Below, piece by piece: positions 1-64,000 of a stretch of DNA of 64,000 bases (within the stretch, counting starts at the first letter, position 1; each line of letters starts with the position of its first letter). A program made the position numbers and the translations under genes. This DNA is from Sneathiella sp. P13V-1 (GTDB lineage: Bacteria; Pseudomonadota; Alphaproteobacteria; Sneathiellales; Sneathiellaceae). The stretch covers positions 186,001 through 250,000 of the forward strand of contig NZ_WYEU01000003.1 in NCBI RefSeq assembly GCF_015143595.1. Direction: 5' to 3'. The notes under the pieces were generated by a model. The model was not told the DNA's origin. It worked only from the letters and a program-made list of their open reading frames with translations, and searched no databases.

Positions 1-1
1 C

Positions 2-16
2 CCCGCAAAAATGCGG
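2..16 (-). terminator. possible ftsH terminator stem at window edge
   Basis: A short inverted repeat (CCGCA / TGCGG with an AAAA loop on the plus strand) lies about 35 bp beyond the ftsH stop. Any U-tract would fall outside the window, so terminator function is only suggested. Confidence 0.35.
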
Positions 17-49
17 AGCCTTCTGTGTATTCAATCATTTCTGAGACCA

Positions 50-1987
50 TTAGTTACCGGGTTGTGGCTCTGGCTCCATCCCGCCTTCTGGACCCGTATT
101 TTTGGGACCGCTTGTCGTTGGAACAGATGAACTTGGGCCATGATCCACAGGATCTTCATCCTCTGGACGATTAAGATCCCCACCTTCCATCAAGATTTTG
201 ATCTCATCACCGTTCAGTGTTTCATACTCTAACAGGCCATTTGCAATACGATGCAGTTGATCTTCGTGATCTTCGAGAATCTTCCGAGCGGTTGCTTCAC
301 CTTCTTCAACAAAACGGCGAACCTCTTGATCAATAAGTTGTGCAGTTGCATCAGAGACATTCTTCTGCTGTGCCACAGAATGACCAAGAAAAACCTCTTC
401 CTGGTTAGCGCTATACATCAGTGGTCCCAACTTCTCTGAGAGCCCCCATTCGGTAACCATTCGACGCGCCATATCTGTCGCCATTTTAATGTCACCGGAT
501 GCGCCAGTTGTTACCGCATCATGTCCAAAAATCATTTCTTCAGCGATACGGCCGCCCATTGCAACAGCGAGGTTTGCATAACACTGATCGCGACGCAGTG
601 AATAACTGTCTTTCTCAGGAAGACGCATCACCATACCAAGAGCACGCCCACGTGGGATAATAGTGGCTTTATGGACTGGATCAGATGCTTTCATATGCAT
701 ACCGACCAAAGCGTGGCCACCTTCGTGATAAGCGGTAAGTTTTTTCTCGTCTTCAGACATAACCATGGATCGACGTTCCGCGCCCATCATGACTTTGTCT
801 TTCGCTTCTTCAAATTCCTGCTGCGTGACAAGTCGGCGGGATTTACGTGCTGCCAGCAAGGCTGCTTCGTTCACAAGGTTCGCAAGATCCGCACCTGAGA
901 AACCTGGTGTACCACGGGCAATAGTCCGCGCATTTACATCGTTGGCCAAAGGCACTTTACGCATGTGAACTTTCAGGATCTTTTCACGACCGATGATGTC
1001 AGGATTTGGAACTACCACCTGACGGTCAAAACGACCCGGGCGCAGCAAAGCCGGATCCAGAACATCCGGACGGTTGGTTGCTGCAAGTAGGATCACGCCT
1101 TCGTTCGCTTCAAAACCATCCATTTCAACCAGCATCTGGTTGAGTGTCTGTTCGCGCTCATCATTACCACCACCAAGGCCGGCACCACGATGGCGACCAA
1201 CGGCATCGATCTCATCAATAAAGATAATACAGGGGGCGTTTTTCTTACCTTGCTCAAACATGTCACGGACACGGCTTGCACCAACGCCGACAAACATTTC
1301 GACAAAGTCAGAACCCGAAATAGTGAAGAAAGGCACATTTGCTTCACCTGCAACAGAACGTGCCAGCAGTGTTTTACCAGTGCCCGGAGGACCCACAAGA
1401 AGAGCGCCTTTTGGAATTTTACCACCAAGACGTTGGTATTTCTGTGGGTTTTTCAGAAAATCAACGATCTCTTCCAGCTCTTCTTTTGCTTCTTCAATGC
1501 CTGCCACATCTTCAAAAGTCACACGCCCCTGACGTTCTGTCAGCAATTTGGCTTTTGATTTACCAAAGCCCATTGCTTTTCCGCCGCCGCCTTGCATCTG
1601 ACGCATGAAGAAAATCCAGACGCCGATCAATAGAAGCATCGGGAACCAGGACAACAATGTGGCCATCAACAGGCTGCCTTCTTCTTCAGGCGCTGCGGTG
1701 ATCTGAACGCCACGAGAATTCAGGCGTTCCACCAGCGTGTTGTCGTTCGGTGCATAAGTTGAGTATTTTTGACCATCGGCATTCCCGGTAATGTTCTGCC
1801 CCTGGATCGTCACACTTGTGATCTCACCACTGTCAACTTTTTCCAAAAATGTGGAATAAGCAAGGTTGGAACCAGCATTGCGAGGGGATGTGTCATTAAA
1901 TACATTAAACAGGATGAGGGCCAATAAGCCGATTAACACCCAAAGCACTACATTCTTGCCAAAGAGATTCACGAAAGATCTTCCCAT
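50..1987 (-). CDS. ftsH: ATP-dependent zinc metalloprotease FtsH
   Basis: Membrane-anchored AAA+ protease that extracts and degrades membrane and short-lived cytosolic proteins, including RpoH in model bacteria. The 645-residue length is normal. Two membrane segments (about 12-30 and 110-128) flank a small periplasmic domain. The AAA module has Walker A GPPGTGKT (199-206), Walker B around [11 protein letters not shown] (254-264) and the second region of homology ([19 protein letters not shown]). The zinc site HEGGH is at 421-425; HEAGH is commoner, but the HExxH ligands are intact. The C-terminus is a polar Pro/Gly-rich tail. It follows tilS by about 110 bp, and that gap holds a good RpoH-type promoter (2053-2080), so it is probably heat-inducible separately from the upstream genes. 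Confidence 0.98.
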
Positions 1988-2052
1988 AAATGGATCTGGC
2001 GACTTGAACCAGATCCGATAAACCCACCCCTATCATCGGGGAAACATGTTAA

Positions 2053-2080
2053 ATATAAGTCAATATAGACAAGTTCCAAG
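2053..2080 (-). promoter_or_regulatory. RpoH (sigma-32) type promoter of ftsH
   Basis: On the minus strand CTTG is followed by exactly 17 bases and then CTTATAT, an exact match to the alphaproteobacterial heat-shock consensus CTTG-N17-CYTATNT. It lies 66-93 bp upstream of the ftsH ATG in the tilS-ftsH gap. FtsH is a known sigma-32 regulon member in other proteobacteria. Function here is inferred. Confidence 0.7.
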
Positions 2081-2099
2081 GGCAACCTGTCCACTAACT

Positions 2100-3404
2100 T
2101 CAATTTAGAACGATTTCAGAGTTGAATAGCATCTCAACCTGACCTTTTGCAATGCCTGAGCCTTTTATTTCAGGGCAAATCAGCGGGGCAGCAACAATTT
2201 CCCCCTCTTTACGGAGAACTGGCAGATTATATTTAATCACCGCGGGAAAGTTTTTAATCTCTTTGGGAATCACTTCACCGATTTCCTTAAAGCCTTCCAG
2301 CCCTATGGCCTCCACTAACAAACCTGCTGCATCGTTCTTGTTAGAGATCATTTTTACGTGAAATCGGTTATCCCAGATCACTTCACCATTTTCGGGGAAT
2401 GGTGTAGACGGCAGACCCTTGCGTCCTGCCTCCCGACAAATAATCAGTTTATCTTTCTGGTTTAAAATCTGGCATCCAGCAAGTGTAGCCCCATTTTCGT
2501 TGATCAGAAGACCGTCGACTAATCTTTCTACTTCGGACAGTCTTTCAATATTTGAAAGGCCACTAACGGCACAAAGTCCTTTTTCCATTACCCGAATAAG
2601 AACTTCTGTACTGCCTTTGAGAAAAGACACTTTATCTATTTCACAAAATCCAAGAGGAGAGAGACAAACGCTCTGCTTTAAAAAGCCATTCACTTGTTCT
2701 TGCACGGCGTTCTCGGCGCGCATAAGTCTTACAATTGAACGACTGAGAGAAGATTGCCCACTCCCAGGGAGGTTTGAAATTTCTGCCCTGATTTTTCCGA
2801 GGGCCGTCCTTGTATATTGAGGATCTTCATTACTTGGGTCTTCAATCCAGTCAATTGAACGCTCAAGCAGGTAGTCCCTAATCTCTCGCCTCGGGATTGA
2901 AAGCATTGGTCGGTGCAGTGTGAGCTGACCGCGTATAGAGACAGGCCGCATGGCAGCCAAACCGGACAAACCGCTTCCCTTGGAAAAACGCATCAGGAAG
3001 GTTTCAATCTGGTCTTCTTCCTGATGTCCCAAAAACAGATCAGAAATACCATCAGCCAAGCAAGCCTCTTCCAGTAAGCCGTATCTTAAATCTCTAGCAT
3101 ACGCCTGAACACCATGTAGAGGTGGTGTGGTTTCTTTTCTAAGAATCTGGTGGGAAATCCCAATCTCCTTACACCACCGGGCGACCAGCTTTGCTTCATC
3201 GGTAGCTTCCACCCGAAGTCCATGATCCACTGTGAAGGCATTCAACACATACCCATGTTTTTCACACCATGTTTTCAGCAAGTAACAAAGCCCGACACTG
3301 TCTGACCCACCGGAGATGGCGATAGCAATGCGTCTGTTACTGTTTAGCCTGGATGCACACTCTTCCATGCCCCGCTCGAATTTTTCAAGCAAGGTATCAG
3401 TCAT
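2100..3404 (-). CDS. tilS: tRNA(Ile)-lysidine synthase TilS
   Basis: Modifies C34 of the CAU-anticodon tRNA-Ile2 to lysidine with ATP and lysine, so that it reads AUA and is charged with Ile. The N-type ATP pyrophosphatase P-loop SGGSDS is visible near residues 30-35, and the 434-residue length fits. The catalytic domain (1-220) shows LGHQEEDQIETFLMR, a typical TilS motif; the C-terminal part is divergent, as usual. It lies 15 bp downstream of cpoB, a common alphaproteobacterial order (cpoB-tilS-ftsH). A probable substrate tRNA is encoded in the same window at 59712-59788. Confidence 0.95.
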   Translation of the reverse strand: MTDTLLEKFERGMEECASRLNSNRRIAIAISGGSDSVGLCYLLKTWCEKHGYVLNAFTVDHGLRVEATDEAKLVARWCKEIGISHQILRKETTPPLHGVQAYARDLRYGLLEEACLADGISDLFLGHQEEDQIETFLMRFSKGSGLSGLAAMRPVSIRGQLTLHRPMLSIPRREIRDYLLERSIDWIEDPSNEDPQYTRTALGKIRAEISNLPGSGQSSLSRSIVRLMRAENAVQEQVNGFLKQSVCLSPLGFCEIDKVSFLKGSTEVLIRVMEKGLCAVSGLSNIERLSEVERLVDGLLINENGATLAGCQILNQKDKLIICREAGRKGLPSTPFPENGEVIWDNRFHVKMISNKNDAAGLLVEAIGLEGFKEIGEVIPKEIKNFPAVIKYNLPVLRKEGEIVAAPLICPEIKGSGIAKGQVEMLFNSEIVLN

Positions 3405-3419
3405 GGATAGAGAACCCAG

Positions 3420-4478
3420 TTAGTTGCATTCAAATTTGGTTTTCTCACGACCTGCGATGCGCTTTAGTCTTGCTGGCAGATTACTAAACTGTTTATCCAG
3501 TTGTTCAAACGTCGCGCAAGCCTCAACCTTTTGTTCCATCCGGCCAAGTGTCATGGCCAATTTCAAAAGATTATCAGCTGCTTTCCCGCTTTTCGGATAG
3601 TTTTGGTAGCCGCCTAGAAACGCGGATGCCGCATTCGGATAATCTCCCCGGACATAGTAGCTTTCACCTAGCCAGTACTGTGCGTTACCAGCCAGTGGAT
3701 GTTCTGAATTTGCCTCCAAAAAGGTCCTGAATGCAACTTCAGCTCCGGCATAATCATCTTTGCGGATCATTGAAATCGCTTCGTTATACTGATCGGCGGG
3801 AGAGAGAGATGAGGTTACTGCTGCAACCGAAGAAGTATCATTTGCCGCTGATGTTGCAGGAGCGGTCGTGCCACTATTTACAATCGGATTACCTTGCTGA
3901 TCAACTTTTAACGTCCCCAAAACCTTGCTACCTTTGGGAAGTGTAGGGTCAGTTTGCGTAGTTTGTGGTGCTGCAAGCGCCGTATCATTGGCTGTTCCCG
4001 CATCAGGTGCAGAAAACTGGTTGCTCACCGCAGGGTTTTGCTGCGCGCTACCGACAACCGGTTGACCGCCACCGCCGTTCAGGCGTGTTTCAATCTCAGT
4101 CAGGCGGTAATCTATATCAAGAACCAGTTTATCGAGTCGGGTTTTAATCTGTTCAATACGGAAATTGATCTCTTCATAACTTCCGGTAATGCGCCGTTGT
4201 TCTTCCTCCAACGCGTCAAGTCGGGATGAGAGCACGACAGCAGCTTCTGAACTTCCTGAAATATTGCCACCACCAGAAGCAGAAACATTTGGTGCTGGAA
4301 CAGAAGCGCCCTGAAAGACCTTCCGCTGAACATTTGTAAGGTCTGCTTCCAGCCTATTCAAACGGTCAACCAATGTTTGAACATCACTTGACTGTGCCGT
4401 GGCAACACTAGACAAGCTGCCAAAAACGACGCATGAAACCAATGCTACTTTGATCAGAGATCGCTCAAACCGTCTCAT
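3420..4478 (-). CDS. cpoB: Tol-Pal coordinator CpoB (YbgF)
   Basis: Periplasmic tetratricopeptide protein that links Tol-Pal energy to peptidoglycan synthesis during constriction. A signal peptide (about 1-28, ending near ATAQ) precedes a coiled-coil trimerisation region (30-130), a low-complexity Thr/Ala/Ser linker (140-225) and C-terminal TPR units (230-352, beginning DQYNEAISMIRKDDYAGAE). The 352-residue length is typical for alphaproteobacteria and longer than the E. coli protein because of the linker. It is separated from pal by a strong hairpin (4592-4640), so it probably has its own promoter within 4479-4590. Confidence 0.93.
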   Translation of the reverse strand: MRRFERSLIKVALVSCVVFGSLSSVATAQSSDVQTLVDRLNRLEADLTNVQRKVFQGASVPAPNVSASGGGNISGSSEAAVVLSSRLDALEEEQRRITGSYEEINFRIEQIKTRLDKLVLDIDYRLTEIETRLNGGGGQPVVGSAQQNPAVSNQFSAPDAGTANDTALAAPQTTQTDPTLPKGSKVLGTLKVDQQGNPIVNSGTTAPATSAANDTSSVAAVTSSLSPADQYNEAISMIRKDDYAGAEVAFRTFLEANSEHPLAGNAQYWLGESYYVRGDYPNAASAFLGGYQNYPKSGKAADNLLKLAMTLGRMEQKVEACATFEQLDKQFSNLPARLKRIAGREKTKFECN

Positions 4479-4591
4479 CTTGATACCCTCAATTACCTGC
4501 CGGTCAGTTAACCTACTGACTGATCCAAGATATTTTACACTGCAAATTTAGTTTTTTAATGTGACCAAACAGGGGCAGTGTTTTGCAAATA

Positions 4592-4640
4592 AAAAGGCCC
4601 GCCACCATATCCAGTTTTCTGGTCAGGTAGCGGGCCTTTT
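4592..4640 (-). terminator. terminator between pal and cpoB
   Basis: An 11-bp perfect inverted repeat, AAAAGGCCCGC (4592-4602) and GCGGGCCTTTT (4630-4640), with A/T runs at both ends, directly beyond the pal stop. It would end the tol-pal transcript ahead of cpoB; the symmetry makes it potentially bidirectional. Confidence 0.8.
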
Positions 4641-4655
4641 AAGAGTTCATGTCAC

Positions 4656-5192
4656 TTAGTTGACAGTCATTACACCACGACGGTTTTGTGACCATGCTTC
4701 TTCATTGTGACCAAGTGCAACTGGACGCTCTTTACCGTAAGAGATCGTTGCAACGCGGGAAGAAGAAACACCCAGTGTGACCAGGTAGTTTTTCACTGCA
4801 GTCGCACGGCGTTCACCGAGTGCCAAGTTGTATTCGCGCGTACCGCGTTCGTCAGCGTGACCTTCAATTGTCACAGTCACTGTTGGGTTCGCTTTCAACC
4901 ATGCTGCCTGACGCTGTGCAGTTGAACGAGCTTCGGCTGTCAGATTGTATTTATCAAAACCGAAGAATACACGATCACCAACGTTCAGAACGAGGTCTTC
5001 CTGACTACCAGGCTGTACGCTTGTGGCTGTGCCGCCAGAAGTCGCGGAGCTACCGGAACCAGATGTGCTTGCTGATGTGGAAGCGCCCCCACCAGAGCTG
5101 TCACCGGAATCCTGCGGTGCCGTTTCACAGGCTGCGACCAATGTCAGTGCAGCAATCATACTCAAGAATTTAAGGCCAAGATTGAGCCGCAT
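4656..5192 (-). CDS. pal: peptidoglycan-associated lipoprotein Pal
   Basis: Outer-membrane lipoprotein that ties the outer membrane to peptidoglycan and cycles with TolB during division. The lipoprotein signal ends in the lipobox LVAAC (Cys about 22). A Ser/Gly/Thr-rich linker (27-62) leads to an OmpA-type peptidoglycan-binding domain (68-178) with the signature GHADERGTREYNLALGERRA. The 178-residue length is normal. It lies 126 bp downstream of tolB and upstream of a strong terminator. Confidence 0.97.
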   Translation of the reverse strand: MRLNLGLKFLSMIAALTLVAACETAPQDSGDSSGGGASTSASTSGSGSSATSGGTATSVQPGSQEDLVLNVGDRVFFGFDKYNLTAEARSTAQRQAAWLKANPTVTVTIEGHADERGTREYNLALGERRATAVKNYLVTLGVSSSRVATISYGKERPVALGHNEEAWSQNRRGVMTVN

Positions 5193-5318
5193 TTAATTAA
5201 CTCCCATCCTCTGGAGATTATATTTATGGGTATCCCAAGTAAAACGTCGCTTTTATTTATTCGCGATGCCTGACACTGAAATATAGACCCCTTAACAGAC
5301 TTACACTTTTAACTATAC

Positions 5319-6674
5319 TTATCTACCATCCGGAATCAAGGGCGACCATGCAGGGTCAGACCCATCCCGCGGAGAAATAATTTCTCTTTCGTTATAACCC
5401 GTGAGATCAATAGACCACAAGCGAACTTTATCGGGATCTTTTTCGTTTTTGCCGGGTATTTGCCTGAAAAACACAAGAACACGGCCATTTGGCGCCCAGG
5501 ACGGGCCCTCATTATGGAAACCTTCAGTTAGAATTCGTTCCTGAGAGCCGTTCGTACGCATGACACCAATGGAAAATTTTCCGCCCGTCAGTTTTGTAAA
5601 GGCGATCAAATCTCCGCGAGGTGACCATACCGGTGTGCCATAATTGCCGCGCCCAAAGCTGATACGTTTCTGATTACTGCCATCCACATTCATCACATAA
5701 AGCTGCTGGCGGCCACCACGATCAGATTCAAAAGTGATCTGCGAGCCATCTGGTGAGAAAGAAGGCGCGGTATCAATGCCCGGGTGTTTCGTCAGTCTTT
5801 TCACGGCTCTCGTACGCAAATCCATAATATAGATATCTGAATTACCATTATCAGCCATACTCATGACGACTTGATTACCAGAAGGTGAAAAGCGCGGGGC
5901 AAATGTCATGCCCGGGAATTCGCCAAGAACTTCCTGCTGCCCGGTATCAATATCCAGCAAATAAACCCGAGGGCGGTTATTAAAGTAGGAAAGATACGTA
6001 ATGACTTGCTGACTCGGCGAGAACCGCGGCGTCAGCACCAGATTGCTGCCATCGGTCAGGAACTGATGGCGCGCACCATCCTGATCCATAATCGCCAGAC
6101 GTTTTACACGACGATTGGCAGGTCCACTTTCAGAAACATAAACAACACGTGTATCGAAATAGCCGCTTTCCCCTGTCAGTCGCTCGTATATGTAATCAGC
6201 GACTTTGTGCCCGAGACGGCGCCAGTTGGTTGGTTGAGTGGAAAGCTTATGTCCAACCAGATATTGTTCTGAAACCACATCCCAAAGGCGGAATTGGATT
6301 TCCAGTCGCCCATCTGGCAAAGATGTCACGATACCATTGGTCAGGGCCTGCGCACTGATTTTTCTCCAGTTTGAGAATACTGGGATCGCCTGAATATCAC
6401 TGATTTGTTGAAGAAACGCGTTTTTACTAATGATCTTGAAAAGACCAGACCGTTCCAGGTCAGCCCTGACAACATCTGCAATCCGCTGACCAATAATATT
6501 GGTTGTTTCAGATTGACCGGCAAAATCGGAAATCGCAATTGGAAGGGGTTTAACGTTGCCTTGCGTAATGTCGATAACCAACTCTGCCCGTGCCAGCGAC
6601 GTCATCGCAAAGACCATTAAGATAATTGCGCCTATTTTCTTCGAAAGTGCGCTTAATCCCAATCCACCACTCAT
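5319..6674 (-). CDS. tolB: Tol-Pal periplasmic beta-propeller TolB
   Basis: Periplasmic protein that shuttles between Pal and TolA. A Sec signal (about 1-30, ending SLARA) is followed by the TolB N-terminal alpha/beta domain (30-165) and a six-bladed beta-propeller with repeated FSPDG/WSP-type blades (for example [16 protein letters not shown] and [13 protein letters not shown]). The 451-residue length is standard. The start overlaps the tolA stop by 4 bp, consistent with translational coupling. Confidence 0.97.
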
Positions 6675-7624
6675 TGTCCAAACATCTCCCTTGGATCAAA
6701 TTTCAACACAGTATCGCGCCAGCGTTCAAATTTGGCAATCGGCAGCTTATAAGGCTGACATTGCAATACTGCTCTCACGGCACTCTCAGCCGCAATTTTC
6801 TCAAACCTGTTTCCGTAAGATCCACTTCTTACGATTTCAGGGCGACCTTTCACGGTACCATCCTTGTTCAGTGAAATCTTCACTGTCACAATCAGGTCCT
6901 CCGCTTTCACGCTACCCGTAGGTGGATTCCAGCACTTTTCCACCTGACGACGGAACGCGTCTTTCTCACTAATACTAAGTGGAAGAGATCGATCTGCCCC
7001 CTTGCTCGAACTGCTCGTCACCTTTTCAGCAGATTGCGACTTTTTTGTGTCGCTTTCTTCTGTTTTCTGTGACGCTTTTTCCCGTTTCTTCTTATCAAGC
7101 AAAGCTGAAATCTGACTTAGATCAAATTTCTTTTCAGGTTTTTTCTCTTCTTTCTTCGTCTCAGCTTTTACCGTTTCAGGCTTTGGACGAACCCGTGGCT
7201 TTGGAACAGGAAGCGCTTGCTTCTCTTCCGGCTTCACCTCTTCTTTTGGCTCAGGTTTTGGTTCAGGCTTCGGAGTTGGCACAGGCTCAGGTTCCGGCTC
7301 GGGCGCGGGTTCAGGCTCCGGGACTGGTTCTGGTTTCGGTTCCGGTTTGGGTGGTTCAGGCTTCGGAGGCTCCGGCTTCGGCGCAGGTTTAGGAGGCTCT
7401 GGTTTTGGCTCTGGCTTCGGAGGCTCAGGCTTTGGGTCCGGTTTTTTCTCTGGTTTGGGTTCTGGCTTTGGCAAGTTGGTAATATCTGCAATCTCAACCA
7501 GATCTACCTCAATCACGCGTGGCTGCTCAAGGACTTCCGGGTCCTGGAACAGCGGCAACCCTGTATACATCACAATTAGAATGATCAGATGCAGGGCAGC
7601 GGATATGAGCGCCGATACTTTCAT
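6671..7624 (-). CDS. tolA: Tol-Pal energy transducer TolA
   Basis: Inner-membrane protein spanning the periplasm and coupling the TolQR proton motor to TolB/Pal. One membrane helix (about 5-24) is followed by a long Pro/Glu/Lys tract (about 52-130) made of PKPEP-type units, then a Lys/Glu/Ser-rich helix region, and a TonB/TolA-like C-terminal domain (about 215-317) with the conserved [16 protein letters not shown] strand. The Pro-rich middle replaces the helical domain II of E. coli TolA, which is common in alphaproteobacteria. It sits 14 bp after tolR and overlaps tolB. Confidence 0.92.
7225..7490 (-). repeat. low-complexity Pro-Glu-Lys coding repeat in tolA
   Basis: An imperfect tandem repeat of short units encoding PKPEP/PEPKPE peptides inside tolA. 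On the plus strand it reads as repeated ggctc/ggttt blocks. It is a candidate for length variation between strains and produces long spurious reading frames on both strands. Confidence 0.8.
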
Positions 7625-7638
7625 GCCAAAAACAACAC

Positions 7639-8106
7639 CTAGCGCTTTTCAGTCTCGGTTTTTTCTTTAGATGGTCCTGCGGAAACCATGGCCACACGCG
7701 TAAATCCAGCGTCATGAATTTCGCCCATGACCTGAAGAACACGCCCATAATTTACGTCACGGTCGCCGCGCACAAAAATACGTTGATCCGCCTTTTCACC
7801 GGTTACAGCACGAAGTTTCTCAACGAGATTTTCGAGGCCAATTTCCAGATCTTCCAAGAAGACCCGCCCTTCACGATCAACGCTGATAACCAATGGCTCA
7901 TCATTACCCTGGACTGTGGTAGACTTAGTCTCCGGCAGATCAAGCGGCACTCCAACTGTGAGCAACGGGGCAGTCACCATAAAGACAATCAGCAAAACCA
8001 ACATCACATCCACAAAAGGCGTGACGTTAATTTCTGACATTGCCCGATGGCGACCCTTTCGTCCCTTTCCAGAGAAGGCGTCATATTGTCCACCGCCCAT
8101 GCCCAT
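7639..8106 (-). CDS. tolR: Tol-Pal proton-channel subunit TolR
   Basis: ExbD/TolR family protein forming the proton-conducting dimer inside the TolQ pentamer. After an N-terminal cytoplasmic segment, the single helix begins at [19 protein letters not shown] (about residues 26-44) with the conserved channel Asp in FVDVMLVLL. The periplasmic domain follows (45-155) with the usual [11 protein letters not shown] motif. The start overlaps the tolQ stop by one base. Confidence 0.96.
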
Positions 8107-8825
8107 CAGTTTTGCTCCAACTGACGAGAGAGGATCGCGGAAAACTCGCCTGCGAACCCTTCGAGGCGGGTGATGATTTTCTGAAGATCATTTGTAAATT
8201 TGTTGTAGGCCACAACAGCCGGGATCGCCGCAACCAGACCAAGAGCCGTCGCAAACAATGCTTCTGCAATACCCGGGGCTACAACAGCCAATGATGTATC
8301 TTTGGTCGCCGCGATGGCCTGGAAGCTGTTCATAATTCCCCATACGGTACCGAACAAGCCAATAAATGTGGCAGTTGAGCCAACGGTCGCAAGGAAACCC
8401 ATGTATTTTTCAAGCCGTTCCACTTCACGATCAATGGCAACGCGCATCACCTGATGGATACGGGCCTGAAGTCCCGTGTGAACGTGAACATCAATACCTT
8501 TTTCGGTGGAACGCAGCCATTCGCGCATAGCTGTTGAGAACAGCATAGCAAGCGGACTGTCCGGATTGGAACCTACACGACGGTAAAGATCTTCTAGGTT
8601 TCCACCTGACCAGAAATCCTGCTCAAAATCATCAGATTGTTGGGTGACTTTTCTAAACCGCAAAACCTTGTCGATAATGATTGCCCAGCACCAGAAGGAT
8701 GCTAGGATCAGAACGATCATCACAATTTTAACAACAATGTCCGCCTGTAAAAACAGATCAAACATGGACAGGTTGTGCGCTACACCACCTAATTCCTGCA
8801 CCATTGTGGCTGCTTCATTTTCCAT
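8106..8825 (-). CDS. tolQ: Tol-Pal proton-channel subunit TolQ
   Basis: MotA/TolQ/ExbB family protein; five copies form the ring around TolR. Three membrane segments are visible (about 28-48, 142-165 and 178-200). The hallmark FLATVGSTATFIGLFGTVWGIM and the IAEALFATALGLVAAIPAV segment contain the conserved polar residues of the ion path. The 239-residue length is normal. It lies 7 bp after ybgC and heads the compact tolQRAB block. Confidence 0.97.
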   Translation of the reverse strand: MENEAATMVQELGGVAHNLSMFDLFLQADIVVKIVMIVLILASFWCWAIIIDKVLRFRKVTQQSDDFEQDFWSGGNLEDLYRRVGSNPDSPLAMLFSTAMREWLRSTEKGIDVHVHTGLQARIHQVMRVAIDREVERLEKYMGFLATVGSTATFIGLFGTVWGIMNSFQAIAATKDTSLAVVAPGIAEALFATALGLVAAIPAVVAYNKFTNDLQKIITRLEGFAGEFSAILSRQLEQN

Positions 8826-8832
8826 TACTTTT

Positions 8833-9309
8833 TCACGGCTCCCGACGGCTGATCATTAACGCGAACTTATCTTTGATTTGAGGCAAAAAACGGGCAGGCT
8901 TTCCAGTTTCTCCCAGACATGCCACACGCACCTCGCTTTTGATTAATAATTCTTCAGCGCAATAGATATTCTGATACATGCGCAATGTGGCCCCTTTAAG
9001 GTCACCCAACTGGGTTTTGACCATCAACAAATCGTCAAGTTTCGCCGATTTAAGATAATCGATGTGACATTCCCGAACGACGAAGTTCAGTCCGTCCTTT
9101 TCCAACATTTCCTGTTGATGAATGCCCAACAAGCGCAGCAAGTCTGTGCGGGCGCGTTCTGTAAATTTCAGGTAATTGGCGTAATAAACAATACCGCCAG
9201 CGTCCGTATCTTCCCAATACACAGGCAGCTCAAAATGATGTTCCTGACGACCGTCATCAAGATCGACAATACGCCCAAGCGCGGGTGCGTTACTCATCCC
9301 CGCCCTCAC
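8833..9309 (-). CDS. ybgC: YbgC-type acyl-CoA thioesterase
   Basis: Hot-dog fold thioesterase of the 4-hydroxybenzoyl-CoA thioesterase/YbgC group, associated with the Tol-Pal locus. The motif [19 protein letters not shown] carries the catalytic Asp, and FTERAR follows. The 158-residue length is slightly long because of about 20 extra N-terminal residues. The start lies inside the 3' end of ruvB (20-bp overlap). Confidence 0.93.
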
Positions 9310-10336
9310 GGTCCATCAAATTCAGTTGTCTGGATATTTCTTTTGGGAAGCCAAGGCCCAAATGATCAAACGCCGCTTCTGTCAGTAAACGACCTCGCGG
9401 AGTTCTCTGAAGCAATCCCTGCTGAATAAGATACGGCTCAATAATGTCTTCAATAGCATCGCGGGGTTCAGACAACGCCGCAGACAAAGTCTCAACGCCG
9501 ACAGGCCCCCCACCGAAATCTTCAGCAATCCGTCTTAGATAGCGCCGATCCATTGCGTCCAGTCCGCGTTTATCCACCTCAAGGCGTGATAGCGCCGCGT
9601 CCGCCACATCAGCCGTAACAACTTTATCCCCCGCAACTGCAGCAAAATCACGGACACGTCTTAAAAGGCGGCCCGCAACACGTGGTGTTCCCCGGCTTCG
9701 TTTGGCAATTTCTTCTGCGCCATCATCGCTGAGTTCAAATCCAAGAACCCGGGCCCCGCGCGAGACAATAAGCTGCAGCTCATCCGGTTCATAGAAATTC
9801 ATTCGAAGCGGAATACCAAATCGTTCGCGAAGTGGAGTTGTAATCAAACCGGAACGTGTCGTTGCGCCCACCAACGTAAAGGGCGGCAAATCAATCCGAA
9901 CGGACCTTGCAGCTGGACCTTCGCCAATGATGAGATCTAAATGAAAATCCTCCATGGCAGGATAAAGGATTTCTTCAACTGCGGGAGATAAGCGATGGAT
10001 TTCGTCGATAAACAATACATCATTTTCTTCAAGATTTGTAAGCAGCGCCGCCAAATCTCCGGCCTTTGTGATCACAGGTCCCGCTGTCGCGCGGAAATTC
10101 ACCCCTAGTTCACGCGCAACAATTTGGGAAAGTGTCGTTTTTCCAAGACCTGGAGGTCCAAAGAACATGACATGATCCAGCGCTTCACCACGGGAGCGGG
10201 CGGCTTGTATAAAGATGCTCAAATTTTCGCGAACCTGTTTTTGGCCAATAAAATCATCCAGGACCTGCGGCCTTAAATGACGTTCATTTTCATCCAAATC
10301 CAGTTTTCCGGAACTTACAAGACGATCATCGCTCAT
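9290..10336 (-). CDS. ruvB: Holliday junction helicase motor RuvB
   Basis: AAA+ ATPase driving branch migration with RuvA. It shows Walker [11 protein letters not shown] (about 59-68), Walker B FIDEIHRL (about 109-116), sensor [18 protein letters not shown], and the C-terminal winged helix ([14 protein letters not shown]). The 348-residue length is typical. The start overlaps ruvA by 4 bp. Confidence 0.98.
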
Positions 10337-10971
10337 ACAGCCAGCTCCTTAAGTCCCGCAGTTATCAACTGCTCAACCGTGGCATCTGGCCCCAGTTGCC
10401 GTCCTGCAGTTGCGACCGCGCCAAAAGCATCGCCTCGCGCATATCCGAGATTAACAAGCGCAGATACAGCATCACCAGCAGCCACAGGACCACCCGCGCC
10501 GCTGTCGACTGTCTTACTGGCTTTTTTATCGGTAGCTGCAGTTTGGAAAGCCGCCGCCCCCAAATCCATCTTTGCAACTTTGTCTTTCAGTTCCGAAGTG
10601 ATGCGCCCGGCCACCTTTGGACCGATACCGCTTACACGCGTAAGAGCAGTTTTATCGGCTGCCGCAACAATTTGAGTAAGTTCATCCCCCCCAAATGTCG
10701 CCAAAATAGCTAACGCCACCTTCGCGCCCACACCCTGCACAGTTTGCAAGAGAGTGAACCACTGCTTTTCAGCCTGAGTTTGGAAACCATACAGGTGAAT
10801 ATGATCTTCGCGTACATGGGTTTCGATGAGCAGAGTTACATCCCCACCTTCGGTCGGCAGGTTGCGTAAAGTTCGGGCAGAACAAAAAGCCAAATAACCC
10901 ACACCGTTCACATTAACGATGACCCAGTCTTCCCCAAAACTGTCGACTTTGCCGATCAATTTTGCAATCAC
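10333..10971 (-). CDS. ruvA: Holliday junction binding subunit RuvA
   Basis: Tetrameric junction-binding protein. Domain I is an OB fold (1-65), domain II contains helix-hairpin-helix motifs ([18 protein letters not shown] and [15 protein letters not shown]), and domain III (about 160-212) contacts RuvB. An acidic/Ala-Gly linker (145-165) joins them. It overlaps ruvC and ruvB by 4 bp each. Confidence 0.97.
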
Positions 10972-11489
10972 GGCTTACCTCCTGCCATTTGTGTCGCCCG
11001 TTTCAGACTTTTTTTTGTGCCAGCATAATGAGCGTGACAGATCGCAACTGCCAGCGCATCAGCAGAGTGCTCATTTTGAATTTTACACCCGGGAAGAAGC
11101 ATATTTACCATTGCGTGGATCTGTTCTTTCCCGGCATGACCAGCACCCACAACCGACTTCTTGATTTTATTGGGCGCGTATTCAGTTACCGGAACATTAT
11201 GCAGTGCTGGCACCAGCAAAGAAATCCCCCTCGCCTGCCCCAGCTTCAAAGTAGACACCGGGTTCTTATTGACGAATGTCTCCTCAACGGCGGCTTCATC
11301 CGGCTGCCAATCACCGATCACTTTTTCAATACCGTCATATAATTGGACCAGGCGTCCTGCGAGATCCAAAGAACTGTCGGAGGAAATAGACCCATTCCCA
11401 AGATGGCGGAGCGAATTTCCCTCCGCCTCAATAATACCCCAGCCAGTATGCTGCAAACCCGGATCCAACCCAAGAAGGCGCATGGTCAA
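10968..11489 (-). CDS. ruvC: crossover junction endodeoxyribonuclease RuvC
   Basis: Resolves Holliday junctions by paired nicks. The RNase H-like fold begins LLGLDPGLQHTGWG with catalytic Asp near residue 8; further acidic residues are visible in AAVEETFV (around 68) and near HSADALAVAICHAH (around 141-154). The 173-residue length is standard. It lies 14 bp downstream of yebC, the common yebC-ruvCAB order. Confidence 0.97.
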   Translation of the reverse strand: MTMRLLGLDPGLQHTGWGIIEAEGNSLRHLGNGSISSDSSLDLAGRLVQLYDGIEKVIGDWQPDEAAVEETFVNKNPVSTLKLGQARGISLLVPALHNVPVTEYAPNKIKKSVVGAGHAGKEQIHAMVNMLLPGCKIQNEHSADALAVAICHAHYAGTKKSLKRATQMAGGKP

Positions 11490-11503
11490 ATCCCCCGTTA
11501 GTA

Positions 11504-12256
11504 TTAACCGCCGAGCTTTTCCATGATCTCGTCAGGAATATCAAAGTTGGCGAAAACGTTCTGGACGTCATCATTGTCTTCCAGAACATCAATCAACTTC
11601 ATGATGGAATTTGCTTTCTCCTCAGTCTCCAAAGGAGTGGAGTTATTTGGCTTCCAGATGATGCCGGCTTCTTGCGGCGTGCCAAATTTTTCTTCAAGAG
11701 CGCTTTGCACATCGTTGAAGTCTTCACGGGCGCACGTAATTTCATGGGCGTCGTCAGAGCTTTCAACATTTTCAGCACCGGCTTCCAGCGCGATTTCGAA
11801 AATTTCATCCGCGTCAATGCCTTCTGCCGCATATGTGATCTGCCCCACTTGATCAAACATAAACGAAACGGCACCAGTTTCACCGAGGGATCCACCGGAT
11901 TTTGAGAAAGCCGCACGAACCTCTGCCGCTGTACGGTTACGGTTATCTGTCAAAGTTTCAACGATGACAGCTACGCCACCGGGACCATATCCCTCATACC
12001 GCATTTCTTCGTAATTATCGCCATCGGCGCCTTCAGAAGCACGTTTGATGGCACGATCAATATTGTCTTTCGGCATATTGTCCGCACGGGCCGCGGCGAT
12101 AGCGGTACGTAGGCGTGGGTTCATTTCCGGATCTGGAAGCCCAGTTTTCGCAGCAACAGTCAGCTCACGAATATGTTTAGCAAAAATCTTTGCGCGTTTT
12201 TTATCCTGCGCACCTTTACGGTGCATGATGTTCTTAAACTTGGAATGTCCTGCCAT
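11504..12256 (-). CDS. yebC: YebC/TACO1 family translation-associated protein
   Basis: Conserved YebC/PmpR family; members have been described as regulators and more recently as relieving ribosome stalling on proline-rich stretches. I chose the start at [21 protein letters not shown], the universal N-terminus; the open frame runs 32 codons further upstream but that part is not family-like. The result is 250 residues, typical. The motifs [11 protein letters not shown] and [10 protein letters not shown] are intact. It is first in the yebC-ruvC block. Confidence 0.95.
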
Positions 12257-12442
12257 AAATCTTCTCTTAAACTCGGGGGCGCTTCCCCATTTATCGCGTT
12301 TTAAGCCCTGAAAACGGTCTCTAATTGTCAAAAGACCACTATCAACCAGCATGCATGCTGTTTTTTTACCTCATGCAAGGCATGGACCCAAGCCCAGAAT
12401 GAAAAAAAAGGAAATTTATTGAGACCAAGAATACTCGGACAC

Positions 12443-14125
12443 TCAGGATTTCAGATCCATTCGGGTGTCTTCAAGCAATTTATAGAATTGTTGAAGCCGC
12501 GATTTCTCAACGGCCCCGCCTTTGGCGTGTTGCTGAATATGCATCAAAAACTTTTCTGCCATAATGGTTTTACGAGTGAACAGCTTGAACTCTGTCATGG
12601 TTTTGGGGCGTGGCATTTCCCCTTTAAATACGGTGCCCAACAACGCCATCCCGGCCATCAGCATATTTTCTGACTGCTCTACCATTTTTTCCATGATTTT
12701 TGTTTCCATCATGCCTTCATAGGCAAGATCATCCAAATCACTCAAAATACGCCTTTGAAAGAAATCAGGAAATCCTGTTTTACGGGTCTTACGTTGCAAC
12801 GCGGACAAGCGACGAAGCGTTGCAAAACCTTTATCTATATCTTCTATAACGATGCCACGGTTATGGGCACTTTCCAATATGGGAACAATATAGTTTGCCA
12901 ACGATCGTAAATTGACGGCCCCAACAAACCCGGCGGATGCATCCAACAGCCTTTCCACACGATCAAGCGGATGGTCCAACCCTTCCAGCAGGTTGCCAAT
13001 CGTTGTACTTCCCGTCAGCTTTTCACATCTGTTTTTAAGGGCATCATAGGTTTCACTTTCACCGATATATTTCTCTCCGCCGAGGTGAAGCGCCTGGGCA
13101 ATTTTTCGGTGATAAAGGATATTCTGAAGCAGACTTGTAGTATCAAATGACGCATTACCCGTCAGGCCGGTCGTCAGTTTGTGAACCAGCGTCTTCCGGC
13201 TAATTGACATTTTATTGTCAGCATACAGGCTATTTAGCTTATCGATGATGTAATGGCGATCCGCCCGCGGCCGCAATTGCCCGCGGATCAAATCAATCAA
13301 AGCCAACAACCCCTCGCCAAGATTTTCTTCTTCGCCAAGCAGTACCTTGACATTGGCGCTCCAAAGTAGATGATCCGCCAAATAGTGATCCAGGATATCC
13401 AGAATTTCCTCATCATCATACTTCTCAATAAATTCAAGCGTTTTTTCAAACTTGTCTGACAAGTTTGGCAAGCGATTGAAGTAATGACTTAGGGCAACAA
13501 AGAAATCTTTTCTTGGATCTTCATTGTCCGCTAAATGCTGCTTTAGCTTCTCAAGATCTTCATTCTGATCAATCCCAAGGTCACTTTTCTGGCGATGGGT
13601 TTTCAAATCCTGCAGGATCTCGTTGGTGAAGTTGTACAACTCCAACACACGTTCATTGACTTTTTGCCCTGTCTTTTGAATTTGGGCGATCGCAACCTTC
13701 TGCACAGCACCTTGCAAAATTTGACCGGTATCATTCAAGCGCTGAACATGCTCAGCGCAATAAAGCAGTTCAACAGGTGTTATTTTCCAACCTTCCAGAG
13801 GTTTTCTGAGAACGTTGAATATCTCTCTGCGCGAATTGGATAGGTACAGATCGCTTGCAGATTTACAGATAGGAAGTATTGGGGGAACGTCGCTGTGCTT
13901 TGACGCGACGGCTTTTTCCCCTGCAAAATAGACCTCTTTTTCGATGTAATTTTGCGCAGAAGTATCATAGGTAATTTTCATTACCTTCGCAGCGTCGAGT
14001 TTTAGCTCGCTGTGAAATTGCCGTGCATAATCAACAGCAGCCTTTTCACCATCGCAAACCTTCTGCAATGACCAACTACCGCTTCTTTGCCCCAAGACTT
14101 CAAAATGGGTTTCGCTGTTCTGCAA
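12443..14125 (-). CDS. 560-residue protein of unknown function
   Basis: I do not recognise this family. The protein is soluble in appearance (no signal peptide or clear membrane segment), charged and largely helical, with an N-terminal alpha/beta-looking part (about 1-75, FEVLGQRSGSWSLQKV) and a long helical remainder rich in Leu, Lys and Glu. It starts with TTG, backed by a strong GGAGG ribosome-binding site five bases upstream. It lies between yebC and the YmdB-type gene on the same strand, about 95 bp after the latter's stop and 190 bp before yebC. The codon and base use match the neighbouring core genes, so it looks resident rather than acquired. Confidence 0.85.
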   Translation of the reverse strand: MQNSETHFEVLGQRSGSWSLQKVCDGEKAAVDYARQFHSELKLDAAKVMKITYDTSAQNYIEKEVYFAGEKAVASKHSDVPPILPICKSASDLYLSNSRREIFNVLRKPLEGWKITPVELLYCAEHVQRLNDTGQILQGAVQKVAIAQIQKTGQKVNERVLELYNFTNEILQDLKTHRQKSDLGIDQNEDLEKLKQHLADNEDPRKDFFVALSHYFNRLPNLSDKFEKTLEFIEKYDDEEILDILDHYLADHLLWSANVKVLLGEEENLGEGLLALIDLIRGQLRPRADRHYIIDKLNSLYADNKMSISRKTLVHKLTTGLTGNASFDTTSLLQNILYHRKIAQALHLGGEKYIGESETYDALKNRCEKLTGSTTIGNLLEGLDHPLDRVERLLDASAGFVGAVNLRSLANYIVPILESAHNRGIVIEDIDKGFATLRRLSALQRKTRKTGFPDFFQRRILSDLDDLAYEGMMETKIMEKMVEQSENMLMAGMALLGTVFKGEMPRPKTMTEFKLFTRKTIMAEKFLMHIQQHAKGGAVEKSRLQQFYKLLEDTRMDLKS

Positions 14126-14220
14126 ATTCGCCTCCAGCGCAGTACTTTATACTACAAATGTGCTTTAATACTGCAGGAGATATCAGAACATTATTAAGAA
14201 AACGGAAAAATAATTAAGCC

Positions 14221-15024
14221 TTAAGTCTGAATAAGGTGGCCGCCGATCCGAATAGGGCGAATGCTCTTTGCAAGACCTGTTGCATCATCACTTTCGATCA
14301 GAACCGCACATAAAGTTGCCTCACCGAGTGCAGGTGAAAAACGTCCTCCCGGGATTTTTTTGGTAAATCTCCGTAGAGGCTCTTCCTTCTCCATTCCAAT
14401 CACTGAATGATAATCCCCACACATACCAGCATCTGTCTGATATCCAGTACCTTGAGGCAAGATCATCGCATCTGCCGTTGGAGTATGTTGATGGGTTCCA
14501 ACAACTGCAGTAACACGCCCATCACAATGAAACCCCATAGCCATTTTTTCTGACGTTGCTTCTGCGTGGATATCAACAAAAATGAAATCATACTTTGACC
14601 CGAGCCGGCCCGTTTGAAGGATTTTATCCACAGCATGAAACGGGTTATCCAGCGGATCCATAAAGACCGTGCCCATTGCCTGCAGAACCAGAATGCTCTT
14701 CCCTTTTTTGGTTTTGAAGGCCGCCGCCCCGCGCCCCGGTGTTCCTTCGGGGTAGTTTAAGGGGCGGATCAGGCGAACATCGTTTGCCATGTATCCCATA
14801 ATGTCTTTCTGGTCGAATGCGTGGTTCCCAAGAACAATGGAATCCACACCAGCGTCATAAAAAGACTGGCAGATTTTCTCAGTGATACCAAAGCCTGAGG
14901 CCGCATTTTCACCGTTCACCACAACAAAATCCAGATCCAGCTCTTTTCGAAGCTCAGGGACTTTTTCAATGACAATGTCACGCCCTGCACGACCCACCAC
15001 ATCACCGCAATAAAGTACTTTCAA
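14221..15024 (-). CDS. YmdB-family metallophosphoesterase
   Basis: TIGR00282/YmdB family; the Bacillus member hydrolyses 2',3'-cyclic nucleotides. The metallophosphoesterase motifs are visible: GDVVGRAGRD (7-16), NGENAASGFG (about 37-46), LGNHAFD (about 65-71), DIHAEATSEK and GTHQHTPTADA. The 267-residue length is normal. The start overlaps the 5-formyl-THF ligase stop by 4 bp, suggesting coupled translation. Confidence 0.9.
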   Translation of the reverse strand: MKVLYCGDVVGRAGRDIVIEKVPELRKELDLDFVVVNGENAASGFGITEKICQSFYDAGVDSIVLGNHAFDQKDIMGYMANDVRLIRPLNYPEGTPGRGAAAFKTKKGKSILVLQAMGTVFMDPLDNPFHAVDKILQTGRLGSKYDFIFVDIHAEATSEKMAMGFHCDGRVTAVVGTHQHTPTADAMILPQGTGYQTDAGMCGDYHSVIGMEKEEPLRRFTKKIPGGRFSPALGEATLCAVLIESDDATGLAKSIRPIRIGGHLIQT

Positions 15025-15587
15025 CGGAATTTCCTTACATATTTATCTGTGACCATCCAGTCCAGCGGCTGATCATGGGTGTCTGTGATCAGATGATCCA
15101 CTTCCTGTTCAGCATAGGCATAGCCGACAGCGATCACATCTTTTTCTTTTCTCATTTTCTCGAGGGTTCTGTCATAAAACCCGCCGCCGTAACCAAGCCG
15201 CCCGCCTTTACCATCGAAAGCAAGCATCGGGACCAGCAGCAAATCCGGCTCAACAATGCTCTGCTCTTCTGTGGGAGTCGGAATGCCGTAAGCACCGGCA
15301 TAAGTTACGTCGCCTGATTGCCACTTCCTGAATATTAACGGAGATGCTTTTGCATGAACAACAGGTAAGCTCGTCATGATACCTAGATCTGTCAGCTTTT
15401 CTATCAAAGGCAAGCAATTCAGCTCACTTCCATAAGGATAATAGCCGCCAACTCTTTTATCACGGTCTAAAGAAATCTCGGATAAAAACAGGTCTGCGGC
15501 ACGCTGACCCGCCTTAGGATCATTTATCTGATCCCGCATAAGTTTCGCCTTTTCCCGCAGGCGTTTTTTTTCAACTTCACGGGACAT
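15021..15587 (-). CDS. 5-formyltetrahydrofolate cyclo-ligase
   Basis: Converts 5-formyl-THF to 5,10-methenyl-THF with ATP. I prefer the start at MSREVEKKRLREKAK, which gives 188 residues; an alternative start ten codons upstream is weaker. The family motif GRLGYGGGFYDRTL near the C-terminus and GYYPYGSELN in the middle are intact. It lies downstream of zapA with a 6S-RNA-like gene between, matching the conserved zapA-ssrS-ygfA order. Confidence 0.93.
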   Translation of the reverse strand: MSREVEKKRLREKAKLMRDQINDPKAGQRAADLFLSEISLDRDKRVGGYYPYGSELNCLPLIEKLTDLGIMTSLPVVHAKASPLIFRKWQSGDVTYAGAYGIPTPTEEQSIVEPDLLLVPMLAFDGKGGRLGYGGGFYDRTLEKMRKEKDVIAVGYAYAEQEVDHLITDTHDQPLDWMVTDKYVRKFR

Positions 15588-15620
15588 CTTGAGGCCTGAT
15601 CCAGAGTGCACGCACAAAAT

Positions 15621-15746
15621 ATGTGCCGCACCACCATAGCCGTCGATTGTATGAAATCTCTGTGGCCTGACAAGTCAGGTGGGAGCCGATTTAACAGGAC
15701 CACGATCCAATCAGGGATTAGCCCCCCAGATTTCGTTATTGGCCCC
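15621..15746 (-). ncRNA. ssrS: probable 6S RNA (SsrS)
   Basis: The roughly 200-bp zapA/5-formyl-THF ligase gap is the standard position of 6S RNA in proteobacteria. On the minus strand a TATAGT -10-like box (15753-15758) precedes a GC-rich segment starting near 15746. GAAATCT (15728-15734) can pair with AGATTTC (15653-15659), enclosing about 70 bases that contain the perfect inverted repeat CCTGACTTGTCAGG. The 3' part GGTGGTGCGGCAC resembles 6S 3' arms. The ends are approximate and I could not fold or model-match it. Confidence 0.5.
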
Positions 15747-15791
15747 AGGATTACTATAATCTGACGCACAAGGCAGTGCAGCAGGCGTTAC

Positions 15792-16115
15792 TTAAGCCTT
15801 TTCAAGTCGTTCTGCAACCATCTCTAAACGGTTTGCCCAATTTTCCAGATCAACTTGTTGTGCGCTTCCCTCTTTTTCACCAGTGCTTTTCTGTTTCAGT
15901 TCGTCGATCGTTTCATAGGCCTGAGAGAGATCATCAGCAATCAATAAAGTTGCCATTAGAAGAAGTTGAGATTCAGTGGCACTGGCCGCCATATTGCTGA
16001 GATCACGGACTTTCTTATCAACATATTCAGATAAATAGACCAGATGATCCTCTTCCCCATCGCCGCAGATAATGGGATAGGAACGGCCATTCACTTTAAC
16101 TGTTACACTCGCCAT
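15792..16115 (-). CDS. zapA: cell division protein ZapA
   Basis: FtsZ-ring associated protein promoting protofilament bundling. The N-terminal motif VTVKVNGRSYPIICGDGEEDHLVYLSEYVDKKVRDL (written here only as its position, residues 4-39) is typical, followed by a long C-terminal coiled coil (about 50-105). The 107-residue length is normal. It lies one base after the small coiled-coil gene upstream. Confidence 0.93.
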   Translation of the reverse strand: MASVTVKVNGRSYPIICGDGEEDHLVYLSEYVDKKVRDLSNMAASATESQLLLMATLLIADDLSQAYETIDELKQKSTGEKEGSAQQVDLENWANRLEMVAERLEKA

Positions 16116-16116
16116 C

Positions 16117-16401
16117 TTAATGCTCCAGCAATTCGCTCACTTTTTCGATTGTATCATCTAACTTACCTGAAACATTTGTCGCCGCCTGTTTCAAGCCGTT
16201 ATACGCTGCGGTAAGTTCCAACAGCTCTTGCCGAAGCAACTGGTTTTCAGAACGGAGTGTCTCAAGTTCATCTTTGATAGCTGGATCATCGCCCATTATA
16301 AAAGATGCCTGCTGGGGCATCTCTTGTGGTTTTTCGCTGAATCTCTCAATCCGCTCAATAGCGGCAATAATTCGCGATTCGATCTCTTCTTGATTCCCCA
16401 T
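16117..16401 (-). CDS. small coiled-coil protein upstream of zapA (DUF4164-like)
   Basis: A 94-residue protein, taking the start MGNQEEIESRI; the frame extends 22 codons upstream but that part is not helical like the rest. It is almost entirely heptad-like helix (ELETLRSENQLLRQELLELT). Small coiled-coil proteins of this kind are commonly found directly upstream of alphaproteobacterial zapA and may act with it at the division ring; that role is inferred from position. The assignment to DUF4164 is tentative. Confidence 0.75.
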   Translation of the reverse strand: MGNQEEIESRIIAAIERIERFSEKPQEMPQQASFIMGDDPAIKDELETLRSENQLLRQELLELTAAYNGLKQAATNVSGKLDDTIEKVSELLEH

Positions 16402-16780
16402 GACTTGCGGCCCTATCTTGCCCCTCAACCGGAGTATGGTACGACTACCGAACAATATGTCCAGCATCTTATACCCGTCAACTGAAATACATTTATCACT
16501 TTTTGTTGGGTTAAAACGAGTTGTGACAAACTAAGCTGTTGACGTTGAGGCCATTGAACGGCATCTTCCCCACGATTCCGAGACTGGTTGGTCCGGTGCG
16601 TATTTTCGCGTGCTTTAAATTTTTTGCCACCTAGGCATAGATCAGCCGGTTATAACATTGTTCAGTCCCGAAACGGGCACCTGCAGTTGTTGGAATTTGA
16701 CCCGACCGAGTGTCGCTTCATGCAACGGGCCAAAAGAACCAACCAGTACAAAACCGCGGGTGGATAGCAAAGAGTCGAAA
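16402..16780. other. divergent control region zapA unit / tkt
   Basis: About 380 bp with no credible gene. It must hold the divergent promoters for the zapA unit and tkt. A TTGACG at 16539-16544 is a possible plus-strand -35 element, but no good -10 follows. A small hairpin CCCG-AAA-CGGG lies near 16669. Reading frames that continue the tkt frame upstream of 16781 are not family-like. Confidence 0.4.
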
Positions 16781-18784
16781 ATGAACACAAACGGCGCCGA
16801 TACTTCGCCTGCAAACTCCAAGCACAATGATATGGCTAACGCAATCCGTGCACTTTCCATGGATGCCGTGCAACAAGCCAATTCTGGACATCCCGGTATG
16901 CCAATGGGTATGGCCGATGTCGCAACAGTGCTTTTTTCCAAGTTTCTGAAATTTGATCCGGCGAAGCCGAACTGGCCTGATCGCGATCGCTTTGTCCTGT
17001 CCGCCGGCCACGGCTCCATGCTGCTTTACTCCCTGCTGTATCTCACAGGGTATAAAGATATGACACTGGACGAGATTAAAAATTTCCGCCAGCTAGGCGC
17101 AAAAACGGCAGGCCACCCTGAGTTTGGCCACGCAAGCGGCATCGAAACCACAACCGGTCCTCTAGGGCAGGGTCTTGCAACCGCCGTTGGTATGGCGCTT
17201 GGTGAAAAAATGATGGCTGCACGTTATCGCAATGTAGTTGATCACCACACATATGTCATTGCCGGTGACGGCTGCCTGATGGAAGGGATCAGCCACGAAG
17301 CTGCTTCATTTGCTGGTCATTTGGGACTTGGCAAACTGATCGTGCTTTGGGATGACAACGAAATCAGCATCGACGGCAAGACCGACATTGCCGTTGGCGA
17401 CGACCAGCGTAAGCGTTTCGAAGCACTGGGTTGGGACACATTTTCTTGTGATGGTCACAATCCAGAAGACATTGAAAAAGCGATTGCAGCTGCACGGGAA
17501 ACAAACAAACCATCCCTGATCGCGTGCAAAACGACCATTGGTTATGGCTCCCCTAACAAACAGGGCACATCTGGTGTTCACGGCGCACCTCTTGGTGAAG
17601 AAGAAATCGCGCTGACCCGTGCCGCTCTTGGTTGGGAACATGGCCCATTTCAAATTCCAGGAAAAATACTGGATCGCTGGCGCGCTGTAGGCACCAAAGG
17701 TGCCCGTCATTCTTGCGAGTGGAAAAAAACAGTAGACGAAATGCCTGCTGATGAAAAAGCGGCATTTGAATTTGCTCTCTCCGGTGAATTGCCAGCCGAC
17801 TTCGATGAAGTTATGGCCAATTACAAACGCCAGCTCAGTGAAGAACAACCAGGTTGGGCGAGCCGTAAAGCAAGTCAGGAAGCTCTCAACATTATCAACG
17901 GTAATGTTCAAAACACCGTTGGTGGTTCTGCTGACCTCACAGGATCCAACCTGACAAAAACAGAACACACTGTTCCTGTAACACCAGAGGATTTCTCCGG
18001 TCGCTACGTCTATTATGGTGTGCGTGAGTTTGGCATGTCCGCCATTATGAACGGTCTGGCACTGCATCGCGGATTTATTCCATACGGCGGCACTTTTATG
18101 GTCTTCACTGACTATGCCCGCGCTGCCATTCGCTTGTCCGCTTTGATGGAACAGCGCGTTGTCTATGTTATGACGCACGACTCCATCGGTCTTGGCGAAG
18201 ACGGCCCAACCCACCAGCCTGTTGAACATCTGGCATCGCTTCGCGCCATGCCTAATGTCAACGTTTTCCGCCCTGCGGATGCTGTTGAGACTGCTGAATG
18301 CTGGGAACTTTCACTGAAAGCAAAGAAAACACCTTCCGTTCTATCTCTTAGCCGTCAAGGCTTGCCAACAGTTCGCAAAGATTACTCTTCTGAAAATCTT
18401 TCAGCGCGCGGTGCCTATGAGCTATCTTCCGCATCTGAAGAGGCGAAAGTCACACTCTTTGCAACAGGATCAGAAGTGACCATTGCTCTGGATGCACAGA
18501 AAGCACTGGAAGCTGATGGCGTGAGCACACGTGTTGTCTCCGTCCCTTGTTGGGAACTATTTGCTCAACAAGATGCGGACTACCAGAAGGAAGTTTTGGG
18601 TGAAGGCACCGCTAAAGTGGCCATTGAAGCCGCATGTTCCTTCGGTTGGCAGAAATTTATCGGCAATGACGGTGTTTTTGTAGGTCTTGACAGCTTTGGT
18701 GCCTCCGCACCTGCTGATGCACTATACGAGCATTTTGGAATTACGAGTGAAGCCGTTGTAGCAGCGGCAAAAGGGCAGCTCTAA
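16781..18784 (+). CDS. tkt: transketolase
   Basis: Thiamine-diphosphate enzyme of the pentose phosphate or Calvin cycle, exchanging two-carbon units. Start chosen at MNTNGADTSPAN, giving 667 residues, the normal length; 41 further codons upstream are open but not conserved. ThDP and Mg motif GDGCLMEGISHEAASFAGHLGLGKL is cut here to GDGCLMEGISHEA (about 155-167). The central domain holds GPTHQPVEHLASLRA and the C-terminal domain FGASAPADALYEHFGIT. It heads tkt-gap-pgk-fba, a glycolytic/pentose phosphate block also typical of carbon-fixation gene order, though no RuBisCO or PRK is seen here. Confidence 0.97.
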   Translation: MNTNGADTSPANSKHNDMANAIRALSMDAVQQANSGHPGMPMGMADVATVLFSKFLKFDPAKPNWPDRDRFVLSAGHGSMLLYSLLYLTGYKDMTLDEIKNFRQLGAKTAGHPEFGHASGIETTTGPLGQGLATAVGMALGEKMMAARYRNVVDHHTYVIAGDGCLMEGISHEAASFAGHLGLGKLIVLWDDNEISIDGKTDIAVGDDQRKRFEALGWDTFSCDGHNPEDIEKAIAAARETNKPSLIACKTTIGYGSPNKQGTSGVHGAPLGEEEIALTRAALGWEHGPFQIPGKILDRWRAVGTKGARHSCEWKKTVDEMPADEKAAFEFALSGELPADFDEVMANYKRQLSEEQPGWASRKASQEALNIINGNVQNTVGGSADLTGSNLTKTEHTVPVTPEDFSGRYVYYGVREFGMSAIMNGLALHRGFIPYGGTFMVFTDYARAAIRLSALMEQRVVYVMTHDSIGLGEDGPTHQPVEHLASLRAMPNVNVFRPADAVETAECWELSLKAKKTPSVLSLSRQGLPTVRKDYSSENLSARGAYELSSASEEAKVTLFATGSEVTIALDAQKALEADGVSTRVVSVPCWELFAQQDADYQKEVLGEGTAKVAIEAACSFGWQKFIGNDGVFVGLDSFGASAPADALYEHFGITSEAVVAAAKGQL

Positions 18785-18840
18785 CGAGCACTTAGGAAAT
18801 GGGCGGCGGGCGTCGCCAAAGTCAGTCATAGGAGTTAAAA

Positions 18841-19848
18841 ATGACAGTTCGCGTAGCGATTAACGGATTTGGTCGTATCGGCCGTAATGTTCTTCGGGCT
18901 ATTTACGAGTCCGGTCGTACAGATGTTGAAGTTGTTGGCATCAACGACCTGGGTTCCGTTGCGGCAAATGCACACCTGCTGAAATATGACAGCGTTCACG
19001 GTCCTTTCCCGTTCAACATTGAAGTTAAAGACAACAGCATCTTTATCGAAGGTCGTGAAATCAAAGTAACTGCAGAACGCAACCCTGCAGATCTGCCATG
19101 GGGCGAATTGAACGTGGATATCGCTTACGAGTGTACAGGTATCTTCACTCATGCAGACAAAGCGAAAGCTCATATCGAAGCCGGCGCCAAGAAAGTTCTG
19201 ATTTCTGCACCTGGTACAGAAGTTGACAAAACTGTTGTTTACGGTGTGAACCACGATCAGCTGACAGCAGATGACAAGATCGTGTCAAATGCTTCTTGTA
19301 CAACAAACTGCCTTGCACCAGTTGCTCAGGTTCTGAACGAAACTGTTGGCCTGTCTCATGGTTTCATGACAACTGTTCACGCTTACACAGGTGACCAGCC
19401 AGTTCTGGATACACTTCACGGCGATCTTCGCCGCGCACGTGCAGCAGCAACATCCATGATCCCAACGTCTACTGGTGCTGCTAAAGCGGTTGGTCTGGTT
19501 CTACCTGAACTGGCAGGTAAGCTGGATGGTACTTCTGTTCGTGTTCCAACACCAAATGTGTCCATGATTGATCTGACATTTGTTGCCGGCCGCGCAACAA
19601 CTCCAGAAGAAATCAACGACGCTATTCGCACCGCTTCCGAAGGTCGTCTGAAAGGTGTTCTGGGTGTATGTGATGAGCCACTGGTTTCCATTGACTTCAA
19701 CCACAACCCAGCCAGCTCCACATTTGATGTCACTCAGACACAGGTTATCGAAGGCACTTTCGTTCGCGTCCTTAGCTGGTACGATAACGAATGGGGCTTC
19801 TCTAACCGCATGAATGACACAGCTGTTGTAATGGCTAACCTCGGCTAA
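18841..19848 (+). CDS. gap: glyceraldehyde-3-phosphate dehydrogenase, type I
   Basis: NAD(P)-dependent oxidation of GAP to 1,3-bisphosphoglycerate. The N-terminal Rossmann motif [14 protein letters not shown] (7-20), catalytic [12 protein letters not shown] (about 151-162, Cys in SCTTN) and the phosphate-site [20 protein letters not shown] region are intact. The 335-residue length is standard. AGGAG lies just upstream of the ATG. It lies 56 bp after tkt and 26 bp before pgk. Confidence 0.98.
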
Positions 19849-19874
19849 TCACCGATCAGGGAGAGTAATGGGCT

Positions 19875-21068
19875 ATGGCCGCGTACAAGACATTGGATGG
19901 CATTGATGCCAAAGGAAAAACTGCTCTGGTCCGCGTTGACCTGAACGTCCCTATGCAGGACGGAAAAGTCAGCGACTACACACGCATTGAACGGGTTGCT
20001 CCGACAGTACGTGAATTAGCGGAAAAGGGTGCAAAAGTTGTGCTTCTTAGCCACTTTGGCCGCCCTAAAGGGCAAGTGGTTCCTGAAATGTCTCTCGCGG
20101 CTGTGGCAAATGTGATGGCTGATCATCTGAACTTGAACATTGCGTTTGGTTCAGACTGCATCGGTGATACGGCAGCGTCCGTTGTAAATGATATGACGGA
20201 TGGTGATATCTCTCTCCTTGAAAATGTCCGCTTCCATGCGGGCGAAGAAAAAAATGACCCCGGCTTTGCAAGCGAACTGGCAAAGCTGGGTGACTTTTAC
20301 GTCAATGATGCTTTCTCCTGCTCCCACCGTGCTCATGCGTCAACCGAAGCACTGGCTCGCGAGCTACCTGCCTATGCCGGTCGCAATATGGAAGCAGAAC
20401 TCAAAGCTCTGTCCGCTGCACTGGAAGCGCCAAAACGACCTGTCATGGCAATTGTTGGCGGCGCGAAAATTTCAACCAAGCTGGACCTGCTATTCAATCT
20501 GATCGAGAAGGTGGATCACCTAGTGATTGGCGGCGGTATGGCGAACACATTCCTGAACGCCCAAGGTGTTGATGTTGGTGCCTCTCTTTGCGAGCACGAC
20601 CTTGCAGAAACCGCATCCGAAATTCTGGCAAAAGCTGACAAAGTCGGCTGCAATGTTTTCCTGCAATCTGACGCTGCTCTCGCGCGCGAATTTAAGGCAA
20701 ATGCCGAGAACCGCAACGCCTCTGTAAATGACGTGGCATCTGATGAAATGATGCTGGATATGGGCACAGGATCGACCGAAGAACTTAAGAAAGTTCTGGC
20801 TGACTGTAATACTCTTATCTGGAATGGCCCGCTTGGTGCATTTGAGATTGAACCATTTGACCGCGCGACATTCTCGGTGGCTGAGACAGCCGCTGCCCTT
20901 ACCAAACAAGGAAAACTGGTTTCTGTCGCAGGTGGTGGTGATACGGTTTCCGCCCTTGGCAAAGCAGGAGTAAGTGATGATTTCACATATATCTCAACTG
21001 CTGGCGGTGCGTTCCTTGAATGGATGGAAGGTAAAGAATTGCCAGGAGTTAAAGCTCTCGGCGTATAA
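19875..21068 (+). CDS. pgk: phosphoglycerate kinase
   Basis: Transfers phosphate from 1,3-bisphosphoglycerate to ADP. The N-terminal motif [22 protein letters not shown] (residues 17-38) and the C-terminal nucleotide loop [15 protein letters not shown] are intact, as is [13 protein letters not shown]. The 397-residue length is normal. It is 26 bp after gap and 17 bp before fba, so co-transcribed. Confidence 0.98.
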
Positions 21069-21085
21069 ATAAAAAGGAAATACCA

Positions 21086-22102
21086 ATGGCAAGTGTTTTG
21101 ATGGAAGATATCGCAGCGATGCTTGTCGCTGACAAGAAAGGTATTCTTGCAGCCGATGAAAGCACAGGGACAATAGCAAAACGCCTTGCCTCAATTAGTG
21201 TCGAGTCAACCGAAGAAAATCGCCGTAAATACAGGGAATTACTTTTCACAACGGAAGGTCTTTCAGATTATATAAGCGGCGTCATCCTTTATGATGAAAC
21301 CATCCGCCAATCCACATCTGATGGTCAGCCTTTCGCAGAATATCTGATGGATGAGGGGATTATTCCCGGCATCAAAGTGGATAAAGGTACCTCACTTCTT
21401 CCTTTCTCCGAAGGGGAGATGATCACAGAAGGTCTTGACGGTCTTCGAGAACGGCTCAATGAATATGTTGAACTTGGTGCAAAGTTTGCCAAATGGCGCG
21501 CTGTCATCCGAATTGGGCACGGTGCTCCAAGCCAATATGGCCTTGATACAAACGCTCATACTCTTGCCCGTTATGCCGCTCTGTGTCAGGAAGCTGGCCT
21601 TGTCCCTATTGTAGAACCCGAAGTGTTGATGGACGGTGAACATGACATAGATGAATGCTATGCAGTGACGGAAACTGTTTTGAAAACAGTTTTTGACGAA
21701 CTGTACAAGCAACGTGTCGTTCTCGAGCAAATGTTGCTGAAGCCAAACATGGTTATCTCCGGTCTGGAATGCCCTGAACAGGCTGACGCTTACGAAGTTT
21801 CCACAAAAACCCTGTATTGTTTTGAGCAAACCGTGCCAGCTGCGGTGCAAGGCATCGTATTTTTATCTGGCGGTCAGGATGAACCGACGGCCTGTGCGAA
21901 CCTGAACGCCATCAATGGCGGTGAAAAGAAAGCACCGTGGGAGCTCAGCTATTCATATGGTCGTGCACTGCAAGGGTCCGCGCTTGCCACATGGCAGGGA
22001 AAAGATGAGAACGTAACAACAGCTCAGGAAGCCTTGATTCGCCGGGCACGATTGGTAAGTGCAGCCCGCCAAGGTATTTACTCTGCCAACATGGAAAACT
22101 AA
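21086..22102 (+). CDS. fba: class I fructose-bisphosphate aldolase
   Basis: Schiff-base aldolase cleaving fructose-1,6-bisphosphate. Class I features are visible: ILAADESTGTI (19-29), GIIPGIKVDKG (about 90-100), EPEVLMDGEHDI (about 178-189) and the lysine segment VVLEQMLLKPNMVISG (Lys about 220). The 338-residue length is in range. Last enzyme of the tkt-gap-pgk-fba block. Its TAA is in the same frame as the following ThiE-like gene. Confidence 0.95.
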   Translation: MASVLMEDIAAMLVADKKGILAADESTGTIAKRLASISVESTEENRRKYRELLFTTEGLSDYISGVILYDETIRQSTSDGQPFAEYLMDEGIIPGIKVDKGTSLLPFSEGEMITEGLDGLRERLNEYVELGAKFAKWRAVIRIGHGAPSQYGLDTNAHTLARYAALCQEAGLVPIVEPEVLMDGEHDIDECYAVTETVLKTVFDELYKQRVVLEQMLLKPNMVISGLECPEQADAYEVSTKTLYCFEQTVPAAVQGIVFLSGGQDEPTACANLNAINGGEKKAPWELSYSYGRALQGSALATWQGKDENVTTAQEALIRRARLVSAARQGIYSANMEN

Positions 22103-22132
22103 AGACGACACAAGTCAATCGGAGCTGGTCCC

Positions 22133-22774
22133 ATAGAAGATTATCGCACAAGAATTTACCTGATTTCGCCTCCTGCTTTTGAGCTGGAAATTTTCGGTGA
22201 GCTAGCAAAAGGTGCTCTTGCAGGTGGAGATGTTGCCTGCTTTCAGTTGCGCCTGAAAGACCAACCAAAAGATCAGATACGCCGCGCGGCAGAATATCTA
22301 ATTCCTGTTTTTCAGGACCACGGTGTTGCCTTTCTATTAAACGATGATCCTGTTCTAGCAAAGGAAATAGGCGCTGATGGTGTTCATGTGGGACAGGATG
22401 ACACGCCTTACAAACAGGCCCGCGAAATTATCGGCGATGATGGCATCGTGGGTGTGACTTGCCACAACTCCCGCCATTTGGCCATGACGGCTGCAGAGCA
22501 CGGCGCGGATTATGTGGCCTTTGGTGCCTTCCACCCCTCTTCCACCAAGGACGCAAAATTCAAAGCTGAACCCGAAATTCTGGAGTGGTGGTCAAGCCTT
22601 GCAGAAACACCATGTGTAGCGATAGGTGGGATAACAGTTGACAATGCTGCTCCACTAATTAAAAGCGGTGCTGACTTTCTGGCAATTTCAGGAGGCGTCT
22701 GGAGTAATCCAGAAGGCCCCGAAGCTGCTATACGCGAACTGAACAGGATGATTGATAACATATCTGCTTCCTGA
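22133..22774 (+). CDS. thiE: ThiE-like thiamine-phosphate synthase / ThiE-like protein, no standard start codon
   Basis: TIM-barrel protein that joins HMP-PP and THZ-P to give thiamine phosphate. Motifs are intact: TRIYLISPP, CFQLRLKD, LNDDPVLAKEIGADGVHVGQDD (as LNDDP...HVGQDD), GVTCHNSRH, FHPSSTKD and VAIGGITVDN. The homologous N-terminus begins well before the first TTG (22247), yet no ATG, GTG or TTG exists between the fba stop (22102) and that TTG. The best initiation site is ATA at 22133, eight bases after GGAG (22121-22124), giving 213 residues, the family length. Either a rare ATA/ATY start, read-through from fba (same frame, 10 codons earlier) or a sequence error explains this. Some alphaproteobacterial ThiE-like proteins in this position are of unproven activity. 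Confidence 0.85.
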   Translation: MEDYRTRIYLISPPAFELEIFGELAKGALAGGDVACFQLRLKDQPKDQIRRAAEYLIPVFQDHGVAFLLNDDPVLAKEIGADGVHVGQDDTPYKQAREIIGDDGIVGVTCHNSRHLAMTAAEHGADYVAFGAFHPSSTKDAKFKAEPEILEWWSSLAETPCVAIGGITVDNAAPLIKSGADFLAISGGVWSNPEGPEAAIRELNRMIDNISAS

Positions 22775-22822
22775 TAGGTTCCGCCAACAATATTCTGAAA
22801 ATCAAATAGAAGATGGTTCGCC

Positions 22823-23386
22823 ATGAAAATTAACGGCAATGCAATTCGTCCTGGCAACGTAATTGAGCATAAAGGTGGCCTTTGGGTCGCAGTTAAAATT
22901 CAACATACCCAGCCTGGTAAAGGCGGCGCGTACCTGCAGGTAGAGCTTAAAAACCTGCGCGATGGCACAAAACTGAATGAACGTTTCCGTTCTTCTGAAA
23001 CTGTTGAACGTGCGCGTCTGGAACAAAAAGACCACCAATTCCTGTTTGCGGATGATGATTTCTTCACATTCATGAATGTTGAGGATTATGAACAGGTTAC
23101 AATTGCTGCAGACCTTGTTGGTGATAAAGCTCAGTTCCTGCAAGATGGGATGCAGGTTGAAATCGAATTCTACGAAGATGAAGCCTTGAACGTTCTTCTT
23201 CCGGAAAATGTCACACTGGAAATCTCTGAAACTGAACCTACAGTAAAAGGTCAGACAGCAGCATCTTCCTACAAGCCTGCTATTTTGGAAAATGGCATGC
23301 GCATTATGGTTCCGCCTTTCTGTAACACAGGCGAGAAAATCGTCGTTAACACAGAAACAGCTGAATATTCTAAACGGGCGGACTAA
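22823..23386 (+). CDS. efp: translation elongation factor P
   Basis: Relieves ribosome stalling at polyproline. Three beta-barrel domains over 187 residues. The modification loop reads [13 protein letters not shown] with Lys at about 33 (HTQPGKGGA), the residue that carries beta-lysine or related modification. C-terminal [20 protein letters not shown]-type motif is present ([16 protein letters not shown]). TolA (proline-rich) and the KP-rich protein at 24424 are potential clients within the window; that is inference. Confidence 0.97.
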
Positions 23387-23431
23387 CCGCCCCTTTTCCC
23401 TCCCCCTTAAATTGTAAATCAGGTACCCAAA

Positions 23432-24232
23432 ATGGCTCGTAAAACACCACTCATAACCGTAATGGAAAATGCCGCGCGCAAAGCCGCACGCAAACTACTC
23501 CGCGACTTCAACGAGGTGGAGAACCTGCAGGTATCTCGAAAGGGTCCAGCTGACTTTGTCAGTAACGCCGACGTTGGCGCGGAAAAACTCATTCGCGAAG
23601 AACTGGAATATGCACGTCCGGATTTCGGATTTAAGCTGGAAGAAGGGGGAGAAATTCCAGCTAAAGACGGAAAAAGCTATTGGGTTATTGATCCACTGGA
23701 CGGAACAACCAACTTCCTGCATGGCATGCCACACTTCGCCATTTCCATCGCACTGATGGAAGGTAAAGAAATTCTGGCTGGTCTTATTCTGGATCCAGTG
23801 AAAGATGAACTTTTTTGGGCAGCAAAAGGTGAAGGCGCCTTTGTTAACAACCAGCGCCTTCGTGTATCCGGTCGCAACCGTATGGCCGATTGCGTTTTTG
23901 CAACAGGTATCCCTTTCCTCGGCAAACCGGGCCACGAAACATTTTTGCGAGAAGCTCATGAAATCATGGCTGTCTCTGCAGGTATTCGTCGCTTCGGTGC
24001 CGCTTCCCTTGATCTTGCCTATGTGGCAGCGGGTCGTTTCGATGGCTACTGGGAGCGCGGGCTTTCAGCATGGGACCTTGCCGCCGGTATCATCATCGTG
24101 CGTGAAGCTGGTGGGTTCGTCACCCAGATCGATGGCGGTGAAAGAATGTTGGAAAAAGGCGATATTCTTGCCTCCAACAGCGAGATTAATTCTCAAATGA
24201 GCGAAGCTCTTCGCCGCGCTCGCAAAAAGTAA
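23432..24232 (+). CDS. suhB: inositol monophosphatase family protein SuhB
   Basis: Mg-dependent phosphatase of inositol-1-phosphate and related substrates; in enterics also a transcription antitermination factor. Metal motifs: EEGG (about 70-73), WVIDPLDGTTNFLHG (about 85-99) and WDLAAGIIIVREAGG (about 210-224). The 266-residue length is standard. It follows efp by 45 bp. Confidence 0.95.
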   Translation: MARKTPLITVMENAARKAARKLLRDFNEVENLQVSRKGPADFVSNADVGAEKLIREELEYARPDFGFKLEEGGEIPAKDGKSYWVIDPLDGTTNFLHGMPHFAISIALMEGKEILAGLILDPVKDELFWAAKGEGAFVNNQRLRVSGRNRMADCVFATGIPFLGKPGHETFLREAHEIMAVSAGIRRFGAASLDLAYVAAGRFDGYWERGLSAWDLAAGIIIVREAGGFVTQIDGGERMLEKGDILASNSEINSQMSEALRRARKK

Positions 24233-24244
24233 GCAATATTAGCT

Positions 24245-24281
24245 GCGCGGGACAACCTCACTTAAAAGTTGTCCCGTGCGC
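24245..24281 (+). terminator. hairpin after suhB, no U-tract
   Basis: GGGACAAC (24249-24256) pairs with GTTGTCCC (24268-24275), extended by GCGC/GCGC across a two-base bulge. It lies 13 bp after the suhB stop. Without a T run it is not a classic intrinsic terminator; it may be an RNA-stabilising or Rho-associated structure. Confidence 0.45.
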
Positions 24282-24423
24282 ACCGCTAAGTTATTGTTTC
24301 CCTCAGCATTCACGAGTGCCCTCAACTTGTCATAATCATAAAGTAGACAAGGGCACTTCATCGGAGCACGTGTTCGCGGCCATATGGTAGCGCGCGCAAG
24401 TAATTGTTCAGGGGGTGCCAGAA

Positions 24424-25521
24424 ATGGCAAGCGGTAACAAAACTGCATTGGGAAAATTCAAGGCCACGTTGGTAATCACGACCGTTGCGGCCGCTTCCAG
24501 TTTATCTTTTTCAACATCAGTAAATGCGCAAACCGTCATTATTGGCGGCGGAAATGATCGTCCGGTGGTGGTCAACTACCCCCCGGCACCAGCTTCTCCT
24601 TATGGACAACCCGTCTATCCGTCTTCAGGAACTGCGACTGCGGGATCGGACTATTCAAAGGGCGCGCGCATTATATCAGGCGACGAGGTGATTGTTCTCA
24701 CACCGCCAAGCGAGCAGAAAAAGAAAGCGAAGCGCGTCAAAAAGATCGCAAAAACAACTACACCTGAAAAAGTCACAGAACCTAAGAAAAAAGTAGCCGC
24801 TGCAAAACCGGCTCCAAAGAAAGTCACAGAACCGAAACAGAGCCCCCCGGTTCCGGCGCCAAAAGTCGCTGAAGTCAAGAAACCTGCGCCTACGCCAGTA
24901 CCTGAACCGAAAAAAGTAGAAGCCACTGCCGCTAAAAAACTGGTGGAACCCTCTGAACCAGCAAAAAAAGAGATGGCGGAGGTAAAACCGGCAAAACCGA
25001 AGATAGAGACTAAACCAGAAGCGATAGCAGAAAAGCCCAAAGAGGTTGCCAAGGCACCTAAAACACCAGAGCCGGCAAAACCAGTTGAAGCCAAGCCCAC
25101 CCCGAAAAAAATCGTACCTGTTCCTAAGTCTGAAGAAACACAGGTGGCCTCACTTGAAAAAGAAAGTGAAGTCAGCGCGAAAACGTCAAAGATTCCGGAG
25201 ATTAAGCCTGAGGTAGACAAAGCTGCACACCAACTCATCTTTGAAGAAGGCAAAACCGATCTTCCAAGCAACGCGAATTCTCTTTTGAAGGAACTATCTT
25301 CAACTGTTGGTGGGACACAGGATCGTATTCAGCTGGTCGCCTATGCAAAGGCAAGCAGTATTGGTCGGGCACGCCGCATTTCGCTTGGTCGTGCTCTCGC
25401 CATTCGTGAAAAGCTGATGAATATGGGTATTCCAAATAATCGAATTGAAGTTCGCGCCCTTGGCGCACCAGAGGGCGATACACCGCCTGACAGGGTAGAT
25501 CTTAAAATTATAACGAGATAG
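24424..25521 (+). CDS. secreted OmpA-like protein with Lys/Pro-rich linker
   Basis: A 365-residue exported protein. ATG 24424 is preferred (AGGGGG eight bases upstream); a GTG three codons earlier is possible. A signal peptide (about 1-38, ending VNAQ) precedes a short Gly/Pro segment, a long Lys/Ala/Pro/Glu-rich spacer (about 90-260) and a C-terminal OmpA/MotB-like domain (about 270-365; LIFEEGKTDLPSNANSLLKEL and ARRISLGRALAIREKLMNMGI). It would sit in the periplasm and bind peptidoglycan. It is three bases from the MotA-like gene and clearly in operon with the next two. I infer that it is a partner of that putative stator. Confidence 0.85.
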   Translation: MASGNKTALGKFKATLVITTVAAASSLSFSTSVNAQTVIIGGGNDRPVVVNYPPAPASPYGQPVYPSSGTATAGSDYSKGARIISGDEVIVLTPPSEQKKKAKRVKKIAKTTTPEKVTEPKKKVAAAKPAPKKVTEPKQSPPVPAPKVAEVKKPAPTPVPEPKKVEATAAKKLVEPSEPAKKEMAEVKPAKPKIETKPEAIAEKPKEVAKAPKTPEPAKPVEAKPTPKKIVPVPKSEETQVASLEKESEVSAKTSKIPEIKPEVDKAAHQLIFEEGKTDLPSNANSLLKELSSTVGGTQDRIQLVAYAKASSIGRARRISLGRALAIREKLMNMGIPNNRIEVRALGAPEGDTPPDRVDLKIITR

Positions 25522-25524
25522 CGT

Positions 25525-26727
25525 ATGAGCACATTATCCAGCTTTGGCTCAGCCCAGCAGACGGCGGCCCCGAAACTTAATCGTCCTCGGCGGCATCTGA
25601 TCCGAATGGGTGTCTTCTTGGCAATTGTTATTGGCATTTCAGTTTTGCTTTTTGCCCCAGCAGCCGAAGCGTTTAATGCAAATCCTTACCTGAACGGTGT
25701 GATCCTTCTCACCTTGCTGTTTGGTATCGCTTACATGTTCCGTCAGGTCCTAATCTTGAACGGTGAAGTAACCTGGACAGAAGATCTTGCCCGGCTTGAA
25801 GGGGGCGGCATTTCTTTACAAAGCTCACCGACACTCTTGTCTCCTCTAGCCACAATTATCGGGGATAGCAATGGGCCGCTGCGAATGACGGCGGTTACCA
25901 TGAATACCATTTTGGACAGTGTCAGCGCCCGTCTGGATGAAGGCCGTGATATTTCACGCTACCTGATTAATGTGCTTATCTTTCTTGGTCTGCTGGGAAC
26001 TTTCTGGGGCCTTCTGGAAACTGTTGGATCCGTTGGAGATGCTATCTCAACCTTAAATGTCGGAGGGCAGGATTTCTCCAAGGTATTTGACGAACTTAAA
26101 ATCGGCCTGGAGAAGCCATTGGCCGGAATGGCCATTGCCTTTTCATCTTCCTTATTCGGTCTCTCTGGGTCGCTAATCCTTGGCTTTCTGGATATGCAGG
26201 CAGGACAAGCCCAGAACCGCTTCTACATGGATCTGGAAGAGTGGCTGACAACAGTCACAAAATTTGCGCCTTCTGGTCCTGTAGGCCTATCTGAGGTCGC
26301 AGATCAGAGCGTTCCGGCTTATGTCAGTGCGTTGCTGGAGCAAACTGCTGAAAGCCTTGACGGGCTGCAACGCACTCTGGCACGTGGAGAAGACAAAAGA
26401 AGCCATGGAGATGCTGCCATGATCACGGTGAGTGAACGCCTTGCCGCCCTTACCGATCAGATGCGCGCAGAGCAAGACTTGATGGTCAAACTTGTGGAAG
26501 GACAGATGGAATTGAAGCCTGTCCTGCAGCGTATGGCTCAAGTTCAGGAACAGGGCGGCCTTGATCAGGCCAGCCGTAACCACCTTCGAAACCTGGATGT
26601 CTATATGGCGCGCCTCTTGGAAGAAATGGCTGATGGACGTAACCAGCTAAGCCAGGAAGTCAGAAGTGAAATCAAACTGCTCACACGGACCATCGCGGCT
26701 ATCGCCGAAGAAGATCGTCGCAGCTAA
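25525..26727 (+). CDS. MotA/TolQ/ExbB-like membrane protein
   Basis: A 400-residue inner-membrane protein with about four hydrophobic segments (roughly 28-48, 58-76, 146-170 and 197-222). The motif LGLLGTFWGLLETVG and the following GLEKPLAGMAIAFSSSLFGLSGS match the proton-channel core of the MotA/TolQ/ExbB superfamily. A long cytoplasmic C-terminal helical region (about 240-400) follows. It resembles neither MotA nor TolQ in length or tail. With the next gene it has the make-up of a 5:2 ion-driven stator. The driven machine is unknown; no flagellar genes are nearby. Confidence 0.85.
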   Translation: MSTLSSFGSAQQTAAPKLNRPRRHLIRMGVFLAIVIGISVLLFAPAAEAFNANPYLNGVILLTLLFGIAYMFRQVLILNGEVTWTEDLARLEGGGISLQSSPTLLSPLATIIGDSNGPLRMTAVTMNTILDSVSARLDEGRDISRYLINVLIFLGLLGTFWGLLETVGSVGDAISTLNVGGQDFSKVFDELKIGLEKPLAGMAIAFSSSLFGLSGSLILGFLDMQAGQAQNRFYMDLEEWLTTVTKFAPSGPVGLSEVADQSVPAYVSALLEQTAESLDGLQRTLARGEDKRSHGDAAMITVSERLAALTDQMRAEQDLMVKLVEGQMELKPVLQRMAQVQEQGGLDQASRNHLRNLDVYMARLLEEMADGRNQLSQEVRSEIKLLTRTIAAIAEEDRRS

Positions 26728-26747
26728 CGGCCGGGAGATAGGGCAGC

Positions 26748-28130
26748 ATGGCGCGTAGGAAAAACGGACAAAGGGCCAATTATGAGATATGGCCGGGTTT
26801 TGTGGATGCTCTTACTACATTACTGCTTGTCATCATCTTCCTGCTGGTCGTTTTCGTTCTGGCACAATTTTTCCTGTCTCAAGCCCTATCTGGCAGGGAT
26901 GCTGCACTTGAAAAGCTCAATCAGCAGGTTGCTGAACTTGCCGACCTTCTCGCCCTTGAAAAAGAGACAAATGTCTCCTTGAAGCAGGAAATTGCGGCCC
27001 TCAACATTACCCTGACCCAATCCAATCAGGATCGGGACAACGCCATCATCCAATTGGATACCATTACAGCGCGCGCGTTGGCGGCGGAGGAAGAGCGAGA
27101 TGAACTGACCTTGCTTCTGCAAAAGCAGGAACAGAAAACGGCTGATACAGAGGCCGCTCTCAAAGAAGCGGAAGAGCGAATTAAACTTCGTGAAGATGAG
27201 ATTGCCGCGAATCTGAAAGACATTGAAAGCCTGAAACGAGACATTTCTTCTCTTGAGGAACTTCGCAAGAAACTTGAAAGCGAAGTCGGTGCATTGGCTG
27301 CGAGGATCAAAGAAAAAGATACAGAAATTGGCGAAGTCCGCGATCGCAGTAAGGAACTGGAAGCAAAACTAGCAGATGAGCAAGAACGCACACTTCTGGC
27401 ACAAAAAGATATTGAAGATCGCGAAACCAAGCTCGCTGAGTTACAGACTCTGTATCTGCAAACCCAAGACAACCTGACCGCGGAAGAGAAGATTTCTTCT
27501 GAAGCCCAAGCCCAGGTACAGCTGCTCAACGTGCAATTGTCTGCTTTGCGTGAACAATTGGCCCGCATTGAAAGCGCACTGGAAATTGCTGAGCAAAAAG
27601 ACATAGAGCAAAAAGCGCAAATTGCGGATCTTGGCCGTCGCCTCAATCAGGCGCTCGCCCAAAAAGTTCAAGAATTACAACAGTACCGATCAGATTTCTT
27701 TGGTCGCTTAAGAGAAGTATTGAAGAACCGTCCAGGCGTTAGCGTCGTTGGTGATCGTTTTGTCTTCCAGTCCGAAGTTCTGTTCGGCCTGGGTGAGGCA
27801 GAATTGGGGGAGCAAGGCCGTCAAAGTATGCGCGCCTTTGCACAAACCCTGCTGGAGATTTCCTCCACCATTCCTGATGATATTGATTGGGTGTTGCGTG
27901 TCGACGGCCACACGGACAAACAACCCATCAGCACGGTGCGTTTCCCATCCAACTGGGAGCTTTCCATGGCCCGTGCGTTGTCTGTCACCAAGTACCTGGT
28001 AGCAAGGGGTGTCCCCCCTACCCGACTGGCCCCTACGGGCTTTGGACCTTATCAGCCGCTTGATCCACGAGATGATGAAATCGCGTTTTTGAGAAATCGC
28101 AGAATTGAATTGAAGCTGACGGAACGCTGA
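26748..28130 (+). CDS. MotB/OmpA-like protein with long periplasmic coiled coil
   Basis: A 460-residue partner of the MotA-like protein. A single N-terminal helix (about 19-42) begins WPGFVDALTTLLL with Asp at about 20, placed like the proton-binding Asp of MotB (FAD/FVD). Residues about 45-315 are one long charged coiled coil (Glu/Lys/Leu heptads), far longer than in MotB or TolR. A C-terminal OmpA/MotB peptidoglycan-binding domain (about 325-458) contains VDGHTDKQPIS, WELSMARALSVTKYLVARGV and NRRIELKL. It ends 9 bp from the convergent ABC exporter. Confidence 0.87.
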   Translation: MARRKNGQRANYEIWPGFVDALTTLLLVIIFLLVVFVLAQFFLSQALSGRDAALEKLNQQVAELADLLALEKETNVSLKQEIAALNITLTQSNQDRDNAIIQLDTITARALAAEEERDELTLLLQKQEQKTADTEAALKEAEERIKLREDEIAANLKDIESLKRDISSLEELRKKLESEVGALAARIKEKDTEIGEVRDRSKELEAKLADEQERTLLAQKDIEDRETKLAELQTLYLQTQDNLTAEEKISSEAQAQVQLLNVQLSALREQLARIESALEIAEQKDIEQKAQIADLGRRLNQALAQKVQELQQYRSDFFGRLREVLKNRPGVSVVGDRFVFQSEVLFGLGEAELGEQGRQSMRAFAQTLLEISSTIPDDIDWVLRVDGHTDKQPISTVRFPSNWELSMARALSVTKYLVARGVPPTRLAPTGFGPYQPLDPRDDEIAFLRNRRIELKLTER

Positions 28131-28139
28131 TCTGCGTGT

Positions 28140-29951
28140 TCACGCGTCCAGCGCTTCCCGTCCTGTATCAAACTGAAGACGCGCTAGCTTGGCATATAAA
28201 CCGCCTTCTTTCATCAACTGCTCATGTGTCCCCTGCGTCACTACATGCCCCTTATCCAGGACGATGATACGGTCCGCATTGAGAACAGTCGCCAACCTGT
28301 GGGCAATTACAAGTGTGGTACGCCCCTTCATCAAGTTCTCAAGAGCGCCTTGAACGAGGCTCTCACTTTCAGCATCCAACGCGCTTGTCGCTTCATCCAG
28401 CAATAGTATTGCCGGATCACGCAAAATCGCACGGGCAATGGCGATACGCTGTTTCTGACCACCAGAGATCTTGATACCTTTTTCACCAAATTCAGTATCA
28501 AACCCGTTCGGCATTTGCATGATGAAATCATAGGCTTCTGCGGCTTTCGCGGCGGCAATCATTTCTTCTTCCGTCGCGTCCGGGCGGCCATACATGATGT
28601 TGCTGCGGGCACTGCTTGCGAAGATCGCCGGCTCCTGCGGCACAAGTCCAGTAAGTGCACGCACCTCTCTTGGATCCGCATCCTTGATATCAATGCCGTT
28701 TACGCGGATCGCTCCTACTTCTGGATCATAGAAGCGCAGCAGCATCTGGAATACGGTTGTCTTACCGGCACCGCTTGGACCCACGATTGCAACTGTTTCG
28801 CCTTGTTTGATTTCGAGATTGAAATCATTAAGAGCTGCCATATTTTTGCGGGTCGGATAATGGAATGTCACGTGATCAAATACCACACCATGGGTCAGGT
28901 CGGCTGGAATAGGTGTTGGGTTTTCGGGGCTTTTGATCTCTGGTTCTTCCTGTAGAAGATCCATCAAACGCTCAGATGCGCCCGCGGCGCGCTGCAATTC
29001 CCCCCAGATCTCGCTGAGGGATCCCATGGATCCGGCAACGACAATCGCATAGAACACGAAGGAACCGAGCGTTCCCGCAGACATAACACCATTTACAACA
29101 TCTGTTGCACCGCTCCACAACACAAAATCAATCGCACCAAAGACAAGTAAAATAACTAAAGCCGTCAGCCAGGCGCGGGCGCGGATACGTGCGACCGCTA
29201 TTTTGAAGCTATCCTCGACCGCTCCACTAAATGTCAGTCGATCCAAATCTTCATGTGTATAGGCTTGGGATGTCTGAATGGCCTGCAGACTTTCATCTGC
29301 CTGAACACTGATGGTCGCAATGCTTTCCTGATTTTCACGGCTCAGCTTGCGGACTTTACGGCCAAATACAATAATTGGTACGACAATACATGGGACAACC
29401 AACAAAACCATGCCGGCAAGTTTCGGACTTGTGTAAATAAGCAGTGCCAGACCACCCACGAATGAAAGTACATTGCGAAGCGCCACGGAAATGGACGATC
29501 CAATAACTGTTTGAATAAGTGTGGTATCCGTAGTGAGACGTGAAAGAACTTCGCCGGTACGCGTAACTTCAAAGAAAGCGGGGCTGAGTTTCAGGATGTG
29601 ACTGAAAACTGCGTTCCTGATATCTGCAACGACACGTTCTCCGATCCATGAGACCAGAAAGTATCTGGCGAAAGACGCAACGGCCAGACCGACAACAACA
29701 ATCATTAATCCCAGGAAATACTGGCCAAGATCTTCTGAGCCCGCCGAGAAGCCATAGTCTAGCAGAAACTTGACTGCCTGACCAATCAGCAAGAGGGCCG
29801 CGGAGGCAAACACAAGCGCAACCAAAGCACCTGTAACCTGCCATTTATAGGGCTTTACGAATCGAATGAGATTCCGAAGTTGCGACACTGGGGCTTTACT
29901 CGTTTTCCCCTCGCTATCCGGGTCGGTTTGTACACTACTGCTATCAGTCAC
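28140..29951 (-). CDS. ABC exporter, fused membrane and ATPase domains (MsbA/ATM-type)
   Basis: Half-transporter with six membrane helices (about 45-320) and an ATPase domain (about 350-590). Walker A GPSGAGKTT, signature SGGQKQRIAIARAILRDPAILLLDEATSALD (split here: SGGQKQR then LLLDEATSALD) and switch His (LVIAHRL) are intact. I chose the GTG at 29951 (603 residues), preceded by a GGAAAGAGAAATT ribosome-binding region; an in-frame ATG at 30053 would place the coding region inside the rpmE promoter. Substrate unknown: lipid, peptide or drug are all possible. Confidence 0.9.
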   Translation of the reverse strand: MTDSSSVQTDPDSEGKTSKAPVSQLRNLIRFVKPYKWQVTGALVALVFASAALLLIGQAVKFLLDYGFSAGSEDLGQYFLGLMIVVVGLAVASFARYFLVSWIGERVVADIRNAVFSHILKLSPAFFEVTRTGEVLSRLTTDTTLIQTVIGSSISVALRNVLSFVGGLALLIYTSPKLAGMVLLVVPCIVVPIIVFGRKVRKLSRENQESIATISVQADESLQAIQTSQAYTHEDLDRLTFSGAVEDSFKIAVARIRARAWLTALVILLVFGAIDFVLWSGATDVVNGVMSAGTLGSFVFYAIVVAGSMGSLSEIWGELQRAAGASERLMDLLQEEPEIKSPENPTPIPADLTHGVVFDHVTFHYPTRKNMAALNDFNLEIKQGETVAIVGPSGAGKTTVFQMLLRFYDPEVGAIRVNGIDIKDADPREVRALTGLVPQEPAIFASSARSNIMYGRPDATEEEMIAAAKAAEAYDFIMQMPNGFDTEFGEKGIKISGGQKQRIAIARAILRDPAILLLDEATSALDAESESLVQGALENLMKGRTTLVIAHRLATVLNADRIIVLDKGHVVTQGTHEQLMKEGGLYAKLARLQFDTGREALDA

Positions 29952-30042
29952 AATTTCTCTTTCCGAACTTGGTTTTCTGCCATCGGTTTTAAAGAATATC
30001 GTCGCTTCTACAAGAAAATTCGCAAAATAAATATATCTTTGC

Positions 30043-30071
30043 TTGCCATCCACGATAACCTTTTATATAAG
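30043..30071 (+). promoter_or_regulatory. putative housekeeping promoter of rpmE
   Basis: TTGCCA (30043-30048), 17 bases, then TATAAG (30066-30071), about 45 bp upstream of the rpmE ATG. Spacing is ideal for sigma-70. Confidence 0.55.
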
Positions 30072-30115
30072 GCCCGCTTAGTGAATTCCAGCATCCCCTT
30101 AAGGGTAGAGGCGAT

Positions 30116-30337
30116 ATGAAAGCAGATACACATCCAGATTACCACACCATTACTGTCGAAATGACTGATGGCACTACATTCGAAACCCGTTCTACATGGG
30201 GTAAAGAAGGCGATGTTATGAAACTGGACATCGACGTTAAATCTCACCCAGCATGGACTGGTGGACAGCAGCGTGTACGTGAAGACGGCCGTGTTGCTAA
30301 GTTCAACAAGCGTTTCTCTGGTTTCGGCCTGAAATAA
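30116..30337 (+). CDS. rpmE: 50S ribosomal protein L31
   Basis: A 73-residue L31 of the zinc-free (C-minus) kind: the CxxC pairs are absent. It begins [19 protein letters not shown] and ends [12 protein letters not shown], both typical. Transcribed alone between its promoter and a strong terminator. Confidence 0.96.
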
Positions 30338-30364
30338 AGCCAGCCAATCTAAAGAATGTAGATC

Positions 30365-30391
30365 AGGCGCCTGATTGCAGGCGCCTTTTTT
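30365..30391 (+). terminator. intrinsic terminator of rpmE
   Basis: Perfect nine-bp stem AGGCGCCTG / CAGGCGCCT with an ATTG loop, followed by six Ts, 27 bp after the rpmE stop. It also ends close to the stop of the convergent rcdA. Confidence 0.93.
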
Positions 30392-30408
30392 GCGTTATAC
30401 CTTGCTGT

Positions 30409-30840
30409 TCAAGCCGTTTTGTAGGCTTCCATAGCCTGCTGGTCCAATCGATCAATACGCCGGTAAAGTGATTCACTCCGCGCGAGGAGAGAAACCAGCC
30501 CATCAGGCAATTTCTGCATTAATTCATCATCAATTTCGGCAAGGCAGGTTTCCTGATATTGAAGATGACATTCTTCGGCCTGCGCCTCGTCTGGTGTGAT
30601 CTCACCTTCAGACAAGGCTCTTTGAAACATCAGCCACGACATGCTTTCTGTAAGGCGTGTTGTAAGGCGAAGTGATTCTGTTGCGTAATGAAAACTTACA
30701 TTACTAGGCATCTCTCGAACGGCCATCTTTCCCGGGCCCAGTAGATACTCACGCGCCTCAATCACAAGAGCCAACGCTTCATCATAGGTCCGGGTAAAAA
30801 AAATCGCGCCCGATATTGGTGATAATTCTCCGCCGCTCAT
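30409..30840 (-). CDS. rcdA: RcdA-like protein (DUF1465)
   Basis: DUF1465 family; the Caulobacter member RcdA is a ClpXP adaptor helping degrade the cell-cycle regulator CtrA. The 143-residue all-helical protein shows FFTRTYDEALALVIEAREYL near residues 14-33 and YATESLRLTTRLTESMSWLM in the middle. The family is largely restricted to alphaproteobacteria. Whether CtrA is the client here cannot be told. Confidence 0.85.
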   Translation of the reverse strand: MSGGELSPISGAIFFTRTYDEALALVIEAREYLLGPGKMAVREMPSNVSFHYATESLRLTTRLTESMSWLMFQRALSEGEITPDEAQAEECHLQYQETCLAEIDDELMQKLPDGLVSLLARSESLYRRIDRLDQQAMEAYKTA

Positions 30841-30902
30841 ATTGTCCCTTTGTTTTCTTTGGCGCAGTGTACACCCAAAATCATTAATATTCTCTCATCC
30901 GT

Positions 30903-30930
30903 CTTGAAAGCCTCAACCTATTTCATACAT
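30903..30930 (+). promoter_or_regulatory. RpoH-type promoter of hsp20
   Basis: CTTGAAA, a perfect sigma-32 -35 box, is at 30903-30909. Counting CTTG-N17 leads to CATACAT (30924-30930), which fits the CYTATNT -10 consensus at most positions. It places the transcript start near 30937, just ahead of the thermometer leader. Confidence 0.65.
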
Positions 30931-30944
30931 ATGTTTTACGGACG

Positions 30945-31019
30945 CCGCTCAAGCGGGTTCGTGTGCGGCACGCCCTTTATGGGGTGCTCATATCATTATA
31001 TTGCTCTGGAAGAGGATAT
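30945..31019 (+). promoter_or_regulatory. ROSE-type RNA thermometer in hsp20 leader
   Basis: The leader forms serial hairpins: CCGC-TCAA-GCGG (30945-30956), GCAC(G)CCC / GGGGTGC (30968-30987), and a final one at 30998-31019 that buries the ribosome-binding site AGAGGA (31011-31016). In the last stem TTGCTCT faces AGAGGA with a G opposite G and a bulged T, the hallmark of ROSE elements (U-U/C-G-C-U against AGGA). The ATG follows seven bases after the site. Heat would melt it and allow translation. Confidence 0.8.
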
Positions 31020-31023
31020 TAAC

Positions 31024-31461
31024 ATGCGCAATTTAGATTTTTCGCCCTTAATGCGTTCAACAGTTGGTTATGACCGTATTAGTCAGCTTTTTGAAGGCAT
31101 GGAACGTGCCACAAACGGTGACAAATACCCCCCTTACAATATCATTAAAAACGATCAGGACAGTTATTCTATCGTGATGGCCGTTGCCGGATTTTCCGAA
31201 GGTGATATCCGCATCACTGCAACGCATAACTCGCTAGAGGTTTCCGGTGAAACGAAGGACGAGCAAGAAGATGTAGAGTATCTACATCGCGGCATTGCCG
31301 GACGTGCGTTTACACAGACGTTTGAACTCGCAGATACAATAAAGGTTGTTGGCGCGGAAATGGAAAATGGCCTGCTAAAAATTGCCCTCCAAAGAGAGAT
31401 CCCCGAGGCAATGAAACCCCGTACCATCAGCATCACTAAAGCGGATGATATCGCCGCTTAA
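31024..31461 (+). CDS. small heat-shock protein, Hsp20/IbpA family
   Basis: ATP-independent holdase chaperone. Start set at MRNLDFSPLMRSTVGYDRI, the usual IbpA-like N-terminus, giving 145 residues; the frame extends 58 codons upstream but that is the thermometer leader. The alpha-crystallin domain (about 35-130) contains YSIVMAVAGFSEGDI, LEVSGE and the MENGLLKIALQREIPE strand (ending as the GxLxI-type LLKIAL). Control is by an RpoH promoter and a ROSE leader. Confidence 0.95.
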   Translation: MRNLDFSPLMRSTVGYDRISQLFEGMERATNGDKYPPYNIIKNDQDSYSIVMAVAGFSEGDIRITATHNSLEVSGETKDEQEDVEYLHRGIAGRAFTQTFELADTIKVVGAEMENGLLKIALQREIPEAMKPRTISITKADDIAA

Positions 31462-31486
31462 GCCTGAAAGAATGTAGCTCCTATGA

Positions 31487-31519
31487 AGCAGCTGGAAATT
31501 GGCCTCCAGCTGCTTTTTT
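31487..31519 (+). terminator. intrinsic terminator of hsp20
   Basis: Perfect ten-bp stem AGCAGCTGGA (31487-31496) / TCCAGCTGCT (31505-31514) followed by a run of Ts. It overlaps the stop of the convergent thioesterase gene by two bases. Confidence 0.9.
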
Positions 31520-31958
31520 ATTGGATAATTCCCGTCCCTTCAAAGCCAACCAGCAGATCCCGGATTTCATCTCCAACCCGTTCTGTCTTGTGGGTGGTCT
31601 GATTTGTATTCACCCAGATGATCTCGCCAGAAGCATATCTCTCGCTTTGGTCTTTATCAAAAATCTCCAACACAAAAACGATAGAGCTGTTTCCGATTTT
31701 CTGAGTACGGCATCCAACCTGAAACTCTGTATCAAACAAAAGGGGCCGCTCATAATTCACGAGAGACTTTACCAGATGAAAGTCCGCACCCGTTTTCTCC
31801 GGATATTGAGAGTAATCAAAATTCAAATCCCGAAAATATTCGGTAATTGCTACATCAAAATAGGTTAGATAGTGCGCATTAAAGACAACACCCTGACCAT
31901 CAATCTCTGAGTAACGCACCCTGAAATCATGGAAAAACTTAAAATCTTCACGGGCCAT
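31518..31958 (-). CDS. acyl-CoA thioesterase, 4-hydroxybenzoyl-CoA thioesterase family
   Basis: Hot-dog fold protein of 146 residues. The N-terminal DFRVRYSEIDGQGVVFNAHYLTYFD segment (about 11-35, here in words: the RYSEIDGQG catalytic Asp region and FNAHYLTYFD) is characteristic. It lies four bases downstream of rfbD in the same direction, so it is the last gene of the dTDP-rhamnose operon. A metabolic link is not obvious. Confidence 0.88.
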   Translation of the reverse strand: MAREDFKFFHDFRVRYSEIDGQGVVFNAHYLTYFDVAITEYFRDLNFDYSQYPEKTGADFHLVKSLVNYERPLLFDTEFQVGCRTQKIGNSSIVFVLEIFDKDQSERYASGEIIWVNTNQTTHKTERVGDEIRDLLVGFEGTGIIQ

Positions 31959-31962
31959 TTTC

Positions 31963-32811
31963 TTATCCTTCTTGTTTTAGGGCCGCCTTCCAATCCGGCT
32001 GATCTATGCCAAAGATATTCTTGATCTTCGAACAATCCAACACAGAATTTGCAGGACGCTTCGCGGGGGTGGGATAGCCAGATGTTGGTATTGGCTTCAC
32101 TGTAACGTCTGTTTTGCTCTTTAGGATTTCGGATGCGAATTGATACCAACTAACGCGTGGCTTGCCGCAATAGTGGTAAACCCCCCAATCGGAAAAATTT
32201 TCTTCCGTCACTATTTTCGCAATCTTCAGGAGGCTTTCTGCGATCGCTTTTGCTGGGGTGGGGCCACCAAACTGATCCTCCACAACGGATAGTTCAGTTC
32301 TATCTTCCGCAAGACGTTTCATGGTTTTTACAAAACTCATCGGGCCACCGAACACCCATGCGGTTCTCAGGATAATATGCTTTGCGTGGCTCGCACTAAT
32401 TCTCTGCTCACCTTCCAGCTTACTCTTTCCGTATATGCTTAAGGGCCCAGTTGCATCTGTTTCCAGATAGGCCCCCGCCTTGCCCCCATCAAAAACGAAG
32501 TCAGTGGAAATATGAAGAAGGGGGCAGTCCATCTCGTCTGCTATTTTGGCCAAGTTCTCCGACCCATCCCGGTTAATAGCATATGCCAGCTCGATTTCTT
32601 CTTCTGCACGATCGACCGCCGTGTAAGCTGCTGCATTGATAATCACATCCGGGATGACAGACTTCACGCATTCTGATACGGATTTGTAATCCGTAATATC
32701 CAGTTGCTCACGGGAAGCAAGATACGCGTCCAGCCCTTCCTCCTGGATTAGAGTCGCTAGCGCTTGCCCAACCTGACCATTGGCGCCGGTTACCAGAATT
32801 TTCATGGTCAA
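31963..32811 (-). CDS. rfbD: dTDP-4-dehydrorhamnose reductase
   Basis: Last step of dTDP-L-rhamnose synthesis. NAD(P)-binding [10 protein letters not shown] (about 8-17), substrate motifs [13 protein letters not shown] (about 60-72), STDFVFDG and YGKSKLEGE (catalytic YxxxK). The 282-residue length is normal. It overlaps rfbB by 4 bp. Confidence 0.95.
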
Positions 32812-33854
32812 GAACCCAAACCTCGGCGATCTTTCTCAGCGCCTTCACCAACAGCACGCACCCAATCCAGATTGTCTAAATACCAATCAACAGTCTTTGC
32901 CAGCCCCTCTTCCAGAGTGACTGTCTGAGACCAGCCAAGTTCTTTTTCAATTTTGCTGCAATCGACGGCATAGCGGGCATCATGTCCGGGACGGTCCGTA
33001 ACATATTTAATCAAATTTTCATGGGGAGCTTTGTCAGGGAACTTTCTATCCATTGCAGAACAGATCGCTTTCACCATGTCAATATTGGTGCGCTCTGCCC
33101 GACCACCGATCATATATGTCTCGCCAACGCTACCACGCTCCACCACCAACCTAAGAGCAGCGGTATGGTCATGCACGTAAAGCCAATCTCGAATATTCAG
33201 TCCGTTACCGTAAACAGGTAGATCCCGCCCCTCCAGTGCATTAAGAATAATCACCGGCAATAGTTTTTCAGGGAACTGATAAGGCCCATAATTGTTGGAG
33301 CAGTTCGTTACAAGAACTGGCAATCCGTAGGTCCGCTGCCAGGCACGCGCCAAATGATCCGAGCCTGCCTTACTGGAAGAATAAGGAGAATTTGGCTCAT
33401 ATGGGCTGGCTTCGCTAAAGAGGCCTTCAGGGCCAAGTTCACCATAAACCTCATCTGTGGAGATATGAAGAAACCGGAAACTCGCCTGTTCTGAATCACC
33501 TAATTCACGCCAATATTCAAGTGCGGCTTGCAACATGGTAAATGTGCCGACCAAATTCGTCTGAATAAAAGCCGCAGGTCCATCAATGGATCTGTCCACA
33601 TGGCTTTCGGCGGCCAAGTGATAAACTGTGGTTGGTTTATATTTATCGAACAAGGATTTAATCGCAGCCATGTCGCATATATCAACCTGCTCAAAGCTGT
33701 GATTATCTGCCCCTTCAATTTCTCTCAGGTTTTCAAGACTACCCGCATAGGTCAACTTATCGACTGTCACCACATGAGAAGCCCCGTCCTTCACCAGATC
33801 TCTGACCAGCGCCGAGCCGATAAAGCCTGCACCACCTGTAACCAAAATTGTCAT
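32808..33854 (-). CDS. rfbB: dTDP-glucose 4,6-dehydratase
   Basis: Extended short-chain dehydrogenase that converts dTDP-glucose to the 4-keto-6-deoxy sugar. [12 protein letters not shown] (7-18), [25 protein letters not shown] and the catalytic [11 protein letters not shown] (YxxxK) are intact. The 348-residue length is typical. It overlaps rfbC and rfbD by 4 bp each. Confidence 0.97.
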
Positions 33855-34420
33855 GCGATCTCTCCGTATTCGAACAGTTTGTTCTGATCCTTCAATCTTG
33901 GAAGGATTTTGTCTTTATCTGATAAATGAACGCTTGATGGATCAACCTTCCAGTCAATTGCAAGATCCGGATCATTCCAGATAATTCCTGCCTCATCTTC
34001 AGGGCTGTATTTCCCGCTTACTTTATAAAGAAATTCAACATTTTCAGTCAGGGTACAATAGCCATGAGCAAAGCCTTTCGGAACCCAAAGCTGTTTCCAG
34101 TTGTCAGCCGATAATTCAACGGCAACATGTTGCCCAAAAGTTGGAGAGCCTTTCCGAATATCAGCGGCCACATCCAACACTGCTCCTCTTGTCACACGGA
34201 CAAGTTTTCCCTGTGCATTTGGTGACAGCTGATAGTGAAGGCCCCGTATCGTGCCTTTCTCTGCACTAAAAGCGTGATTATCCTGAACAAACTGATCAGT
34301 AATTCCTGCACTCTGAAGGTTTACTTCATTCCAAACTTCAGAAAAGAACCCCCTGCTGTCGCCAAATCTACGTGGTGTGACAACAATCACATCTTTGATT
34401 GCCGTTGTTTCTATGTCCAA
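33851..34420 (-). CDS. rfbC: dTDP-4-dehydrorhamnose 3,5-epimerase
   Basis: Cupin-fold epimerase, third step of dTDP-L-rhamnose synthesis. [16 protein letters not shown] (about 17-32), [21 protein letters not shown] (HxxS and RGLHYQ motifs) and [14 protein letters not shown] are intact. At 189 residues it has normal length. It is first in the rfbC-rfbB-rfbD unit; rfbA, needed for the first step, is not in this window. Confidence 0.96.
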
Positions 34421-34571
34421 TGTGCCTAACCCCTAGAAAAGCAGTGTTTTCATCTACTTAACGACCAATAGTTGATACGCTGTTAATTTGCTGAATTGAA
34501 AATTTGTTAAGGAATAGAATTTAAAATTAGAATAATATCCGTTTGCCAATTCGTACTGATTTAAGTGAACA

Positions 34572-35441
34572 ATGTGTAGTGTATGTGTCAAAGTCATATC
34601 AGACCCTGATATGCTATCAGAAAGTAATCTTGAAAGTTACCGTGAAGTTGATAAGCGGTCACTTGTTGTTGCGTTCCTTCTGCTCCCCTTTATCCTGATC
34701 ATTGCGCTCCTTCCCTGGATCCTGTTTCCAAAAGAGCCTCCTATCTGGCTCCTTGGCTTCTGTCTGATTTGGTGTAGCATCCTCGCCCTATTTCCCTATC
34801 ACGCGCTCAGAAAATACGTCATCAGCAAAAAACAAAATTCCTGGATTTTAAAATGGTCCGAAAGCGGCATCTGGTGTCGCTTTAAAAAACAAGGCGGATG
34901 GTTCGATCACAATATCTCCCATAATATTGCAAAAATCCCTGCGGGAAATATTGACTGGATACGAATACTGGATCATTCAAGAGTTTCGGCATCTGAGGTA
35001 AGCGTTCACTACACAAAAAAGCACTCAAAGTTTCTTGAAATTGGCCTCAACAAACTGGATCTCTCGACGCTCAGGGAAGCCCTTAAAACCGAGGCAATCA
35101 GAAGGAATAACCAGCTGGGTTTTCATGAAACACCGTTGATGCTATCTGATGAAGGAACATTGCTGATCAGCCTTCAAAATCCAAATAATGTCATCACCAA
35201 TCTTCAAAAACATTTTCGTGTTTTGGAGGCAAAAGTCACAAAACGAAAAAATCTAGCGGAAATGTCGAACGAGGAAAAACTGGGCCACATCAAAGGCCTT
35301 ATCCAAAAAGGCGATAAAGTTGCGGCAGTACGCGCAACAAGCGAAGGCTTTAAATGTACGTTGACGGAAGCCAACCGCTTTGTGGATGAGTTAGGGGCTG
35401 GCAAGGCGAATATCAGTTATCCCGCCGGGTCACTCAAGTAA
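34572..35441 (+). CDS. membrane protein with L7/L12-like C-terminal segment
   Basis: I do not recognise the family. Two membrane helices (about 31-54 and 57-77) follow a short polar N-terminus; an alternative start is ATG 34611, 13 codons in. Residues about 85-225 look like a cytosolic alpha/beta domain. The C-terminal 55 residues (KLGHIKGLIQKGDKVAAVRA, then ATSEGFKCTLTEANRFVDEL) resemble the ribosomal L7/L12 C-terminal domain pattern of ligand-binding modules seen in uncharacterised proteins. It is transcribed alone, divergent from rfbC with a 150-bp AT-rich gap, and is more AT-rich than its neighbours. Confidence 0.75.
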   Translation: MCSVCVKVISDPDMLSESNLESYREVDKRSLVVAFLLLPFILIIALLPWILFPKEPPIWLLGFCLIWCSILALFPYHALRKYVISKKQNSWILKWSESGIWCRFKKQGGWFDHNISHNIAKIPAGNIDWIRILDHSRVSASEVSVHYTKKHSKFLEIGLNKLDLSTLREALKTEAIRRNNQLGFHETPLMLSDEGTLLISLQNPNNVITNLQKHFRVLEAKVTKRKNLAEMSNEEKLGHIKGLIQKGDKVAAVRATSEGFKCTLTEANRFVDELGAGKANISYPAGSLK

Positions 35442-35446
35442 AGGAA

Positions 35447-35468
35447 AAGCCCGCCTATTGGCGGGCTT
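35447..35468. terminator. bidirectional terminator
   Basis: Perfect nine-bp stem AAGCCCGCC / GGCGGGCTT with a TATT loop, between the convergent stops of the membrane protein and ettA. A and T runs flank both sides, so it could serve both transcripts. Confidence 0.85.
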
Positions 35469-35474
35469 AATTGA

Positions 35475-37154
<1,680 letters not shown>

Positions 37155-37236
37155 TTTCCGTCATGTCTCCAGATATAGGTTCATTGCACCCTTTTTATCG
37201 CCTCAAAGCGCCGGGCGCAACGCAAGACCGTTACCC

Positions 37237-38199
37237 CTATGGGAATAAATCAGGTGGCAACATGCCTGTCGTGACAGCGTATAGAAGCCCACTAACGGTT
37301 ACGATGGACGATACAGTCGAAATCAGAATGGTTGCTGAGGCGCGCTCAATCCAAACCCCATATTGCTGAGCAAGGACATATACATTTGTTGCCGTTGGAA
37401 GCGCCGCCAAAAGGACTGCAGTATAGAGCCAAATCGGATCAAAATTCCCAACCCAGCTCAAAACCACATACATCAGCAAAGGATGGATCACCAAATTCGC
37501 AGGAACGATGTATCCAAGCTCCGGAGGCACTCTTTTCAAGGGGCGGAGCGCGAGGCTCACCCCCATCGCAAATAGCGCGCAGGGAGCTGCGGCTTGCGCC
37601 AAGTACTGAATGAGTGCAGCAATTGGTTTGGGCGGCGAGAATTCGATAAAAGCAGCCCCAACCCCTATAATTGTTGCAATAATAAAGGGATGGAAAAACA
37701 CCCTTTTCGCAATCTCCTTAATCAAATCACTGATCTTACGTTTTTCTTCACCCGAGATCGCCATACAAGTTGGGGCGATGACGAAATGCATCACATTTTC
37801 AAAACAGAAAATCAGTGCAACAGGTACCGCTGCCTTTTCACCGAACGCGAGGATTGCAATCGCAGGTCCCATATAACCGATATTACCATAGGCTGCGGCA
37901 AGACCTTGTATTGTTGCGGGGGGGATTTTTTCCCGCAGAACCAAAAGTCCGGTAAAAAAAACAAGAAGGAAAATGACGAAAGTCACTGACAAATTTGACA
38001 GGATGAAATCCCAACTTGCCAATTTTTCAACGGGTGTTGTTGACAGTAACTTGAAGAAAAGTGCCGGCAAGGCCGCATAAATAATAAAGGTGTTCAACCA
38101 CCCCATTGCCTGTTCAGGCTGCTTTGTAATTCGGGCAATTAGATACCCAAGAAAAATAAGCCCAAAGAGAGGGAGAACAAGCGCAGCAATGTCTGACAT
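37237..38199 (-). CDS. AEC-family transporter
   Basis: Auxin efflux carrier/BASS-like family, ten predicted membrane helices over 320 residues. It begins LVLPLFGLIFLGYLIARI with the typical two inverted repeats (about 1-150 and 165-320). Bacterial members move carboxylates or amino acids; substrate unknown. Transcribed on its own, downstream of a gap that may hold its promoter. Confidence 0.88.
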   Translation of the reverse strand: MSDIAALVLPLFGLIFLGYLIARITKQPEQAMGWLNTFIIYAALPALFFKLLSTTPVEKLASWDFILSNLSVTFVIFLLVFFTGLLVLREKIPPATIQGLAAAYGNIGYMGPAIAILAFGEKAAVPVALIFCFENVMHFVIAPTCMAISGEEKRKISDLIKEIAKRVFFHPFIIATIIGVGAAFIEFSPPKPIAALIQYLAQAAAPCALFAMGVSLALRPLKRVPPELGYIVPANLVIHPLLMYVVLSWVGNFDPIWLYTAVLLAALPTATNVYVLAQQYGVWIERASATILISTVSSIVTVSGLLYAVTTGMLPPDLFP

Positions 38200-38277
38200 A
38201 GATTAACCTGATTGGAGACGTTGGATACCAATTGGTAAAAGCAATCCCTAATCAGGTCAATCCCTATCAAATTTACC

Positions 38278-38520
38278 TTAGGCGTTTGAGTTCCCACCTG
38301 GGTCAAATGTAATCACAACCAAGATGACAATCATCATGGGGGCAACCACAAGAAGCGGCAAGATGATCGCGGGGTAACCGAATACATAAATGCACAAGAC
38401 CCAGGTCATCACCACATTCAGTAGAAAATTGATTTTTGTTGAATCCGGGCCATCAATGGCCTCTTTCACGAACCATCCCAGAACTGGGACATAGCGTAAA
38501 ACAGTTATAATCTTATCCAT
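38278..38520 (-). CDS. small membrane protein, unknown function
   Basis: Start set at MDKIITVLRYVPVLGWF (80 residues); 30 codons upstream are open but lack a ribosome-binding site of better quality. Two hydrophobic segments (about 28-45 and 48-68). No family recognised. It lies 100 bp after the VPLPA-CTERM gene on the same strand and could be co-transcribed. Confidence 0.6.
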   Translation of the reverse strand: MDKIITVLRYVPVLGWFVKEAIDGPDSTKINFLLNVVMTWVLCIYVFGYPAIILPLLVVAPMMIVILVVITFDPGGNSNA

Positions 38521-38622
38521 AATCCATCCATCACACATAAATACTCTGGCATGGATATAGAAAAACAAACGCCCCGGATCAACGGATCTCAGGGCGTCAT
38601 ATCGTCGCATGATTTTCGCAGT

Positions 38623-39204
38623 TTAGGCTGATTTTCTTTTTCGCCAACCAAAGAAGCCAAGTACAGCCAGCCCAACTGCATATAGAGGAAGAGCCGCAGG
38701 CAAAGGCACTGCTGTCAAACTATCTGGAGAATAATAAAGAGACATGTGAGACAAGTCCTTCCCTTTCCCTTGTCTATTGACGATCACACCCTCTGTTGTC
38801 CAAGTTCCTGATAGATTGGTTATATCAAGCAAATACGCTACAAAAGCGTTGCCTGCTTTCATTGTCAGCATCACACTTGAATACCCGTTGAAGCTATCTA
38901 CTGACCAAGTTCCGCTGGTCACGTCATTTACAACGTCCTTCAAGATAATTTTGTGGTCACCGTCTGGACCGTCTGACTTATCGGCAAGTGTCCAATCTGT
39001 AATACCAAACGGGTCAACGCTCGAAATAAATGCCGTCGTGTCATTTGCACCGTCAAACACTTCGCACGCGGTTGACACTGTTACATCACTGAGCGAACAC
39101 GTTGGGACAATAGGCATAGGTGCAGCGCTCACCGAAGCAGCAGAAAGAACCACAGCAACGATTACTCCACTCAATGCAGAAATAAATTTTCCAAGCCCAA
39201 GCAT
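38623..39204 (-). CDS. VPLPA-CTERM surface protein
   Basis: A 193-residue exported protein. The signal peptide (about 1-27, ending SVSAAP) is followed by a beta-rich body with two Cys pairs near the N-terminus (CSLSD and CEVF). The C-terminus is VPLPAALPLYAVGL followed by a hydrophobic stretch and WRKRK, a textbook VPLPA-type PEP-CTERM sorting signal recognised by exosortase. Such proteins are cleaved and released or anchored, often with exopolysaccharide. No exosortase gene is in the window. Confidence 0.85.
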   Translation of the reverse strand: MLGLGKFISALSGVIVAVVLSAASVSAAPMPIVPTCSLSDVTVSTACEVFDGANDTTAFISSVDPFGITDWTLADKSDGPDGDHKIILKDVVNDVTSGTWSVDSFNGYSSVMLTMKAGNAFVAYLLDITNLSGTWTTEGVIVNRQGKGKDLSHMSLYYSPDSLTAVPLPAALPLYAVGLAVLGFFGWRKRKSA

Positions 39205-39384
39205 ATAAACGCCTCCGAATTCATCAATCCATGAAAGATATCAGATTTTCTCTAAAAGAAACAATTTTACTGTTTTTGTAGGTAGTTTTAAACTCATAAA
39301 ACCCCAAATAGATGTAATATAAATTATTATTTCTACTTTATGATGAAATTAACCAATATTGTTAATCTTATTTAGAATCAAAAT

Positions 39385-39418
39385 GTTAAGGCGATATCAT
39401 AATCAACATCGCCTTAAC
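39385..39418 (-). terminator. terminator after enoyl-CoA hydratase
   Basis: Eleven-bp perfect stem GTTAAGGCGAT / ATCGCCTTAAC, loop of 12, directly past the stop of the minus-strand hydratase; the minus strand continues with ATTTTG. The 39205-39384 segment is otherwise AT-rich with no gene and holds the VPLPA-CTERM promoter. Confidence 0.7.
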
Positions 39419-39425
39419 CTAAGGA

Positions 39426-40229
39426 TTAACGCCCCTTAAACACAGGTGCTTTTTTCTCGACAAAGGCTTTGGCAGCACCTTTGTGATCTTCTGTGTCAAA
39501 GCAACTCATCATATGAACCGCTTCCCAATCAAGAACCTGCTCCAGATCATCAAAGAGGGCCTTGTTCAGGTTCTTTTTCATAAAACCAAGTGCAATTGTT
39601 GGCATGGAAGCAATCTGTGTCGCCATTTCCTTAACGGCCGCTTCATACTGATCCGCAGGCACAGCCTTGTTCACAATGCCTAGCTCTTCCGCTTCGGTTG
39701 CGGTCAGAACCTTACCTGTGAAATACAGCTCGCGTGCCTTCGCTGTTCCGACCAGTTTTGTCAGGAAGTAAGAACCACCAAAGTCCCCTGACAACCCAAC
39801 CTTTGCAAAGGCTGTTGTCAGTTTTGCTGTATCAACCGCAATGCGCATGTCCGCAGCGAGAGCAATTGAAAGACCCGCACCTGCCGCTGGACCTGGAATA
39901 GCCGCAATCACAGGTTTAGGTGACTTGTGGATCAGTTCAGCAACCTGCATTCTAAAGCGCAAGCCATCCACTTTCTGATTAAAATCGTAGCCTGCTGGCC
40001 CGTCTCCATCTGCCGCAGCTGCGAAATTCTTTACATCACCGCCCGCACAAAACGCACCGCCTGCACCGGTGATGACAATCACCCGAACATCAGGGTCTGC
40101 ACCAAGGCGCGGCAATGCTTCCATCAACACAGGGTACATTTCCTGTGTCAGAGCGTTGCGAGCTTCCGGACGGTTAAAGGTGAGTGTTGCAATACCGTTT
40201 TCAACGGATTCCAAAAGATCAGTCGTCAT
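39426..40229 (-). CDS. enoyl-CoA hydratase/isomerase family protein
   Basis: Crotonase fold, 267 residues. NRPEARNALTQEMY (about 20-33), the oxyanion-hole loop GAGGAFCAGGDVKNFA (about 55-70) and PAAGAGLSIALAADMRIA (about 112-129) are intact. The second catalytic region reads VGLSGDFGGSYFLTKLVG, with Asp (D) where many hydratases have Glu, as in isomerase-like members (PaaG group). It lies 90 bp after the indolepyruvate oxidoreductase, suggesting aryl-acyl-CoA metabolism, which is inference. Confidence 0.9.
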   Translation of the reverse strand: MTTDLLESVENGIATLTFNRPEARNALTQEMYPVLMEALPRLGADPDVRVIVITGAGGAFCAGGDVKNFAAAADGDGPAGYDFNQKVDGLRFRMQVAELIHKSPKPVIAAIPGPAAGAGLSIALAADMRIAVDTAKLTTAFAKVGLSGDFGGSYFLTKLVGTAKARELYFTGKVLTATEAEELGIVNKAVPADQYEAAVKEMATQIASMPTIALGFMKKNLNKALFDDLEQVLDWEAVHMMSCFDTEDHKGAAKAFVEKKAPVFKGR

Positions 40230-40319
40230 GTTTCCCTCTTTTTCTTATTATTTTTTACTGATGTGATTGTATCTAGCTTGCGCGAAATCACCAATTGAAA
40301 TTTCGCGCAAGGTAACTGA

Positions 40320-43300
40320 TTACTGAGCTGCTTGCCTGTCAGTGTCGCCTCTTCTGAACTTGGCAAAAAGGCTATCCCATTCCGCTTCGGCAGATTGCAG
40401 ATGACGTTCTTTCACATGCCCATATCCACGGATATGTTCCGGAATTTCGGCAATCTCAATGGCAAGAGTTAGGTTGTCGGCGCTCAAGCCCTCAACCAAT
40501 TCCTGAACGGTATCTTCGTAGCGCTTGATTAAGGCTTTCTCTTTCAGACGCTCTTCAGTTTTTCCAAATGGATCTAATGCTGTTCCGCGTAAGAAGCGCA
40601 TTTTTGCCATCAAGCCAAACAGTTTGAACATCCATGGTCCAAATTCCCGTTTCTTTAAATGTCCTGTTTCCGGATCTTTCTTCGCAAGTAACGGCGGGGC
40701 CATATGGAATTTGAGCTTGAAGTCCCCTTCGAACTGTTGCTTCAACTTCTCTTCAAAGGCACCACTTGTATAAAGACGTGCAACTTCAAACTCATCTTTA
40801 TAAGCCATGAGTTTGTAGAAATAGCGTGCTACTGCACTTGTAAGCGGTAAATCAGAACCTCCAAGCGCTGTTTCAGCGGCACGGACCTTATCGACAAGAT
40901 TGAGGTAGCGTTTTGCATATCGTTTGCTTTGATAGCTGGTCAGCTCATCCTGACGGTTTGCAATCATTTCATCTAATGCCAGCGGTTTTTGAATGATCTC
41001 TGCACTTGTTGCGGGTCTGGCAATGGCTTCAACCGCCTCCAGATCACTCGCCGCCTTACGGCCCCACGCAAAACTACGCTTGTTCGCGTCGATCGCGACG
41101 CCGTTAAGTTCAATCGCCTGCTCGATGGAGGCTAGTGAAAGAGGGATAGTGCCCTTCTGGAAGGCATACCCAAGCAGGAAGAGGTTTGCTGCGATACTGT
41201 CACCCATGATCGCCGTGGCCAGTGTTGTACTATCAATGAAATCAGATTTTTCTCGGCCAATACTTTCGGCGACAAGTTCCGTCAACGTATCGCGGTCCAT
41301 TGCCAGATCCGGTGCCAGTGTAAAGGCTGCAACCGGCACAACATGGTCATTGATAATGGCGCGTGTGCGGCCAAGGCCGTAGCTCGCCAACGCATCTGCA
41401 CCCGCTGCCACAACAAGGTCACAGCCAACAACGAGATCTGTCTGACGATTTGGAATACGTGTCCCGGACAAATCACTGGCTTCCTTGGTGATACGCACGT
41501 GGCTCATCACCGCGCCATTTTTCTGAGCAAGGCCGGTTTGATCAAGGATCGTTGCACCCTTCCCTTCCAAATGAGCTGCCATTCCAAGTAAGGCACCAAC
41601 AGTTACAACACCTGTACCACCAATACCGGTGACCAGAATGTTGTAGCTGTCATTAATAGTCGCTGGGGTTGGTTCGGAAAGGCCCGCAGCGGGGTTCTGA
41701 ATATCAATATCACCAGAGCTGATTTCCGGTTTTTCTGGTTTACGGAGAGCGCCGCCTTCAACGGTTACAAAACTTGGGCAAAAGCCCTTAACGCAGGAGA
41801 AGTCTTTGTTGCAGCTTGATTGGTCGATGACGCGTTTACGGCCAAATTCGGTTTCAAGCGGTTTGACGGACACACAGTTGGACGCAACACCACAATCACC
41901 GCATCCTTCACATACAAGATCATTGATAAAGGCACGTTTATCCGGGTCCGGGAACGTTCCCCGTTTCCGGCGGCGACGTTTTTCAGCGGCGCAAGTTTGA
42001 TCATAGATCAGTACTGTCACACCTTCAATTTCGCGCAGTTCGCGTTGAACAGCATCCAGTTCGTCGCGATGACGGATGGTGACCCCCGGTGCCCAATCTG
42101 CGCGCGCATCGTACTTTTCAGGCTCATCCGTTACGACGATGATTTTCTTTACGCCTTCAGAATGAACCTGATGGCTGATCTGCCAAGGGGATAATGGCCC
42201 ATCAAACGGCTGGCCACCGGTCATGGCAACCGCATCATTAAACAGGATTTTGTAGGTAATGTTCACGTCCGCAGCGGCGGCGGCCCTAATGGCCATCAAG
42301 CCTGAATGATAATAGGTTCCATCACCCAAATTCTGGAAAATGTGTTTTTCGTTCGTGAACGGTGCCTGACCGATCCAGTTGGATCCTTCAGCGCCCATAT
42401 GGGTGTAGGTCTGTGTTCGGCGGTTCGGCATATAAACAGCCATGGTATGACAACCAATACCCGCCATGGCCCGGCTACCCTCTGGCACATTGGTAGAGGA
42501 GTTATGTGGGCAACCTGAGCAAAACCAAGGGCTGCGAGTTACTGATGCGGGTGGACGGGCATTACCACTATCATTGGCCTCCGCAACTGCGATAGATTCT
42601 TTGATACCATTAGGCAGATCGCGAAGTTTAAGGCGCGCGGAAATCGCTTCTGCCACTTGTTTTGGGGTCAATTCACCGCTGGAAGAGAGCAGTTTCCGCC
42701 CCTGGTCATCTTTCTTACCAACAATTCGTGGACGATTAGGAAGGTCGTAGAGTATCCGCGCTGCCTGCTCTTCAATCAGGCTACGTTTTTCTTCCACAAC
42801 CAGGATCTCATCCAGGCCTTCGGCGAATTTTCGTATACCTGTTGGCTCCAGTGGCCAAGTACAGCCAACCTTATATACGGTCAGACCAATTTGTTCGGCA
42901 TATTCCCTGGAAATCCCCAAATCCGTAAGCGCTTGTTGCACATCCAGCCAGGATTTACCTGTGGTCACGATCCCAAATTTACGGGTTGAACTATCCTGCG
43001 TGATTTTATCCAGTTTATTGGCACGAACATAAGCCTCCACCATCGGGAGTTTGTGGCTTAAAATGCGCTCTTCCTGCCCAACAGCCGGATCAGGCCAGCG
43101 GAGGTGAACTCCCCCTGCAGGTGCCTCAATATCATCTGGTATTTTAATTTGAACACGGTCTGGTCCCACATGAACTGTTGCAGAACTTTCAACAGTGTCT
43201 GTCAGACACTTCATTGCCACCCAACAACCGCTATAGCGGCTCATAGCAATAGCGTGAAGACCGTAATCCAGATACTCCTGCACTGTAGCCGGATTAAATA

Positions 43301-43808
43301 CGGGGATCATAGCCGCCGCCATCGCCTGCTCACTTTGATGGGCAACAGTAGATGATTTTGCCGTATGGTCATCTCCCATCAGAACAAGGACACCCCCATG
43401 TTCAGACGTGCCGGCCATATTGGCGTGCTTAAACACGTCACCAGAACGGTCCACACCCGGGCCCTTGCCATACCAAATGCCAAAGACACCATCATAATCA
43501 GATTGACCTGAAAGATGCAGCTGCTGTGTTCCCCAGATGCTGGTTGCAGCCAGATCCTCGTTCACACCCGGTTGGAAATGAATATCGTTATTCTTCAGAA
43601 ACGGCTTTGCTTTCCAGAGGCTTTGGTCATAAAGCCCAAGCGGAGAGCCACGATATCCGGAAATGAAAGCACCCGTCTTCAATCCGGCCGCAGCGTCTCT
43701 TTGGCGTTGCATAATCGGCAGGCGAACCAACGCTTGCGTTCCCGTGATGAAGACTTGACCTTCCTCTAGGTCATATTTGTCATCCAACGTGACTTGCTTA
43801 TTTTCCAT
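40320..43808 (-). CDS. fused indolepyruvate:ferredoxin oxidoreductase (alpha-beta)
   Basis: A 1162-residue single chain that oxidatively decarboxylates 2-oxo acids (indolepyruvate, phenylpyruvate, branched 2-oxo acids) to acyl-CoA. Order: pyrimidine-binding domain (about 20-250), TPP-binding domain (about 430-640, with GCPHNSSTNVPEGSRAMAG), a small 4Fe-4S segment (CEGCGDCGVASNC about 650-662), then the gamma-type domain (about 740-900, GIGGTGVVTVGALLG). The final part (about 950-1162) is the extension found in the proteobacterial fused form. It is downstream of the Liv transporter and a hairpin. Confidence 0.95.
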   Translation of the reverse strand: MENKQVTLDDKYDLEEGQVFITGTQALVRLPIMQRQRDAAAGLKTGAFISGYRGSPLGLYDQSLWKAKPFLKNNDIHFQPGVNEDLAATSIWGTQQLHLSGQSDYDGVFGIWYGKGPGVDRSGDVFKHANMAGTSEHGGVLVLMGDDHTAKSSTVAHQSEQAMAAAMIPVFNPATVQEYLDYGLHAIAMSRYSGCWVAMKCLTDTVESSATVHVGPDRVQIKIPDDIEAPAGGVHLRWPDPAVGQEERILSHKLPMVEAYVRANKLDKITQDSSTRKFGIVTTGKSWLDVQQALTDLGISREYAEQIGLTVYKVGCTWPLEPTGIRKFAEGLDEILVVEEKRSLIEEQAARILYDLPNRPRIVGKKDDQGRKLLSSSGELTPKQVAEAISARLKLRDLPNGIKESIAVAEANDSGNARPPASVTRSPWFCSGCPHNSSTNVPEGSRAMAGIGCHTMAVYMPNRRTQTYTHMGAEGSNWIGQAPFTNEKHIFQNLGDGTYYHSGLMAIRAAAAADVNITYKILFNDAVAMTGGQPFDGPLSPWQISHQVHSEGVKKIIVVTDEPEKYDARADWAPGVTIRHRDELDAVQRELREIEGVTVLIYDQTCAAEKRRRRKRGTFPDPDKRAFINDLVCEGCGDCGVASNCVSVKPLETEFGRKRVIDQSSCNKDFSCVKGFCPSFVTVEGGALRKPEKPEISSGDIDIQNPAAGLSEPTPATINDSYNILVTGIGGTGVVTVGALLGMAAHLEGKGATILDQTGLAQKNGAVMSHVRITKEASDLSGTRIPNRQTDLVVGCDLVVAAGADALASYGLGRTRAIINDHVVPVAAFTLAPDLAMDRDTLTELVAESIGREKSDFIDSTTLATAIMGDSIAANLFLLGYAFQKGTIPLSLASIEQAIELNGVAIDANKRSFAWGRKAASDLEAVEAIARPATSAEIIQKPLALDEMIANRQDELTSYQSKRYAKRYLNLVDKVRAAETALGGSDLPLTSAVARYFYKLMAYKDEFEVARLYTSGAFEEKLKQQFEGDFKLKFHMAPPLLAKKDPETGHLKKREFGPWMFKLFGLMAKMRFLRGTALDPFGKTEERLKEKALIKRYEDTVQELVEGLSADNLTLAIEIAEIPEHIRGYGHVKERHLQSAEAEWDSLFAKFRRGDTDRQAAQ

Positions 43809-43853
43809 CTCTAGCTCACCCGTTACTGATTATTGATTTATTACAAACAATAA

Positions 43854-43890
43854 GGGCGATGACAGCCCTTTGACAAGCCCGTCATCGCCC
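43854..43890 (-). terminator. hairpin between livF and the oxidoreductase gene
   Basis: Ten-bp perfect repeat GGGCGATGAC / GTCATCGCCC around a 17-base loop, just beyond the livF stop on the minus strand. The following TTATTGTTTG is a weak U-tract, so partial read-through into the oxidoreductase gene is plausible. Confidence 0.65.
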
Positions 43891-43912
43891 CACACAAGTC
43901 TAATGATAATGG

Positions 43913-44608
43913 TTAGACCTCGAGCCACTCCTTGCGGATCTGCTCGTTGGCCTTAAGTTCATCAGGCGTTCCCTCATACACCATGTGACCATGCCCCATT
44001 ACATAGAGCCTGTGAGAAATCTTAAGCGCAATAGCAAGTTTCTGCTCAACGAGCAAAATTGAAACACCGCGCTTGGCAATTTCGGACAAAAGATCGCCAA
44101 CCTGTTCAACAATTTTCGGAGCAAGCCCCTCGGTTGGTTCATCAATCATAATCAAATCCGGATCCCCCATAAGTGTCCGGCACATGGTCAACATTTGCTG
44201 CTCACCACCGGACAGAACACCCGCATTTACATCGGCACGACGCCCCAGATTTGGAAACATTTCAAACATGTCTTCCATTTTCCAGCGGCCCTGCTTTTTC
44301 ATATCCTTGATGCCCAACAGAAGATTCTGACGGACCGTCAAGGTTGGAAACACATCCCTGTTTTCAGGAACATATCCCAAACCGCTATTGGCAATCTCAT
44401 GCTCTTTAAGGCCAGCAATCTGCCGCCCTTTATACATGACGGAACCTTGTGGCTCCACTTCGCCCATAATGGCTTTGATAGTTGTAGATCGGCCCACGCC
44501 GTTCCTGCCCAGCAAGGAGACAATTTCGCCTTCATTTACTTTGAAGGTCACGCCTTGCAGGATATGACTTTTACCGTAGTAGGCATGCAAATCATTTACT
44601 TCAAGCAT
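43913..44608 (-). CDS. livF: branched-chain/amide amino-acid ABC transporter ATPase LivF, Walker A Lys to Arg
   Basis: Second ATPase of the Liv-type importer, 231 residues. Walker A reads LLGRNGVGRSTT (about 32-43), with Arg in place of the usual Lys; I read the codon as CGA on the minus strand. The signature LSGGEQQMLTMCRTLM, Walker B LIMIDEPTEGLAP and the switch region (LLVEQK, where Liv ATPases have Q not H) are intact. It overlaps livG by 8 bp. Confidence 0.93.
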   Translation of the reverse strand: MLEVNDLHAYYGKSHILQGVTFKVNEGEIVSLLGRNGVGRSTTIKAIMGEVEPQGSVMYKGRQIAGLKEHEIANSGLGYVPENRDVFPTLTVRQNLLLGIKDMKKQGRWKMEDMFEMFPNLGRRADVNAGVLSGGEQQMLTMCRTLMGDPDLIMIDEPTEGLAPKIVEQVGDLLSEIAKRGVSILLVEQKLAIALKISHRLYVMGHGHMVYEGTPDELKANEQIRKEWLEV

Positions 44609-45356
44609 CTTCTGCCTCCGCCCCTAGATACGCTTCCTGCACCGCTTTGTTATTGCGGATATTCTCTGGTGTATCTGTGGCAATAATTTCACCGTAAACC
44701 AGTACGGAAATTCGATCCGCTAGATCAAAAACCACGCCCATGTCATGTTCCACCATTACAAGGGTTTTGCCTTCGGTAATGTTACGGATCAATTCAATGG
44801 CTTGATCCGTTTCAGAATGACTCATACCTGCGGTTGGCTCATCCAGCATAATCACATCAGCACCACCAGCCGAGGCGATCCCGATTTCCAAAGCCCGCTG
44901 TTCTGCATATGTCAAAACACCGGCAGGCACATGCTGACGACCAGTCAGACCAATTTCGGCGAGCACTTCCTGTGCGCGCTGATTGAGATCATCCTGTTTA
45001 TCTACGATATGCCAGAAAGAATACTTGAACCCTTTTGACCACATTAGACCGCAACGAACATTTTCAAAAACGCTCATCATCGGGAAGATATTGGTCACCT
45101 GGAAACTACGGGACAGGCCTTTGCGGTAGATCTCGTAAGGAGGAAGGTTGCTAATCTCTTCTCCGTTAAGGCCAACAGATCCACTAGACAGGTTGTACCG
45201 GCCACTGATCAAGTGGAACAGGGTGGATTTACCGGCACCATTTGGGCCAATAATCGCATGGCGTTCCCCTTTTTCAATCTCCAGATTCACACCACGGATA
45301 ATTTCAGTTGGTCCGAAACTTTTCCTGACATCCTGAAGGGAAATAGCGCTACTCAT
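44601..45356 (-). CDS. livG: branched-chain amino-acid ABC transporter ATPase LivG
   Basis: First ATPase of the importer, 251 residues. Walker [16 protein letters not shown] (about 37-51) is intact, unlike LivF. The signature TYAEQRALEIGIA is the LivG-type variant, and Walker B reads VIMLDEPTAGMSHSE. It starts at the last base of livM. Confidence 0.94.
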   Translation of the reverse strand: MSSAISLQDVRKSFGPTEIIRGVNLEIEKGERHAIIGPNGAGKSTLFHLISGRYNLSSGSVGLNGEEISNLPPYEIYRKGLSRSFQVTNIFPMMSVFENVRCGLMWSKGFKYSFWHIVDKQDDLNQRAQEVLAEIGLTGRQHVPAGVLTYAEQRALEIGIASAGGADVIMLDEPTAGMSHSETDQAIELIRNITEGKTLVMVEHDMGVVFDLADRISVLVYGEIIATDTPENIRNNKAVQEAYLGAEAEDA

Positions 45357-46651
45357 TATACTGACCCTCCTTCAGAATTCGACGGTGCATGGGCTTCCTC
45401 CCACGCTTCTTTTAATTGTGGTGCTTGAGATTTGGCGAAGTAGCCACCCACAAGAATCAAGGCACCAACAACAATCCATGGAATGAAAGTGTGCGTATCG
45501 AACTCAATGCCGATCAGGCTCATCATTGTCTGGTCAGCAGGTGCCGCCCGAAGATGGTGGACCATTTCCAAAGCTGACATCAAGCCGCCAACCAGCATAA
45601 TGGTTGGAATACCCATGCGGATATATGGCACAACCAAACTGCTCATGCGCTTCATCCGGATAATCGGTAAGTGCATAGCCAGAATACCCGTCAACCCTTG
45701 CGGCGCATACATCACCGTTAAGACGAACAGGATGCCCACGTAAAGTTGCCAAATTTCTGTGTAGTTACTGAGAAGTGTCTGCAACAAGGTAAAGACAACA
45801 GCACCGATGATTGGCCCGATAAAGAAACCGACACCACCGATATATGCCATCAACAGGACAACACCGGATGTCAACGCATTGAGGTTTTCTTCTGTTACAA
45901 TTTCAAAATTAATTGCGAACAGGCCACCTGCAATACCCGCAAAGAAACCGGAGGCGCAGAATGAGATGAAGCGAACTTTCCTCATGCTGTAACCGACAAA
46001 TTCAGCGCGTTCTTCATTGTCCCTCACCGCATTTGCCATTCGGCCCATTGGCGTACGGGAGAACAGGTACATCAGCGCAATAGTAATAAACGCCCAAGCT
46101 GCGATCAGATAGTAAACCTCGATATCTTGTGCGAAATCAAAACCAAGAATATTTGGTCCCATTGTCCGGTCACCACTTACCCCTTCTTCACCACCAAAAA
46201 AGGCAACGAAGATCAGAGAAGAGGCTGCAATCAACTCACCAATACCCAGTGAAATCATCGCGAACACTGTCCCTGCACGGCGAGTAGAAAAACTACCCAC
46301 AATAATTGCGAAGATCAGTCCGATAATACCGCCAAAAATGGGGACCAGGAACATCGGCAAGACGAACACTTCGTATTCGATATAGTTCATGAAGTGAACG
46401 GACATAAAACCGCCGAGGCCAAAATACACGGCATGACCAAAGGAGAGCATTCCCCCCTGCCCCAGCAACATATTATAGCTGAGCGCAAAGATGATGAAGA
46501 TGCCCATCAGGTTCATTGTATAGACGGAAATTCCGCTACTGAAGATGAACGGCAGAACAATAAAAAGGACTGCCAGGAAAATCCACGCCCCAAACCTTTT
46601 AACAAAGGACGGGCTGGATGCGCTTGATTGTGTAGTAGACATTTCACTCAT
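45356..46651 (-). CDS. livM: branched-chain amino-acid ABC transporter permease LivM
   Basis: Permease of the BPD_transp_2 family with about ten membrane helices. The core contains MLLGQGGMLSFGHAVYFGLGG (about 62-82; the GxxSFGHA motif) and DNEERAEFVGYSMRKVRF, the cytosolic EAA-like loop. At 431 residues it is longer than most LivM because of a C-terminal region with two more hydrophobic segments (about 345-410). It overlaps livH by 4 bp. Confidence 0.93.
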   Translation of the reverse strand: MSEMSTTQSSASSPSFVKRFGAWIFLAVLFIVLPFIFSSGISVYTMNLMGIFIIFALSYNMLLGQGGMLSFGHAVYFGLGGFMSVHFMNYIEYEVFVLPMFLVPIFGGIIGLIFAIIVGSFSTRRAGTVFAMISLGIGELIAASSLIFVAFFGGEEGVSGDRTMGPNILGFDFAQDIEVYYLIAAWAFITIALMYLFSRTPMGRMANAVRDNEERAEFVGYSMRKVRFISFCASGFFAGIAGGLFAINFEIVTEENLNALTSGVVLLMAYIGGVGFFIGPIIGAVVFTLLQTLLSNYTEIWQLYVGILFVLTVMYAPQGLTGILAMHLPIIRMKRMSSLVVPYIRMGIPTIMLVGGLMSALEMVHHLRAAPADQTMMSLIGIEFDTHTFIPWIVVGALILVGGYFAKSQAPQLKEAWEEAHAPSNSEGGSV

Positions 46652-47598
46652 GATTCACGCTTCCCGAACAGACCCGTTGGACGGAAAATAAGGATCAGGA
46701 CCAGCAACAGATATGGCAGGATCGGAGCGATTTGCGGCAAGGACAACGTCCATAGGTCGCGAAGAGCGCTTTCTGCATCTGTTGTGATGTTAAAGACCAT
46801 CAGAAGATCGTTGACGGAATAATCCAGCGCGATCGCAAAGGTTTGCAACAGACCAATGATCAAAGAGGCGACAAACGCGCCCACCAGCGACCCGAGGCCA
46901 CCAACAACAACAATCACAAATACAATGGACCCCAGGACAACCGCCATTCCCGGAAAAGTACCGAGTGCCGGACCTGCGATCACACCAGCCAGCCCCGCCA
47001 ATGCAGAACCAACACCAAATACACCCATGAAAACAAGTGGCACATTGTGGCCAAGCATCGCCGTCATATTTGGATGAGTAATCGCCGCCTGAATTATCAG
47101 ACCCACACGTGATTTCGTCAGGATCAGCAACAGAACAATGAAAATTGAAATCGAAACGACCAGCATAAAGGCCTTATAGGCCGGGAAATCCTGCCCAAAG
47201 AAATTAAACAGAGCAAATTGTAGGATTTCTGGTTCGTGATAAGCTTTCGTATCTTTACCCCAGATGAACTGAACGACCTCTTCGATGAGGAAGGCAAGGC
47301 CGAAGGTAAAGATCAACTCGGCAACATGTCCCCAGCGGTGAACATGACGAAGGCCATATCGTTCAACAAACGCACCGAACAAGCCAACAAGGATCGGAGC
47401 AATTATCAAACCCGGCCAGAAACCGATATAAGAGCTAATGGTATAGGCGAAATATGCACCCAGCATGTAGAAGCTGGCATGTGCAAAGTTCAAAACGCCC
47501 ATCATGGAGAAGATAAGTGTCAGACCACTTGCCAGCATAAACAGCAAAAGGCCTGTCACCACTCCGTTGAGAAGGGAGAAAAATAGCAATTCAAACAT
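46648..47598 (-). CDS. livH: branched-chain amino-acid ABC transporter permease LivH
   Basis: Second permease, 316 residues, about eight helices. The N-terminal LLNGVVTGLLLFMLASGLTLIF and MGVLNFAHASFYMLGAYFAY segments (the NFAHG-like motif) are typical. The 108-bp gap to livJ contains a hairpin that probably lowers livHMGF expression relative to livJ. Confidence 0.94.
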   Translation of the reverse strand: MFELLFFSLLNGVVTGLLLFMLASGLTLIFSMMGVLNFAHASFYMLGAYFAYTISSYIGFWPGLIIAPILVGLFGAFVERYGLRHVHRWGHVAELIFTFGLAFLIEEVVQFIWGKDTKAYHEPEILQFALFNFFGQDFPAYKAFMLVVSISIFIVLLLILTKSRVGLIIQAAITHPNMTAMLGHNVPLVFMGVFGVGSALAGLAGVIAGPALGTFPGMAVVLGSIVFVIVVVGGLGSLVGAFVASLIIGLLQTFAIALDYSVNDLLMVFNITTDAESALRDLWTLSLPQIAPILPYLLLVLILIFRPTGLFGKRES

Positions 47599-47654
47599 TG
47601 GTTGAATCTCTTACGCACAGGATTTTAAAGAACGCAGATCTATTGCCTGCTTTG

Positions 47655-47687
47655 AAAAAAATGGACTGTCCGCAAAGCGGACAGTCC
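47655..47687 (-). terminator. attenuating hairpin between livJ and livH
   Basis: Eleven-bp perfect stem GGACTGTCCGC (47663-47673) / GCGGACAGTCC (47677-47687) with a three-base loop; on the minus strand it is followed by ATTTTTTTC. It has the form of a strong terminator placed after the binding-protein gene, a common way to make more binding protein than permease. Confidence 0.85.
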
Positions 47688-47705
47688 TTGAGACTGTAAT
47701 AGAGA

Positions 47706-48950
47706 TTATTTAGGGCGTCTCATCTTACATGTTGTTGGCAGTGCTGTGTCAGCAGCGGCAACAGACATCTCAGTTTTCAGGCCAAAGCCAGAGTTATCTG
47801 AGTCAAATGTAATACCCTCGTCTGTGTGAACAGAAATGTGGATCGGCTGGATCAACTGGTGGTCGTCTGGACGCATGACCAGTTTTTCACCATGCAGAGA
47901 AGTGAATTCCATGCCTTCAAGTTTTGCCGCAACATCAATCGGTTTCGCGCTCTTTGCTGCTTCCATCGCTGTTGCCAGCATCTGGATTGTGTTCGCAATA
48001 CGGAACTGAGAGATGTCTTTTTCAGGGAACTTCGCTTTAAATGCTTTGTGGTAAGAAGTGTAAGCATCTGTGCTTGGTGGGTTCAAAGGACCCTCGTGAA
48101 CCAGACGAATCTTATCTTTACCTGACGCACCAATGGTCTTGGTAATACCATCGTTCGCTGCGTAGTAAGTGTAGATCGGAACATCAAGACCGGTTTCACC
48201 GATGGCCTTACCAAGACCAACCATGTCTGCACCCCAGTTACCTGTGATCACAGCATCGGCACCAGAGGCACGAATTTTCGTTGCGTATGGTGTGAAGTCT
48301 TTCACTTTTCCGATTGGGTGCAGTTCATTACCCACGATCATGATGTCTGGGCGCTTCTGCTTAAGGAATTTAACCGCAGCAGACGCCACAGCCTTACCGA
48401 AGGAATAGTCCTGACCGATCAGATAAACTTTTTTGATATTGTCACGAACTTTAATAACCTCTGTCAACGCATTCATTTTGATGTCGGCATTGGCATCGAA
48501 ACGGAAGTGCCAGTAGTTACATTTCTCATTAGTCAGTGCAGGGTCAACCGCAGAATAGTTCAGGAACAGAACACGGTTATCTGGGTTACGTTTGTTGTGT
48601 TTATTAATCGCGTCTGTCAGCGCGTTCGCAACGCCAGAGCTGTTACCTTGAACAATGTACTGCACCCCTTCACCGATAGCGCGTTTCAACTGAACAAGGC
48701 TTTCCTTGGGGCTGATTTTGTTATCGTAAGGTACAATTTCGAAATTCTTTCCGCCAAGAACGCCGCCTTTCTGGTTGACCAGTTGATCAACAGCGAACTG
48801 GAACTGAGCAAGACCATTTGTACCTGTTGAGGCAAATGGGCCTGAGAGGGGATCAATAAAGCCGATTTTAATAGTATCAGCGGCCTGCACAGAGAAGGCA
48901 GACATGGTGGCAAAAACTGCACCTGCGACAAATGTGGATTTAACTTTCAA
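47706..48950 (-). CDS. livJ: periplasmic substrate-binding protein of the Liv-type importer
   Basis: Periplasmic_binding_6 family, 414 residues. A signal peptide (1-23, ending SVQA) precedes IKIGFIDPLSGPFASTGTNGL. It starts at TTG, supported by GGAGGAAAAA just upstream. The C-terminal TALPTTCKMRRP contains a single Cys. Ligand unknown; the family covers branched-chain and aromatic amino acids, amides and aryl acids. Confidence 0.92.
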   Translation of the reverse strand: MKVKSTFVAGAVFATMSAFSVQAADTIKIGFIDPLSGPFASTGTNGLAQFQFAVDQLVNQKGGVLGGKNFEIVPYDNKISPKESLVQLKRAIGEGVQYIVQGNSSGVANALTDAINKHNKRNPDNRVLFLNYSAVDPALTNEKCNYWHFRFDANADIKMNALTEVIKVRDNIKKVYLIGQDYSFGKAVASAAVKFLKQKRPDIMIVGNELHPIGKVKDFTPYATKIRASGADAVITGNWGADMVGLGKAIGETGLDVPIYTYYAANDGITKTIGASGKDKIRLVHEGPLNPPSTDAYTSYHKAFKAKFPEKDISQFRIANTIQMLATAMEAAKSAKPIDVAAKLEGMEFTSLHGEKLVMRPDDHQLIQPIHISVHTDEGITFDSDNSGFGLKTEMSVAAADTALPTTCKMRRPK

Positions 48951-49452
48951 TTTTTCCTCCCATTGGGATTGTTTTCCAACACACTAGGCCTGGTTCTTTT
49001 TATTATTTTTCCGGAAATTCCAACCCGACCCAGAAATGATTGCCGTCACCTCTGAGTATGATTTTTATTTAGATTATACTTGTCTCCCCGGCTTTAGCTC
49101 CAAGCTATTATTAGTATAATTTTCAATCCAAAATAAATTCAAGCCCAAAATATAGAAAATTAATTCCGGCAAAAGCTCACCAAACGATCGTTTTGTCAAT
49201 ATAACTCAATTAGTTACTTACTAAATAGGCCTATTTGACAGTTGGTAATTTTTGTTGGGTGCCAAATTATTAGGCATTTCCTATCCCACTAATTCATTAC
49301 ATCGAATAGATTGCTCTTCGCTTGGAAGCTGACCAGAGATTTGCGAATGCGCGCTAAGATGATATTTCCATTGAACCGAGAGTGCCAAGACCATAGATTG
49401 ATGGGGAAACAATAACCTCTGGGCCTACAAAGGCCGAATTTGCTGGAATCTT
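48951..49452. other. gene-free AT-rich intergenic region
   Basis: About 500 bp without a credible gene. Its left end carries the livJ ribosome-binding site and must hold the livJ promoter; its right end leads into the DUF454 gene. I see no repeat, tRNA or clear operator in it. Confidence 0.5.
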
Positions 49453-49854
49453 ATGCGAAAACACACGAAGAAGATTGCGCTGTTGGCAACCGGCTGGTTT
49501 TTTGTTTTGCTGGGCGCTGTAGGCGTTGTTTTACCTGTTCTCCCCACAACTCCTTTCCTGCTTATTGCGCTTTGGGCCTTTTCCCAGTCATCTGAGAGAT
49601 TCCATAGCTGGCTTTATCATCATAGGTATTTCGGCCCGCCCTTACAGGAATGGGAAAAATATGGAATTATCCCAAAACGGGCCAAAATAATTGCACTGAC
49701 AACAATGGCAATCAGCGCAACATTGGTCATCCTTCTGACTGACACCCCTTGGTATGGGCTGGCAGGAATGCTGTCGCTCATGATGATTGGGGCGGTTTTT
49801 ATCTTAACCCGCCCCAGCAAACGGCCAAAATTACAACCTGAAGCCGAGATCTAA
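49453..49854 (+). CDS. YbaN-family membrane protein (DUF454)
   Basis: A 133-residue inner-membrane protein. The conserved stretch LGAVGVVLPVLPTTPFLLIALWAFSQSS (about 21-48; LPTTPF motif) and RFHSWLYHHRYFGPPL are diagnostic. A second hydrophobic pair is at 78-115. Function unknown. It overlaps the convergent nucleoside hydrolase by 4 bp. Confidence 0.9.
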   Translation: MRKHTKKIALLATGWFFVLLGAVGVVLPVLPTTPFLLIALWAFSQSSERFHSWLYHHRYFGPPLQEWEKYGIIPKRAKIIALTTMAISATLVILLTDTPWYGLAGMLSLMMIGAVFILTRPSKRPKLQPEAEI

Positions 49855-50792
49855 TAACTTCCCAGGCGCTCAAAAAGTAATTCAAAGAACCTGTCGTGGT
49901 CCAGGTCATCAAAAATGAGGGCATTTGGCTCTTTTTCCATGATATCCCACCAATCGGCGACTGTTTGTCCCATAGTCAGTTCGGAATGTGTTTCGATTTC
50001 CAAATGCACATGACGCCCTGAGAAAATCTCTGGCTCAATCAAATATGCAATGACACATGGGTCGTGCAAAGGTCCACCTTCAAAGCCGTAGCGGCTCATA
50101 TCAAAGCGATTGAAGTAATCGAGCATTCCTCCGCAAATATCCCCGACCTTGGAATCGAAATCCTTAAATCGTTGCAAACGTTCTGGGGTTACAAGCGCTT
50201 TATGGGTCACATCAAGCGGCATCATGACAAAAGGTCGACCTGTATCCAGCACCACTTTTGCGGCTTGCGGATCCACATAGATGTTAAATTCCGCCGCAGG
50301 TGTTGTATTACCCATCTCCCGAACAGCACCGCCCATACAGACAATTTCTTTGATCTTGGGGATAATATCCGGCTCTTTCATGATGGCAAGCGCCACGTTA
50401 GTCATCGGACCAATTGGGCAAATGGTAATGCTGTCGTCTTCCGCCGCAAGACATGTCTCAACGATAAAATCGACAGCATGTAAAGCCTGTAATGGCATTT
50501 CTGGGTTGGGCAGGTCAGCACCGTCAATACCTGATTTGCCATGGATCCATTCCGCGGTAACCAGCTTTCTGAAAAGGGGGCCTTTTGCACCGGCAAAAAC
50601 CTTAACATCGGACCGTCCTGCTGCCTCACAGATCTTCCGTGCATTCAACTCCGTCAAGCTGAGCGGGACATTCCCGGCAACGGTTGTGATACCGAGAAGG
50701 TCAATTTCTTTCTCTGACGCCAATGCGAGCAGAATGGCAACAGCATCATCCTGACCCGGATCGCAATCCAGAATAACTTTTCTTTGTTCCAT
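49851..50792 (-). CDS. inosine-uridine preferring nucleoside hydrolase
   Basis: Hydrolyses the N-glycosidic bond of nucleosides. The calcium site DCDPGQDDAVAILLAL (about 9-24) is intact, as are GPMTNVALA (about 127-135), MGGAVREMGNTTPAAEFNIYVDP in part (the NIYVDPQAA loop) and the C-terminal HDPCVIAYLIEPE. The 313-residue length is typical. Confidence 0.94.
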   Translation of the reverse strand: MEQRKVILDCDPGQDDAVAILLALASEKEIDLLGITTVAGNVPLSLTELNARKICEAAGRSDVKVFAGAKGPLFRKLVTAEWIHGKSGIDGADLPNPEMPLQALHAVDFIVETCLAAEDDSITICPIGPMTNVALAIMKEPDIIPKIKEIVCMGGAVREMGNTTPAAEFNIYVDPQAAKVVLDTGRPFVMMPLDVTHKALVTPERLQRFKDFDSKVGDICGGMLDYFNRFDMSRYGFEGGPLHDPCVIAYLIEPEIFSGRHVHLEIETHSELTMGQTVADWWDIMEKEPNALIFDDLDHDRFFELLFERLGSY

Positions 50793-50840
50793 GGAGGTAA
50801 TCTCGAGCCAAGTCTGCTTTGTGTCAAGCCGCGTTCAACA

Positions 50841-52220
50841 CTAGCTAATCAATTCACCTTCTGTCGCTTCTTCTAGAATTTCTTTGACAACATTTAGCGC
50901 CTGATAGAGCCGTTCCTCATCAGGTACTCCCATCAAACAAATCCGTACGAAATGATCATCTTGTTGACGATTAACCGCAAAACGGTCCCCACCAATAAGG
51001 ATCACATCCCGCTCCCGCGCTCTTTCAACCATTTCTGTCAAAGCTAATTCCTGCGGTACAGGCACCCACAAGTGTGACAGGAAAGGTTTATTGTCGAGTT
51101 GGATATCCGGCAGCCAGGGTTTCAATATCTCACACGCCTTGGCATATCTGCGCTTTCCAGATTTGATGAGGTCTGCCTGATGTCTGGCAATGGTCCCATC
51201 ACGCACCAACATATTCGCAAGGTCCAGCAATATTGGAGACGTCATCCAGCTCATTGCTGTCATTTGATCAGCAAGTCTTCGCATATATTTGGAAGACGCC
51301 GCAATATACCCAACACGAAGACTGGGATTAAAAACCTTTGAAAAACTGGTCAGATAGATCGCTTGTTCTGGATCCAACTCTCTATAGGTAGGTTCCTTCC
51401 CCTCATGGAACGGAGAATAAACGCCATCTTCTATCACTGGCAGATCATGACGTTTTGCCAGATCCAGAATGAGATGGCGGCGCAAAGCCGGGACTGTCAC
51501 TCCAGTTGGGTTCTGGTTCGTTGGCACTGTGACAATTGCTGTGATATGTGACCGGGAAATGGCCTGATCCAGCGCCGTCGGGCACATGCCATCTTTATCC
51601 ATCGCAATCGGAATGACTTTCAGCTTTAAAGCATGTGCCGCAGCTTTGATTCCCGGATAACCCAGACACTCAGTGGCAATAGCATCCCCCGGTTTAGTGA
51701 GCGCCCCCAAGGTAACAAAGAGTGCCGACTGAGCTCCCTGGGTCACCATGACCTCTTCCATCGAAACGGGTCCCGTCAGCTTAGTTAGCCATTCTGCACC
51801 GACAATTCGATCCTCGTCTCTGCCTTTACTGTCGATATAGGATTGATACCCAAATTGCGGCACTTTCAAAGAAAGGGAAGACAGCGCTTTTTGAATAATC
51901 CGCTGGGCTCCTGAGTGATAAAACCGGTTTACGGCCAAATCAATTTCAGGACTTTCCGCCTCCAACTGCAAAGTTGGAAGGATAAGATGCGCTGCCTCAC
52001 TATTAGATTGTGGATCAAAAGGCGCTACATATGTACCCCTTCCCACCTGCCCAACAGTAATCCCGCGCCTTTCAAGTTCTGCATACCCACGACTGACCGT
52101 ACCAATGCTGCATTTCAGATCCCAAGCAAGATCACGATGAGTTGGTAAGCGATCACCAGCTTTCAACGCCCCTTCACTGATTTGTTTCCGAATATGCTCA
52201 ACAACATCTTCTGCCTTCAT
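50841..52220 (-). CDS. MocR-family regulator (GntR-type DNA-binding + aminotransferase domain)
   Basis: Start set at MKAEDVVEHIRKQI (459 residues); 21 codons upstream are open but overlap the operator region. The winged helix (about 1-75: LKAGDRLPTHRDLAWDL, GTVSRGYAELERRG) is fused to a fold-type I aminotransferase domain (about 110-450) with the PLP motif TSFSKVFNPSLRVGY (Lys about 302) and TNQNPTGV. Divergent from a LysE exporter, which it probably regulates in response to an amino acid or PLP-linked ligand. Confidence 0.93.
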   Translation of the reverse strand: MKAEDVVEHIRKQISEGALKAGDRLPTHRDLAWDLKCSIGTVSRGYAELERRGITVGQVGRGTYVAPFDPQSNSEAAHLILPTLQLEAESPEIDLAVNRFYHSGAQRIIQKALSSLSLKVPQFGYQSYIDSKGRDEDRIVGAEWLTKLTGPVSMEEVMVTQGAQSALFVTLGALTKPGDAIATECLGYPGIKAAAHALKLKVIPIAMDKDGMCPTALDQAISRSHITAIVTVPTNQNPTGVTVPALRRHLILDLAKRHDLPVIEDGVYSPFHEGKEPTYRELDPEQAIYLTSFSKVFNPSLRVGYIAASSKYMRRLADQMTAMSWMTSPILLDLANMLVRDGTIARHQADLIKSGKRRYAKACEILKPWLPDIQLDNKPFLSHLWVPVPQELALTEMVERARERDVILIGGDRFAVNRQQDDHFVRICLMGVPDEERLYQALNVVKEILEEATEGELIS

Positions 52221-52228
52221 TTGATTAT

Positions 52229-52300
52229 ATTGTACTAGATACAATACTCCCTTTGACCGATACAATTTAGATACATATATCATTGTTCACACATTGTATC
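52229..52300. promoter_or_regulatory. probable MocR operator cluster
   Basis: GATACAAT occurs at 52238-52245 and 52259-52266 (21 bp apart, two helical turns), GATACAT at 52270-52276, and the inverse ATTGTATC at 52293-52300. The first site also forms the palindrome ATTGTA-N5-TACAAT (52229-52245). Direct repeats with helical spacing are known for MocR regulators such as GabR and PdxR. Located between the two divergent start codons. Confidence 0.7.
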
Positions 52301-52318
52301 AAAGAAAGATATTCCCCC

Positions 52319-52927
52319 ATGGAAACCATCCTCCTGCTCTTTTTATTTGCTGTCTCTATGGTTGGGTCACCCGGTCCGGCTAATATGCTGCTTATGGCCG
52401 CGGGAGCGCGTTTTGGTTACCGCAGAAGTTTTCCGTTACTGATAGGAACAATGACTGGCTTTTTCTTTGTCGGCATTGCCGTAGCAAGTGGCCTTGGCGC
52501 GTTGTTTAGCCTTTTCCCAGTATTGCGCTATACCTTCCTGGCGTTGTCAGCGGTTTACTTGCTCTATCTCGCTTATCGGATTGCTTTTGCGGCCCCAAAC
52601 CTGCATCGCGCGGATGTCAAAACCGGTTTTCTGGCAGGTGTTCCCGTTCATCCCCTTAACCCAAAAGCCTGGGCGATGCTCATCGCAGCCTATTCCCAGT
52701 TCAAAAATCCGGGCTGGTCACCACTTGAGCAGTTTATCACCCTCCAAAGCGTATTCTTTGCCGTAGGAATTGTCACCAACTCAATGTGGTGCTGGGGTGG
52801 GGATCTTTTGACCAGACTTGTCCAAAATCCGAGAACGTTGGTGCTGATCAACCGAACACTTGCTGCAACGATGCTGGTAATTGTTGGAATTTCTGTATGG
52901 CAATCAGGGTTGCTATCCCTGACTTAG
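52319..52927 (+). CDS. LysE/RhtB-family amino-acid exporter
   Basis: Start set at METILLLFLFAVSMVGSPGP, the classic LysE N-terminus (SPGP motif), giving 202 residues with about six helices. NPKAWAML (about 121-128) is the family's second motif. Divergent from a MocR regulator and convergent with the histidine kinase (4-bp overlap). Substrate unknown. Confidence 0.93.
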   Translation: METILLLFLFAVSMVGSPGPANMLLMAAGARFGYRRSFPLLIGTMTGFFFVGIAVASGLGALFSLFPVLRYTFLALSAVYLLYLAYRIAFAAPNLHRADVKTGFLAGVPVHPLNPKAWAMLIAAYSQFKNPGWSPLEQFITLQSVFFAVGIVTNSMWCWGGDLLTRLVQNPRTLVLINRTLAATMLVIVGISVWQSGLLSLT

Positions 52928-54741
52928 CTTGCTTTACGATTGTTGGCCCCAATGCGGTTGGCGGGGAAAGTCACAATACAGGTTGTCCCAACATCCACAA
53001 CGCTTTGCAAATCAAACGTACCCTGGTGCATGGATACGATTAATTGCACCAAGGTAAGACCTATTCCAGTTCCTTCGTTGGACCGGGCATATGTGGACTG
53101 GACCTGACCGAAACGGGACAAGACCGTTGGAATATCTTTCTCTGCAATCCCGACCCCTGTATCGACAATTTTGATCTGCAAATCACCAACTGGGGTAATA
53201 TTATATTTCACGGTCACTTTACCGCCGGGTCGTGTAAATTTAACGGCGTTAGAGATCAGATTGACAAATATCTGCTTCAATCTTGTCTCATCGCCATAAA
53301 GGCAAGGCATATCTTCCGGCAATTCGGAAAGCAGTTTAATTTCACCTTCATCCGCCCGAACGGACAGCATTCTGAAACAGCTATGCACGATATCATAAAG
53401 GCTGACTTCACGCTCATATAGCTGCAACTGACCGGCTTCAATCTTGGCCACATCCAGAATGTCATTAATCACCTTCAGAAGATGCTCACCAGCTGAGTGA
53501 ATATCGTTGGCATAATCCTGATAATTATCATGCCCCAGAGGCCCGAACGCCTCAGTTTTCAGAATTTCTGAAAAGCCGATAACAGCGTTCAGCGGCGTTC
53601 GCAATTCATGGCTCATATTCGCCAAAAATTCGGATTTGGCACGATTTGCAAACTCAGCCTCTTCCTTGGCACGCCGCAGATTAATTTCCGCTTTCACGCG
53701 TTCATCTTCATTCGTAAAAGATCCCTCATAGAAAAGGATGTTTTTCTTATGATCATACACAGGATGGGCATTAATCTCCCCCCATATCAACTCACCATTC
53801 TTGCGCCGCCACCGATGAATTTCGCCAAGTAGCACCTGACCTTTTTCCAGAAGCGATAGATGCGTCTCCGCAACCCGCGAGTCTTCGTAAAGCTCTGCAC
53901 TGAAAGTCTGACAATTGGTGATCATTTCCTCAGGGGTGTCATATCTCAACAATTGCGCCAAGGCAGGATTACAATTCATGAAGCACCCATCCTTGTCCAA
54001 CTGGAAAATACCTTCCGTTGCATTTTCAAACAGGCGGCGGTAATTCAACTCACTTTTTTTGAGAGCCTTCAAATCCTGTTGCCGACGAAAAGCCACATAC
54101 AAAAAGGCGAGGGAAGAAACCAGCGCAAAAACAAGCACAATCATCATGTGATTGTAAAAGCGGTCCAACCGGGTGATCTGGACTTTCACATCTGCGATGG
54201 AGACGTGATGATTATGTTCTCTCTCCAGACGGATTTTCTGTGCGATAAAGGTCATTTTGCGGGTAAGGCGCTCAACTAAAGCCTCTCGCTGTTGATGATA
54301 TGCCTGCGCTTCAATATTTCGGATGAACTGAAGATCTTCTTCAATAAATTCCTTAATGGAAGCAAAGTCTTCCAGATGCACAATCGCATCGCCATCTTTT
54401 ATTTCTGCAGCCTGAATTTCCTCAATTTCCATCCAGATATGAAGATAATCGTTTGCAATCTCTTGCACCAGATCACTCAGCTGCGCATCCGTCATTGGAT
54501 GACTGCCTTCAAGCAGCAAAACATTTTCATTCAATTTATGGGTAGATTGTTCGAGAAATGCAGTGACACGCACTTCGGGCTCAGGGAGCGCCTTTTGGAT
54601 TTCATCGGATGTTGTCTGCGCATAATAGTAGAGCCCCGCTACACAGAGCACCATAAAGACACCCAAACCCCAGAAAATTGCCAAACTGTGATCAATTTCT
54701 CTGTGTCGAATGGTGGTCGTTTCTCCATTTCTTGGCGCCAT
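52924..54741 (-). CDS. membrane sensor histidine kinase with PAS domain
   Basis: 605 residues. Membrane helices at about 20-42 and 198-220 enclose a helical periplasmic sensor. A PAS domain (about 235-350; LFENATEGIFQLDKDG) precedes the HisKA box FLANMSHELRTPLNAVIG (His about 378) and a HATPase domain (NLISNAVKFTRPGG, VDTGVGIAEKD, GTGIGLTLVQ). No receiver domain and no response-regulator gene is adjacent, so the partner is encoded elsewhere. Confidence 0.93.
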   Translation of the reverse strand: MAPRNGETTTIRHREIDHSLAIFWGLGVFMVLCVAGLYYYAQTTSDEIQKALPEPEVRVTAFLEQSTHKLNENVLLLEGSHPMTDAQLSDLVQEIANDYLHIWMEIEEIQAAEIKDGDAIVHLEDFASIKEFIEEDLQFIRNIEAQAYHQQREALVERLTRKMTFIAQKIRLEREHNHHVSIADVKVQITRLDRFYNHMMIVLVFALVSSLAFLYVAFRRQQDLKALKKSELNYRRLFENATEGIFQLDKDGCFMNCNPALAQLLRYDTPEEMITNCQTFSAELYEDSRVAETHLSLLEKGQVLLGEIHRWRRKNGELIWGEINAHPVYDHKKNILFYEGSFTNEDERVKAEINLRRAKEEAEFANRAKSEFLANMSHELRTPLNAVIGFSEILKTEAFGPLGHDNYQDYANDIHSAGEHLLKVINDILDVAKIEAGQLQLYEREVSLYDIVHSCFRMLSVRADEGEIKLLSELPEDMPCLYGDETRLKQIFVNLISNAVKFTRPGGKVTVKYNITPVGDLQIKIVDTGVGIAEKDIPTVLSRFGQVQSTYARSNEGTGIGLTLVQLIVSMHQGTFDLQSVVDVGTTCIVTFPANRIGANNRKAS

Positions 54742-54918
54742 ACACGCTACTCATCAATAAAATTGCCTACATAGACAATTTAACATCACCCCCACACATA
54801 CTTAACCATGAGCAACATTTACTAATATTTTGTAAAAGATAGTATTTAAAGGCCAACCTTCTATAATATCTGAACAAGGTCCAATTGCTTCACACATACT
54901 AAACGGATGGTCTAGAAG

Positions 54919-55599
54919 TTGAAGTTACTCTTACTTCCCGGTTTAGATGGAACTGGCCATCTGTTCTCCGCCTTATTAGGTAATCTCTCAGTTTTCCAAA
55001 GAGAAACGATCGCTTTGCCCGCATCAGGGCCTCAAGACTATCCTCATCAACTTCAATATTTGGAAGAACAGTTGCCCGAAGAAGATTTCGTCTTACTGGC
55101 TGAATCTTTCTCAGGACCAACAGCGGCACTTCTCGCAGCAAAGCATCCAGCAAACTTGAAAGGGATTATCTTTGTCGCCACTTTCCTTCGTGCGCCTAAC
55201 CCCATCATGGCGAAATTGGCCAGCTTAATCCCCGTTCCCAAACTGTTAAACGTGCCGGGTGCAAGAACACTTTTAAAGCACCAGTTTTTAAACTCACCCG
55301 AAGCGGGGATATCTGACACTCTTCTGCACGATACACTGCGTGGGCTGGATCATAAGATCATCGAGGCACGCTTGAAGGCGCTTGAGAATATCCCAGAATT
55401 TGAGTTTAAAAGCGAAATTCCGGCCATTTATCTACAAGCAGAAAAAGACACGATTGTCCCCGCGTCCTGTGCAGAAGATTTCAAAGCTGTTTTCTCAAAC
55501 TTCGAGATTAAGCGTTTTCCCGCTTCGCACCTATTGTTGCAGTCCTATCCGGAAAGCACAGCGAAGATCATGGCAGACTTCCTATCTTCGCTGCAATAA
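54919..55599 (+). CDS. alpha/beta hydrolase
   Basis: 226 residues, TTG start with GGATGG nine bases upstream. It begins LLLLPGLDGTGHLF (oxyanion loop). The nucleophile motif reads LLAESFSGPTAAL (S in ESFSG, about 62), an acid in YLQAEKDTIVP (Asp about 180) and His in ASHLLLQSYP (about 206). The triad is complete. Substrate unknown; the GLDGTG start is common in small proteobacterial hydrolases. Confidence 0.87.
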   Translation: MKLLLLPGLDGTGHLFSALLGNLSVFQRETIALPASGPQDYPHQLQYLEEQLPEEDFVLLAESFSGPTAALLAAKHPANLKGIIFVATFLRAPNPIMAKLASLIPVPKLLNVPGARTLLKHQFLNSPEAGISDTLLHDTLRGLDHKIIEARLKALENIPEFEFKSEIPAIYLQAEKDTIVPASCAEDFKAVFSNFEIKRFPASHLLLQSYPESTAKIMADFLSSLQ

Positions 55600-55608
55600 A
55601 GCTAGTCC

Positions 55609-56205
55609 CTACTCAATGTCATTTCGAATGCTGGTATCCCATGGATAAAGCCTTGGAATAATGATGTTCAGAACCGTTGCAAATCCCACCGCCAGAACTG
55701 TGGCAACGGTGAAATAAACCCAGTCATCAGGCCTCAGTACCGCCAAAGACACAATCACAAACAAAATCGGCAAATCAAGAAAATGGGTAAACGACGCCAG
55801 TTGCTCTCCCCTCGCCTTCACAAGATCATCCGTCCACTTTCCCTCTACCATAGCTTCACTACTAAGGCGCCTGAGGCGGACAAAGAAAATGCGTGTAATT
55901 GTATTCCCTTCGATAAATTCAAACAGGAAAAGCCCAACCATACCAACAAGCCAAGGTTCTTCCAGAAAGGCCCAACCATCGTAATATTCCACGATCAACC
56001 ACGTCCCACTTCCAAGTAACAGGAGCGCACCCGGAACCACAATCCCGTCATAGAACATGGAGATCATCAACACGAGTTGATTGAACAGTTTCAAGTCAGT
56101 GGTTTTGCGGGATCGCATATCACAAGCGAAGACGCCAATCAGTCCGCTTCCCATCAATGTTAGTCCAATGAAGTGGACAAATCTTAGAATTGAAAACTCA
56201 TCCAT
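55609..56205 (-). CDS. integral membrane protein (DUF2269-like)
   Basis: 198 residues, about five hydrophobic segments. The start LRFVHFIGLTLMGSGLIGVFACD holds an His in the first helix, which also occurs in the neighbouring protein (FHIVAICVFVGS). The assignment to a DUF2269-like group is tentative. It overlaps the next gene by 8 bp, forming a pair under a MarR regulator. Confidence 0.8.
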   Translation of the reverse strand: MDEFSILRFVHFIGLTLMGSGLIGVFACDMRSRKTTDLKLFNQLVLMISMFYDGIVVPGALLLLGSGTWLIVEYYDGWAFLEEPWLVGMVGLFLFEFIEGNTITRIFFVRLRRLSSEAMVEGKWTDDLVKARGEQLASFTHFLDLPILFVIVSLAVLRPDDWVYFTVATVLAVGFATVLNIIIPRLYPWDTSIRNDIE

Positions 56206-56695
56206 GTTGTGCCCTCCTCACTTTCTTCCAAAGGGAGGGTTTGGCCACTGACAGGATAATGACACATATAATCAGTGCCAGATTAATGGGTCCGAAAATT
56301 GCCTCTTGTGCTTTTAAGCCCAAGAATTCCGGTGGCAAACTGCCTGCCTCTGCCGCCTGAGCGGCCAGAACACTCATGTCCTTGGCAATCGGAATAAGGT
56401 TCTTCACTGCATTGATCACAATCCCGGCAACCAATACCAGTTTTAAACGTAACCAAGGCGTTTTAAGCATGGCTCGATGTCGCAAGACAATCAGCCCACC
56501 AGAGATCACGGACATGGCAAGTCCTGCCGCTGTCAGGCCATATGTCAAAACGGCTTTCGTCTTATAAATAGCGACAAAACTCTCGCCTAGCGGCATCACT
56601 TGCGCGATCTCCCCCAGAATAATGTGGGAAGGAATGCTTCCGACAAAAACGCAGATTGCGACGATATGAAAGACTTTGAGAATTTTGAAAATCAT
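56198..56695 (-). CDS. integral membrane protein (DUF2269-like), partner of the above
   Basis: 165 residues, four hydrophobic segments (about 4-24, 48-70, 82-100 and 135-155). It begins IFKILKVFHIVAICVFVGSIPSHI. It lies two bases after the MarR gene, so the three genes form one unit. Function unknown; His-bearing first helices in both proteins raise the possibility of haem or metal binding, which is speculation. Confidence 0.8.
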   Translation of the reverse strand: MIFKILKVFHIVAICVFVGSIPSHIILGEIAQVMPLGESFVAIYKTKAVLTYGLTAAGLAMSVISGGLIVLRHRAMLKTPWLRLKLVLVAGIVINAVKNLIPIAKDMSVLAAQAAEAGSLPPEFLGLKAQEAIFGPINLALIICVIILSVAKPSLWKKVRRAQHG

Positions 56696-56697
56696 AA

Positions 56698-57135
56698 TTA
56701 CTTCCTTTCAAGACTTTCTCGCAGATTGCGTATGGTTTGAAGGGTTGCTTCCAGTGATGGGAGTTCCTGGCCACCTGCAATATCGTTAGCCCAGACAGCC
56801 TGAATTTTATGAATTTCGGAGAAGCGTTTGCGCCCTTCTTCGGTAAGGGAGGCAAGTTTCGAAGATTTATGACGGGGATTGTCGATAAGATCGACCAACC
56901 CTTCTTTTACAAGGATATTGATCGTTTTCTGAACCCCCTGACGGGTTAATCCCATTTCTTTCGCGATATGAGGGACCGCGAGGGGTTCATCCGCAATCGC
57001 CCCCATCACCTGCCAACGAGAGCTGCTCAACCCAAGGTCCTCAGAAAGACGATCACCTTCGGCAAGTAAAATGCCATTAATTCGGAATATTTCCAGTACC
57101 AGTTCCGTAAAGGCGGCACCTTTAAGTGTATGCAT
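56698..57135 (-). CDS. MarR-family transcriptional regulator
   Basis: Start set at MHTLKGAAFTELVLEIFRI (145 residues); upstream codons overlap the operator. Winged-helix region: LGLSSSRWQVMGAI, VPHIAKEMGLTRQGVQKTINIL (recognition helix, as TRQGVQKTI), then the wing DNPRHKSSKLASLTEEGRK. First gene of the three-gene unit with the two membrane proteins; strong evidence for autoregulation lies directly upstream. Confidence 0.93.
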   Translation of the reverse strand: MHTLKGAAFTELVLEIFRINGILLAEGDRLSEDLGLSSSRWQVMGAIADEPLAVPHIAKEMGLTRQGVQKTINILVKEGLVDLIDNPRHKSSKLASLTEEGRKRFSEIHKIQAVWANDIAGGQELPSLEATLQTIRNLRESLERK

Positions 57136-57148
57136 CCTCAATCTCCAA

Positions 57149-57187
57149 TTTGACAACTTGTTACCTTTTTGGAAACTAGTTGTCAAA
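57149..57187 (-). promoter_or_regulatory. MarR promoter with two overlapping operators
   Basis: On the minus strand TTGACA (57181-57186) is 17 bp from TAACAA (57158-57163), a good sigma-70 promoter. Two 16-bp near-copies in opposite orientation, GAAACTAGTTGTCAAA (57172-57187, plus) and GTAACAAGTTGTCAAA (57149-57164, minus), match at 14 of 16 positions and cover the -35 and the -10. The layout implies repression by the adjacent MarR protein. Confidence 0.75.
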
Positions 57188-57229
57188 TGGGAAACTCTGG
57201 AGGAAATTCAAGAGCTTTATAAAATCAGG

Positions 57230-58042
57230 CTAGATATTCTCAAAATCCCCATGACGCCCTGCCCCATCGGCAAAGCGAGCAGCGCCATGCACACCTTCAT
57301 TAACAATGGCAGTGACACCATTTGCCCATTCATGACGCAAGGCATCGCGAACCGACATTCCCCGTGTTTCAATGATGGAGGCGCGATCCGCGCGCACGGC
57401 TTCCTGTGGAAAACGCGCAATTTCATGGGCCATGGCTTCGGCCGCAGCGCGCGTCTCCCCTTCACCCACAACTTTCTCGCAAAGGCCAATCTGATAGCAT
57501 TCTTCGGCCGGCACCTTGCGGCCTGTCATGGCAATTTCAAGTGCCTTCCCTTGCCCCACAAGGCGCGGCAAACGAACGGTTCCACCGTCCATCAACGTGA
57601 TGCCCCAGCGGCGACAATACACACCTAAATAGGCTGTCTCCGCCATGACGCGAACGTCACACCACATGGCAAGCTCCATCCCGCCCGCGACCGCAGGCCC
57701 TTCAATGGCACCGATTACAGGCTTGGTCAGCTCCAACCGGGATGGGCCTAAAGGGCCGCGCGGAGCCGGGTTTGCCCCCATTGGGAAGGCCAGATCCTGC
57801 ACGATTTCCTTTTGCATTTTTTCAGGATCACGCAACGTGGCCGCATATTTCAGATCCCATCCCGCGCAGAAGGCACCGCCTTCTCCCCAGAAAACAGCCA
57901 CATAGGCATTCGGATCATTTTCAAATTCCATAAAGGCATCCACCAGATCCTGGGCGGATTGCGGGTCCATTCCGTTTCGCGCTTCGGGACGGGAATGGAT
58001 GATTGTCCAGACATGGCCGTCTTTTTCTATTCTCACTGACAT
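57230..58042 (-). CDS. enoyl-CoA hydratase family protein
   Basis: Crotonase fold, 270 residues. HSRPEARNGMDPQSAQDLV (about 16-34) and the oxyanion loop WGEGGAFCAGWDLKYAA (about 52-68) are clear, as is GPAVAGGMELAMWCDVRVM (about 115-133). The active-site position in YCRRWGITLMDGG lacks the usual Glu pair, so the activity may not be plain hydration. Expression is probably controlled by the adjacent TetR. Confidence 0.9.
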   Translation of the reverse strand: MSVRIEKDGHVWTIIHSRPEARNGMDPQSAQDLVDAFMEFENDPNAYVAVFWGEGGAFCAGWDLKYAATLRDPEKMQKEIVQDLAFPMGANPAPRGPLGPSRLELTKPVIGAIEGPAVAGGMELAMWCDVRVMAETAYLGVYCRRWGITLMDGGTVRLPRLVGQGKALEIAMTGRKVPAEECYQIGLCEKVVGEGETRAAAEAMAHEIARFPQEAVRADRASIIETRGMSVRDALRHEWANGVTAIVNEGVHGAARFADGAGRHGDFENI

Positions 58043-58073
58043 GGCTATAACTCCCTGTTGGTATCGTTGTTAC

Positions 58074-58103
58074 TATAAATAACATTGTTATTTTAAGAGT
58101 CAA
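58074..58103 (-). promoter_or_regulatory. promoter and TetR operator of the enoyl-CoA hydratase gene
   Basis: On the minus strand TTGACT (58098-58103) and TTTATA (58074-58079) are 18 bp apart. A 17-bp perfect palindrome centred on AATAACATTGTTATT (58077-58093) fills the spacer and overlaps the -10. The same 13-bp core (ATAACA-N-TGTTAT) recurs in front of the tetR gene. Confidence 0.75.
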
Positions 58104-58110
58104 AAATTTT

Positions 58111-58722
58111 TTAGGAGAGGCGCCTAATCAATCCATTCAGATGCGTTTGCATAATCTTTTCCGGGGTGGTGCCAATAGACTCTGCCCGCCCCGTATGGGC
58201 CAATGATAACGCCCCCATCAGGCAGGAGAAAATCGCGTCCCTCTCCGCCAGCACCTCATCAGCGCTTAAAGTTTTCGCAAACTCACTTATGGTACGGGCA
58301 AAGATATCCAGTGTTTCAATAAGCGCCGCATTTAATCGCTCATCCCGATCCCGACCAAGGCTTCCGTGATTAAAACCAGAAAAAGAATGCATCCCAAGCT
58401 GCACTTCGAAAAGCCGGTCGATATAGTAATCAAAAAACGCCATGATAGAGGCACGGACCGCTTCTTCCGGGCTCTCTGCGGCCTCAGTTTTCTCTGCCAC
58501 ATATCTGTTCAGGCGCGATAAGGACTCATGCAGCAAGGCCGCATAGATATCCTCTTTCCCGTCGAACATAGTGTAGATGGCACCTGTGGTCATGCCCGCC
58601 GCCGCCGCGATTGCCCGCATGGACGCCTTGTCTGCACCTTTTTCCGCAAACTCCGCCGCCGCCGCATCCAAAATGGCCCGCCGCTTGAAATTGGCAAATT
58701 TCTCGTTCTTAAACCGCCCCAC
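58111..58722 (-). CDS. TetR-family transcriptional regulator
   Basis: 203 residues, GTG start backed by GGAG five bases upstream. N-terminal helix-turn-helix: RAILDAAAAEFAEKGADKASMRAIAAAAGMTTGAIYTMF is present (in part: KASMRAIAAAAGMTTGAIY, about 33-51). The C-terminal ligand domain is not assignable. It lies 68 bp from the hydratase gene on the same strand and has a copy of the operator 16 bp before its own start. Confidence 0.92.
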   Translation of the reverse strand: MGRFKNEKFANFKRRAILDAAAAEFAEKGADKASMRAIAAAAGMTTGAIYTMFDGKEDIYAALLHESLSRLNRYVAEKTEAAESPEEAVRASIMAFFDYYIDRLFEVQLGMHSFSGFNHGSLGRDRDERLNAALIETLDIFARTISEFAKTLSADEVLAERDAIFSCLMGALSLAHTGRAESIGTTPEKIMQTHLNGLIRRLS

Positions 58723-58737
58723 AGGAACTCCGAGTAA

Positions 58738-58750
58738 ATAACACTGTTAT
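58738..58750. promoter_or_regulatory. TetR operator in front of tetR
   Basis: ATAACACTGTTAT, a perfect palindrome about its central C, 12 of 13 bases identical to the core of the operator at 58079-58091. Placement upstream of the GTG suggests autoregulation. Confidence 0.72.
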
Positions 58751-58961
58751 GAGAGGTTTAGCATGTATGGAAAATGAATTCGACGGAATTAAATATGTGA
58801 AAAGGAACACATACATAGATTTAGACGGCGATTCTCACTGTCCACTCATGAAATAAACAAGTAGCAAACAAATTTTTGATGGATTAGCATACCCACACCA
58901 TATAATTGCATCCCAACTCTACTGAGTATTGGCACAAATAATTTAGGATTTACTAAAGCGA

Positions 58962-59705
58962 ATGAATTCCAAAAAACGTGAGTTTAGTGACTGTCTCAAC
59001 ATAGCTAGGTCGTTAATCAAATCTATGGACAAAAGTGTTGAAGAAAGCTCAACATCAGATATCTGGAGATACGCCGGATATAGAACGTATGCAAAAGAAT
59101 ATAATAAAATTGCCCACCACGTTAGTGCAATTTCAACTGACGCAGATATCGATTTATTTAACTTAGATAAACTCCCAGATTTTGGTGACACAATCCCAAT
59201 CCAGCAGAAAGCGTATTATGATTCCGTTCACCTAAAAACCTCCGTTCTGATAGCATACCTAGAAAACAACATCGGCTACGCACAGGACCAAATTCTACAG
59301 CTTAGAGACTTCATCCAAGCAAATCTAAGACGTGCAACTCTAGAAACTCCAAAAATTGAAAAAGAAGTTCAAGACAATATCGAGAGAATTCTAATTGGTA
59401 GAGGATTACATAAAGGAAGTGACTATGATCGAGAGGTAGGTAGAGTGAAGATTGCTCATAAAGAGACCATACCAGACTTCATCTTCCCCCCTCTTAACTT
59501 AGCCATGGAAGTAAAACTTTCAAAAAACGAGACAAAAAGTAAAGTCATTGTTGATGAGATTAACGCTGATATTCAGGCCTATTCAAAGGGCTACGATTTC
59601 ATATTATTTGTTATATATGACTTAGGAAGTATCAGGGACGTAGATGAGTTTTCGAGTGACATCCAACAAAACAAGGGTATCTTCGTCGAAATCATAAAGC
59701 ACTAG
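58962..59705 (+). CDS. PD-(D/E)XK nuclease-like protein
   Basis: 247 residues, no close family recognised. N-terminal half is helical (about 1-135). The C-terminal part has the endonuclease core: IPDFIF (Asp about 172), then AMEVKLSKN with Glu 183 and Lys 185, followed by the helix VDEINADIQAYSKGYD and a hydrophobic strand ILFVIYDL. This is the PD-(D/E)XK pattern of restriction and defence nucleases. The gene is clearly more AT-rich than its surroundings, has a weak ribosome-binding site, and stops six bases from the 3' end of a tRNA, so I infer horizontal acquisition. No methylase or partner is adjacent. Confidence 0.78.
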   Translation: MNSKKREFSDCLNIARSLIKSMDKSVEESSTSDIWRYAGYRTYAKEYNKIAHHVSAISTDADIDLFNLDKLPDFGDTIPIQQKAYYDSVHLKTSVLIAYLENNIGYAQDQILQLRDFIQANLRRATLETPKIEKEVQDNIERILIGRGLHKGSDYDREVGRVKIAHKETIPDFIFPPLNLAMEVKLSKNETKSKVIVDEINADIQAYSKGYDFILFVIYDLGSIRDVDEFSSDIQQNKGIFVEIIKH

Positions 59706-59711
59706 AATAAA

Positions 59712-59788
59712 TGGTGGGCCCGGCAGGACTCGAACCTGCGACCAGACCGTTATGAGCGGTCGGCTCTAACCAACTGAGCTACAGGCCC
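59712..59788 (-). tRNA. tRNA with CAU anticodon, probably tRNA-Ile2 (lysidine)
   Basis: A full cloverleaf of 77 nt with encoded CCA: acceptor GGGCCTG / CGGGCCC, D-arm GCTC..GAGC, anticodon arm GACCG-CTCATAA-CGGTC, T-arm GCAGG-TTCGAGT-CCTGC. The CAU anticodon could mean Met or Ile2. C4-G69 and C5-G68 pairs are known TilS recognition elements of tRNA-Ile2, so I favour Ile2. It must be modified by TilS (also in this window) to read AUA. Confidence 0.9.
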
Positions 59789-59957
59789 ACTGAGACGAAA
59801 AGCGTGTCCAATAAGACGCCTTCGCGATGTGTATGTGACTTATTACCCTGTCCCGATCAAAGAAGCAATTCCCTTAAAAGCGGAAATTTATTTTTTGTCT
59901 TTTCTGTCCCCGTTCTGCTTATAGTAGAGGAAAATAAACAAGAAAAGGGGAAGCCAT

Positions 59958-60407
59958 ATGTCCGATGTCGACTTCAAACGTAAAACCGATGGTCATCCAT
60001 ATGCTGAAATAATCGAGAAATATTATGAGGCCTGTAATACCGGGAATGCAGACCTGTTTCTGGAAACCCTGCACCCCGACATGGTTCATTATTATGTGGA
60101 TGCCAAGCCCACCGTGGGGCGCGACACTTTGATGTCACGCTGGCAGAAAAGTCATGATCTTCTAAAGGCCCACTGGACCATGGATCATATTCTCGTTCAG
60201 GGGAATGAAGCCGTGATCGAATGGAGCATGGTCTGGACGCCGCCAGATACCAAGAAAGAAGAAATTTTGCGGGGAACCGAGTGGTATATCTTCGAAGGAA
60301 ATTTGATCCGGGAAATCCGGTCTTTCCACAACAACCACCGCCGCGCGAACCCTGCAAACCGGGAGTTGCAAGGCTATGATTACGAGGGGCGCGGCTATAA
60401 AATGTAG
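59958..60407 (+). CDS. SnoaL-like (NTF2 fold) protein
   Basis: 149 residues, good ribosome-binding site (GGGGAAG). Typical NTF2-like layout: YYEACNTGNADLFLETLHPDMVHYY near the start (helix then strand) and WSMVWTPP, TEWYIFEGNLIREIRSF later. Family members are isomerases, hydrolases or ligand binders. It abuts the convergent dioxygenase gene with no gap (stops are adjacent). Confidence 0.87.
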   Translation: MSDVDFKRKTDGHPYAEIIEKYYEACNTGNADLFLETLHPDMVHYYVDAKPTVGRDTLMSRWQKSHDLLKAHWTMDHILVQGNEAVIEWSMVWTPPDTKKEEILRGTEWYIFEGNLIREIRSFHNNHRRANPANRELQGYDYEGRGYKM

Positions 60408-61265
60408 TTAAGCCCGTGGCCAGACGGAGGGGAATAAGGGATCTGAAAAACGATCCCCTTCCTTCATGTCAAATCCAGGCAGGATTTTCATAACCTTGGT
60501 ATTTTCAATGAAAGTTCCGGGGCGGCTATCGAAAAGAGCATCATCACCTAAATACCGAAGGGCAAGCCCTCTCCGCCGTCCGGTTTTAGAAGCATTACCA
60601 GATGCATAATGCAAAGTGAGCGGATGATGTATCAGCACATCACCGGGGTCCAGCTCCCATGTCAGGATTTCATAGTCATCCCGATTGCCTTCAATATCGG
60701 GGAGAGGTTTTAGCCCCGCCTTCGCATAGATATCTCCAAAACCTGAGTCTTTCGCAAAAGTGGCCGGGGCATACATATCCCCCCATTTGTGGGAGCCTTT
60801 GACATAAACCACCACTCCGCTTTCTTCCGTCGCTTTGTCAAATGGGACCCAGATAGACAAAATATCCTGCCCCTTCACGGGCCAGTAGGATAAATCCTGA
60901 TGCCAGGGTGTTGGCTCTGCCGTGTTAGGCTCTTTCACCAAAAGCTGGTCATAAAAGAAATTAAGGGCCTTACTTCCCATTACCTCCGCCGCCAGCTGTG
61001 GCATCGGACTGTCTTTCATAAAGCGTTCAAAATCATCACTTTGCCGCCAAAGGAAGAAATCCCCATAATAGCGGCCCGTTTTCCCCTCTGGAGTGTATTC
61101 CACTGACGCATCCCCGGGGGATTGGAGGATGGCTTCAATGGCGTCCCGCATAAAGTCGACCCACCCCATAGGCAGCACATCGCGGATAACAGCGGCGCCG
61201 TCTTCTTCGTACCGCTTAATTTCTTCCGTTGTGATATGGCGTTTCAATGTGCTGGGCAGGGTCAT
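60408..61265 (-). CDS. phytanoyl-CoA dioxygenase family protein
   Basis: Fe(II)/2-oxoglutarate oxygenase, 285 residues from MTLPSTLKRHITTEEIKRYE, which has AAGGA at good spacing; two earlier in-frame ATGs lie inside operator repeats and are less likely. Iron ligands: WHQDLSYWP (His and Asp) and LIHHPLTLHYA (second His); 2OG-binding Arg in RRGLALRY. Substrate unknown; PhyH homologues hydroxylate diverse acyl or amine substrates. Divergent from a MarR regulator. Confidence 0.9.
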   Translation of the reverse strand: MTLPSTLKRHITTEEIKRYEEDGAAVIRDVLPMGWVDFMRDAIEAILQSPGDASVEYTPEGKTGRYYGDFFLWRQSDDFERFMKDSPMPQLAAEVMGSKALNFFYDQLLVKEPNTAEPTPWHQDLSYWPVKGQDILSIWVPFDKATEESGVVVYVKGSHKWGDMYAPATFAKDSGFGDIYAKAGLKPLPDIEGNRDDYEILTWELDPGDVLIHHPLTLHYASGNASKTGRRRGLALRYLGDDALFDSRPGTFIENTKVMKILPGFDMKEGDRFSDPLFPSVWPRA

Positions 61266-61281
61266 ATCAAGATCCTTTCGC

Positions 61282-61325
61282 GTTGTCATGTCAACACGAT
61301 GCAGATAATGAGTTGTCATGTCAAC
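61282..61325. promoter_or_regulatory. paired MarR-type operators between phyH-like and marR genes
   Basis: GTTGTCATGTCAAC occurs twice exactly (61282-61295 and 61312-61325), 30 bp apart (three helical turns). Each is an interrupted palindrome GTTG-N-CATG-N-CAAC. They lie between the dioxygenase ATG and the marR ATG, so the encoded MarR is the likely binder and may control both genes. Confidence 0.78.
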
Positions 61326-61369
61326 TCATTTCTTTTGCGCAGCCCTCCCCTATCGGCTATAACTTTTGT

Positions 61370-61864
61370 ATGGATAAACGTTATTTTCTCGCCCCACCCA
61401 CAGAGGGTGCTGATGGGCATTCCACATTGGACTTTGATAAAAGTCCAACGGTGCAGCTTGTTTTCGCCGCCAATAGATTCACCCGAAACTCTGCCCGCCT
61501 CTATCAGGAAAGCTTCGGTATTGGTGCCATGGATTGGCGCATGCTGGTCATGCTCACCAAAGAGCCGGAAAGCTCCGTCGCGAGATGCAGTGTGGTTATC
61601 GGGATTGATAAAGCGGCGGTTAGCCGCTCCCTCACCCGTCTTGAAAAAGAAGGGTTGGTGACCTCAACTGCCCCGCATTCTGATCCCCGCCGGAAAGTCT
61701 GGCGTCTCACACAAAGGGGACAAGATTTACACGGAGAAATTCTGGAAACATCCTTGAATGAACAGATGAAACTTCTGAAGGGTTTTTCCATGGAGGAAGT
61801 TAAGATGCTGACCACCCTCCTTGCCCGCCTGCAGGAAAATATGGAAAGCAGCGCAAAAAAATAA
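61370..61864 (+). CDS. MarR-family transcriptional regulator
   Basis: 164 residues from MDKRYFLAPPTEGAD; the frame extends upstream into the operator region and is not protein-like. DNA-binding domain: FGIGAMDWRMLVMLTKEP, VVIGIDKAAVSRSLTRLEKEG (recognition helix in AAVSRSLTRLE), wing SDPRRKVWRLTQRG. The last codons (AKK) are encoded by the A run that forms the rpoD terminator on the other strand. Confidence 0.92.
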   Translation: MDKRYFLAPPTEGADGHSTLDFDKSPTVQLVFAANRFTRNSARLYQESFGIGAMDWRMLVMLTKEPESSVARCSVVIGIDKAAVSRSLTRLEKEGLVTSTAPHSDPRRKVWRLTQRGQDLHGEILETSLNEQMKLLKGFSMEEVKMLTTLLARLQENMESSAKK

Positions 61865-61884
61865 GGCGGCCCGAAGACCGCCTT
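61854..61884 (-). terminator. intrinsic terminator of rpoD
   Basis: On the minus strand the stem AAGGCGG / CCGCCTT (seven bp, eight-base loop; plus coordinates 61863-61869 and 61878-61884) is followed by TTATTTTTTT. It lies 22 bp after the rpoD stop and overlaps the final codons of the convergent marR. Confidence 0.85.
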
Positions 61885-61906
61885 ACGTATCAAAACAAAT
61901 TCAGTT

Positions 61907-63937
61907 TTATGTATCCAGGAAGCTACGCAGTTTCCGAGAGCGGCTTGGATGCTTCAATTTACGAAGCGCTTTCGCCTCAATCTGACGGATACGTTCACGT
62001 GTCACGGAGAATTGCTGACCAACCTCTTCCAGAGTGTGATCCGTATTCATGCCGATACCAAAGCGCATCCGCAGAACACGTTCCTCACGTGGTGTCAGAG
62101 ACGCCAGAACGCGGGTTGTTGTTTCACGCAAGTTGGACTGGATCGCCGCATCAAGTGGCTGAACCGCATTTTCATCCTGAATGAAGTCGCCCAAGTGGCT
62201 GTCTTCCTCGTCACCGATCGGTGTTTCAAGACTGATCGGCTCTTTTGCGATCTTCATAACTTTACGCACTTTTTCAAGTGGCATACCCAGCTTGACCGCC
62301 AGTTCTTCCGGTGTTGGCTCACGGCCAATTTCGTGAAGCATCTGACGGGATGTCCGGACCAGTTTGTTGATCGTCTCAATCATATGCACTGGAATACGGA
62401 TAGTACGGGCCTGATCCGCGATGGAGCGGGTAATGGCCTGACGGATCCACCATGTGGCGTAAGTTGAGAATTTATAACCGCGGCGATATTCGAATTTGTC
62501 CACTGCCTTCATCAGGCCGATGTTACCTTCCTGAATAAGATCCAGGAACTGAAGACCACGGTTTGTATATTTCTTCGCGATGGAAATCACGAGACGCAAG
62601 TTGGCCTCTACCATTTCCTTTTTCGCGCGGCTTGCTTCACGCTCGCCGGTTTGAACAGTGCTGACGATCCGGCGGAATTCAGTCATTGGCATCCCGAATT
62701 CGGAGGAGATCTTGATGATCTCTGTGCGCGTTTCGTCAATGTTTTCAATTTCTAGTTTGGTAAAGTCGGCCCAGCCTTTTGCTTTCAGCTTGGACACTTT
62801 TTCAACCCAGCCCGGGTCCAGCTCGGAACCGAAATAGTTCTCAAGGAAGCTGGCACGGGAGACTTTATGACGCTCCGCAAGGCGAAGAAGTTTACCTTCA
62901 AGACTCATCAAGCGACGATTAATACCGTAAAGCTGGTCGACCAAAGCCTCAATGCGGTTGTTGGTCAGGTGGACATCATCCATCAATTTAACCAATTCGC
63001 CTTTCAGCTTTTCGTATTTCTTTTCCTGCGCCTTAGGAATGACTTCATTTTCAAGGGCAGCCGTCAGACGGGCTTCCTGAAGTTTATGAAGTTTCTTGTA
63101 TGTTTTTGCAATTTCATCGAAACGCTCAAACACTTGTGGCTTCAGTGTTTCTTCCAGCGCAGCGAGAGACATGGTGTTTTCTTCAATATCATCACCATCG
63201 TCATCATCGTCACGATTTACAGGATTGCCTTCTTCGTCATATTCCTGTTCTTCTTCGCTATCGTCATCACCGTCATCATCATCATCAAGCCCGGCAGCTG
63301 GTAGATCATCATCGCTTTCTTCATCGAAGCCTTCTTCCAGTGCTTTCTCGGCAGCCGCACCGGCACCATAAGTAGCATCCAGATCAATCACATCACGCAA
63401 CAAGAGTTGTTCTTGCAGCATCAATTCACGCCAGTTCAGGATTGCACGGATGGTCAACGGGCTTTCGCAAATTGCGCCGATCATCTTGCCACGACCAGCC
63501 TCGATGCGTTTCGCGATCGCAATCTCGCCCTCACGGGAAAGAAGCTCCACAGTACCCATTTCACGAAGATACATGCGAACAGGATCGTCTGTACGATCGC
63601 CGGTTGTCGTTGCTTTTTCCGGCGTTTTCTCTGGCGCGCTTTCGTCTTCGTCGTCAGCATCATCTTCAGAACTGCTGGCGTCTTCGCCTGCTTCATCGTT
63701 CTCCACAACATTAATGCCCATTTCAGACAGCAAAGACATCGTGTCTTCAATCTGTTCTGATGACATCTGGTCTTGAGGCAGAACATCGTTCAGTTCATCA
63801 AATGTGACGAAACCTTTTTCCTTCGCCTTGGCCAGCATTTTCTTAACTGCTGCCTGTGAGGCATCAATCAGTGGGCTATCTGGAGCATCCTCTCCTTGAT
63901 CGGGTGCTTCTGCAGCCTCTGCGCCTTTCATTGCCAT
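61907..63937 (-). CDS. rpoD: RNA polymerase housekeeping sigma factor RpoD
   Basis: 676 residues. Region 1.1 (about 25-95), then [23 protein letters not shown] (region 1.2; written as [11 protein letters not shown]), a long non-conserved region with an unusually acidic Asp/Glu tract (about 210-250), region 2 ([30 protein letters not shown]), region 3 ([12 protein letters not shown]) and region 4.2 ([17 protein letters not shown]). All DNA- and core-binding segments are intact. Stop codon TAG lies in frame six codons before the ATG; ribosome-binding AGGAG is 12 bases upstream, rather far. Confidence 0.97.
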
Positions 63938-64000
63938 ATGGATATAATACTCCTAGGTTTTTTTCGCCTTCGCCTTCCCCGCGGAGGAAGGTGGGGTGAA
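63938..64000. other. rpoD leader at window end
   Basis: Short leader with the rpoD AGGAG site (63950-63954 on the minus strand) and a GC-rich hairpin CCTTCC / GGAAGG. The upstream gene (dnaG in many genomes) is not visible. Confidence 0.4.

Follow-up and report, generated by a model that had tools for sequence, protein, structure and literature searches.

A conserved MotA/MotB-like gene pair of alphaproteobacteria as a candidate wall-anchored inner-membrane motor separate from flagella

MotAL and MotBL, two adjoining genes of the alphaproteobacteria, are a real gene pair whose presence is independent of flagella, and the evidence leans somewhat toward their products being a housekeeping, ion-driven 5:2 inner-membrane motor that is separate from flagella and likely links wall state with a partner. 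The pair is best read as a 5:2 motor that is driven by ions and anchored in the wall, because the putative motor residues (Asp20 of MotBL; Thr159 and Ser209 of MotAL) and the peptidoglycan site are invariant, where the parts played in a 5:2 motor by the Asp of the B helix and the polar residues of the A pore are those we assume from the superfamily.

The pair lies in a window of 64,000 nucleotides (the whole stretch of DNA that was analysed), in which three genes follow one another on the forward strand: OmpAL (24424–25521; 365 aa from its ATG, with an in-frame GTG at 24415 as an alternative start in the list of open reading frames), a secreted OmpA-like protein; MotAL (25525–26727; 400 aa), a MotA/TolQ/ExbB-type channel subunit; and MotBL (26748–28130; 460 aa), a PRK09039-family axle subunit. 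The gene calls, the gaps of 3 bp (OmpAL-MotAL) and 20 bp (MotAL-MotBL), and the Pfam and NCBIfam matches agree with the preliminary description of a tight unit of OmpA-like, MotA/TolQ-like and MotB-like genes.

MotBL matches NCBIfam NF006543 (PRK09039, ‘peptidoglycan -binding protein’) at 463.4 bits against a cut-off of 305; this model covers the B subunit only, with its function unnamed and the partner and gene neighbourhood outside its scope. A WPGFVD motif in the N-terminal hydrophobic helix holds Asp20, the residue that had been pointed out earlier as an Asp near position 20, and is followed by a long helical region and a C-terminal OmpA domain (Pfam, 2.8e-13). GHTD, Arg409 and NRR are intact in this domain and, with Asp20, are invariant in 29/29 MotBL rows, which suggests that the OmpA domain would grip peptidoglycan. 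The predicted structure has helices at residues 16–191 and 199–325 with the OmpA domain after them, so that the coil is broken at about 190–201, and homologues have coil spans of anywhere between 157 and 580 residues. This break and this spread tell against the earlier view that an unusually long coil is needed to reach peptidoglycan, and the length spread likewise led us to reject the coil as a ruler of fixed length.

The match of MotAL to its Pfam family is right at threshold (MotA_ExbB, PF01618; 22.9 and 23.3 bits, cut-off 22.9), while Thr159 and Ser209 are invariant in 46/46 MotAL rows. All structure predictions were of single chains; that of MotAL (pLDDT 84) has helices at 22–41, 54–91, 123–176 and 184–245, plus a helical tail at 264–399. 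Structural comparison gave Z of 9.9–12.2 against ExbB, TolQ and ZorA and 8.0–10.0 against MotA/PomA, values to be read beside a Z of up to 9.7 for unrelated helical proteins and the comparison tool's own warning that a Z below ~13 for helical models may reflect merely a common arrangement. The top Foldseek match was TolQ (E 9.9e-4), and MotAL has in common with TolQ/ExbB both the A-subunit fold and the two polar pore positions. Superfamily members were absent from all 25 phmmer rows of a PDB sequence search with MotAL and from the 60 of 112 matches listed by a PDB profile search.

Across a sample of 57 alphaproteobacterial genomes, MotAL occurs in 39, nearly always as a single match per genome in genomes from 0.9 to 8.8 Mb in size, and MotBL occurs in 38 of these and in none of the remaining 18 (co-occurrence 38/1/0/18, Fisher p = 6e-14). 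The two genes adjoin at 35/39 loci, and 34 of these adjoining pairs have gaps between -4 and 74 bp. Such conservation of the pair across the class is more than chance. Six of the 18 genomes in which MotAL had no match at E 0.001 are of at least 2.3 Mb, and the pair is carried by 32/38 of the sampled genomes of at least that size. A flagellar marker, FlgH, has no match in 16/39 carriers and is present in 10/18 non-carriers (Fisher p = 1.0). The co-occurrence anticipated for all three genes was thus borne out for MotAL and MotBL and not for OmpAL, which is not constant (not found at 10/39 loci).

We infer the stoichiometry of MotAL-MotBL, its ion flow and rotation, and also its output and job. 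MotAB, ExbBD, TolQR, AglRQS and GldLM are reviewed as 5:2 motors (PMC9389320). A MotBL dimer would form the axle, with Asp20 accepting an ion in the membrane helix, the coil extending up into the periplasm and the OmpA domain holding peptidoglycan, and the wheel would be a MotAL pentamer whose pore ring contains Thr159 and Ser209. If the axle is anchored to the wall, as in MotAB and ZorAB, the wheel should be the moving part, and it would most probably deliver its output to the cytoplasmic side, by way of the helical C-terminal tail in those proteins that have one; residues 264–399 are presumed to lie on that side. The tail is short (28–107 residues beyond TM4) in 7/35 measurable rows, so it could not be a universal output. 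The pair would drive something in the envelope, and during envelope growth its likely job would be to link wall state with a partner in the cytoplasm or the membrane.

The closest relatives of MotAL outside its own family may be found in Zorya, for which the literature describes ZorAB as a remote 5:2 motor (PMC12505986) and finds that ZorB must bind peptidoglycan and that the cytoplasmic tail of ZorA is needed (PMC11890865). Among four A-subunit groups, profile–profile comparison with MotAL ranked type III ZorA (ZorA3) first (9.4e-14), followed by other ZorA, TolQ/ExbB (6.3e-6) and MotA (4.7e-5). Strong single matches outside the family include type III ZorA at E down to 1.9e-17, and PADLOC confirmed the type III assignment for three of the four scanned; with the MotAL profile, no match was listed for L160, one of a pair of ZorA2 frames, or for L173, one of a pair of ZorA1 frames. 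A pore motif, P-x-x-G-x-x-x-AF-x-x-S, is common to ZorA3 and MotAL, and type III systems retain the peptidoglycan motif in the B subunit, as MotBL does.

MotAL joined ZorA3 in five of six careful A-subunit trees, two of them starred: the first tree (99/92, starred), a tree of core columns (87/89) and trees from three further alignments (94/82; 91/97; 99/96, starred). The sixth, built on columns 55–245, placed MotAL with TolQ/ExbB instead (90/77), although a forced union with ZorA3 was not rejected there (p-AU 0.29). Eight of 45 rows were left out beforehand for the core-column and 55–245 trees. Quick trees, with nine of 45 rows left out and nine of 17 TolQ/ExbB-type frames added (drawn from 29 loci), gave MotAL with ZorA3 in one alignment, and holding the two together was better than the free tree in the other two; four more rows (two mis-extracted or short TolQ-type frames and two long branches) were then removed for the three-alignment trees. 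By AU test, none of the following unions was rejected: MotAL with TolQ/ExbB (p 0.19, 0.25 and 0.55, the held tree in the last case being 1.3 log units above the free one), MotAL with ZorA1/2 and relatives (p 0.077, 0.46 and 0.35), MotAL with MotA in one alignment (p 0.18), and all ZorA types together with MotAL outside (p 0.12). The B-subunit tree lacked resolution and was left out of the argument; the OmpA domain of MotBL is about equally close to the MotD (3.2e-28) and PRK09040 (4.4e-24) models, the latter also matched by ZorB3-type proteins, and the B subunit is therefore not decisive on kinship. We offer only tentatively, as a possibility well below even chances, that MotAL-MotBL and the type III Zorya motor are sisters, MotAL-MotBL being the housekeeping one: a single ancestral wall-anchored motor would have given rise to an envelope machine across much of the alphaproteobacteria and a defence motor in other Pseudomonadota.

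The nearest alternative to a motor with a moving wheel has the pair transmit force to the outer membrane as a transducer of Tol type: the motor would move the lengthy coil of MotBL, which may fold back at 190–201, and force would pass to OmpAL. OmpAL consists of a signal peptide (assigned by eye), a Lys/Pro-rich spacer and a C-terminal OmpA-like domain (Pfam, 2.4e-10, 41.1 bits), and it lies upstream of the motor genes at 29/39 loci. The spacer had been noticed already and holds 43 Lys and 39 Pro over residues 37–270 (234 residues); it is similar to TolA/TonB linkers, and under this alternative it would be a linker of that type. The fold of MotAL, on a par with TolQ/ExbB, and the TolQ/ExbB placements noted above also speak for a transducer. 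However, OmpAL has no evident membrane anchor, TolQ/ExbB ranks under ZorA3 in the profile comparison, and the intact peptidoglycan site of MotBL would brake a moving axle. The pair differs from TolQ/TolR and ExbB/ExbD in that the B subunit has a long coil and then a terminal OmpA domain, and in that no membrane-anchored TolA/TonB-type partner was seen beside it. OmpAL also occurs apart from the motor: it adjoins the phosphatase gene in 5/18 motor-less genomes and was not found beside the motor at 10/39 loci (one at a contig end); nor is it seen beside the motor in Sinorhizobium meliloti Ak57. Altogether the transducer seems rather unlikely, and the same separate occurrence rules against the three-gene machine of the preliminary description. 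We read OmpAL as an accessory protein of the periplasm that is encoded in this neighbourhood, not as an obligate third or core subunit. The Asp of its GHTD position, which we take to be the usual peptidoglycan-binding residue of OmpA-like domains, is replaced in 24/25 proteins (Lys in the window protein, Glu in L085) and kept in L088, and the Arg of LSxxRA is retained in 25/25.

A second alternative is a wall-gated ion leak channel without rotation, in which wall strain opens the channel and the flow of ions is the signal. Such a channel would need the same conserved residues, and it would fit the short MotAL tail of some lineages, but in the axle and the ring the invariant residues match those of the rotary superfamily, and we consider it improbable.

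The resemblance to ZorA3 in profiles and trees could also mean that the pair is itself a Zorya-type phage-defence motor, or a remnant of one, and this we regard as quite improbable. PADLOC found no ZorC/D, ZorE or ZorF/G gene and no type III accessory gene among the 10 flanking proteins; DUF3348, a type III accessory domain, was not found in the pair's own genome and occurs in one of the 57 class genomes at 25.4 bits, just over the cut-off of 25. On these grounds Zorya membership was rejected. At locus L137, the neighbour that occupies the DUF3348 position had no PADLOC match at 0.001. Defence islands do not share the pair's constant site by core genes or its single copy in each genome, MotAL had no match in phage records, and its five matches in a plasmid collection are all on replicons of 3.5–4.6 Mb. 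The subunits differ in length as well, with 675–958 aa in the three PADLOC-confirmed ZorA3 against 400 aa in MotAL, and seven ZorB3-type proteins of 213–225 aa lack the long coil of MotBL.

A flagellar MotAB paralogue serving as an alternative stator is highly implausible: the superfamily, the Asp in the B helix and the OmpA-type domain on the B subunit are shared, and the MotBL domain scores well on the MotD and MotS (4.4e-23) models, but presence does not follow FlgH, MotA has the lowest of the four profile scores, MotAL stands apart from flagellar MotA in trees (with the reservation of the one alignment at p-AU 0.18), and another site of the genome (G000:C2:340647-342004) carries a flagellar-type MotA/MotB pair. 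The earlier proposal of a motor pair that belongs to the MotA/TolQ/ExbB superfamily and is distinct from ordinary flagellar paralogues is supported.

No function in print for MotAL-MotBL was found in a literature search that included the available portions of PMC12505986, PMC9389320, PMC12204202, PMC11890865, PMC8565338, PMC7327166 and PMC11974857. Should the pair be a true 5:2 motor, most of the sampled alphaproteobacterial genomes of at least 2.3 Mb would carry a wall-anchored motor for which we found no published function. The occurrence of the pair in S. meliloti leaves it open to experiment in a laboratory organism, and it provides a direct route to asking what wall-anchored motors do without a flagellum and what the origin of the Zorya motor was. 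If the sister reading is true, Zorya could be studied as a repurposed sensor of wall state.

The surroundings of the unit are as previously described, with tol-pal at a separate place and no flagellar or defence genes alongside among the 10 flanking window proteins scanned with PADLOC. Pfam locates tol-pal at 4.7–8.8 kb of the window, as MotA_ExbB (TolQ), ExbD/TolR, TolB and an OmpA-family (Pal-type) gene; the gene in the place of TolA, between TolR and TolB, had no Pfam match at 0.001. TolA, TolB and Pal genes do not lie beside MotAL-MotBL, which speaks against membership of Tol-Pal. Upstream on the forward strand are efp (elongation factor P; 22823–23386), present at 28/39 surveyed loci, and an inositol monophosphatase family gene (23432–24232), present at 30/39. 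Between the phosphatase gene and OmpAL an inverted repeat (24245–24281, forward strand) was spotted by eye; it has no trailing T run and is absent from the output of the terminator scan. Downstream, a convergent ABC transporter gene with membrane and ATPase domains (28140–30053, reverse strand), often found there in the survey, gave the only PADLOC matches among the flanking proteins, to the ATPase-type models mad3, mad8 and AriA, which we take as general ATPase matches.

The genes for a secreted OmpA-like protein (OmpAL), a MotA/TolQ-type protein (MotAL) and a MotB-type protein (MotBL) occupy positions 24424-28130, all on the forward strand and separated by gaps of 3 and 20 bp, confirming the tight three-gene unit of the preliminary description. 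OmpAL starts with a signal peptide, assigned by eye, followed by a spacer rich in Lys and Pro and then by an OmpA-like domain; MotAL matches PF01618 at threshold (Pfam), and MotBL is a PRK09039 protein that scores well above the NCBIfam cut-off. Pfam matches identify thiE, efp and an inositol-monophosphatase-family gene 5' of the unit and an ABC transporter gene converging on it from the 3' side, and the interval between the phosphatase gene and OmpAL contains an inverted repeat (by eye). A MotAL counterpart with 79% identity occurs in another genome of the same genus. Elsewhere in the window, a 6S RNA (Rfam RF00013, 57.4 bits) lies on the reverse strand at 15624-15782.

MotAL-MotBL is a real, widely conserved and uncharacterised motor pair, predicted to be of the 5:2 type, and its interest lies chiefly in its breadth of occurrence and a possible link to Zorya phage defence. 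Of 57 alphaproteobacterial genomes, 39 contained MotAL (E 0.001), the source genome among them, and these carriers were spread over 38 of the 56 sampled families. Among 39 loci surveyed from the 38 other carriers (G053 contributed two), MotBL adjoined MotAL in 35; the exceptions were a contig end (L079), two genomes with MotBL on a different contig (G004 and G019), and G005, where no MotBL was found at E 1e-30. The phosphatase gene occurred in 30 and efp in 28 of these loci, with several misses being contig ends. A MotAL profile search matched 110 of 299 Pseudomonadota genomes, 74 within the class and 36 outside (counted from rows). Five outside genomes held close relatives (E 1.5e-100 to 7.4e-141), adjoined by MotBL in all three fetched, and the remainder had open frames of 649-1117 aa (16 genomes) or 281-378 aa (15 genomes), with best E-values of 1.9e-17 to 1.4e-4. 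A divergent 563-aa MotAL adjoins efp and an OmpA-like gene at L149 (G266:C23:91000-102000); nine other genomes of its family, f11, are in the search list without a match.

The occurrence of the pair is not tied to flagella. FlgH, the flagellar marker, matched 33 of the same 57 genomes, independently of MotAL (with and without FlgH: 23 and 16 carriers, 10 and 8 non-carriers; Fisher p = 1.0), and the source genome encodes a flagellar-type pair at another locus, the MotA of which groups with E. coli MotA. This speaks against their being ordinary flagellar MotAB paralogues.

OmpAL is a loosely associated OmpA-like neighbour of the motor pair and belongs more to the gene neighbourhood than to the motor. 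It was detected 5' of the motor in 29 of the 39 surveyed loci (28 by profile within 1.5 kb, one of these with another gene interposed, and one by phmmer at a contig end) and was not found upstream in the other 10, of which L099 had no room upstream. The OmpAL-domain profile also matched genomes lacking the motor, and in five of six such places fetched (G003, G009, G021, G030 and G031, the last placed by profile-match position as its frame was masked by a longer one) OmpAL comes after the phosphatase gene, with no motor genes found in the fetched stretch; the sixth, G016, is a contig end. Given this retention without the motor in five genomes and the 10 motor loci where OmpAL was unseen, the proposed three-gene machine is not supported. 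In S. meliloti Ak57 the order is phosphatase, MotA, MotB, ABC, and no OmpA gene is annotated in the 314 bp that separate phosphatase and MotA. The Asp position of the GHTD motif carries another residue in 24 of 25 OmpAL domains (Glu in one) and is still Asp in L088, while the LSxxRA Arg is present in all 25.

Thr159 and Ser209 are invariant across 46 aligned MotAL rows and align with the pore Thr residues of TolQ and ExbB. The 29 MotBL rows share Trp15-Pro16-Gly17, Asp20, Gly387-His388-Thr389-Asp390, Arg409 and Asn450-Arg451-Arg452. The predicted MotAL structure (mean pLDDT 84.3) combines long helices with a helical tail; among solved structures, it aligns with ExbB, TolQ and ZorA chains at Z 9.9-12.2 (175-200 residues), compared with 8.0-10.0 for MotA and PomA chains and up to 9.7 for unrelated helical proteins. 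In the MotBL model (pLDDT 80.9, pTM 0.40), helices 16-191 and 199-325, separated by a low-confidence break, precede an OmpA fold. Both motifs were found in 35 of 36 MotBL rows, in which the stretch between the Asp and GDRF motifs ranges from 157 to 580 residues (median 279), or 24 to 87 nm as one straight helix. This variation makes a fixed straight shaft unlikely, and it undercuts the suggestion that a coil of unusual length is needed to reach peptidoglycan; one guess is that the coil folds back at the break.

Kinship of MotAL with Zorya is favoured. Nine of the 16 long outside-class matches were fetched (L135-L142 and L148), and PADLOC identified three of four scanned as type III ZorA (ZorA3; E 1.5e-245 or better) and the fourth as a weak ZorA2-type match. 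The MotB neighbours scanned at two of the three ZorA3 loci were both ZorB3, and one of two upstream neighbours scanned carries DUF3348 (ZorG3 in PADLOC; ZorF in PMC8565338, which also describes lowered plaquing on expression of type III Zorya in E. coli). A MotB neighbour of 213-225 aa was detected by the MotBL profile in seven of the eight loci L135-L142. Within two small sets of frames, the MotAL profile scored 9e-13 to 3e-17 for L135-L142, about 1e-6 for two very long ZorA-like frames, at best 7.5e-6 for ZorA2 and 1.9e-4 for ZorA1, 0.0027 for TolQ, and 0.07 or worse for MotA and ExbB. Profile-profile comparison of 20 MotAL rows ranked ZorA3 first (9.4e-14, 7 rows), then ZorA1/ZorA2 with the long frames (2.3e-11, 6 rows), TolQ/ExbB (6.3e-6, 9 rows) and MotA (4.7e-5, 3 rows), an order that unequal group sizes may influence. 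Larger alignments gave 1.3e-14 for MotAL against ZorA3 and 5.2e-22 for MotBL against ZorB3, the second of these limited to the OmpA domain. MotAL joined ZorA3 in five of six careful A-subunit trees, with starred support in two; AU tests did not reject alternative placements.

Separately, a type III ZorB match occurs in 30 of 60 genomes of family f107 (centre G257) and, by our own count, in 29 of its 34 members with at least 4.4 Mb, a frequency close to that of a core gene and unusual in a defence system. Two clusters (L172 and L173) each hold two ZorAB-like gene pairs (590 or 677 + 236 aa; 688 or 862 + 219 aa). Family f79 encodes MotA-like proteins of 328 (L146) and 352 aa (L147); the latter has only weak ZorA-type scores and is followed 3' by a 260-aa gene with no NCBIfam match.

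In MotAB the axle bears a peptidoglycan-binding OmpA domain and output occurs on the cytoplasmic side of the wheel. The same side is proposed for ZorAB in PMC11890865. MotBL shares this architecture, an axle ending in a peptidoglycan-binding-type OmpA domain, and on that ground the output would be placed on the cytoplasmic side of the MotAL wheel. The MotAL tail, where present, would be the likely contact with an output partner, a proposal weakened by its shortness in seven of 35 measurable rows (28-107 residues; it has 147-246 in the remaining 28 rows).

The source genome also encodes, at L175 (G000:C6:79000-87000), a 258-aa TolQ-like protein adjoining proteins of 356 and 317 aa that start with similar Asp-containing hydrophobic helices. 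The 356-aa protein matches VWA_2 (30.4 bits, cut-off 27), and the arrangement recalls the paired TPH-vWA motor partners described in PMC12204202.
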